IMG/VR virus record: IMGVR_UViG_3300043411_000856
Coordinates: 1-30,764 of that record
Length of the DNA: 30,764 bases
Reading direction: 5' to 3' (one strand)
Source: a virus
In this document: positions 1 to 30,764 of the stretch, one piece after another
Position numbering within the stretch: the first letter of the stretch is position 1
Layout: every line of letters begins with the position of its first letter
Translations under genes and position numbers: made by a program
Notes under the pieces: generated by a model
What the model saw: the letters and a program-made list of their open reading frames with translations, nothing else
What the model was told of the DNA's origin: nothing
Databases searched by the model: none

Positions 1-2373
1 CTGGTCCTCCTGCGCCGTCAGCTTCTCGTATTCGAGCGCCACGTCGTCGGCGTGCTCGGCCTGCTGGACGAGCAACTTCTTGTCCTCGGTGCGCGCCTGG
101 ACCGCGATCTTCTCGCGCTCCCGCTCGTCCTTCAGCTTCACGTCCTCGGCGTTGGTCTGCGCCTGGATCATCGCGGGGTCGTTCATGCCCGGAGGCAGCG
201 GAACCATCGCCTTCAACTTCGCGACGACGCCCTGCATGGCCTGCGCGGTCTGCTGGGCGAAGGCGTTCTCCATGTCCGGCGGCATCGGCTGGCCGGGCAT
301 CGGAAGCTGGGGCGGGAGCCCGCGCTGCTGCATCATCGGCCCGACCTGCGGGTTCTGGGCCATGGCGCTGAATTCCTGCGCCTTGGCTGCCCAGATGCCC
401 CACAACTCGTGCTCGACGGCATGGCGGAAGATGATCTGCCCCGCCGGCGACTGCGCGAACCCCGGGACCTGGAGCATCAGAAGGTGCGCCATGCAGTGCG
501 CGGCGTGGTCCTGGTCGGGCCGGACCTTGAGCGGCGTTCCCGCGGCGGCCGCCATGTTCTCGGAATTCGGGTCGCCCGTGTAGGGCTGGGGTCCGTCGGG
601 CTGCAGGATGGCGTCGGCGTCGTCGATGCCCGCCCGGCGCAGACTGCGCTTGAACACTTCCTTGACGTTGAACAGCCCCGGCGGCGCCTGGGACGCCAAC
701 TGCATCTCGAACTGCGCCTTGGCGATGCGCTGAGTGGCGGTGAACGACTTCGGGTCGGAAACCGGGACCACGTCCACCCGACCGTCGAAGTCCTGCGCCA
801 TCACGCGCTGATCGCCGCCCTTGACCGAGAACGGATAGCCCTCCTGCGGCGCGTGTTCGGCCACCTGCTCGACCAGCAGGCGGAACTCTTTCCGCTGCGC
901 CTGGTGCATCCGCTTGTGGATCGACGACTGGATCTGGGCGTGGTTCTCGATCAGCGCCAGGACCGTGCCCACGGGCTGCTGGGTCGAGCCATCCCCGATC
1001 TCGGCATCCGCGATGGACGTCAACCGCTGCCCGGCCTCGATGATGCCCGTCATCAGGTTCATCAAGGTGGCGGACGGCTCCTTGTACGGGAGCGGCGCGA
1101 ACATATTGGAGACGGGCTTCGTCGGGTCGATGACGTCGATTTCGCGCCACTCGCCGGGGCCGATGGGCGCGTTGTTCTGCTCGTTCTTGTTGCCCTTGGC
1201 CTTGAGGCCGCCCGGCAGGTTCGCGAACTGTCCCGCATCCACCAACTGCCGCAGCAACGAGGTCGAGGCCCGTGCCAGCCCGCCCGCGATGTGCAGCAGC
1301 CCGAATCCGTAGCAGCCCAGCCCCGGCAGATAGCGGTAGTGGACGAAGTAGGCCCGCCGCTTGAACAGCGGATCGCCCTCGCGCCAGTTCCGGCGGATCG
1401 CCAGAACGACTTGCGATTCCTCGTCCACGGACACGATGTACGGGAGCAGCAGCCCTTCCGGCCGCTCGACCGGGTCCTCTTCGATGTCGAGTTCGGTGTG
1501 GACCTCGAACACCTTGCGTCGCGCCGATGGATCGGATGTCGTCGGGGAAACGCCCTCGATGTCCTGCGCCTTGTCCGCCAGCGGGCCGGCGTCGGCCTCC
1601 TGCGTGACGGGCGTCAGTTCGACATCGCGATAGAAGCCGGCGATCTGTAGCTTCTTGATCTCGTTCGGCGTGTAGAGCAGTTCGTCCGTGACACGGGGGG
1701 CGGTGTCGAGGTCGGATGCGCCATAGCTGATGATGATGTTGTCCGGATGCTTGTAGCGGGACATCACGGACTGGGTCGAAGGATCGAACCAGACCTTGCG
1801 GAACACCGACCCCAGGATCGGCAACCACAACAGCATCTGGTCGAAGTCCGGGTAATAGCCCTCGTCCTGCTCGGTCAGCAGGTAGTTGAGATAGTCCCGC
1901 ACCCGCTCGGACTGGTCGCGGACCTGATCGTTCTCCTGCCCGATGATGACGGTATCGACCGGCCCGCCCTCGGGAAACATCTCGGCGATGGCGCGGGCCT
2001 GGAACTTGATCGCGGCTTCCGTGATCAGCGGATAGGTGACGCCACAGGCGCCAGGGAACGGCTCGGATCGGGGCGTGTTGATGAACCCCAGCAGGTCCAT
2101 GCCGGTCTTGATGCCCTGCTTCCACTCCTCGCGGCTGTCGTCGTCGGCCTTGACGTTGTCGATGACCTCGCCGCCGATCTTGCGCAGCACGTCGTCCGAC
2201 AGCAGTTCGGCGAGGTTGGCGTCCCACTCCGCGGTTTCGATGCTGGGCTCTTCCTCGTCGGGCATCTCGCCGTCGAGGTCGATGATTGCACCACCATCCT
2301 CGGTCGGGATGAGGCTCGGGCTCGGCCCCTCAACAGGCTCGTCCGGTTCCTCGACGAGGTACTGAGTGGCCAT
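1..2373 (-). CDS. Portal protein, C-terminus beyond the window
   Basis: The frame is open for 791 codons from the ATG at 2373 to the left edge, so the end is cut off. Portal proteins form the dodecameric ring at the capsid vertex through which DNA is packaged and to which the terminase docks. An acidic N-terminus (about residues 1-60) is followed by FPGACGVTYPLITEAAIKF near residue 105, a stretch typical of large phage portals, and later by IGDGSTQQPVGTVLALIENH. Pro/Met/Gln-rich segments follow, and the last 50 visible residues are rich in Glu, Lys, Arg and Gln, probably a coiled coil. The gene lies 7 nt downstream of the large terminase stop, the usual terL-portal order. I infer the function from these family-like stretches and the position; the exact portal subfamily is not certain. 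The long plus-strand frames across this region are shadows. Confidence 0.85.
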   Translation of the reverse strand, partial: MATQYLVEEPDEPVEGPSPSLIPTEDGGAIIDLDGEMPDEEEPSIETAEWDANLAELLSDDVLRKIGGEVIDNVKADDDSREEWKQGIKTGMDLLGFINTPRSEPFPGACGVTYPLITEAAIKFQARAIAEMFPEGGPVDTVIIGQENDQVRDQSERVRDYLNYLLTEQDEGYYPDFDQMLLWLPILGSVFRKVWFDPSTQSVMSRYKHPDNIIISYGASDLDTAPRVTDELLYTPNEIKKLQIAGFYRDVELTPVTQEADAGPLADKAQDIEGVSPTTSDPSARRKVFEVHTELDIEEDPVERPEGLLLPYIVSVDEESQVVLAIRRNWREGDPLFKRRAYFVHYRYLPGLGCYGFGLLHIAGGLARASTSLLRQLVDAGQFANLPGGLKAKGNKNEQNNAPIGPGEWREIDVIDPTKPVSNMFAPLPYKEPSATLMNLMTGIIEAGQRLTSIADAEIGDGSTQQPVGTVLALIENHAQIQSSIHKRMHQAQRKEFRLLVEQVAEHAPQEGYPFSVKGGDQRVMAQDFDGRVDVVPVSDPKSFTATQRIAKAQFEMQLASQAPPGLFNVKEVFKRSLRRAGIDDADAILQPDGPQPYTGDPNSENMAAAAGTPLKVRPDQDHAAHCMAHLLMLQVPGFAQSPAGQIIFRHAVEHELWGIWAAKAQEFSAMAQNPQVGPMMQQRGLPPQLPMPGQPMPPDMENAFAQQTAQAMQGVVAKLKAMVPLPPGMNDPAMIQAQTNAEDVKLKDEREREKIAVQARTEDKKLLVQQAEHADDVALEYEKLTAQEDQ

Positions 2374-2380
2374 CTAGCCT

Positions 2381-4669
2381 CTACGCGTAGTAGCTGAAAT
2401 CCCGCTTGCGCGGCTCTTTGGGCTTGGGCTCGTCGAACGGGTCGGTGTCGAGCGAGAGACGGCCGGACTGCCGGAACCGGATCAGGGCTTGGACCGTACA
2501 ATCGACGAGGTCGTCATGCGCTCCGGTGGGGAACGCGGCGCACTGGTCGATGACGAGGTCCGCGAACGGCTTCTTCGGCGCCCAGACGCAGTCGCTCTCG
2601 AAGATCGACTGCACGCTGTAGGCCCGGGATTGCTTGTCCCGATCCGGGGTGTACGCGACCACCGGGATGCCCTGCCGGCGCAACTCCTGGATCAGCGATT
2701 GCCCGCTGGCCTTCTTCTCGATCAGCACGGTATCCGGATCGTGCTTCTTGATCAGCGCCTTGCACTTCGCCCGGAGGTCGGGGAAGTCGACGCGGTCCTG
2801 CCACGCGTCCAGCAGGATGATGTTGTCGTAGACCTTCGGCCCCTTCGTCTCGTCCTCGGTGTCCTTGGAGCGGAAGTAGCCCCAGACCGTCGCCGCGCTG
2901 TAGTCCGCGCTTTCCTTCTCGGAGAACGCAGTGTCGAGGCTGAGGACCACATGCTCGACCGGCGGCGGCTCGTCGCGCTCCCAGCGCTGCCACCACTGGC
3001 GCTTGAGGATGCCGCCTTCGTCTGCGACAGGGCGCTGCATGTAGAGCGCCGACCAGTCGCGCGACGGGAGCGTCCGCTTGATGCGGGCCAGCGCCTCGCT
3101 GTCGAATTTCTCGGGCCACAACGGCTCGCCGTTCGGCAGCACCGCCGGGAAATCGACCGTCTCCCACTCCTCGTGGGCGTGTTCCTTCAACAGCCACCCG
3201 GCGAGGTCATCTTCCCTCCACCTCGTATTATGGGACACCAGCCCGCCCGCGACGAAGTTGTGGGCGCCATCGACCGTTAGATCGTAAACCCTTTCGACGG
3301 CGCCCAGATCGACGCTGACAACTTCGTCAGTATCGATCCCGGACGTATTCGATGGCTCGTTCCAAAATGCTGGTATCGCGAGTTCGTCCTGCAATTCTGT
3401 TGCAGTCGTTGCAGAGCAAGCCTCGCACCCGTCCTGTGTCGTGATTGTGATCCGGGACAAGGTTGGTAACCCAATGCCGGGGTCGGCCGACGCTTCCGTC
3501 TGTTCGGCAGATTGCGCACAGCCCGCCCTGATCGGCGAGCAGCCCATCAAAGTCGGCTTGACTGATCCCGTATCGCCATTCCCGCCGCTTTGCCAGCCGC
3601 CGGTCAGACAAGAGGGATGGCGGCTTTGCGCCGGCGGCCCATTTTGCTTTGTTGTAGTGAGATGCGCACATGCCGCGGCATTTGGCGCGCTTGTCGCACC
3701 CGTCAACCGAACACGAGGTGCCTGCGTAAGCGCCCCTCGGAGCGCGACTATACGCATTCCAGCCCGCAAGTCTTTCGTTCTCACCCATTCAAGACCACCT
3801 TGACCAAGGACCAAGAAGGGATGCCGCGCGTTTGCACGCACAACACTGTTCTTTGTCTTAATCAAATAGGTTTGATCGGGACCATTATCAATGATGGCCG
3901 CTACGTTCGCGCCAACAAACCTTGTGCCATTCCACGAAAGCACTCGATCGCCGGGCTGAATCCTGTCCAGCCGCTTGTTGCCCCCATTCTCCATTGCAAT
4001 CGCGGTGTCGCCGGCGAGGCACTGGATCAACACCACCCGACCGCCGGGCATCAGCCGGGTGTAGGCGACGGCCGGATACCAGTCCTGAAGGTGGCGGCGA
4101 ACCGCCTCGCTGTCCGCGCTCTCCCGGTCCTTGATCGGGTCGTCGATGAGGAACAGGTCCGCACCGCGTCCCGTCGTCGGGCCGCCGACGCCTACCGCGT
4201 AGTAGAGGCCGCCGGACAGCGTGCCGAAGCGCCGGACCGATGCGCTGTCCTGCGACAGCTTGCACCCCGGGAACACGGCCGCGAACTCCTCGTCGCCGAC
4301 GATGTTCCGAACCGCGCGACCGATGTCGTCCGCGAAGTCCTGGTTGTAGGTCGCCGCGATGACCTGGCGATCCGCCTGCCGGCCGAGGAACCATGCCGGG
4401 AACAGGTGCGAGGCCGTCCACGTCTTGCCGTGCCGTGGCGGCATGGTGATGATGAGGCGAGTGATATCCCCGCGCTCTACCGCCTCCAGTTTCTCGGCCA
4501 GGATGCGAAGGTGTGGGGCTTCCTCGTAGCGCGGGTAGATCAGCCGACAGAAGTCAGTGAAGCGATCCGCCGCCCGTATCGTCCGCAGCTCTTTCAGCAG
4601 CTCGCCCGCTCGCGACAAGACCGAGGGCGGCAAGTTCGCCAAGGATGTCGGACTCGCTGCGACGCTCAT
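2381..4669 (-). CDS. terL: Terminase large subunit precursor containing an intein
   Basis: This is the ATPase/nuclease that pumps DNA into the capsid and cuts it. The precursor is 762 aa: N-extein 1-216, intein 217-481, C-extein 482-762. Walker A is MPPRHGKT (76-83) and Walker B is LFLIDDP (172-178). The coupling motif VVLIQ-TRW is split by the intein between Gln216 and Thr482. The RNase H-type nuclease has Asp579 (LSLDT), Glu651 (VLIEKK) and Asp719/720/723 (AHDDLVD). Removing the intein leaves a protein of about 497 aa, the usual TerL length, with all catalytic residues. Splicing is therefore needed for function, since the intein interrupts the ATPase. The ATG at 4669 overlaps the upstream TerS-like gene by 116 nt, which is long but common for terS-terL pairs; no good later start was seen. 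Confidence 0.96.
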   Translation of the reverse strand: MSVAASPTSLANLPPSVLSRAGELLKELRTIRAADRFTDFCRLIYPRYEEAPHLRILAEKLEAVERGDITRLIITMPPRHGKTWTASHLFPAWFLGRQADRQVIAATYNQDFADDIGRAVRNIVGDEEFAAVFPGCKLSQDSASVRRFGTLSGGLYYAVGVGGPTTGRGADLFLIDDPIKDRESADSEAVRRHLQDWYPAVAYTRLMPGGRVVLIQCLAGDTAIAMENGGNKRLDRIQPGDRVLSWNGTRFVGANVAAIIDNGPDQTYLIKTKNSVVRANARHPFLVLGQGGLEWVRTKDLRAGMRIVALRGALTQAPRVRLTGATSAPNAAACAHLTTTKQNGPPAQSRHPSCLTGGWQSGGNGDTGSVKPTLMGCSPIRAGCAQSAEQTEASADPGIGLPTLSRITITTQDGCEACSATTATELQDELAIPAFWNEPSNTSGIDTDEVVSVDLGAVERVYDLTVDGAHNFVAGGLVSHNTRWREDDLAGWLLKEHAHEEWETVDFPAVLPNGEPLWPEKFDSEALARIKRTLPSRDWSALYMQRPVADEGGILKRQWWQRWERDEPPPVEHVVLSLDTAFSEKESADYSAATVWGYFRSKDTEDETKGPKVYDNIILLDAWQDRVDFPDLRAKCKALIKKHDPDTVLIEKKASGQSLIQELRRQGIPVVAYTPDRDKQSRAYSVQSIFESDCVWAPKKPFADLVIDQCAAFPTGAHDDLVDCTVQALIRFRQSGRLSLDTDPFDEPKPKEPRKRDFSYYA
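3327..3788 (-). CDS. Endonuclease VII-type HNH homing endonuclease, out of frame inside the intein
   Basis: This complete 153-aa protein is encoded 2 nt out of phase with the surrounding terL/intein frame. It carries an N-terminal Cys cluster (CSVDGCDKRAKCRGMC, about 26-41) and the recombination-endonuclease-VII signature: CAIC (about 93-96), VPDHNHDTG (about 112-120), RGLLCNDCN (123-131) and a C-terminal ILERAIEYV helix. The zinc Cys pairs and the DH-H core are all present. The ATG at 3788 lies at the end of intein block B, preceded by AAGGTGGT about 6 nt upstream as a ribosome-binding site. The stop at 3329-3327 falls just where the C-terminal splicing domain resumes. It probably cuts intein-less terL alleles so that the intein spreads. 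Independent translation is inferred; a minus-one frameshift from terL could also reach this frame but would give a product unable to splice. Confidence 0.88.
   Translation of the reverse strand: MGENERLAGWNAYSRAPRGAYAGTSCSVDGCDKRAKCRGMCASHYNKAKWAAGAKPPSLLSDRRLAKRREWRYGISQADFDGLLADQGGLCAICRTDGSVGRPRHWVTNLVPDHNHDTGRVRGLLCNDCNRIAGRTRDTSILERAIEYVRDRY
3792..3801 (-). promoter_or_regulatory. Internal ribosome-binding site for the nested HNH gene
   Basis: On the minus strand the sequence AAGGTGGT lies about 6 nt before the ATG at 3788, inside intein block B coding sequence. It matches the anti-Shine-Dalgarno sequence well and supports separate translation of the out-of-frame HNH gene. Confidence 0.55.
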
Positions 4670-4931
4670 GCTTCACGGTGCTTTCGACGGTTTCCTTCGG
4701 CTTGCCGTAGACGCGATTGATGATGGCCTCGGCCGCCGTGACGCGGGCCTTGTCGGATGCCGTCTTGCTGGTGGCGATCTCGTGAAGGGCGCGGATCGCG
4801 TCGGGGGCGAACTGCTTCGCCATCGCCAGCGCGTCGGCCTCTTCGGGCGACAGATTGGGCTTGCCGCCGGGGTTGGCCGACCGGCCCTTGACCCAGTTCG
4901 GATTGCCGCGGCGCTTGGTTTCAGATTCCAT
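4554..4931 (-). CDS. terS: Probable terminase small subunit (DUF5681-like N-terminus)
   Basis: A 125-aa protein directly upstream of, and overlapping, terL. It opens with GNPNWVKGRSANPGGKP, the basic Gly/Pro-rich stretch found at the N-terminus of DUF5681-type phage proteins. A helical region follows (about residues 28-75) with AAEAIINRVYGKPKE, reminiscent of small-terminase DNA-binding segments. Small terminases bind the packaging site and hand DNA to the large subunit. The assignment rests on position and this resemblance, since no decisive catalytic motif exists for the family. The start at 4931 gives the full basic N-terminus; no strong ribosome-binding site is visible. Confidence 0.7.
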   Translation of the reverse strand: MESETKRRGNPNWVKGRSANPGGKPNLSPEEADALAMAKQFAPDAIRALHEIATSKTASDKARVTAAEAIINRVYGKPKETVESTVKHERRSESDILGELAALGLVASGRAAERAADDTGGGSLH

Positions 4932-4960
4932 TCACGGAAATTCAGGCGCGACCGCTGAAA

Positions 4961-5002
4961 TCAGCAGCCACGGCCGCCCTTCTTGGTGCCCTTGCGCTTC
5001 AT
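4961..5002 (-). CDS. Possible 13-codon basic peptide
   Basis: An ATGA overlap with the preceding gene (stop at 5001-4999) opens a tiny frame, MKRKGTKKGGRGC, ending in TGA at 4961. Six of 13 residues are Lys or Arg. It may be a real coupled micro-ORF, or only a reinitiation step on the way to the terminase genes. Nothing else supports it. Confidence 0.3.
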   Translation of the reverse strand: MKRKGTKKGGRGC

Positions 5003-5256
5003 GGCTCGTCCCTTGGTTTGCCGATGTGCACCGAGACCATCATCATGATGTCGACGCCGCACTCGGTGATTTCCGTGATCTGGTCTTCGAACATCGGCAG
5101 AAGCGTCCCGATGTACCGATGCACATCCGACACCGGCATGGTGTACCGGGCCATGGACAGCGCGCGCATCGCCGCTGAGAGCGCGACCGCCTGCTCCGAC
5201 GCCAGAGACAGTTTGTCGAGTTCTGTTTGGATTTTGTGCTCGATCTGCTCTTCCAT
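4999..5256 (-). CDS. Small helical protein of unknown function (85 aa)
   Basis: The start at 5256 overlaps the upstream glycosyltransferase stop as TGATG, which fixes the start. The protein opens with MEEQIEHKIQTELDKLSLAS, a predicted helix, followed by a Met- and Ala-rich helical segment and DIMMMVSVHI near the C-terminus. I recognise no family. It sits between the sugar cassette and the terminase genes and is probably cotranscribed with them. Confidence 0.65.
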   Translation of the reverse strand: MEEQIEHKIQTELDKLSLASEQAVALSAAMRALSMARYTMPVSDVHRYIGTLLPMFEDQITEITECGVDIMMMVSVHIGKPRDEP

Positions 5257-5993
5257 CACCTCACCACGAAACTCGGTTCCGGCCGCCTGATCCCAAGCCA
5301 TTGCTCGGCCACGGCGCCCATGAATTGCTTCCGGGCTCCCTTGTGGTGGAGCATGTAGGCATGGGGGATGGCGGGGTCGTCGGGACAGGCCGGGGGCAGG
5401 TTGTGGGTGTCCATGTCGAGGTACTTGACGCGGACGCCGTGGCGATCGGCGATGCTGCCGGGCTTCAGAAGGGGGTAGCAGATGCGCCGGATGGATTCCT
5501 GATCGCCTGGCCATTCATCGGGACAGTTCGCATAGGCGAGGTCGTAGAAGCGCGTCGCTTCCGCATTCTTGCCCGCAGGCAGGAACACCGCCCCGTTGTT
5601 GAGCCCTTGGGGGCTGTACGGCCCGACCGTGACCGCGACATCCCAATCACCACCATCGAACACGGGCGACGGGTCCTTGAGGAACAGGCAGTCGACGCCG
5701 ACGAAGATGGTTCCACCCTCCCCCGTGCCCATGGCCTGGAGGTAGGCGAGTTGGCCGGCGACGATGGCCCGCATCAGTTTCAGGTCCTGCGTGCCGTCGA
5801 GTGCCACAACGCGGCTGGGCGGGACGTGCGGGATGCTGTCCTCGTTGCCCTTCTCGGTGAGCAAGACGTGGCGGAGGCCGAGGCGGGTGCAGGAGGCTTC
5901 GAGGATGCCGATGGGCTCGTCGTATGCGTGGGCGCGGTCGCCGTACTCGGCGGGGCGGGGGCTGTAGTAGGAAACGATGGTGGGGAGGGTCAC
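5256..5993 (-). CDS. Glycosyltransferase-like protein (GT-A type, nucleotide-diphospho-sugar transferase fold)
   Basis: This 245-aa protein starts at a GTG (5993) that overlaps the previous stop as GTGA. The N-terminus LPTIVSYYS is followed by a Rossmann-like pattern. GGTIFVGVDCLFLKDPSP (about 105-122) resembles the metal-binding acidic motif of GT-A enzymes, and DQESIRRICYP (about 175-185) resembles the conserved acidic segment that follows the sugar-binding pocket in such families. NNGAVFLPAG also fits. It would transfer a sugar from a nucleotide donor to a glycan or protein. It is the last gene of the sugar-modification cassette at 5256-8365. The acceptor is unknown: host surface polysaccharide or a virion protein are both possible. 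Confidence 0.65.
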   Translation of the reverse strand: MTLPTIVSYYSPRPAEYGDRAHAYDEPIGILEASCTRLGLRHVLLTEKGNEDSIPHVPPSRVVALDGTQDLKLMRAIVAGQLAYLQAMGTGEGGTIFVGVDCLFLKDPSPVFDGGDWDVAVTVGPYSPQGLNNGAVFLPAGKNAEATRFYDLAYANCPDEWPGDQESIRRICYPLLKPGSIADRHGVRVKYLDMDTHNLPPACPDDPAIPHAYMLHHKGARKQFMGAVAEQWLGIRRPEPSFVVR

Positions 5994-6760
5994 ACCGGAT
6001 GCCCGGACACCGCGAAGTCGCCCGAGACATCGTCGGGCGTGAACCGCGCGATGGGGGCGAAGCCGTCGTTGGCCGCGGGCTTGGGCCGGGCCGGAAGGCC
6101 GAGGACCGTGTCCCCGGGCCGAACGTCCTTCGTCACCACGGCGCCCGCGCAGATCGTGGCTTCGTCGCCGATGTGGACGCCGGCCAGGATGATCGCGCCG
6201 CAGCCGATGAACACCCGCTTGCCGATCACCGGCGGATTGAACCGCTTCTCCGACCACGCCCCGGCCACGATGGCCTCGGGGTCGCCGTCGTTCGCCATGC
6301 TGACGTGGGGGCCGATGAACGAGCCCTCGCCCACGACCGTGCCGCCGATCAGGGTCGCGTGGTCCATGACGCGGACCCCGTCCGAAACCAGAACATCATG
6401 CGAAATGTTGGCGTAGTGGCCGATGGTGCAGCCGGCGCCGATGACCGCGTTCTCGCGCACCGTGGCATGGGCGCCGATCAGGGAGTTCTTCCCGATCCTG
6501 GCCCCGGCATAGATCACGGCGTGGGCGTCGATGACGCTGTTCTCGCCCACGATGGTCTGGTCGTTCCGGGCCTGCGGAGCATCCGGGGTGCGAGACAGGA
6601 CGTGCCGGCCGGCGGTGGGCTTCCCCACTACGGCGAGCGGCATCACGACCGAACCCCGCGCCAGGATCACCTGGCCGAGCAGGACGGCGAGCGGGTGGAT
6701 GGTGCAGAACGACCGGATCAGGTCGGGGTTTTCGATGATGGCGCGATGGTCAATCGACAT
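5990..6760 (-). CDS. Left-handed beta-helix (hexapeptide repeat) acyltransferase
   Basis: This 256-aa protein is dominated by imperfect hexapeptide repeats of the [LIV]-G-x4 type from about residue 70 to 220, for example VIDAHAVIYAGARIGKNSLI and CAGAVVTKDV, ending in GDTVLGLPARPKP. Such proteins form trimeric beta-helices and transfer acetyl or other acyl groups to sugars or sugar nucleotides. The loop after IGPHVSMAND interrupts the coil, as in sugar O- or N-acyltransferases. The start at 6760 overlaps the upstream gene by 11 nt. It lies between a heptosyltransferase-like gene and a glycosyltransferase, so a role in building or acylating a surface glycan is likely. The substrate cannot be read from the sequence. 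Confidence 0.85.
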   Translation of the reverse strand: MSIDHRAIIENPDLIRSFCTIHPLAVLLGQVILARGSVVMPLAVVGKPTAGRHVLSRTPDAPQARNDQTIVGENSVIDAHAVIYAGARIGKNSLIGAHATVRENAVIGAGCTIGHYANISHDVLVSDGVRVMDHATLIGGTVVGEGSFIGPHVSMANDGDPEAIVAGAWSEKRFNPPVIGKRVFIGCGAIILAGVHIGDEATICAGAVVTKDVRPGDTVLGLPARPKPAANDGFAPIARFTPDDVSGDFAVSGHPV

Positions 6761-7067
6761 CGCCAGTCTCTGTGAATGTGCACCGCAATTCGACTTCCGG
6801 CATCGTGGCCGCTGAAATGCCAAGGAACTGACCATCAGCCCCCGGAAACATGAGAAAATCCCACGCCTCTGATCTTCGGCGCGCGGGGAATGTGGCCCCG
6901 GCGTCGTGCAGATCGTTGAGCGCGCTCTCGACCCGGCGCCATTGCGCCATGAGCCCTTCGTAGGCATTCTCGGCAGCCAGGTTGTACGCCTCGACTTCGG
7001 CCCAGAGCCGCTTCGCGCCGTCCTCGACGGCCTGCCACTTCGTAGCCGCCTGCTCCATGGTCATCAT
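6750..7067 (-). CDS. Unknown 105-aa protein in the sugar-modification cassette
   Basis: The ATG at 7067 overlaps the upstream stop as ATGA. The first 60 residues are predicted helical (MMTMEQAATKWQAVEDGAKR onward, with many Ala, Glu and Arg). The remainder has alternating hydrophobics (FLGISAATMPEVELRCTF) suggestive of beta strands. No family recognised. It is fixed between the TPR/heptosyltransferase-like gene and the acyltransferase and is probably part of the same unit. Confidence 0.65.
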   Translation of the reverse strand: MMTMEQAATKWQAVEDGAKRLWAEVEAYNLAAENAYEGLMAQWRRVESALNDLHDAGATFPARRRSEAWDFLMFPGADGQFLGISAATMPEVELRCTFTETGDVD

Positions 7068-8365
7068 TCGATGAGGGCTTCCTTGATGCGGTCGAACGTC
7101 TGGGGCTCCCATTCGCCGCGATAGTTCTGCCGATAGCAGGCCATGCCCGGGAACCAGGGGCTGTGATCCCCGCGAACCATCCACCGGGCTTCCGGAGGGT
7201 GGGTCACGAGGACGTGCATTGCGGGCCGAACCGGGTTCGGAAGGCCCGCTGCAAGATGGACATTGGTGTTGGAGACGGTGACGTAGGCGTCGAGGCTGGG
7301 CAGGATGTCCAGCACCCGTTCCGGGCTCTCGACATCCGCGCACAGGTCGATGGCGCTGGAACCGAACAGCCGCTTCTCGTCGAGGGTGGCGCCGCGCTGG
7401 AGAAGGACGGGGATCGCGTTGGCCGCGCGCAGCATGTCCGCCACCAGCTCGGGCCTCGCTTCCTTCCACTGGCCGAGATCGAACTTGGTCCCCGCTCGCC
7501 AGGTCACCCCGACCGACTTTCGCTGTCCTGCGGGACGGATCATCGGGGCCGGCGGGTCGAGGAACGCGACAGGCGGGAGAACGCCGAACTCGCCGGTCAG
7601 GAGCGGCAGATCGCCGATGAACAGGTCGACCGCGTCCTCGGGGCCGAAGCCCTCGATCACCTCGGGGAAGGCCCGGCGCATCACCGGCGCGATCTTGGCC
7701 GGGAACTTGGAATAGACCGCGGTCACGCCACGCTCCTTGAGCGCGGGAAGCCACCGGAAGAAGTACAGGATGTCGCCGATGCCCTGCTCGCAGCGCAGGT
7801 AGACCGGGCGCTCGAATCGCTCCGGGAGCGGGGACAGCGGGCGCTTGTTCCGCTTCACGACGAGGCGCCAGACGTACTCGGTCCAGCCCGTCTCGTAGCG
7901 CCCCAGGGCCAGGGAGATCACGGCGATGTTGTGCCGGACTTCGAGGTCGGTGGGCGCCGCTCGGGCCGCCCGTTCGAGGAACATCAGGGCTTCCTCGGGG
8001 CGCCCCATCTTCCAGTGCGCGATGCCGAGATTGTACCAGCCATGCCGGGAGGCGGGGCCGATGGGGCAGATGCGAACCGCCTTCCACAGCCACTCGATGG
8101 CCTCCTCGTGCCGACCCTCGGCCAGGAGAACCTCACCCAGGTTGAACACCGGGGGCATTTCGCCGGGAACGGCTTCGAGGGCGGCGAGGAAGGCCGCGAT
8201 GGCCTCGTGGTTGTCCTTCCGCTGGCGGGCATCGACCCCGAAGTTCAGAAGGCGCGCGGCGACTACAGGGTGCAGCGCGGCCCCATCAGCGGGGTCTTGC
8301 GGTCCCTCGCCTTGACGCGCTTCGCGTGTCGGCCGGGACGCTTCCGCGGTGGCTTGGGCTTCCAT
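7064..8365 (-). CDS. TPR protein with a C-terminal heptosyltransferase-like (GT9-type) domain
   Basis: Starting at the ATG at 8365 the protein is 433 aa; a GTG at 8401 in frame would add 12 residues. Tetratricopeptide repeats fill about residues 40-150 (FNLGEVLLAEGRHEEAIEWL, YNLGIAHWKMGRPEEALMFL, HNIAVISLALGRYETGW). A GT-B half resembling ADP-heptose:LPS heptosyltransferases follows, with CEQGIGDILYFFRWLPAL and VTVSNTNVHLAAGLPNP. TPR plus glycosyltransferase fusions typically modify proteins or surface glycans. It is the first large gene after the tandem terminators at 8403-8471, so its expression probably depends on read-through. The start is uncertain because a 42-codon basic frame overlaps the 5' end. 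Confidence 0.8.
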   Translation of the reverse strand: MEAQATAEASRPTREARQGEGPQDPADGAALHPVVAARLLNFGVDARQRKDNHEAIAAFLAALEAVPGEMPPVFNLGEVLLAEGRHEEAIEWLWKAVRICPIGPASRHGWYNLGIAHWKMGRPEEALMFLERAARAAPTDLEVRHNIAVISLALGRYETGWTEYVWRLVVKRNKRPLSPLPERFERPVYLRCEQGIGDILYFFRWLPALKERGVTAVYSKFPAKIAPVMRRAFPEVIEGFGPEDAVDLFIGDLPLLTGEFGVLPPVAFLDPPAPMIRPAGQRKSVGVTWRAGTKFDLGQWKEARPELVADMLRAANAIPVLLQRGATLDEKRLFGSSAIDLCADVESPERVLDILPSLDAYVTVSNTNVHLAAGLPNPVRPAMHVLVTHPPEARWMVRGDHSPWFPGMACYRQNYRGEWEPQTFDRIKEALIE

Positions 8366-8391
8366 TTTGTCGGGGATGGTTTCTCGGCCAT
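8263..8391 (-). CDS. Possible small very basic protein overlapping the TPR gene start
   Basis: A 42-codon frame starts with the ATG at 8391, 12 nt after the terminator region, and ends in TAG at 8263. It encodes MAEKPSPTKWKPKPPRKRPG and a further basic tail; about a third of residues are Lys or Arg. It is out of frame with the TPR gene, whose first 40 residues over the same bases look compositionally poor. One of the two readings of this segment is probably not used. No ribosome-binding site is clear. Confidence 0.35.
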   Translation of the reverse strand: MAEKPSPTKWKPKPPRKRPGRHAKRVKARDRKTPLMGPRCTL

Positions 8392-8402
8392 GTCGGAACA
8401 CG

Positions 8403-8433
8403 AAAAACCCGGCACGTCGGGATGACGGCCGGG
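8403..8433 (-). terminator. Intrinsic terminator 2 (minus strand)
   Basis: On the minus strand CCCGGC (8433-8428) pairs with GCCGGG (8413-8408), and GTC/GAC inside extends the stem. Five T residues (8407-8403) follow directly. It lies 12 nt before the first downstream start codon and 12 nt after terminator 1. Confidence 0.65.
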
Positions 8434-8444
8434 CGAAAACGGAA

Positions 8445-8471
8445 AGAGGCCGCCGGGTTAGGGCGGCCTCT
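8445..8471 (-). terminator. Intrinsic terminator 1 (minus strand)
   Basis: A perfect 10-bp inverted repeat, AGAGGCCGCC and GGCGGCCTCT, has a 7-nt loop (8455-8461). On the minus strand it is followed by TTTCCGTTTT. With the second hairpin it forms a tandem terminator about 20 nt downstream of the predicted transcription start of the promoter at 8527-8499. Confidence 0.75.
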
Positions 8472-8498
8472 GGACACAGATCGAACTATTGCATTTCG

Positions 8499-8527
8499 CT
8501 AGTACAGGAAACGCGGGGCGGTGTCAA
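8499..8527 (-). promoter_or_regulatory. Candidate late promoter (pR'-like)
   Basis: On the minus strand there is a perfect -35 TTGACA (8527-8522) and a -10-like TACTAG (8504-8499) separated by exactly 17 nt. Transcription would start near 8492 and run at once into two terminators, then into the late genes. The -35 overlaps the stop codon of the upstream membrane-protein gene. Both position and architecture match lambda pR'/tR'. The -10 match is only fair. Confidence 0.5.
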
Positions 8528-8817
8528 GCGGCCGGCATCATGGTCGCGAACGCCAGCGCCGCAGCAACGATGACCCACCGGACGAAAAGCACCGCAGCGA
8601 GAATGCCGACCGTCTTGTCGAGTGGTCGGCCCGGCCTCTCCGCGTCCCTCTCGCTCAGAGCGATGAACGCGAAGATCGCCCCGAGGCCCATGGCGTGCGC
8701 CCACCCGATAGGGGGCGCCCCAAGAGGGGTCAGGAACCACCCCCACATCAGCGACAGGCCGACCCCGAACGTCAGCCACCCCGGGACCGCGAACGCGCAT
8801 CGCACCAGGAATTCCAT
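8524..8817 (-). CDS. Small integral membrane protein (97 aa)
   Basis: The start at 8817 forms TGATG with the upstream stop. Three hydrophobic segments are visible: FAVPGWLTFGVGLSLMWGWF (about 9-28), AMGLGAIFAFIAL (about 42-54) and a C-terminal stretch around ILAAVLFVRWVIVAAALAFA (about 73-92). Charged residues (SERDAERPGRPLDK) lie between the last two. It is the final gene before the candidate late promoter. A holin-like role cannot be excluded, but no lysis partner is nearby, so I leave it as an unknown membrane protein. Confidence 0.7.
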   Translation of the reverse strand: MEFLVRCAFAVPGWLTFGVGLSLMWGWFLTPLGAPPIGWAHAMGLGAIFAFIALSERDAERPGRPLDKTVGILAAVLFVRWVIVAAALAFATMMPAA

Positions 8818-9440
8818 CACGCCGCCCTCGCCGCCCAGTTCCCCCGCACGCCATCCTCGGCCCGGCGCACGGCCCGCTCGTCCGCGATCATGTCCAACGC
8901 GTCGAGCAGGTGCAGCCGATACCGCTCCCGCTTCGAGGCGCCGACCGCGAGGTCGTTCAGTGGCCGGCAGTAGACCGCGACCTGGCGCAGCACCCACTCC
9001 CGGATCGAGCCGGCGATGACCAGCGACAGCATCGCGTCGAGGCGCAGACGCACCGCCTCTGCCCGCTCCTCCGGGGTGCGGATGTCGGTCTGCCGTGCCC
9101 GGGCTTCGAGCATGGCGTCCGCATCGTCGGGGTTCGTCGTGGGCGCCACCATGCGGCGGGACCGGCTGTCGATGCTGGCGAACGGCTGGCCCCAGACGTG
9201 GAACGCAAGGTTGGCGAACGCCCGGCCGGCATCGCGCCGACGCTCGGCCTCTGCGGGGTCCTCGCCCATCCGGGACAGCAGTCCCTTGGAGAACATGACG
9301 TCGATCGGGTGATCCAGGGACACATCCACGCGGCCGGTTTCCTTCATCCGTTTCACGATCATTTCGGGTGTGGGCTCCGCTCGTTCGGGGCGCAACTGAC
9401 CGCCGGGGTAGCGGTCACCGGGCTTGCGTTTTCTCGCCAT
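8817..9440 (-). CDS. Unknown 207-aa protein in the position of a Q-type antiterminator
   Basis: The ATG at 9440 forms TGATG with the preceding 16-codon frame; an in-frame ATG at 9458 is possible. The N-terminus is basic, MARKRKPGDRYPGGQLRPER, then largely helical, with a conserved-looking centre FANLAFHVWGQPF (about 76-88) and a second helical half (about 125-190). There are no Cys-based zinc motifs as in lambda Q. The gene is at the end of the early arm, one small gene before the promoter/tandem-terminator region. That is where a late-gene regulator would be expected. The function is therefore a positional hypothesis only. Confidence 0.65.
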   Translation of the reverse strand: MARKRKPGDRYPGGQLRPERAEPTPEMIVKRMKETGRVDVSLDHPIDVMFSKGLLSRMGEDPAEAERRRDAGRAFANLAFHVWGQPFASIDSRSRRMVAPTTNPDDADAMLEARARQTDIRTPEERAEAVRLRLDAMLSLVIAGSIREWVLRQVAVYCRPLNDLAVGASKRERYRLHLLDALDMIADERAVRRAEDGVRGNWAARAA

Positions 9441-9490
9441 CAGGACACCCCCATCCACCGCTGCACCGCGGGATCGGATTCGTCGGTCAT
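9440..9490 (-). CDS. Possible 16-codon coupling ORF
   Basis: This micro-frame, MTDESDPAVQRWMGVS, begins with an ATGA overlap with the replisome-organiser stop and ends with a TGATG overlap with the next start. It bridges the 47-nt gap exactly. It could be a genuine peptide or a reinitiation relay that keeps ribosomes coupled. Confidence 0.35.
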   Translation of the reverse strand: MTDESDPAVQRWMGVS

Positions 9491-10443
9491 GCTGCCCCCC
9501 TTTGCTCGAAATCGCTGCGCTTGGGTTCCGGACCGACCTTCCCGCCGTCGCGCCATGCCTTCCACGCCTCGGTGTAGGCGGACCCGGACTGGAACGCGCC
9601 GATGACGACGGCCCCGGTTTCTCGGGCTGCCGCCGCCGGCGGTCCGGAGCCTGCCCGCCTCGCGTCGAGGGCCTCCATCACGGCGCCGCGGAAATACTCC
9701 GGGCTGCCCGGCGGCGATCCGGGCTTGCGTTTCGCCATGACCGCCGCGACGGCCGGCACGATGTCCAGCTCGGGGTCGGCGCCCCTCGCCATCCATCCGG
9801 CGACGATGCCGGCAGCGGTCATCCAGCGGGATTGCTTGTGGCGATCCGCACCGGCCATGGCCTCGATGCGGCGGCACAACGCGTCGAGCGGGTCGGCGTC
9901 GGCAGGCGGCTGCGGCACACCTCCTGCTCCTGCTCCCATTCCTCTCCCATTCCTCTCCCATTCCTGCTCCCTCTGCGGAGGCTTTCCCGCATTTGTCGGG
10001 AATGGGTCGCCTTCATCGTCGTCGTTTCCCGCATTTGTCGGGAATGGCGGCGCTCCATTGCCGTCCTGTTCCGCCTCATTCGCGGCCGAGCCGGGGCATG
10101 GCAGCCCGACATAGGACGCGAGACGCGGCGGCAGGACGTGCACGGGGTTGGGGCGCCGGGGGTTCTGGAAGCGGCGAAAGTTTCGGATGGCACCGTAGCT
10201 TTTGCCGGCCTCGTCGAAGCGCTTGACCATGTCGTTGGCCGCCAGCTCGGCGAGCAGGGCCGGGACATCGACGCCATCGACTGGGAACAGGCGCATCTTG
10301 ATCTGCACCGGCTTCCACTCGAACACGCCGTTGTCGTCGGCCTCGTTGCGGATGGCCAGCGCCAGCAGTCGGGCGGCCATGGAACACGACACGAACGCCT
10401 CGTCGGTCCACTGGCCTGGGTGGATGGATCTGATCCGCGACAT
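9487..10443 (-). CDS. Phage replisome organiser / replication initiator-like protein
   Basis: A 318-aa protein starting at the ATG at 10443, coupled to the helicase stop as TGATG. The first 110 residues (MSRIRSIHPGQWTDEAFVSC, then NEADDNGVFEWKPVQIKMRL) match the winged-helix N-terminal domain common to phage replisome organisers that bind the origin. A low-complexity linker (about 125-190) contains two PFPTNAG repeats and the iteron-like DNA described separately. The C-terminal part (about 190-318) resembles helicase-loader tails. It would recruit the adjacent DnaB-type helicase to the phage origin. The lambda O gene likewise carries its origin in the middle of its coding sequence. Confidence 0.78.
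   Translation of the reverse strand: MSRIRSIHPGQWTDEAFVSCSMAARLLALAIRNEADDNGVFEWKPVQIKMRLFPVDGVDVPALLAELAANDMVKRFDEAGKSYGAIRNFRRFQNPRRPNPVHVLPPRLASYVGLPCPGSAANEAEQDGNGAPPFPTNAGNDDDEGDPFPTNAGKPPQREQEWERNGRGMGAGAGGVPQPPADADPLDALCRRIEAMAGADRHKQSRWMTAAGIVAGWMARGADPELDIVPAVAAVMAKRKPGSPPGSPEYFRGAVMEALDARRAGSGPPAAAARETGAVVIGAFQSGSAYTEAWKAWRDGGKVGPEPKRSDFEQRGAA
9935..10047. repeat. Iteron-like cluster inside the replisome organiser gene (candidate origin)
   Basis: Three tandem 11-bp units, CCCATTCCTCT with a changed end in the third, lie at 9935-9967. A perfect 23-bp direct repeat occurs at 9983-10005 and 10025-10047; each copy holds the palindrome TTCCCG-N7-CGGGAA. The core GGAATGG occurs five times in 113 bp, three on the minus and two on the plus strand. 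It encodes the protein's low-complexity linker, so coding constraint is weak. Confidence 0.5.
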
Positions 10444-11876
10444 CACTGCCTCGCGAGGTTGCCGAAGGCCGTGCGCGGGCCATCGAACAGCAGCGGGACG
10501 GTCCGGCGGGCGCCGTGCCGGTTCTTCTCGATCGCGAGGTCGGCGATGCCTTCGCACGCCGCCATCTCGACCTTCCATTTCTCGAAGCGGTCGTTGAACT
10601 TCGCGTCGTCCTCGCCGTCCTTCCTGCGGGGCTCCCGCATCCCGAGGTAGTATTCGTGGCGGTACAGCATCCACACGCTGTCCGCGTCCTGCTCGATCGA
10701 GCCGGATTCGCGGAGATCGGATAGCTGGGGCCGCTTGTCGTCCCGGCTCTCGACGGAGCGCGACAACTGCGACAGGGCGATGACCGGGATGTTCAGTTCC
10801 TTGGCCATGACCTTCAGGTCGCGGGTGATCTTCGACAATTCCTGAACCCGGTTCTCGGTCTTGGCCGAGGCCACCAGAAGCTGGATGTAGTCGACGACTA
10901 CGAGGCCGACGCGGGCCTTGCGGGCCATTGAGCGGACCCGCATCCGAAGTTGGGTGACGGAGGCCGCGGGCGTGTCGTCGATGTGCAGCGGCATCCGGCC
11001 CATGTCCGATTGGGCGAACACCAGTTCCCGCATCTCGTCGTCGCTGACGTGCCCGGCGCGCTGCCGCTCGGTCGAGATGCCGGTCATGTCGGCCAGGATG
11101 CGCTGGGCGAGTTGCGAATAGGACATCTCCAGCGAGAAGAAGATGACCGGGACGCCGTCGCGGGCCGCGGCGAGCGCGATGCTGTTGGCCAGTGCCGTCT
11201 TGCCCATTCCGGGCCTGCCGGCGAGGACGATGAGGTCCGGCGCGTGCAGGCCGGAGGTCGCGCGGTCGAGGTCGATCAGGCCCGTGGATATCCCGGTGAC
11301 CTTGCCGCCCGCCTTCTTCGCGGCCTCGACTTGGCGCACCGCGACCAGCGCCGCATCCGAGATGTGGACCGCCTTGCTGCCGACCGCCCCGCTGTCGGCG
11401 ACGGCCGCCACGGCCGAAACCGCCTCGGCCAATGTCTCCTCGATCGTGCGGTTGGTGTCCGTGGCCATGGCCAGCTGGGTGATGGCCTCGCCGACCGCCA
11501 GCATCTCCCGCCGGATGTATGCCTCGCGGATCGCGACTGCGTAGTGGTTGGCGTTGGCGATGGTCGCGGATGCCGCGGTGAGGCGCGCCAGGTACAGCCC
11601 GCCGCCGCCGTGATCGACGAGCGCCGGATCGTCCTTGAACGCCTCCCGCAGCGTCAGGGCATCAGCGAGACCGCCGCGCATGATCGCGGCACGGGCCGCC
11701 GAGAATATCCGTCCGTGCACGGGGATCGCGAAATGGTGCGGCTCCAGCCCGGCGACGTGTTCGCGGTCGAGAACCGCGTTGTTCACCAGCAGCGCACCGA
11801 GAAACGCCTGCTCGGCCTCGTCCGCCCGCGGCGGCTCCGGTGCGTCGAAAGGATTGCGCCCGCCGCCATCAGCCAT
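10443..11876 (-). CDS. dnaB: Replicative DNA helicase, DnaB type
   Basis: A 477-aa protein with the standard DnaB plan. An N-terminal helical domain (about 18-120, starting ADEAEQAFLGALLVN) is joined by a linker to a RecA-type ATPase. Walker A is GRPGMGKT (220-227) and Walker B is VVVDYIQLL (326-334). SLEMSYSQLAQRIL, ALSQLSRSVE and RESGSIEQDAD are the other helicase core motifs. It unwinds DNA ahead of the phage fork as a hexamer. The ATG at 11876 overlaps the upstream stop by 8 nt, and its stop is coupled (TGATG) to the replisome organiser. The phage thus carries its own helicase together with a specific initiator/loader. Confidence 0.96.
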   Translation of the reverse strand: MADGGGRNPFDAPEPPRADEAEQAFLGALLVNNAVLDREHVAGLEPHHFAIPVHGRIFSAARAAIMRGGLADALTLREAFKDDPALVDHGGGGLYLARLTAASATIANANHYAVAIREAYIRREMLAVGEAITQLAMATDTNRTIEETLAEAVSAVAAVADSGAVGSKAVHISDAALVAVRQVEAAKKAGGKVTGISTGLIDLDRATSGLHAPDLIVLAGRPGMGKTALANSIALAAARDGVPVIFFSLEMSYSQLAQRILADMTGISTERQRAGHVSDDEMRELVFAQSDMGRMPLHIDDTPAASVTQLRMRVRSMARKARVGLVVVDYIQLLVASAKTENRVQELSKITRDLKVMAKELNIPVIALSQLSRSVESRDDKRPQLSDLRESGSIEQDADSVWMLYRHEYYLGMREPRRKDGEDDAKFNDRFEKWKVEMAACEGIADLAIEKNRHGARRTVPLLFDGPRTAFGNLARQ

Positions 11877-12111
11877 GATCGCCCCCAGGAGCAAAGAACG
11901 CGATGAAGCGGCCATAGGAACGGGCCAGTGCATCGGCGGTTTCGCGGTCGCGGCCCTTCTGGAACGCGATGGCGGCTGCCGCGTATTCAGAGAACGCGCG
12001 GCTCGCCAAGGTGTCGAGTGCTTCGCGCGACAGTCCTCCCGCGACGAGCGGGACGAGTTCGTCGGGAGCGTCCATACGCTCCCTTGTCATCGGTTCGTGC
12101 ATGGTCGGCAT
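11869..12111 (-). CDS. Small unknown protein upstream of the helicase (80 aa)
   Basis: I chose the ATG at 12111, 1 nt after the upstream TAA; an in-frame ATG at 12150 lies inside the preceding gene. The protein is Ala-rich and helical (REALDTLASRAFSEYAAAAI, then QKGRDRETADALARSYGRFI). No family recognised. The position, coupled to dnaB, suggests a role in or near replication. Confidence 0.6.
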   Translation of the reverse strand: MPTMHEPMTRERMDAPDELVPLVAGGLSREALDTLASRAFSEYAAAAIAFQKGRDRETADALARSYGRFIAFFAPGGDHG

Positions 12112-12112
12112 T

Positions 12113-12466
12113 TTACCGGCGGACAACTGGACTCGCGCGCGGCTTTTCATGCACAGGGCAGCTTTCCTGTGGATGCTTCGCCGTATTGCGCAGGCGCCAG
12201 CACTGGAACTTCACCGATTGCAGCGAGCGACACAGCGCATCGGCGACTTCGGACATCGTCGCTTTCTCGGCGCGCATACGAAGTAGCGTGGCTCGTTCCT
12301 CGGCCGACCATCGCACTTTGTTGTCGTTGCTGATCCCGTGGCGGTGCATCATTGAATTGATGGCCGGGATCGAGCGCCCCATGACGGCGGCGATGTGGCC
12401 GGTTTTCATGCCGCGCGCCGCCATCTCGTCGACGCGGACGACATCATCGTGCGTCCACTTCGGCAT
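12113..12466 (-). CDS. DNA-binding protein with two helix-turn-helix/Myb-like segments
   Basis: The ATG at 12466 is coupled as TGATG. This 117-aa protein shows two similar segments. The first, from MPKWTHDDVVRVDEMAARGM (1-20), continues with TGHIAAVMGRSIPAINSMMH (about 22-41). The second is VRWSAEERATLLRMRAEKAT (about 51-70), continuing with MSEVADALCRSLQSVKFQCW (71-90). Each has the W-x(n)-hydrophobic pattern and recognition-helix spacing of SANT/Myb or GcrA-like helix-turn-helix domains. It probably binds phage DNA as a regulator. The target is unknown. Confidence 0.7.
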   Translation of the reverse strand: MPKWTHDDVVRVDEMAARGMKTGHIAAVMGRSIPAINSMMHRHGISNDNKVRWSAEERATLLRMRAEKATMSEVADALCRSLQSVKFQCWRLRNTAKHPQESCPVHEKPRASPVVRR

Positions 12467-13071
12467 CACGCGGCACACCATGCGGTCGCGTTCGAGCAGT
12501 AGGACATCCGGTCCTGGACGGCGTAGACCGGGCGCCAGATCGGTTCCGGCCGACAGGCGCGGGGATCGTCCTCGAACCGCGCATCCGCCGGCCAGTCGTC
12601 GTGCGAGGCGGTGACGCGGGGCCAGTAGCCGCCGGGCATGAACTCGGCCATGTCGGCGCTGGCGTTCGGTTCCGACACCACGCCGTCGGCGCCGTAGACC
12701 TCGGCGATCCACTGCGCGATGATCGCGCGCGGCGCCTTGATCGAATTCGATATCCGCTCGACGCTCATGCCCTCCGCGGCTCGGGCGAGCGCCTTCTGCC
12801 GCCATGGCTCGCGCTGCTCCGGTGTCATGTCGGCCATGCGGGAAGCCCACGCCCGGCCCGGGCGGCCCGCATACCGGCCGGATGGCTTCGTGGCGACCTT
12901 CGGCGGCATCCGCGTGACGAGCGGCAGGCCCGACTTCCAGCGCAGGATGAGCCGCCGCGCCATCCGCTCCGAACACCCGATCTGCTCGGACACCAGGAGC
13001 GCCGACGCGCCGACCGACATCAGCGACCGGAACTGCGCCTCGACCTCGGGCGACCAGCGGTACGTCTCCAT
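12466..13071 (-). CDS. Helix-turn-helix protein of unknown function (201 aa)
   Basis: The ATG at 13071 has GGGAG 8 nt upstream; a GTG at 13080 forming GTGA with the previous stop is the alternative. The N-terminus METYRWSPEVEAQFRSLMSV plus ALLVSEQIGCSERMARRLIL looks like one helix-turn-helix. A second, weaker one is seen at about 100-125 (GMSVERISNSIKAPRAIIAQ). The C-terminal third (MPGGYWPRVTASHDDWPADA) contains several Trp and Pro and has no recognised match. It is likely a phage transcription factor or DNA-binding accessory protein, paired with the next gene. Confidence 0.65.
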   Translation of the reverse strand: METYRWSPEVEAQFRSLMSVGASALLVSEQIGCSERMARRLILRWKSGLPLVTRMPPKVATKPSGRYAGRPGRAWASRMADMTPEQREPWRQKALARAAEGMSVERISNSIKAPRAIIAQWIAEVYGADGVVSEPNASADMAEFMPGGYWPRVTASHDDWPADARFEDDPRACRPEPIWRPVYAVQDRMSYCSNATAWCAA

Positions 13072-13076
13072 CCCCC

Positions 13077-13292
13077 TCACTCCCTGATCGCGTTGAACAG
13101 CCGGCGGACGGCGTAGGACCGGGCCAGCGAGACGACGGTGAACGCGGCGCCGATGGCGAGGTTGTCGCCGATGGACACCGCGATGCCGAACAGCGGGAAA
13201 ATCGCGAGCTGCGCCAGGACGGCGACGCCGTAGCCGACCAGCACGTTCGCGATGGCCTCGACGGCGGACATGCGGCGGGATTGGCCGGTCAT
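13077..13292 (-). CDS. DUF7220-like small membrane protein
   Basis: A 71-aa protein starting at 13292 (ATGA coupling). MTGQSRRMSAVEAIANVLVG is followed by hydrophobic segments (GVAVLAQLAIFPLFGIAVSI, then NLAIGAAFTVVSLARSYAVR) and the end RRLFNAIRE. The Q-S-R-x-M-S and SLxRSYxxRRLF patterns are those of the short phage protein family I know as DUF7220. It probably has two membrane helices. Function unknown. Confidence 0.75.
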   Translation of the reverse strand: MTGQSRRMSAVEAIANVLVGYGVAVLAQLAIFPLFGIAVSIGDNLAIGAAFTVVSLARSYAVRRLFNAIRE

Positions 13293-13870
13293 GCCGAAAC
13301 CCAACCGAGTTGCGGCCGGCCTTCGTGCGCGTGATTCCAGACGTACCAAGCGAAGGCGATCATCCCGCCGCCGCCCTTCAGCATCTCGTCGCCGCCGCGC
13401 AGCATCGGAACGCGATTGGAAAACACCCAGACGTTGGCCAGGGGGCTGTTCTCGAACAGATCGCGGCGCGCCTTGCCCTCCAGCCACGCCAGCCGGCAGA
13501 GCATCGCCACCTTGCCCGTGGTGCGCGCCAGCGCGTGTCGGACGAATTCCTCGGCGTGCTTGAAGGGCGGATTGGTGACGATGTTCGTGGCAACGGTGCG
13601 GTAGTCGAGCAGGAAGTCGACGCCGGGCTGGCCGTAGCCACGGTCGATGAGGTCGCTGGACTGCACGTCGTAGCCGGCCGCCTCCAGAACCTTCGAGATA
13701 GCGCCATCGCCGCAGGCCGGTTCCCAGATCGAACCGACGAACCGCTCGACGCGCAGCAGGGCTTCCGTAGCCTTGGGCGGGGTCGGGTAGAAGTCGTCGC
13801 GCTCGCGGTTCGCCTTGTCCGGGATGATGCCGCGGACGTAGTGCTGGCCGACGGTGCCGGGCGCGTCCAT
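13289..13870 (-). CDS. Probable N6-adenine DNA methyltransferase (NPPF type)
   Basis: A 193-aa protein starting at the ATG at 13870 (TGATG). SAM-binding motif I is IWEPACGDGAISK (48-60) and the catalytic motif IV is TNPPFK (99-104), with DFYPTPP near the N-terminus. The order motif I then motif IV is that of gamma-type methyltransferases that modify adenine N6. No long target-recognition domain is present. It is coupled to the preceding methyltransferase and may protect phage DNA from host restriction. Confidence 0.82.
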   Translation of the reverse strand: MDAPGTVGQHYVRGIIPDKANRERDDFYPTPPKATEALLRVERFVGSIWEPACGDGAISKVLEAAGYDVQSSDLIDRGYGQPGVDFLLDYRTVATNIVTNPPFKHAEEFVRHALARTTGKVAMLCRLAWLEGKARRDLFENSPLANVWVFSNRVPMLRGGDEMLKGGGGMIAFAWYVWNHAHEGRPQLGWVSA

Positions 13871-13932
13871 CACACGCACCCCGCGAGCAGCGACGGCTGG
13901 GTCGGCTTCACGGGCTTCGGCTCGTCGCGGAA
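13867..13932. repeat. 66-bp direct repeat, copy 1 (methyltransferase 3' end)
   Basis: Identical to 15163-15228. It encodes the last 20 residues and stop of both beta-class methyltransferases and the overlapping start codon of each following frame. Identity stops abruptly on both sides, which suggests recent duplication or gene conversion. Confidence 0.9.
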
Positions 13933-14643
13933 CAGATCGCGCTGGCGGTACGCATCGTCGACCCGGCGGCAGGCAATCTCGAAGTAGCCGGGGTCTATCT
14001 CGATGCCGATGAAGCGCCGGCCCAGCTTTGCGCAGGCGACACCCGTGGTGCCGGAGCCCATGAAGGGGTCGAGGACTGTTTCGCCGTCGAACGAAACGCG
14101 CTTGACCATCCATAGCGTCTGCCTGATCGGCTTCGGACACGGATGTCCGTTCTTCTCGGCCGGCTCCGTCGAACTGAAGCCGTTCGGCTGGCTTCCAAGA
14201 CCGCGCATCAGGAAGGGGTCTCTGCCATAGTAAAACAGCGGCTGAGAGCAGGTGAATCCCCAGGGCCCAGAACTCGCCCCGCTTGGATAAAAGATGGCGC
14301 CCTGAGCGCGGGGTGCGTCGTACAGATGCGAGCAAGCGTTTCCCGGCGTCACCACACAGCTTCGGGCGAGCGCCACAGCTTGCCGCACGGCAGGAACGCA
14401 AACAGCGGCAACATTCTTCGGCGTGTCATCAAACGAGGCATAACCGTTCCCATCGCGCGCGGAGTGCTTGGTCTCGGAACCGGCGTAGGCCACGCCATAC
14501 GGCGGGTCCGTCACCACCGCATCCACCTTCCCGAGCGTCGGGAGGACCGACAAACAATCAGCGTTGAAAAGCACCGCGTCGCCAATGACTTGGTGCCGAA
14601 AATGCCTCGCCTCGGCGGGCACTATTTGGTATTCTTCCGACAT
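13870..14643 (-). CDS. Beta-class DNA methyltransferase 1 (DPPY)
   Basis: A 257-aa protein. DPPY (46-49) is followed late by the SAM-binding motif DPFMGSGTTG (192-201), the order of beta-class N4-cytosine/N6-adenine enzymes; DPPY favours adenine. The N-terminus contains HQVIGDAVLFNADCLSVLPT, equivalent to the usual start HIGDATLYLGDCL of this family, preceded by about 18 extra residues. The ATG at 14643 shares the tetramer CATG with the plus-strand HNH start. An in-frame ATG at 14688 would lie inside the HNH gene. Its last 20 residues are encoded by the 66-bp repeat shared with methyltransferase 2. Protection from restriction or gene regulation are the likely roles. Confidence 0.85.
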   Translation of the reverse strand: MSEEYQIVPAEARHFRHQVIGDAVLFNADCLSVLPTLGKVDAVVTDPPYGVAYAGSETKHSARDGNGYASFDDTPKNVAAVCVPAVRQAVALARSCVVTPGNACSHLYDAPRAQGAIFYPSGASSGPWGFTCSQPLFYYGRDPFLMRGLGSQPNGFSSTEPAEKNGHPCPKPIRQTLWMVKRVSFDGETVLDPFMGSGTTGVACAKLGRRFIGIEIDPGYFEIACRRVDDAYRQRDLFRDEPKPVKPTQPSLLAGCV

Positions 14644-15118
14644 GCTAGAAACCACCGCGCGCAATGGGCGCAAGTACCGAATACCCAACCTTGTCGGCGA
14701 GCGATTTGGCCGGTTGCGCGTGACTGGTTATGCCGGCAAGAAAGGCAAGCTCCATTACTGGGAATGTGCCTGCGATTGCGCGGACACTAAGACGGTCGAA
14801 AGCTGGTCCCTCCGGAAGGGCGTCACGCGAAGCTGCGGATGCTTGCAGCGAGAGACAGTCAGCCGTTGCGGACGCGACCATTGGCATTTCCGAGGCGGGA
14901 AATCTCATGACGCGAACGGCTACGTCACGTTGACTTCCAAGGCGCACGGCGCGAACGCTGGGCGTCGAGAGCATCGCGTTGTTATGGAGTCCGTTATCGG
15001 CAAGCGTCTGCACCGTGACGAGATCGTTCACCACAAGAACGGTGATAAATCCGACAATCGGATTGAAAACCTCGAAATCATGACCAGAGCCGATCACGGC
15101 CGGCACCATCACGGATGA
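14642..15118 (+). CDS. HNH homing endonuclease inserted antisense in the methyltransferase cluster
   Basis: This 158-aa protein is on the strand opposite to every neighbour. The N-terminal module (about 16-70) contains LVGERFGRLRVTGYAGKKGK, WECACDC and TRSCGCLQ, a small Cys-containing DNA-binding unit. The C-terminal HNH motif contains HRVVMESVIGKRL, EIVHHKNGDKSDNRIENLEI and a final His-rich tail (DHGRHHHG). The ATG at 14642-14644 overlaps the antisense methyltransferase ATG within CATG. The TGA at 15116-15118 abuts the last codon of a methyltransferase remnant. GC looks lower than in neighbours, which fits recent transfer. No ribosome-binding site is obvious. Confidence 0.88.
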   Translation: MLETTARNGRKYRIPNLVGERFGRLRVTGYAGKKGKLHYWECACDCADTKTVESWSLRKGVTRSCGCLQRETVSRCGRDHWHFRGGKSHDANGYVTLTSKAHGANAGRREHRVVMESVIGKRLHRDEIVHHKNGDKSDNRIENLEIMTRADHGRHHHG

Positions 15119-15166
15119 CCCCAGATACAGGGTGGCGTCGCCGATGTGCTCGACCCGGTGCGCCAT
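15119..15166 (-). pseudogene. Remnant of a methyltransferase N-terminus cut by the HNH insertion
   Basis: After the TGATG coupling at 15168-15164 the frame reads MAHRVEHIGDATLYLG, 16 codons homologous to the start of methyltransferase 2 (MDHRIERIGDAELHLG). At 15118 it meets the reverse complement of the HNH stop codon and loses all resemblance. This is the left-over 5' end of a beta-class methyltransferase; the rest is replaced by HNH plus methyltransferase 1. Confidence 0.75.
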
Positions 15167-15228
15167 CACACGCACCCCGCGAGCAGCGACGGCTGGGTCG
15201 GCTTCACGGGCTTCGGCTCGTCGCGGAA
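15163..15228. repeat. 66-bp direct repeat, copy 2 (methyltransferase 3' end)
   Basis: Identical to 13867-13932, 1296 bp away. Beyond it the two methyltransferase 3' regions remain clearly homologous but with many silent and replacement changes. Confidence 0.9.
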
Positions 15229-16032
15229 TAGGTCGCGCTGGCGGTAGGCGTCCTCGATCCGCTTGCAGGCGATGTCGAAGTAGCCTGGGTCAATCTCGAT
15301 GCCGATGAACTTCCGGCCGAGTTTCGCGCAGGCGACACCAGTGGTGCCGGAGCCCATGAAGGGGTCTAGGATGGTTTCGGCATCCGCAGTGAACGACGCT
15401 ATCAACTCTCGGGGTAGCGGGACGGGATAGACTGCCGGATGCCCCGCCTCGATGCCGCCAACATGCTTATGGCGCACAGTGCGGATCACACTATCGCCAA
15501 TGCGAAAGTCTTGCGTCGTCAAGTCTTTCGCGGACCAGCCAGAGATTGATCCATCAGAGGAACGAAGACCGGATTTAGTTCCCCGCGACTTGCCGGCGTG
15601 CGTGCAGGGCACTGTCTTGTTGATCTTGCGAGATTTTCTATTAAAGTGAAAAATAAACTCATGCGAAGGAGCAAGGCGCCCCGACCAATCGCCAGGGAGA
15701 CCTGGCCCTTGGTCCCAAACGTACCAGCCGAAATGCCTCCAGCCAGCCGAGCGCATATCGTCGATCAAGTCCTGCCAATAGGGGATTACCTCCCCTTCGC
15801 GATGTATCATCCCCAAATTCACAAGAATCTGTGTGGTTTCATGCGCAGGCGCTCTCAACATCGCCGTGGACACAAGAGCCCGCCAGTTGCTGATCTTTTT
15901 CCCGTAGTCCCGCTGCTGCCCATAGGGAGGAGATGTCACCACCGCATCCACCTTCCCGATCTGGGGCAGGATTTCGAGGCAGTCCCCGAGGTGGAGTTCC
16001 GCGTCGCCGATGCGCTCAATGCGATGGTCCAT
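15166..16032 (-). CDS. Beta-class DNA methyltransferase 2 (SPPY)
   Basis: A 288-aa protein starting at the ATG at 16032 (TGATG). Catalytic motif SPPY (34-37) is more typical of N4-cytosine enzymes. The SAM motif DPFMGSGTTGVACAKLG (223-239) follows a central target-recognition region that differs completely from methyltransferase 1. The first 30 residues (MDHRIERIGDAELHLGDCLE) and the last 70 are homologous to methyltransferase 1. The central region (about 15450-15960) looks lower in GC than its surroundings, as expected for a swapped specificity domain. No cognate restriction enzyme is seen. Confidence 0.88.
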   Translation of the reverse strand: MDHRIERIGDAELHLGDCLEILPQIGKVDAVVTSPPYGQQRDYGKKISNWRALVSTAMLRAPAHETTQILVNLGMIHREGEVIPYWQDLIDDMRSAGWRHFGWYVWDQGPGLPGDWSGRLAPSHEFIFHFNRKSRKINKTVPCTHAGKSRGTKSGLRSSDGSISGWSAKDLTTQDFRIGDSVIRTVRHKHVGGIEAGHPAVYPVPLPRELIASFTADAETILDPFMGSGTTGVACAKLGRKFIGIEIDPGYFDIACKRIEDAYRQRDLFRDEPKPVKPTQPSLLAGCV

Positions 16033-16166
16033 CACCCCACCCCCGCCACGATCCCGATGGCGACGGCGACGAGGATCGCGACGCCCAGCACCACGCACCA
16101 GGCGGAGCCCTGCGCGTAGCCGTCGGCCGCGCGGGGCGGCGGGTCGAGCATCACTCGGTCGTTCAT
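16032..16166 (-). CDS. Small single-pass membrane protein (44 aa)
   Basis: The ATG at 16166 lies 2 nt after the upstream stop, and the stop is coupled to the methyltransferase as TGATG. MNDRVMLDPPPRAADG precedes one hydrophobic helix, WCVVLGVAILVAVAIGIVAG (about 23-42). No family recognised. Confidence 0.6.
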   Translation of the reverse strand: MNDRVMLDPPPRAADGYAQGSAWCVVLGVAILVAVAIGIVAGVG

Positions 16167-16168
16167 GT

Positions 16169-16315
16169 TCACACCCTCGCCTTGAGCGCGATGTGCTTGG
16201 CCTGCCGCAGGGCCGCGAGCCTCGCCAGCCGCTTCCCGTGCGGGGCGCGGACGTATGCGCGCTTGGCTTCGCGGACGGCGCGGATTTCGGGAGGGATCAG
16301 CCGGCGGGGCCTCAT
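16169..16315 (-). CDS. Small basic protein (48 aa)
   Basis: It starts at the ATG at 16315 with ATGA coupling. MRPRRLIPPEIRAVREAKRA continues in Arg/Lys/Ala-rich helix to the end. The Ile-Pro-Pro-Glu start and high charge suggest a nucleic-acid-binding micro-protein, but no family is recognised. Confidence 0.6.
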   Translation of the reverse strand: MRPRRLIPPEIRAVREAKRAYVRAPHGKRLARLAALRQAKHIALKARV

Positions 16316-16569
16316 GCGAACCTCCGGCGCGGCGCGTCGATGCCGCTGCGGCGGACGCGGCGCGGGATCGCGTAGAGGTGTTCCGTGACCACGCCGTCGG
16401 CGACCGTGCGCCCGGTGGCGATCTCGAAGTTGCCGAGGTCGTACTGCCGCCACGCCTCGTCGAGATCGAGTTTGGCGCCGTCGACCGGGACGAACCGCCC
16501 GCGCTCTTCGGAGCCGCCGACGGTCCACGTCCGGGTGCCGACGATCATGGATGCGGGGGCCTGGATCAT
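16312..16569 (-). CDS. Unknown 85-aa protein
   Basis: It is coupled at both ends by ATGA, with the start at 16569. The sequence is mixed alpha/beta (MIVGTRTWTVGG, then KLDLDEAWRQYDLGNFEIAT) with a basic tail (RRVRRSGIDAPRRRF). No family recognised. It lies directly downstream of RusA. Confidence 0.65.
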   Translation of the reverse strand: MIQAPASMIVGTRTWTVGGSEERGRFVPVDGAKLDLDEAWRQYDLGNFEIATGRTVADGVVTEHLYAIPRRVRRSGIDAPRRRFA

Positions 16570-16985
16570 GCGGGCATCACCAGGACTTCGACGCGCGGCA
16601 TGTCGCTGTACCGCTTCATCGCGTAGCTGGACACAATCAGCGCATCGTCGAGGAACACGACGCCGTTGATCGCGTCCTCGGCCGCCTTCTGGACGTTCGA
16701 CAGATCGGGCTTCTTGCCGGGCCGCACCCTGCCGGCCAGGGCATCGTCGCGGCGCTTCTTCGGCCAGCTCGCGGGCACCGCGAAGAACGCCGACACCTCC
16801 ATCGTCACGGGCACCGTGAACGGCGGTCGCCCGGCCATGGCATCCATCGCGGCGACCCGGATCATCCCCTCGTAGCTGCGGGTTTTCTCCGGGGTATAAT
16901 GGCCGATGTGCCCGCCGCGCAGGAACGCTCGGGCGCGGCCCTTGCCCTGGGGATGGCCGGGGAGGGTGAATGCGACGCCGTCCAC
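16566..16985 (-). CDS. rusA: RusA-family Holliday junction resolvase
   Basis: A 139-aa protein, the usual RusA length. The signature KKPDLSNVQKAAEDAINGVV (91-110), continuing FLDDALIV, supplies the catalytic carboxylates Asp94, Asp113 and Asp114. The N-terminus ends in the RusA-like PGHPQGKGRARA followed by TPEKTRSYE. RusA dimers cut four-way DNA junctions. Phage copies resolve branches during recombination-dependent replication and before packaging. It fits with the RecE/RecT-type pair on the plus strand. Confidence 0.95.
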   Translation of the reverse strand: MDGVAFTLPGHPQGKGRARAFLRGGHIGHYTPEKTRSYEGMIRVAAMDAMAGRPPFTVPVTMEVSAFFAVPASWPKKRRDDALAGRVRPGKKPDLSNVQKAAEDAINGVVFLDDALIVSSYAMKRYSDMPRVEVLVMPA

Positions 16986-16990
16986 GGGCG

Positions 16991-17260
16991 TCAGTCCTCG
17001 ACGCCGGGCAACATCCCGAGCGCCCGCTTGTAGACGTCGATCAGTTCTTCCCGCTCGGCCACGTCGGCCTCGTCCATGCGCCGGATGCGGATCACCTCCC
17101 GCATGATGGTCGTGTCGAAGCCCTCGCCCTTGGCCTCGGCGTAGACCTCCTTGATATCCTCGCCGAGCGCCTTCTTCTCGGTTTCGAGATTCTCGATGCG
17201 CTCGATGAAGGCGCGCAGCTGGTCGGCGGTCACGATGTTGACGACGGGACTGTCGGTCAT
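16991..17260 (-). CDS. gapR: GapR-like nucleoid-associated protein (DUF2312)
   Basis: This 89-aa protein starts at the ATG at 17260, with GAGGTG 5 nt upstream. ADQLRAFIERIENLETEKKA, DIKEVYAEAKGEGFD and the IREVIRIRRM-like stretch are the DUF2312/GapR core. GapR is a chromosome-organising protein of alphaproteobacteria; in Caulobacter it binds overtwisted DNA ahead of moving forks and polymerases and helps topoisomerases. The phage copy is full length and keeps the conserved helix pattern. It supports an alphaproteobacterial host and suggests a role in phage DNA replication or in competing with the host protein. Confidence 0.92.
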   Translation of the reverse strand: MTDSPVVNIVTADQLRAFIERIENLETEKKALGEDIKEVYAEAKGEGFDTTIMREVIRIRRMDEADVAEREELIDVYKRALGMLPGVED

Positions 17261-17264
17261 GCGC

Positions 17265-17411
17265 TCACCTCGCCTTGATGATGGCGCCGGGCCGCCCACG
17301 CTCCCCTGCCCGGCTGTAGGGGTGGAATGCCGCGTCACCGCCGCCGGTCGCCGAACGCAACAGCGCCTTGAGCGGGTGGTGGCCGCGTGGGTCGTGCTGG
17401 TGCGGGGTCAT
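17265..17411 (-). CDS. Unknown 48-aa protein
   Basis: The ATG at 17411 forms ATGA with the stop of the overlapping upstream frame. The same frame is open back to the ATG at 17570 and would then give 101 aa. His- and Gly-rich N-terminus (MTPHQHDPRGHHPL), then RSAGERGRPGAIIKAR-like basic tail. No family recognised. Confidence 0.45.
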   Translation of the reverse strand: MTPHQHDPRGHHPLKALLRSATGGGDAAFHPYSRAGERGRPGAIIKAR

Positions 17412-17509
17412 TTCGTCCCCCGCAGCGCGCGGATGAACTCGCGCAGCTTGTCGGTGAGCAGGTATCGGGACCACGCGCCCCTCTCCGGGGACGAGAGACG
17501 GCATGTCAA
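17408..17509 (-). CDS. Short frame with conserved-looking C-terminus, start unclear
   Basis: This frame ends SRYLLTDKLREFIRALRGTK before the TGA at 17408, which forms ATGA with the next start. The only start codon is a TTG at 17509, inside an inverted repeat. The 5' part of the gene may lie in the other frame, from the ATG at 17570 (MAALFIPSGRGTSPMLPAGM), joined by a frameshift near 17480-17500. Treat it as a possibly broken gene. Confidence 0.35.
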   Translation of the reverse strand: MTCRLSSPERGAWSRYLLTDKLREFIRALRGTK

Positions 17510-17516
17510 CCATGCC
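17500..17516. repeat. Inverted repeat GGCATG-N5-CATGCC
   Basis: Perfect 6-bp arms with a 5-nt spacer lie inside the early operon. It could be a small protein-binding site or a chance palindrome. Confidence 0.3.
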
Positions 17517-17569
17517 GGCCGGGAGCATGGGCGAGGTACCCCGCCCCGATGGGATGAAAAGGGCGGCCA

Positions 17570-17701
17570 TCACTCGACGCCGCCCGTCACGAGATTCCGC
17601 CCGAGGCGGTAGAGGAATGCCGACGCCATGACGCCCGCGAGCGCGAGGCCGAGCGCGACTGCCGCGATCACGGTGCCGAGCGCGAGGGCGATGGCGATCA
17701 T
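17570..17701 (-). CDS. Small membrane protein (43 aa)
   Basis: It starts at the ATG at 17701 (ATGA) and ends at 17570 with a TGATG to the next frame. One long hydrophobic segment, MIAIALALGTVIAAVALGLA onward, spans about residues 1-30, followed by FLYRLGRNLVTGGVE. Probably one or two membrane helices; function unknown. Confidence 0.6.
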   Translation of the reverse strand: MIAIALALGTVIAAVALGLALAGVMASAFLYRLGRNLVTGGVE

Positions 17702-17865
17702 TCCGGCGACCGATCCAGAACGGCGTCGATCCGGCGCACCGCCTCGACCGTGCGGACGCGGTGCTCAAGCGCCTCGATCCGCACCAGGGCTTCCGTGACC
17801 GTGTTGGACAGCGCGTCGATGCGCTGGCGCAGGATGTTCACGTCGAGGTCCGGGGGGATGGCCAT
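17698..17865 (-). CDS. Small coiled-coil protein (55 aa)
   Basis: The start at 17865 forms TGATG. From NILRQRIDALSNTVTEALVR to residue 55 the sequence shows heptad-like spacing of Leu, Ile and Val, a short coiled coil. No family recognised. Confidence 0.65.
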   Translation of the reverse strand: MAIPPDLDVNILRQRIDALSNTVTEALVRIEALEHRVRTVEAVRRIDAVLDRSPE

Positions 17866-18335
17866 CAGGCGGCCCGATCGGTGGACAGCAGCTTGCGGCA
17901 AGCCTGCCCGAACGACAGGTCGGGGTACTGCCGCCATACGGGCGCGACGTGCAGGTATGCGTTTTCGAGAACGTCGAGATACGCCGTGTCGTCTTTGATC
18001 TGCTTGCGCCGGATTTCGATGACGCGACGGAACTGCATCTCCGTCATGTCCTCGGTGTTGACGAGGCGCCGCCCCTCGATATCGACGGCGTGGCGCACCC
18101 GAAGGTCCGGGAAAGGCAGTTCGGATTGCGTCGTCTCGACCGCCCGACTCGCTTCCATGCGCCCGCGCGTCGCGGCGTCTTTGATGCGCTTCGTCAGCGC
18201 CTCGCAGACCAGCGCCTCAACGTCATCATCATCCAGCATCGGGCGGGCGACCGACACGGCATGGTGCAGGTCGATCCCTTCCGGCCCGCTTTCCAGCTCG
18301 ACCACTCGGCCAATCACGTCACTCAGCCGCGACAT
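17865..18335 (-). CDS. Conserved phage protein of unknown function (156 aa)
   Basis: I chose the ATG at 18335, which overlaps the ParB-like stop by 17 nt. The N-terminal half is mixed, with DDDDVEALVCEALTKRIKDA. The C-terminal half contains MQFRRVIEIRRKQIKDDTAY and a DLSFGQACRKLL end, a pattern I associate with short early proteins of alphaproteobacterial phages. No catalytic motif is visible. It is coupled downstream to the coiled-coil protein. Confidence 0.7.
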   Translation of the reverse strand: MSRLSDVIGRVVELESGPEGIDLHHAVSVARPMLDDDDVEALVCEALTKRIKDAATRGRMEASRAVETTQSELPFPDLRVRHAVDIEGRRLVNTEDMTEMQFRRVIEIRRKQIKDDTAYLDVLENAYLHVAPVWRQYPDLSFGQACRKLLSTDRAA

Positions 18336-19206
18336 GCACGTTCTCCTGTTCAATAGCCGCCCACTCGTCAGCGAATGCCGCCAGCCAGCGAGCGGCGGCG
18401 CGCAGGTCGACGAGGGAAACGGCGTGGCGATGCCCGACAGGGAAGAGGCGCGCGGCTTCGGCGCCATCGCGCGGGAGTTCGTCGAAGGCGGCCATCAGAG
18501 CCCGCACCTTCGCGCTGATAGCCGTATGGGCGAGGTCTTCGGCGAACTGCGCGGCGCGGCCAACATCCGGTCGGGGCGGAGACACTGCGGAGGAAACGGC
18601 CGGATCAGAAGCGAACGCAGGCATCTCGATCGCGATGCGCGAGCCGGCTCCGGTGCTGTCGAAGACGGAACGATCGGGCGTTGGGCGACCACCGATCGCC
18701 GACGTGTTCATCGTCGAGACGGAACCGTAGCGGTTGATGTAGGTGCGCTCGGCTCGGTCACTCATAACATTTGGAGTGACGGGCGCCGGCCGGAGCTTGC
18801 TGACGAAGGGTTGCGACACGGCACAGCGGCGAGAGATTTCACCGTCGGACCACCCCGCCCACTCGGGATCATTCAGCAGCGCCAGCACCGCCCGCCGCTT
18901 GTCCTCGTTCGTGCGCCGCATCCCGTGGGAGGCGTTGGCGCCGACCGAGAACAGGATCGCGTCGCGCCGCGTGCCCTGCCGAACATCGCATTCGATCGAC
19001 TGGCGCCCGGCCGCCTTGTGAGCGTGCGTCCGATGGAACCCGTCCGCCAGCCAGTAGGTGGAGCCGTCGAAATAGACGACGGCGGGCGGGAACGCGGCGC
19101 CGGTCGCAAGGGCGAGCGCGTATTCCTCCACCACGTCGAAGTCGATCGCAGCGCGCGGCTGGGTGCCGCCATCCATGTTGATCGAGGCGATGGCGACGGA
19201 GGTCAC
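18319..19206 (-). CDS. ParB/Srx-fold protein with helix-turn-helix
   Basis: This 295-aa protein begins at a GTG (19206) overlapping the Cro-like stop as GTGA. The N-terminal ParB-like nuclease/CTPase fold is seen in NMDGGTQPRAAIDFDVVEEY, FPPAVVYFDG, YWLADGFHRTHAHKAAGRQ and the VGANASHGMRRTNEDKRRAV stretch. A helix-turn-helix follows (SDGEISRRCAVSQPFVSKLR, about 120-139). The DGFHRxxA motif corresponds to the GE/RRxxA region of ParB-like proteins. The C-terminal half is not recognised. As the second gene of the early replication arm it may be a regulator, a DNA-binding organiser or a segregation-type protein; no cognate ParA was found. Confidence 0.82.
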   Translation of the reverse strand: MTSVAIASINMDGGTQPRAAIDFDVVEEYALALATGAAFPPAVVYFDGSTYWLADGFHRTHAHKAAGRQSIECDVRQGTRRDAILFSVGANASHGMRRTNEDKRRAVLALLNDPEWAGWSDGEISRRCAVSQPFVSKLRPAPVTPNVMSDRAERTYINRYGSVSTMNTSAIGGRPTPDRSVFDSTGAGSRIAIEMPAFASDPAVSSAVSPPRPDVGRAAQFAEDLAHTAISAKVRALMAAFDELPRDGAEAARLFPVGHRHAVSLVDLRAAARWLAAFADEWAAIEQENVHVAAE

Positions 19207-19412
19207 GCGGCCTCCGGCGTGTTGGTCTGGCCGTAGAAGTCGTTGGCCGTGACCTGCCCGTCGGTCGCCTCGTTGATGGCGTCCAGCGTCTTCCAGTCCG
19301 GGCGATTGAGCCCTCGCCGCAGCCGGCTGACCGTCGGCACCGACAGGCCGGACTTGGCAGCGAATGCCGCAAGCGTCAGGCCGTTGGCCGATAGATAGTC
19401 GGAAAGTTTCAT
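19203..19412 (-). CDS. Cro-like XRE repressor
   Basis: A 69-aa helix-turn-helix protein starting at the ATG at 19412. The body LAAFAAKSGLSVPTVSRLRR is a clear XRE/Cro recognition unit (about 16-35). It diverges from the plus-strand repressor and opens the replication arm, the position of Cro in lambda. Its candidate promoter would start transcription at about 19412-19413, giving a leaderless mRNA. One operator copy overlaps that promoter. Confidence 0.85.
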   Translation of the reverse strand: MKLSDYLSANGLTLAAFAAKSGLSVPTVSRLRRGLNRPDWKTLDAINEATDGQVTANDFYGQTNTPEAA

Positions 19413-19419
19413 GGGGTGG

Positions 19420-19448
19420 AAGTTACACGGGGCGCAATCGACCGTCAA
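19420..19448 (-). promoter_or_regulatory. Candidate promoter of the minus-strand early arm
   Basis: -35 TTGACG (19448-19443), a 17-nt spacer and -10 TAACTT (19425-19420) lie on the minus strand. The predicted start is 7-8 nt further, at the ATG itself, so the message would be leaderless. The operator at 19423-19437 covers the -10 and part of the spacer, so a bound repressor would block polymerase. Confidence 0.55.
19423..19437. promoter_or_regulatory. Operator 1, TTACACGGGGCGCAA
   Basis: First copy of the TTACRCGGGGYGYAA element. It overlaps the -10 of the minus-strand early promoter. Confidence 0.7.
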
Positions 19449-19508
19449 CACCTTCTTTCACCGGGTGGCATAGACGGAGTCGACCGCCGGACGCACGGTG
19501 CAAGCGCC

Positions 19509-19817
19509 ATGCGAAAGACGATGATTCGTGAATGGCGCCTCTATCGGGGGCTAACTCAGCAGCAGCTCGCCGACCGGATCGACGTATCGACGGCATCCAT
19601 GAGCCGGATCGAAAACGGCAAGCAGGACTATACGCAAGCGCACTTAGAGGCGATTGCATATGCCCTGAATTGCGAACCGGCCGACCTGATCGGCAGCAGA
19701 ACGCCAGGCGCCCCCGAGTTTGAGCTTTGGACCGTCATCCAAGGCATGAAGCCCAGCCAGCGGCTCCGCGCGATGAAGGTGCTGCGCGCACTGGCTGAGG
19801 AAGACGAGGCGGCCTAG
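19509..19817 (+). CDS. CI-like XRE repressor (102 aa)
   Basis: The ATG at 19509 is chosen because the protein then begins MRKTMIREWRLYRGLTQQQL, a standard XRE helix-turn-helix start. Recognition helix residues lie around DVSTASMSRIENGKQDYTQA (about 25-44). The C-terminal 35 residues (ELWTVIQGMKPSQRLRAMKV) form a short helical tail, with no LexA-type peptidase, so SOS cleavage as in lambda CI is not expected. It diverges from the Cro-like gene and is followed by two operators. It is the likely maintenance repressor of lysogeny. No clear ribosome-binding site is seen. Confidence 0.85.
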   Translation: MRKTMIREWRLYRGLTQQQLADRIDVSTASMSRIENGKQDYTQAHLEAIAYALNCEPADLIGSRTPGAPEFELWTVIQGMKPSQRLRAMKVLRALAEEDEAA

Positions 19818-19837
19818 ACCTACGCGCGCCGGGTTGC

Positions 19838-19866
19838 TTGGGGCGGAAACTTGCGCGAGCTATCTA
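19838..19866 (+). promoter_or_regulatory. Candidate promoter of the plus-strand early arm
   Basis: TTGGGG (19838-19843) and TATCTA (19861-19866) are separated by 17 nt. Operator 2 follows immediately at the predicted start and operator 3 lies 34 bp further. The match to consensus is modest; the operators are the main support. Confidence 0.35.
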
Positions 19867-19881
19867 TTACGCGGGGTGCAA
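19867..19881. promoter_or_regulatory. Operator 2, TTACGCGGGGTGCAA
   Basis: Second copy of the element, same orientation as operator 1. It lies just downstream of the candidate -10 of the plus-strand early promoter. Confidence 0.7.
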
Positions 19882-19900
19882 TTTTTCTGTAGACGACTTC

Positions 19901-19915
19901 TTACGCCCCGTGTAA
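19901..19915. promoter_or_regulatory. Operator 3, TTACGCCCCGTGTAA
   Basis: Third copy, in inverted orientation, with the best palindromy (TTACGC against GTGTAA arms). Centre-to-centre spacing to operator 2 is 34 bp, about three helical turns, compatible with cooperative binding. Confidence 0.7.
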
Positions 19916-19947
19916 TCTCCCCTCCATCACCACCGATGGAGCCCCCG

Positions 19948-20127
19948 ATGTCCGAGCCGCAGGCCCCGACGAACAACCCGATCCCGCCGGCCTGCGGCCG
20001 TTCCTCGGCCTGCCGCACATCCTCTCACCCCGCCCCGTCGCAGCCCATCTCATTGCGGCTCTGCGCAACCCGACGCCACGCCTCGCTTCGTCACTCGACG
20101 CAGCACCGCGCAACGCAACCCGTTTGA
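19948..20127 (+). CDS. Doubtful short ORF after the operators
   Basis: A 59-codon frame starts MSEPQAPTNNPIPPACGRSS but soon turns into Ser/His/Arg-rich low-complexity sequence within the CGCAACGCA-type spacer. A second frame over the same bases, ending ATGA-coupled to the next gene at 20141, looks more protein-like (LRPFLGLPHILSPRPVAAHL) but has no start codon. A frameshifted small gene is possible. Confidence 0.25.
   Translation: MSEPQAPTNNPIPPACGRSSACRTSSHPAPSQPISLRLCATRRHASLRHSTQHRATQPV
20046..20124. repeat. CGCAACGCA-rich spacer 1
   Basis: Degenerate CGCAN/CGCAAC units (for example GCAACGCAACCC near 20110) run up to the start of the 20141 gene. The same composition recurs at 20703-20780 and 21325-21500. 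Confidence 0.5.
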
Positions 20128-20140
20128 AGGGATGTCCCCG

Positions 20141-20704
20141 ATGAAGATCGCCCACGCGACGCTCAAGTCCGTCGCCCCCTATTCGCAGTCCCGCGCCCAC
20201 GAAACGCCCAAGCTCGACCGGGAAACCTCCGACGCCCACGAGGTCCGGACGTGGCGTGAGAAGACGCACACCAACCCGAACGGGCACATCTTCATTCCGC
20301 CGATGTCGTTCAAGCAGAGCCTCGACAAGGCCGCGCAGCAGCTCGGCCTGCAGATCCCCGGCAAGGGCAAGTCCACCTACACGAAGTTCTTCCGCGCCGG
20401 CGTCCTCTGCGTCGAAGGCCCCGAACTGCCGATCACCAAGGATCAGGTGCAGGGCGAGCGCATCCACGCGAACAGCGACGGCGTGCGCGGTTCTGGCAAG
20501 CGGGTCTGGCGGTGGTTCCCCACGATCCCGGACTGGACGGCTGAGGTGTCGTTCCACGTCCTCGCCAACGAGATCACCAAGGACGTGTTCGAGCAGCACC
20601 TTTCGCAGGCCGGCAGCTTCGTCGGCATCGGCCGGTTCCGCCCCGAGAACGGCGGGTACTACGGCCGGTTCAAGGTCGAACGCATCCGCTGGGAAGAAGT
20701 CTGA
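20141..20704 (+). CDS. Conserved phage protein of unknown function (187 aa)
   Basis: I chose the ATG at 20141, about 11 nt after GAAGG; an ATG at 20132 is in frame. The sequence MKIAHATLKSVAPYSQSRAH, HIFIPPMSFKQSLDKAAQQL, IPGKGKSTYTKFF and FVGIGRFRPENGGYYGRFKV is of a conserved type I have seen in early regions of diverse phages, without known function. It is mainly mixed alpha/beta with no catalytic signature visible. It is the first long gene of the plus-strand early arm, flanked on both sides by CGCAACGCA-rich spacers. Confidence 0.8.
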   Translation: MKIAHATLKSVAPYSQSRAHETPKLDRETSDAHEVRTWREKTHTNPNGHIFIPPMSFKQSLDKAAQQLGLQIPGKGKSTYTKFFRAGVLCVEGPELPITKDQVQGERIHANSDGVRGSGKRVWRWFPTIPDWTAEVSFHVLANEITKDVFEQHLSQAGSFVGIGRFRPENGGYYGRFKVERIRWEEV

Positions 20705-20780
20705 GTTCCGCAGCACACCGCAACGCACCGCATCTCAACACCCCGCTTCGCTCCGCTGCGCAGCGCTCCGCAACGCATTG
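20703..20780. repeat. CGCAACGCA-rich spacer 2
   Basis: This spacer contains CGCAACGCACCGC (20719-20731), identical to 21457-21469, and GCTGCGCAGC and CGCAACGCA units. No open frame of merit crosses it. It separates two early genes that would otherwise be expected to be close together. Confidence 0.55.
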
Positions 20781-20803
20781 CCTCCATCAAGGAGAACCAG
20801 CCA

Positions 20804-21307
20804 GTGACCAACCCGTCCTTCCGCGCTTCGCCCGAGAACGAGATTGCCGTCACCCGGCTTGTCGACGCCCTCCGCGCGCTGCCGGTCGGCGGGACGCTGG
20901 AATACACGACCGCCTCCGAAGCCTGCGGCGACGATGTGCAGAAGCACGGTCGCCGCCTGCTCGCCAAGGCCCGGTCCATCGTCGAGGCCGAGGACGGGAG
21001 CCGCTTCGGCACCGTCTCCACGGTCGGCGTCAAGCGCCTCGAAACCAGCGACGTGCTGGGGATCGGGGCCGGATACCGCCGCCACATCCGCCGGACCTCC
21101 AAGCGGGCCTTCGCTCGCCTGTCCGGCATCCGCAACAACGACCTCTCCGAAGAACAGCGCAAGCGGCTCGATGCCGAACGCGCGGCCTTCGGCGCGATCA
21201 GCCTCGTGGCCGGCGAGAAGTCCATCGCGACCGTCGCCGCCCACACCACCGACGCCGTGCTGCCCGTCGCGGACACGCTCCGCCTGTTCGCCGGGGCCGC
21301 ACGATGA
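20804..21307 (+). CDS. Early phage protein of unknown function (167 aa)
   Basis: GTG start at 20804, supported by AAGGAG 9 nt upstream. The N-terminal 60 residues (ENEIAVTRLVDALRALPVGG, TASEACGDDVQKHGRRLLAK) look like a winged-helix or similar DNA-binding unit. The rest is helical and Arg/Ala-rich (RRHIRRTSKRAFARLSGIRN). It is probably a partner of the preceding gene, since both lie at the head of the plus-strand arm. No family name can be given with confidence. Confidence 0.75.
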   Translation: MTNPSFRASPENEIAVTRLVDALRALPVGGTLEYTTASEACGDDVQKHGRRLLAKARSIVEAEDGSRFGTVSTVGVKRLETSDVLGIGAGYRRHIRRTSKRAFARLSGIRNNDLSEEQRKRLDAERAAFGAISLVAGEKSIATVAAHTTDAVLPVADTLRLFAGAAR

Positions 21308-21324
21308 CCACGACCAAGAACGTC

Positions 21325-21500
21325 ACCGCAGCGCACCGCAACTCGCCGCGTCGCTTCTCTACGCGTCGCACCGCCCTGCTCCGCATCGCTACGCAGCGCT
21401 ACGCGCTCCCCCGCTTCGCGTCCCAGCGCGACGCTACTCAGCGCTTCTCCACCCATCGCAACGCACCGCTGCTCAACCTCACGCTAGGCGACGCAACGCA
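21325..21500. repeat. CGCAACGCA/CGCTACGC-rich spacer 3
   Basis: The longest of the three repeat spacers. Many CGCAN, CGCTACGC and GCAACGCA units, including CGCAACGCACCGC at 21457-21469. A frame from the ATG at 21304 stays open through it and joins the next gene, but its product is Arg/Thr/Ala/Gln low-complexity sequence. Confidence 0.55.
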
Positions 21501-21531
21501 ACGCCACCCTCTGATCCCGGAGGCCCGCCCC

Positions 21532-21813
21532 ATGCACCCCATCGTTCTCCGCGACACACTCTCCGCCGCCGACGAGCGCGCGCTTCCCGCCGCTGCCGCC
21601 GGTCTGATCCGCCACCCCGCCGTGATCCTGTATCGGGGTGCCGACGATCCGAACGCCGTCCGCGTCTGTGCCCAGGGATGCGCGGCACGGTCCCGCCGGC
21701 TGCTCGACGCGGCGGCGTCAGCCGATCACCCCGCGTTCGCGCACGTCCTGCAGATGGCCGCGCTGGCGGAGATCGAGCGGGGCGCCGCGGTGCTGGCGGA
21801 GGGCGGGCGATGA
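21532..21813 (+). CDS. Unknown 93-aa early protein
   Basis: The ATG at 21532 has GGAGG about 9 nt upstream. The frame is open back to an ATG at 21304 (ATGA-coupled to the previous stop) through the repeat spacer, so a 169-aa form cannot be excluded. The sequence MHPIVLRDTLSAADERALPA, LILYRGAD-like strand and two Ala-rich helices follow; no family recognised. Confidence 0.65.
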   Translation: MHPIVLRDTLSAADERALPAAAAGLIRHPAVILYRGADDPNAVRVCAQGCAARSRRLLDAAASADHPAFAHVLQMAALAEIERGAAVLAEGGR

Positions 21814-22034
21814 AGCGCTTCCTCGACACCTCCTACCCCTTCCGCGGCGTCGCGGGCCTGCCGCTGCTGCCGCGGGTGTACGCGCCGTCGATGACCGTCC
21901 GCCGCCGCCCCCGCCGGGACAACGCGGACGTCGCGCTCGCCGACCACGCGCTGCTGATCGCCGGCCGCGTCGCCGGTCCGGTCGCGGTGGTGGTGCTGAC
22001 CTTCGTCCTGACCCTTCCGATGGTGACGCCATGA
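21810..22034 (+). CDS. Small membrane-anchored protein (74 aa)
   Basis: ATGA start at 21810. A basic middle (TVRRRPRRDN) is followed by a C-terminal hydrophobic helix, GRVAGPVAVVVLTFVLTLPM (about 52-71). Likely C-terminal membrane anchor; function unknown. Confidence 0.65.
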   Translation: MKRFLDTSYPFRGVAGLPLLPRVYAPSMTVRRRPRRDNADVALADHALLIAGRVAGPVAVVVLTFVLTLPMVTP

Positions 22035-22237
22035 GCGACACCACGATCCACCAGCGCCTCGACCGCCTCACCCGCATGACCGCGCTCGGCGACTGCGCCT
22101 CGATCCTGCACCGGCACATGCGATGCGCCTACGCCCGGCCGGACTGGGAGGCGCGTCACGCCATCCTGCGGCCGGTCCTCGACGACATCGCCGCGCTGCT
22201 CGACCGCGACTACGCCAAGGCACAGGAGGCCGCGTGA
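22031..22237 (+). CDS. Unknown 68-aa early protein
   Basis: Coupled by ATGA at 22031 and TGATG at its end. Helical and charged (HQRLDRLTRMTALGDCASIL, PVLDDIAALLDRDYAKAQEA). No family recognised. Confidence 0.65.
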   Translation: MSDTTIHQRLDRLTRMTALGDCASILHRHMRCAYARPDWEARHAILRPVLDDIAALLDRDYAKAQEAA

Positions 22238-22410
22238 TGAATGACGAACAGATGCGCGAAGCACTCGAAGACCTCATCGAGGCCGTCCGCCTGATTTACA
22301 TCGCGAAGGGCGCGTCGGGGGCGGCGGCCGACATCGTGCGCGATCAGATCCGGGAGCGCGTCAGGGCGGCGAGCGCCGCCCTCGAAAGCGGTGACGGGGA
22401 GGCCGCCTAG
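22237..22410 (+). CDS. Unknown 57-aa early protein
   Basis: TGATG start at 22237. Acidic helical peptide (MNDEQMREALEDLIEAVRLI, then RDQIRERVRAASAALESGD). No family recognised. Confidence 0.65.
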   Translation: MNDEQMREALEDLIEAVRLIYIAKGASGAAADIVRDQIRERVRAASAALESGDGEAA

Positions 22411-22698
22411 ATGGCCATCACCTACGAGAACCGCCGCCGCGACGGGGACACGGTCCGCGTCACGGTCTGTCCCTCCCAGGACAAGGCGGTCGCCGACCTC
22501 GGGCAGTCGTTCCTCGACAGCGACTACGACTACGACGGGACGCTCGTGGTCTGGCGGGACCGCTACGGGCACATCGTCCGTATCGAGGCCAAGAACCTCG
22601 CCCGGCAGGCCGAGGAATGGGCCGCCGACGCCCGCCAGGACGCCAGGGACGAGCGCGAGGACCCGTATCCGGCGAGCAGGATCGGGAGGGCGGCATGA
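22411..22698 (+). CDS. Unknown 95-aa early protein
   Basis: The ATG at 22411 follows the previous stop without a gap. Probable small beta-rich first half (ITYENRRRDGDTVRVTV, TLVVWRDRYGHIVRIEAKNL) and a charged helical tail. No family recognised. Confidence 0.65.
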   Translation: MAITYENRRRDGDTVRVTVCPSQDKAVADLGQSFLDSDYDYDGTLVVWRDRYGHIVRIEAKNLARQAEEWAADARQDARDEREDPYPASRIGRAA

Positions 22699-23033
22699 CC
22701 ACGCGGACGGCTGACGAACTCGCGCGGATCGTGGACGAGCACAACCGAACGGGGGCCGGCTGGGGGGCCGTGCAGGCCCTTCTAGAGCACATTGCCACCG
22801 AGCAGTCCCGCATCGACGCGGCCGTGGCGAAGGAGCGGGAGCGGTGTGCGGCTCTGGAAGAAGGGCTGCGCGACGCAGCAGCCTACCTCGCCGTCTTCGT
22901 CTCGATCTACGAGAAGACGCCGAGCTTTCGTCTCGACGCTCTCCACAAGACGAAGCGCGCCGACTACCGCGCCGCCCTTAAGCGCGTCCAAGCGCTCGTC
23001 TCCCCCACCCCGACCACGGAGGAAGGCGCATGA
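22695..23033 (+). CDS. Unknown 112-aa early protein, mostly helical
   Basis: ATGA start at 22695. Helical throughout with a coiled-coil-like centre (EQSRIDAAVAKERERCAALE). The pattern LARIVDEHNR and a conserved hydrophobic face suggest a structured protein, family unknown. Confidence 0.65.
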   Translation: MTTRTADELARIVDEHNRTGAGWGAVQALLEHIATEQSRIDAAVAKERERCAALEEGLRDAAAYLAVFVSIYEKTPSFRLDALHKTKRADYRAALKRVQALVSPTPTTEEGA

Positions 23034-23353
23034 ACGTCATGACCGACACCAGTGCAGTCATCGACGCCACACGCATCGCCGCGTTGAAAGCGGACGGCGC
23101 CGCTGCACGCAAGCGGGTGGCGGAACTCCTCGCGGAGAACGAGACGCTGCGGCAGCGGAACGCTGCGCTGAAAGATGGGCTGCGGCCGTTCGCCATGGAA
23201 TGCGCAGAGTGGGTCGAGCATATCCATCTGCTTCCGAACGAGACCGTTCCGGAGATCAGGGCGCCCAGCGACGATGCCGTGGCCGCAGCACGGTTCACGC
23301 TCGGCGACCTCCGCCGCGCCCGCGCCCTCCTCGCCGGGAGGCCCACCCCATGA
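23030..23353 (+). CDS. Coiled-coil early protein (107 aa)
   Basis: ATGA start at 23030. RKRVAELLAENETLRQRNAA (about 27-46) is a leucine-zipper-like coiled coil; the rest is helical. It may dimerise. No family recognised. Confidence 0.65.
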   Translation: MNVMTDTSAVIDATRIAALKADGAAARKRVAELLAENETLRQRNAALKDGLRPFAMECAEWVEHIHLLPNETVPEIRAPSDDAVAAARFTLGDLRRARALLAGRPTP

Positions 23354-23538
23354 CCGACATCGGCCGCTGCCAGTCCCGCCCGATCCACGAGGGCGACCGC
23401 GTCCGGCACGTCTGCGACGCGTTCGAGGGCACGGTGGAGCGGATCGACCCGATGGGCATCCCGACCGTCGCCATGCGGCTCGACGGCGGTGCGGTGCTGA
23501 TCCTGGCCGAGGCGTTTGTGGAGAGGGTGACGCCATGA
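23350..23538 (+). CDS. Small SH3/KOW-like protein (62 aa)
   Basis: ATGA start at 23350. HEGDRVRHVCDAFEGTVERI, MGIPTVAMRLDGGAVLILAE has the five-strand pattern and G-x-V spacing of a KOW/SH3-like barrel. Such small barrels often bind nucleic acid or proteins. Directly coupled to the exonuclease. Confidence 0.65.
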   Translation: MTDIGRCQSRPIHEGDRVRHVCDAFEGTVERIDPMGIPTVAMRLDGGAVLILAEAFVERVTP

Positions 23539-24434
23539 AAATCACCGAACCCGGCGTCTACACGATGGGCGCCGAAGTCTACCACGCCGACCCCTGCCCG
23601 ACGCCGTCGCTGTCGTCGTCCGGCGCCCGGAAGCTGCTCAAGCAGTGCCCGGCGCGCTACTGGTACGACCGCCAGAACCCGCCGGAGCCGAGCGACGCAT
23701 TCGTGCTGGGATCGGCCGCCCACGAGTGGCTGCTGGAAGGCGAGACCTGGCCGATGCGCCACGTCGTGCTGCCCGAGGACCACGACAACCGGACCAAGGA
23801 CGGCCGGGCGCGGGTCGAGAGCATCAAGGGCGCCGGGAAGCGGCCGGTGACGGCGGAGCAGTGGGAAGCGATCCGCGCCATGAAGTCGGCACTCGACGCG
23901 CACCCCTTCGCCAGCGCGGCCTTCCGCAACGGCCGGCCCGAGCTGTCCCTGTTCTGGCGCGACGAGCGTTTCGGTATCTGGTGCCGCGCGCGACCGGACT
24001 GGCTGCCGAACGCCGGGACCATCGTCGCGGACTACAAGACGTGCAACTCGGCCCACCCGGACGACCTGCGGAAGTCGATCGCCGACTACGGCTACGACAT
24101 GCAGGCGGACTGGTACATGCGCGGCATCAAGGCGCTCGGCCTGATGACGCACCCGACGTTCGTGTTCGTGTTCCAAGAGAAGGCCCCGCCGTACCTCGTG
24201 ACCGTCGTCACGCTGGAGGAAGCCGCGCTTCTGGCCGGCGGGCTCAAGAACGAGCGGGCCGCCGCCACCTTCGCCAAGTGCCTGCGCACCGGCCAGTGGC
24301 CCGGCTACGCGGACGACGTCGTCGCGCTCGATATCCCGGCCTGGGAGCACACGAAGATCGAGCGGGACAAGGAACGCGGCCTCTACGACGTGATGAACGA
24401 GTGGCAGGCGCCACACCAGGAACCAGCGGAGTAG
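23535..24434 (+). CDS. PD-(D/E)XK exonuclease, RecE-type (DUF3799-like)
   Basis: A 299-aa protein starting at 23535 (ATGA). After MKITEPGVYTMGAEVYHADP the PD-(D/E)XK core appears: GSAAHEWLLEG (His63), a Glu in PELSLFWRD, RPDW (Asp155), GTIVADYKT (Asp166, Lys168) and the QxxxY motif QADWY (190-194). These are the motifs of the lambda-exonuclease/RecE group, which degrades the 5' strand of duplex ends to give a 3' overhang. The overhang is annealed by the single-strand annealing protein encoded downstream. An HNH gene now separates the two partners. Confidence 0.9.
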   Translation: MKITEPGVYTMGAEVYHADPCPTPSLSSSGARKLLKQCPARYWYDRQNPPEPSDAFVLGSAAHEWLLEGETWPMRHVVLPEDHDNRTKDGRARVESIKGAGKRPVTAEQWEAIRAMKSALDAHPFASAAFRNGRPELSLFWRDERFGIWCRARPDWLPNAGTIVADYKTCNSAHPDDLRKSIADYGYDMQADWYMRGIKALGLMTHPTFVFVFQEKAPPYLVTVVTLEEAALLAGGLKNERAAATFAKCLRTGQWPGYADDVVALDIPAWEHTKIERDKERGLYDVMNEWQAPHQEPAE

Positions 24435-24438
24435 GAAG

Positions 24439-24924
24439 ATGCCGCCTTTCGTCCCAATGAACGGGATGCAGTTTGGGCGTCTGTTGGTAGGTGAGCAGGC
24501 TCCGTCCCGAGGCGCGCGTATCCATTGGGAATGTCGCTGCGACTGCGGCGCGGCCGTCATCGCGCGGTCGGATCATCTGCGCTCCGGGCACACCCGATCA
24601 TGCGGATGTTTGCAGATCGAGCGCGCCCGGGAGGTTTTCCCCGAAGTGACGGGGACCCACCGGATGAGCGGGTCGGCAGAATACAAGGCGTTCAAGGGCG
24701 CCCGGGACCGCTGCTCCAACCCCCGACACAAGAACTGGCATGGTCGGGGCATCCGCTTCCTCTTCGCCTCATTCGATGACTTTTACCGGGAAGTAGGTCC
24801 GCGCCCGAGCCGCCGACACAGCATCGATCGCACAGATAATAGCGGGGACTACGCCCCTGGCAATGTCCGTTGGGCCGACCCGAAAGAACAGGCCCGGAAC
24901 CGTCGACCCAGGAGGAAGGCATGA
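24439..24924 (+). CDS. HNH homing-type endonuclease between exonuclease and recT
   Basis: A 161-aa protein, 4 nt after the exonuclease stop and ATGA-coupled to recT. The N-terminal module FGRLLVGEQAPSRGARIHWE, CRCDCG and TRSCGCLQIERA is similar to that of the HNH gene at 14642-15118. The C-terminal half differs: RDRCSNPRHKNWHGRGIRF, FDDFYREVGPRPSRRHSIDR and TDNSGDYAPGNVRWADPKEQ, the AP2/HNH type in which the His-Ile-Asp-Arg and Asn residues form the active site. It is likely a free-standing homing endonuclease that uses neighbouring recombination genes as a landing site. Confidence 0.88.
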   Translation: MPPFVPMNGMQFGRLLVGEQAPSRGARIHWECRCDCGAAVIARSDHLRSGHTRSCGCLQIERAREVFPEVTGTHRMSGSAEYKAFKGARDRCSNPRHKNWHGRGIRFLFASFDDFYREVGPRPSRRHSIDRTDNSGDYAPGNVRWADPKEQARNRRPRRKA

Positions 24925-25847
24925 CAAACGCAGTCGCGCACATCGCGGACCAGAAGGGGGACGGCCGATCCGTCCTCGTGACGATGGCGACGCGCTACGG
25001 CATGGAGCCGCGCGCGTTCGAGGCCACGCTTCGCGCCACGGTGGTTCCGAAGGACACGTCGCCGGAGCAGTTCGCGGCGTTCCTGCTGGTCGCCCGCGAA
25101 TACAGCCTCAACCCGATCCTCAAGGAGATCTATGCCTTCCCGACGCGCGGCGGCGGCATTCAGCCGATCGTCAGCATCGACGGGTGGTCGAACCTCGTCA
25201 ACTCGCACCCGCAGTGCGACGGCTTCGACTTCGAGGACCACATCGACAGCGCGGGCGCGCTCGTCTCGATCACCTGCCGCATGTACCGGAAGGATCGGAA
25301 GCACCCGATCGTCGCGACCGAATACATGGCCGAGTGCCGGCGCGCGACCGATACCTGGCGGCAGTGGCCGCGCCGGATGCTGCGGCACAAGGCGCTGATC
25401 CAGGCCGCCCGCTACGCATTCGGTCTCTCGGGGATCGCCGACCCGGACGAAGGCGCCCGAGCGCACGACCCGGTGGTCGACGTGACGCCGGACGCCCCCC
25501 GCCGCGTCACCGGCGCCGACCTGATCGCGCAGGCCGGCAGCGCGTCCGTGACCGACGCCGAGATCGTCGACCCGCCGCAGGCCGAGCCGCCCACCGCTGT
25601 TGAGCCGAAGGTGATGAAGGCAGCCCCCGTCACCCTCGACGAGGACGGCAACCCGGACTGGCCGCGCTGGCAGCAGATCGTCCTGCGGGGCGTGATGAAG
25701 GCGCCGGACGCGGCAACGCTCGAAAGCTGGTGGTCGGTGAACGCGCCGGCCATGGCGACGTTCACGGCCGCGCACCCGGACAACGCCGCCGCGATGGTCG
25801 AGACGCTCGATCTGCGCCGCGCCGAACTGGTGCCGGCCGGGAAGTAG
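24921..25847 (+). CDS. recT: Phage single-strand annealing protein, Bet/RecT family
   Basis: A 308-aa protein. The ATG at 24921 has AGGAGGAAGG just upstream. KDTSPEQFAAFLLVAREYSL, NPILKEIYAFPTRGGGIQPI, VSIDGWSNLVNSHPQCDGF and RRMLRHKALIQAARYAFGLS are the core of the Bet/RecT superfamily. The acidic linker and C-terminal tail (from about 180) are variable, as usual. It anneals complementary single strands produced by the exonuclease. With RusA it gives the phage a complete recombination set. Confidence 0.94.
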   Translation: MTNAVAHIADQKGDGRSVLVTMATRYGMEPRAFEATLRATVVPKDTSPEQFAAFLLVAREYSLNPILKEIYAFPTRGGGIQPIVSIDGWSNLVNSHPQCDGFDFEDHIDSAGALVSITCRMYRKDRKHPIVATEYMAECRRATDTWRQWPRRMLRHKALIQAARYAFGLSGIADPDEGARAHDPVVDVTPDAPRRVTGADLIAQAGSASVTDAEIVDPPQAEPPTAVEPKVMKAAPVTLDEDGNPDWPRWQQIVLRGVMKAPDAATLESWWSVNAPAMATFTAAHPDNAAAMVETLDLRRAELVPAGK

Positions 25848-25851
25848 GCCC

Positions 25852-26193
25852 ATGACCCTACCCGCCCGCATCAAGCCCGAGCCCATGGGCCGGGACAAGC
25901 GCATCCGGTCCCCGGCGCATCTGGGCTGGGTACGCTCTCACGCCTGTTGCGTGCCGGGGTGTGACGGCCGACCGATCGAGGCCGCGCACGTCCGCTCCGG
26001 GACCGATGGCGGGACCGGAATCAAGCCCGGGGACATGTGGGCGATCAGCCTGTGCGCCGCCCATCACCGGGGCCAGCACCAGGTGGGCGAGCCCGAGTTC
26101 GAGCGCCAGCATGGGATCGACATGAAGGCGCTGGCGAGCGAATTCGCCGCACGGTCCCCGCACCGGACGAAGCTGACCCGGAGGGCGGCATGA
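25852..26193 (+). CDS. DUF968/Ref-like HNH nuclease
   Basis: A 113-aa protein 4 nt after recT. IRSPAHLGWVRSHACCVPGC, EAAHVRSGTDGGTGIKPGD and LCAAHHRGQHQVGE form an HNH/treble-clef site with paired Cys and conserved His. The family is frequent in phage recombination modules (Ref/DUF968 type). It probably cuts DNA during recombination rather than being a homing enzyme, because it is coupled and in operon order. Confidence 0.85.
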   Translation: MTLPARIKPEPMGRDKRIRSPAHLGWVRSHACCVPGCDGRPIEAAHVRSGTDGGTGIKPGDMWAISLCAAHHRGQHQVGEPEFERQHGIDMKALASEFAARSPHRTKLTRRAA

Positions 26194-26705
26194 CCGCATT
26201 CCACTTCGAGGCGAAGAAGTACGCCCTGCGACAGGCGAAGGACGGCGTCGTCGTCTCCTTCCTCGTCCATCCGAACGACGTCGTCCCGCAACTCCTGTCA
26301 GCAGCGATCGGCGAGCACTACGTCGTCGCGCTGGCGCCCTACGAGGAGAAGGCGGCGGAGGCCGAGCAGCAGCCCGCCCCCGCTCCGGTCGCGAACGATG
26401 CGCCCCCGAAGGAGCGTCGCCCCTTCCACACGCTGCCCCGCAGTCAGCAGGCGGCGTTGCTGTGCAACGACAATCGGTTCTGGTGGTGGCTCTCGGACAA
26501 AGAGGACCGTCGCATCGGGCCACCGCCGCCAGGGCACCCGCCATACGTCGAGACCGAACAGGAGGCCGCCGATGCAGTCCGAAGCATGTGCGGCGTCGCG
26601 TCTCGGCGAGACCTGGACCAGCCCGACCACGCCCTGAAATGGGATCGCATGGTCGAGGAATTCAGCGCCGCATCCGGCCGAGCCACATGGGAGCGCCCCG
26701 CATGA
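26190..26705 (+). CDS. Unknown early protein (171 aa)
   Basis: ATGA start at 26190. The N-terminal 50 residues form a small beta-rich unit (FHFEAKKYALRQAKDGVVVS, LLSAAIGEHYVVALAP). A Pro/Ala linker follows, then LPRSQQAALLCNDNRFWWWL and a DAVRSMCGVASRRDL segment. The latter half matches a short conserved phage region of unknown function. Confidence 0.72.
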   Translation: MTAFHFEAKKYALRQAKDGVVVSFLVHPNDVVPQLLSAAIGEHYVVALAPYEEKAAEAEQQPAPAPVANDAPPKERRPFHTLPRSQQAALLCNDNRFWWWLSDKEDRRIGPPPPGHPPYVETEQEAADAVRSMCGVASRRDLDQPDHALKWDRMVEEFSAASGRATWERPA

Positions 26706-26908
26706 CCCCCGCCAACCCTCGCGAGCTGATGGAAGTGGCGCTGTTCGAGGCCCGCCGACTGCTGCGCCTGCTCCGGGCGATGCCCGCCGGGTCGCTGGGA
26801 TCGGCGGGGTCCGTGACGCACTACGACCGCCGGGAAGCGCACATCGCAGCCGTCGCTTCGGTGTGTGTCGATCTGGAAGAGGCGATGAAGAAGGAGACCG
26901 CACAGTGA
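26702..26908 (+). CDS. Unknown 68-aa early protein
   Basis: ATGA start at 26702. Helical (NPRELMEVALFEARRLLRLL, then HIAAVASVCVDLEEAMKKET). No family recognised. Confidence 0.62.
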   Translation: MTPANPRELMEVALFEARRLLRLLRAMPAGSLGSAGSVTHYDRREAHIAAVASVCVDLEEAMKKETAQ

Positions 26909-27297
26909 CCGACGATCCCATCACCATCGGCACGCGCCTGTGGAGGCGCGAGGAGTGGATGCCGCGCGTCACCGACCCCGCCTCCGGGAAGATGGTCGCG
27001 GCGCCCTACGAAGCCTTCTTCCGGTCAGCCACGGTGATCGGGGAAACGAAGGGGACGTGGCAGGTCGGCCATGAGGGCGCGGCGCCGATGCACCATGCCG
27101 CGCGCGTCAACAAGCGGACGCTCCGCGAGCCGATGAGTGGCGGCTACTCCGGCCACCAGTGGTTCACCGACGCCGGCAAGGATGCCGACATCTGGGCACA
27201 TTCCAGGCGGCACAAGATCGTCGAGGCAGTGCGGCGCTGCGATGTCCCCACCCTCAAGAAGATCGCCGCCATTCTCGACGAGGAGACCGCACAGTGA
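26905..27297 (+). CDS. Unknown 130-aa early protein
   Basis: GTG start at 26905 (GTGA coupling). Mixed alpha/beta with several Trp, for example TRLWRREEWMPRVTD, EAFFRSATVIGETKGTW and SGHQWFTDAGKDADIW. Both this gene and the previous one end in the same 15-bp tail (GAGACCGCACAGTGA). No family recognised. Confidence 0.65.
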   Translation: MTDDPITIGTRLWRREEWMPRVTDPASGKMVAAPYEAFFRSATVIGETKGTWQVGHEGAAPMHHAARVNKRTLREPMSGGYSGHQWFTDAGKDADIWAHSRRHKIVEAVRRCDVPTLKKIAAILDEETAQ

Positions 27298-27479
27298 TCC
27301 GCGAACCCCGCCCGCCGCTGTCCGAGCGTCGGGATTCCCCGCACCACATCGCGGCGCGCCTGATCGCGGGCGTCCCGGTCGAGCCGCCGGAACTGCGGGC
27401 GCTCGCCGTCTACACGCTGGGCCGGCTGCCGCTGGCGAAGAGGGCGGCGCTGGAAGCGGCGGTGAGGCCGCCGCGATGA
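27294..27479 (+). CDS. Unknown 61-aa early protein
   Basis: GTG start at 27294 (GTGA). Pro-rich N-terminus, then helical (LRALAVYTLGRLPLAKRAAL). No family recognised. Confidence 0.55.
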   Translation: MIREPRPPLSERRDSPHHIAARLIAGVPVEPPELRALAVYTLGRLPLAKRAALEAAVRPPR

Positions 27480-27901
27480 CCGTGGAACCGATGACGGATG
27501 CGGAACTCGACCCGCCGATGACCGACGATGAACTCGACGCAATCGAGCGGCACATGACGCGGATGGCCGGGGCCGGCCATGTCGCCATGATCACGGCAGG
27601 CGATCTTGACCGCATCCGCGTCCGCATTCGCGCCGCCGAGGCCGAGCGCGACGCTGCGCTGGCGAGGGCCATGCCGGAGCCTCGCCTGTTGCGGACGGTG
27701 GAGGAAGTGGAGGCGCTGCCGGCCGGCGCCTACCTGATTTGCAGCCGACTGAACCGGACGCGGGCTTTCTGCGCAGCGCTCGCGCCGTGCGCCGAGCGGT
27801 GGGAGGTGGGCGGTCGTCTCTGGCCGGATCGCACGATGGTCGGGTGCATCTTGTCCGGCCCGCTGCCCGACCTCCCCACCCCCACCGGGAGGCCGGAATG
27901 A
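27476..27901 (+). CDS. Unknown 141-aa early protein
   Basis: ATGA start at 27476. Acidic, helical first half (MTDAELDPPMTDDELDAIER, RIRAAEAERDAALARAM), then a mixed second half (TVEEVEALPAGAYLICSRLN) resembling small phage beta-domain proteins. No family recognised. Confidence 0.62.
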   Translation: MTVEPMTDAELDPPMTDDELDAIERHMTRMAGAGHVAMITAGDLDRIRVRIRAAEAERDAALARAMPEPRLLRTVEEVEALPAGAYLICSRLNRTRAFCAALAPCAERWEVGGRLWPDRTMVGCILSGPLPDLPTPTGRPE

Positions 27902-28176
27902 CTGCCGCCATCATCGACATCGCCCAGTGTCGCCCGGCCGACGGCTCGTGGCTGGCGACCGTCGAGTTGTGGCGGCGCCCGGATGGCAAGCTGATCGTGA
28001 CCTGCGCCGACATGCCGAGGGCTCTGATCGAGAGCATGGCGGCGGACGCGCCCGAGCCGGGGCCGGCGCGCCTTCGCTTGCTGGCGGACTGGATCACGGA
28101 AGGGGCAGCCGCGATGCGGTGCGAGGCGGACATGCTCGCCCTCGACGCGACCACACCATCGGGAGGGCGGGGATGA
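27898..28176 (+). CDS. Unknown 92-aa early protein
   Basis: ATGA start at 27898. Strand-rich beginning (AAIIDIAQCRPADGSWLATV) then helices. No family recognised. Confidence 0.62.
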   Translation: MTAAIIDIAQCRPADGSWLATVELWRRPDGKLIVTCADMPRALIESMAADAPEPGPARLRLLADWITEGAAAMRCEADMLALDATTPSGGRG

Positions 28177-28406
28177 GCCGAGAGCCTGTAACGACGCTCG
28201 CCGACCTTGACGCGCTCGACCGCGAAGAGGTTGACGAGGGCTATTTCGACGGTCTGACCGGCGAGCCGGAGCCCGGCGACAACCGATCCCCGTCGTACTG
28301 GCACGGCTGGCGGAACGGCGCGCTCGATGGCGGGCATCGGAAGAAGGATGAGGCTCAGGCCATGCTCGCCCGCGCCTATCTCGCCGCACAGACGGGGGAG
28401 CGGTGA
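28173..28406 (+). CDS. Unknown 77-aa early protein with YFDGLTGEP-type motif
   Basis: ATGA start at 28173. DEGYFDGLTGEPEPGDNRSP, SYWHGWRNG resembles a short motif in phage proteins (GYxDGLxGEPEP), possibly nucleic-acid related. Function unknown. Confidence 0.65.
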   Translation: MSREPVTTLADLDALDREEVDEGYFDGLTGEPEPGDNRSPSYWHGWRNGALDGGHRKKDEAQAMLARAYLAAQTGER

Positions 28407-29785
28407 TGCGCGCGGCCACCTGCTTCTCGGGGATCGGCGCCCCGGAATGCGCGGCGCCGTGGCTCGACTGGCGCTGGTGCGCGGAGATCGAGCCGTTCCC
28501 GGCGGCTGTCCATGCCCACCGCTTCCCCGGCGTCGTCAACCTCGGCGACGTGCTGGCGCCCGACTTCCTGGACCGGGCCGAGCAGGTCGACGTGCTGGTC
28601 GGCGGCCCGCCCTGCCAGTCGTTCAGCATCGCGGGCCTGCGCGGCGGCCTGGCCGATCCGCGCGGCAACCTCACATTGCGCTGGGTGCAGGTGATCCATG
28701 CAGTTCGCCCTCGATATGCCGTCACCGAAAACGTCCCCGGGTGGTTGTCCAGCCGCGACAACGCCTTCGGCTGTTTCCTGGCAGGGATTGTCGGCGCAGA
28801 TGATCCCCTGCGAACGCCAGACGGCGGAAGCTGGCCCCGTGCAGGTATGGCTGCCGGGCCACTCGGACGGGCGGCATGGCGGGTTCTCGACGCTCAACAT
28901 TTCGGCGTCCCCCAACGGCGCGAACGCGTGTTCGTTGTCTTCTGTCCTGTGGGCGGGGGCGATCCCGCAGCGGTACTTTTTGAGCCCCAAGGCGTGCCTG
29001 GGCATCCTGCGGCGCGCGGAAAAGCGCGGGAAGACGTTGCCCGGCCCCTTGCTGCGGGCTCTCCAAGCAGCGGCGGGTATCGAAACGACGCCGACACCGC
29101 CGACAACCTGATCGCCCATTCCCTGCGCGGCGAGGGCTTCGACGCCAGCGAGGACGGGACGGGTCGTGGGACGCCGTTGGTGATCGCCACCACCTTGCGC
29201 GCCCGAGACGCAGCCAAGGGCGTCGACAGCGACTGCACGGACACGTTGATCCCGGTCGCGTTCGGCGGCAACAATCAAGCCGGCCCGATCGACGTGGCGA
29301 CGGCCAGGAACGCCCATGCGGGACCGCATGGGCGGCTCGACTTCGAGAGCGAGACGTTCGTGGTGCAGCCAACCGCCTATCGCGTCACGGGCAACGATGG
29401 TGCCTACTCGACGGGCGACGCCGTGGGCGCGCTGGGCACGATGACGGACCCGAGCGCGCAGGTGATCGCGTTCGAGGCGAAGCGAGCCGGCCAGTCCAGC
29501 GACCTCGCCCCGACACTGCGGGCGATGGGCCATGCCGAGAGTCACCCGAACGCCGGCGGGCAGGTCGCGGTCCAGTACGCCAGCGGCGTCCGCCGCCTCC
29601 TGCCGGTCGAATGCGAGCGGTTGCAGGGGTTTCCCGACGGGTGGACGGACATCGTCCATCGCGGCAAGCCGGCGGCGGATGGGAATCGCTACAAGGCGAT
29701 CGGCAACAGCATGGCGGTGCCCGTGCTGGGGTGGCTGCTCGACCGCGTGCGGGCGGACGCCCTCCGCCCCCGCACCGCCGCCTGA
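28406..29785 (+). CDS. dcm: C5-cytosine DNA methyltransferase (Dcm-like)
   Basis: A 459-aa protein starting at the ATG at 28406 (TGATG; GTG at 28403 is an alternative). Motif I is FSGIGAPECA (7-16), motif IV GGPPCQSFS (66-74, catalytic Cys70), motif VI ENV (108-110), motif VIII GVPQRRERVF (167-176), motif IX RLLPVECERLQGFPDGW and motif X GNSMAVPV near the end. A target-recognition region of about 190 residues, including a poorly conserved stretch around 175-370, lies between VIII and IX. It adds a methyl group to cytosine C5, probably protecting phage DNA. No matching restriction enzyme is nearby. Confidence 0.93.
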   Translation: MRAATCFSGIGAPECAAPWLDWRWCAEIEPFPAAVHAHRFPGVVNLGDVLAPDFLDRAEQVDVLVGGPPCQSFSIAGLRGGLADPRGNLTLRWVQVIHAVRPRYAVTENVPGWLSSRDNAFGCFLAGIVGADDPLRTPDGGSWPRAGMAAGPLGRAAWRVLDAQHFGVPQRRERVFVVFCPVGGGDPAAVLFEPQGVPGHPAARGKAREDVARPLAAGSPSSGGYRNDADTADNLIAHSLRGEGFDASEDGTGRGTPLVIATTLRARDAAKGVDSDCTDTLIPVAFGGNNQAGPIDVATARNAHAGPHGRLDFESETFVVQPTAYRVTGNDGAYSTGDAVGALGTMTDPSAQVIAFEAKRAGQSSDLAPTLRAMGHAESHPNAGGQVAVQYASGVRRLLPVECERLQGFPDGWTDIVHRGKPAADGNRYKAIGNSMAVPVLGWLLDRVRADALRPRTAA

Positions 29786-30153
29786 TGCGCCGCCCCCGCT
29801 GGTCGCCGGACCACGACATGCAGGCGCTGTGCGTCGAGGCTGCTGCTGCGGGCTGGCGGCTGTCGCGCACGGGCGGGGACCACATCCGTCTCGCGGCACC
29901 GAACGGCGGGCTGGTGTTCGCGGGCTCGACACCCAGCGACACGCGCGCCGTCCACAACACGCGGGGCGAGATGCGCCGGGTCTGGCCGGGCTGGGATGGA
30001 TCTGAGAAGCGGGAGCCTCGGCAGCGGGAGAAGCGGCCGGGCCGGGCTCCGGTCTGGCGCGGGGCCTACCAGTGGGATGGCAGGCCGGGGACCGACGAAC
30101 AACCGCTCGGCGCGCGTCGGGCGATCTGTGGCCACGATAGGAGAGCGGGATGA
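29785..30153 (+). CDS. Phage protein with HicA-like fold features (122 aa)
   Basis: The ATG at 29785 forms TGATG. GWRLSRTGGDHIRLAAPNGG (about 24-43) has the G-W-x-x-x-R-x-x-G-x-H pattern of HicA/YcfA small RNA-binding domains; FAGSTPSDTRAVHNTRGEMR follows. The C-terminal half is basic and disordered. No HicB-type partner is seen, so an antitoxin pair is not claimed. Confidence 0.6.
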   Translation: MRRPRWSPDHDMQALCVEAAAAGWRLSRTGGDHIRLAAPNGGLVFAGSTPSDTRAVHNTRGEMRRVWPGWDGSEKREPRQREKRPGRAPVWRGAYQWDGRPGTDEQPLGARRAICGHDRRAG

Positions 30154-30431
30154 CGCGAGAATATGGGCAGTTCATCGGCAGCGCGATCGATGTTCGCGAC
30201 GACCTCCGCGACATCGGCCGCCGCCTCGACGCGCTGGAGGCCGGGAGCCGGTCGAGCGAGCCCGAGCCGCGCGAGGTGGGGTGGTATCCGTCGCTGAAAC
30301 GTGGCCGCCACCAGCCGATGTGTGTGTACTGGAACGGGTACGGCTGGTTCGGCCGCGCAAACCACCAGGCCGTCCTGGTGGCGCCGCCCGACTGGATCGG
30401 CCCCCGCCTCGACCTGCCGGAGGGGCGGTGA
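30150..30431 (+). CDS. Unknown 93-aa protein
   Basis: ATGA start at 30150. An N-terminal helix (SAIDVRDDLRDIGRRLDALE) is followed by a Trp/Tyr-rich beta segment (VYWNGYGWFGRANHQAVLVA). No family recognised. Confidence 0.62.
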   Translation: MTREYGQFIGSAIDVRDDLRDIGRRLDALEAGSRSSEPEPREVGWYPSLKRGRHQPMCVYWNGYGWFGRANHQAVLVAPPDWIGPRLDLPEGR

Positions 30432-30655
30432 TGGAGATCGAGGAATTCGAGAACTTCGACGGCAGCCGATGGTTGCGCGCCGAGCCCACCAAGGCCCGCA
30501 TCGCCGCCCTCGAAGCGCAGATAGCGAGGCTGCCGGCGCCGGTCACCGAAGCCGAGGTGGTCGCCGCGGTCGGCACCTACGTCGCGATGGGGCGCGGGTC
30601 GGACGCCGGACACGCCGCGCTCACCGCATTTCTGGAGCGGAGGATGAAGGGGTGA
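30431..30655 (+). CDS. Unknown 74-aa protein
   Basis: TGATG start at 30431. MEIEEFENFDGSRWL then helical (TKARIAALEAQIARLPAPVT). No family recognised. Confidence 0.6.
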   Translation: MEIEEFENFDGSRWLRAEPTKARIAALEAQIARLPAPVTEAEVVAAVGTYVAMGRGSDAGHAALTAFLERRMKG

Positions 30656-30764
30656 CGAACCGCATCATGACATGCCTCTGGGTGGTAGGCACTCTCGGCG
30701 GCTTGGCGATGTTGGCCGGGCTGGTGTGGCAGGCGCCGGTGCCGACGGACGCCGGTTGGTGGCT
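30652..30764 (+). CDS. Start of a membrane protein, cut by the window edge
   Basis: GTG at 30652 (GTGA). The visible N-terminus, MTCLWVVGTLGGLAMLAGLV from about residue 6, is one hydrophobic helix, probably a signal anchor. The rest is outside. Confidence 0.55.
   Translation, partial: MTNRIMTCLWVVGTLGGLAMLAGLVWQAPVPTDAGWW

Follow-up and report, generated by a model that had tools for sequence, protein, structure and literature searches.

Related systems

The homing endonuclease of a textbook intein is one of the domains of the protein that is spliced out, and the functions for splicing and for mobility are therefore produced jointly and in the same quantity. The closest described relatives of the intein analysed here are the TerL6-f inteins in the large terminase (TerL) of Mycobacterium B3/B4 phages. 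Kelley et al. 2016 (PMC5050341) describe splicing of Chandler gp6 in a reporter and cleavage tests for TerL1-b and TerL1-c (LAGLIDADG) only; the text of that paper searched for HNH and for frame reports no nuclease for TerL6-f. The window, by which we mean the whole stretch of 30,764 b that was analysed (IMG/VR virus record IMGVR_UViG_3300043411_000856), carries an intein in the same host protein family and, by homology, at the same insertion site. The TerL6-f inteins of Chandler, Phlyer and Vincenzo also have a nested HNH gene, in the same frame as in the window, which is a distant member of this group. It differs from the Mycobacterium inteins in its TerL lineage and in its ATG start.

The second system for comparison is the ShiLan domain, a hidden out-of-frame HNH in phage DNA methylases (Arsenault, Gosselin, Gogarten 2025, PMC11855218). 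As in the window, the HNH occupies another frame of the insertion, the frame of the host gene stays open and the distribution is patchy and homing-like. However, ShiLan lacks a splicing domain, starts with GTG and shows no detectable ribosome-binding site, whereas the window family has a full Hint domain and mostly ATG starts. The window is therefore not a ShiLan-type insertion, i.e. an out-of-frame HNH without a splicing domain. On overlapping reading frames in actinobacteriophages PMC11855218 cites a preprint about inteins of these phages with a 'non-canonical architecture'. Judging from this citation the preprint may well describe the architecture found in the window for actinophage inteins, and its title covers actinobacteriophages only.

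Finally, three canonical inteins (L134, L152 and L167) have a homologous Hint domain at the same junction. Unlike the window, they carry a LAGLIDADG endonuclease fused in frame and their other frames are full of stops. The window intein does not have the canonical bifunctional layout, in which blocks B and F enclose an endonuclease domain in the same frame. The intein of L167 contains an in-frame stop.

The terL precursor and its intein

The terL gene (Terminase_6 type large terminase) lies on the minus strand at 2381-4669 and encodes a precursor of 762 aa in a single ORF that spans the intein. Its product matches Terminase_6N, Terminase_6C and Intein_splicing (2e-11, residues 226-481) in Pfam as well as an intein C-terminal region in NCBIfam (2e-7). 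The junctions set the exact intein to precursor residues C217-N481, followed by Thr at +1. This corresponds to a 795-bp insert of 265 aa at 3227-4021 (minus strand) at a TerL6-f type site. The sequence features of a Class 1 intein are present: Cys1, blocks A, B, F and G (CLAGDT, ANARHPF, VYDLTVDGAHNFVAGG and SHN|T), the C-terminal His-Asn and the +1 residue. The junctions agree with the position that the original prediction had given for the intein from the letters alone.

The N-terminal splicing region of Hint (blocks A and B and the following strands; 3743-4021, minus strand) has a high-confidence structure prediction as far as intein residue 93, and the fold of the C-terminal region (blocks F and G, VYDLTV ... 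LVSHN; 3227-3331, minus strand) is of high confidence as well. In the AlphaFold model the two Hint halves reach a pLDDT of about 95. The overprinted linker between them (3385-3734 on the minus strand in the terL frame, intein residues about 96-212) stays below 50 and is predicted to be disordered. The best PDB matches of the predicted Hint fold are mini-inteins. Given the Hint fold, which is predicted to be intact, and the splicing published for its relative in Chandler, the window intein is probably a cis-splicing intein of the TerL6-f type.

The nested HNH gene and its predicted product

An HNH / endonuclease VII gene of 153 aa is found at 3327-3788 on the minus strand, in another frame than terL. 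Its start lies 881 nt (2 mod 3) away from that of terL, and the HNH codon positions 1, 2 and 3 correspond to the terL positions 3, 1 and 2. The ORF belongs to Endonuclease_7 (PF02945) with a Pfam match of 1.5e-20. Cys91, Cys94, Cys126 and Cys129, Asp113-His114 and Asn130 are invariant. Compared with the PDB, the HNH profile finds Hpy99I and T4 endonuclease VII; D40, H41, N62, C58 and C61 of the T4 enzyme align with D113, H114, N130, C126 and C129 of the window HNH, five residues without variation among 34 relatives. The fold model has a mean pLDDT of 83; its Foldseek matches are again these beta-beta-alpha-Me nucleases, though they are weak (best E 3.6e-3). In contrast to both enzymes the window HNH has an extra N-terminal zinc-finger-like module (C26, C31, C41 and H44), and its N-terminus is encoded on codons of Hint. 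These first, Hint-written residues are poorly predicted, and many relatives align to the HNH only from about residue 19 onward. The family profile and the invariant zinc and catalytic residues place the predicted product among the endonuclease VII / HNH nucleases.

Recurrence among relatives

The same arrangement was sought in related TerL inteins with several searches, whose result sets (profile-classed, Hint-based and TerL extein-based) overlap. A search with the HNH returned 11 viral loci. In all of them terL extends across the HNH with an identical frame relation; the HNH proteins are 65-73% identical and the TerL exteins far less alike. An alignment-based search of viral and of genome contigs gave 80 and 23 loci, respectively. 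The loci were classed with profiles that we built for the N and C regions of Hint, for TerL and for HNH. The classing gave 95 complete nested loci (window included), all with the +1 relation in one open ORF, where a nested call rests partly on finding both Hint halves in one ORF and only one broken contig was set aside. The remainder comprised three same-frame loci cut by contig ends, one frameshifted locus and 19 HNH genes without Hint. There was no intact case among the classified loci of an HNH in frame with both Hint halves. A search with only the N-terminal region of Hint added 78 newly classified loci, 73 of which are nested; the other five are the three canonical inteins described above (LAGLIDADG in frame, same TerL site), one partial locus and one broken locus. 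After removal of identical copies we retained 127 distinct nested loci, which are related, so that raw counts overstate their independence. All of them share the relative frame of the window.

The arrangement is not unique to the window, contrary to the original prediction, which knew of no intein whose homing enzyme is a separate gene in an alternative frame. It also occurs in the Mycobacterium phages Phlyer, Chandler and Vincenzo, in the Gordonia phages Nordenberg, Angelicage and Keitabear, in phi1_186018 and in a Streptomyces anulatus plasmid. The host assemblies with such loci include Mycolicibacterium, Nonomuraea and Bradyrhizobium as well as MAGs of Gallionellaceae, Geobacteraceae, Chloroflexi and Eremiobacterota, where MAG contigs may be misbinned.

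The nested HNH proteins of the 127 distinct loci fall into two size classes of about 151-165 and 184-200 aa. In the longer class the segment from the Hint strand to the zinc-finger-like module is extended by about 40 residues. Some loci have a second insertion with intein-like ends in the N-terminal part of TerL, located in the Walker A region in L052, L086 and L104 and near Walker B in L103. These four terminases seem to contain two inteins each, and the second insertion of L103 looks like a mini-intein. Among free-standing relatives of the HNH we found none that is convincingly nested in another gene; the endonuclease VII gene of Teaspoon was rejected because its overlap with the neighbouring gene is limited to a few bases. 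The bnrdE intein of SPbeta was rejected as an earlier out-of-frame case, since its LAGLIDADG-type domain is an ordinary one in frame and an ORF of this kind is absent.

Probable mobility and empty sites

For the window a near-isogenic empty counterpart was available from another metagenome. In this contig (L197) terL has no intein and is joined exactly at the splice junction, reading LIQ|TRW. TerL is 96% identical to that of the window over the C-extein and the flanks are about 95% identical in DNA. A search with TerL exteins found 74 empty and five nested loci among the TerL relatives of the locus L007. We also compared the mismatches between the window and L197. Within 15 nt on each side of the junction 12 of 30 positions differ, compared to 5.1% elsewhere (p 2.5e-8; one near-isogenic pair). 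The excess covers the N-extein flank at 4022-4040 and the C-extein flank at 3212-3226 (both minus strand) and resembles a co-conversion footprint, while more diverged pairs showed no mismatch excess at the junction. It could be the result of co-conversion of the flanks during homing or of a target escape mutation in L197.

Pairwise identities across 22 loci gave Spearman correlations of 0.82 for HNH-Hint, 0.11 for HNH-TerL and 0.13 for Hint-TerL, where the pairs are not independent. HNH and Hint covary and neither follows TerL, which indicates that the two travel as one element between TerL lineages. Two marks of an intein-borne homing endonuclease are observed here: the element is present or absent at one site in near-identical hosts, and nuclease and intein are inherited jointly but separately from the host gene.

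The locus is very probably a TerL6-f intein that is mobile and has its homing endonuclease encoded by an overprinted gene with independent initiation. Ribosomes in the terL frame would produce the precursor, from which a mini-Hint with a roughly 115-residue disordered linker would excise itself. Other ribosomes would initiate within the intein at the ATG or GTG on the Hint Trp codon and make the 153-aa endonuclease-VII-type HNH nuclease. In terL copies that lack the intein this nuclease would cut the junction, and repair would copy the whole intein in. Translation of the HNH, cleavage of the empty allele and homing are inferred here from sequence comparisons. Of the proposed division of splicing and homing between two proteins made from the same DNA, the overprinting is supported by the comparisons; the HNH is the presumed homing enzyme.

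We also considered another role for the nested nuclease: rather than acting in homing, it would serve the phage as an accessory in packaging or in the resolution of DNA branches and be retained for that benefit. T4 endonuclease VII clears branched DNA before packaging, and the nuclease of the window is of the same family and located in terL. HNH proteins beside terminases are moreover known packaging parts, according to work cited in PMC12613952. However, such an accessory is missing from the near-isogenic L197 and from the 74 empty relatives, the HNH evolves with Hint and not with TerL, and in other phages the same TerL site carries in-frame LAGLIDADG homing endonucleases. We therefore regard an accessory role as improbable and prefer a homing endonuclease.

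The start of the nested gene

The original prediction had given the HNH its own ATG, ribosome-binding site and stop, and the letters named for all three are present on the minus strand of the window. The start ATG overlaps the conserved Trp codon of Hint (ATGG, 3785-3788) and the TGA stop (3327-3329) lies just ahead of the strand of Hint block F. A Shine-Dalgarno-like run, AAGGTGGT, is found at 3794-3801 and is composed of Hint codons. Across all loci the Shine-Dalgarno signal slightly exceeds what synonymous Hint codons give by chance (by -0.98 kcal/mol on average). At the window locus AAGGTGGT is no better than Hint codons by chance.

The position of the start is conserved in 127 of 127 distinct loci. 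It always joins the final base of a Hint codon, in most cases one for Glu or Lys, to the TGG of the conserved Trp, giving ATG in 101 loci and GTG in 26. Based on the codon usage of the same terL genes we would expect 42 ATG starts, so there is a 2.4-fold excess (z 11.9). From this start to the HNH core the frame is open in 124 of the 127 loci. In L035, L104 and L137 it is closed between the two; decay of the nuclease or a later start are possible reasons.

Programmed frameshifts are used by other phage genes, and the HNH might be produced in this way as a HintN-HNH fusion without a start of its own, which would agree with the weak Shine-Dalgarno evidence. Against this, a stop in the HNH frame occurs at most 93 nt upstream of the start in all 127 loci. 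In 13 of them, window included, it directly abuts the start (TGA at 3789-3791, minus strand, in the window). With such stops in every locus the nuclease is not an extension or a frameshift product of the upstream Hint. The conservation of the start and the strong preference for ATG also argue against frameshifting, which is very unlikely, and point to independent initiation within the intein.

Selection in two reading frames

To decide whether both frames are under selection we computed the number of stops expected in the terL frame by synonymous resampling of the HNH codons. For the window alone the terL frame would stay open across the HNH with P about 0.27-0.28. The openness described in the original prediction is correct; taken by itself it is unremarkable. 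The picture changes across relatives: 123 nested loci have no stop in the intein frame where 260.7 are expected, and in 28 cluster representatives (60% identity) the numbers are 0 and 60.1. The third frame served as a control and contained 1381 stops compared to 1380.5 expected. As a second control we used 19 free-standing HNH relatives, which have 72 stops in the same frame with 76 expected. We set the z-scores from synonymous shuffling aside as evidence and relied on these controls, because shared ancestry inflates all frames alike.

The distribution of differences over codon positions was examined as well. In the HNH core HNH position 3 differs in 51% of pairs, position 1 in 22% and position 2 in 18%. 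Since third positions vary most, the HNH protein is the conserved product here. For the first 17 HNH codons the order is reversed, with 24% at HNH position 3 and 32% at position 1, which is position 3 of the Hint codons. The synonymous divergence of the HNH is correspondingly U-shaped, with 0.14 at codons 1-17, 0.34-0.64 between and 0.22 at the end. It is low at the ends because they also encode Hint strands. A conserved intein-frame protein in the linker was rejected: over the HNH core the likeness is 0.41 in the intein frame and 0.42 in the third frame, so only openness is selected there. The synonymous-substitution analysis suggested earlier gave an answer for each part, namely a stop-free intein frame, an HNH core under purifying selection and two ends constrained in both frames. 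With selection in two frames and a conserved start of its own, the HNH ORF has the marks of an overlapping gene.

Decay of an endonuclease domain that was once in frame, or an indel from assembly or sequencing, has a negligible probability as the origin of the HNH ORF: one related contig (L032, the same contig as L165) has broken frames, but the identical frame recurs in more than 100 contigs and in isolated phages, the catalytic residues are invariant, the core shows purifying selection and both frames have zero stops. Both objections named in advance, an indel and homologues with an in-frame HNH, fail: the intact dual frames in so many contigs rule out an indel artefact, and no relative has this HNH in frame with both Hint halves.

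Significance of the arrangement

The TerL6-f class, the splicing of Chandler and the principle of an out-of-frame HNH (ShiLan) were already known. Whatever the cited preprint contains, the present analysis adds the spread beyond actinophages, dual coding backed by controls, the start on the Trp codon and the pair with an empty site. Tentatively, and with slightly more doubt than confidence, we suggest an old and widespread intein class, present in the TerL of phages and prophages whose hosts span several bacterial phyla. In this class splicing and homing would be split between two separately initiated overlapping genes, and the start and the first ~18 residues of the nuclease, written on conserved Hint codons, would lock the relative frame. 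As a class it would be undescribed beyond, perhaps even within, actinobacteriophages.

With two proteins encoded by one stretch of DNA each can be expressed, lost or changed alone, although at the DNA level the overlap keeps them linked. The start conserved at the Trp codon of Hint points to a route by which a nuclease gene inserted out of frame in an intein comes to be translated and is then held in that frame. Inteins annotated without an endonuclease deserve a check of their other frames; the Chandler intein, with its splicing tested in 2016 and no nuclease in the text searched, is of this kind. The whole cycle can be tested with phages that already grow on Mycobacterium smegmatis.

Two other genes on the minus strand of the window were noted. 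The ORF at 5990-6967 reads like a left-handed beta-helix (hexapeptide-repeat) acyltransferase, and its PHROGs matches are families of unknown function only. At 10443-11933 there is a gene for a DnaB-like replicative helicase (phrog_19, 1e-100).
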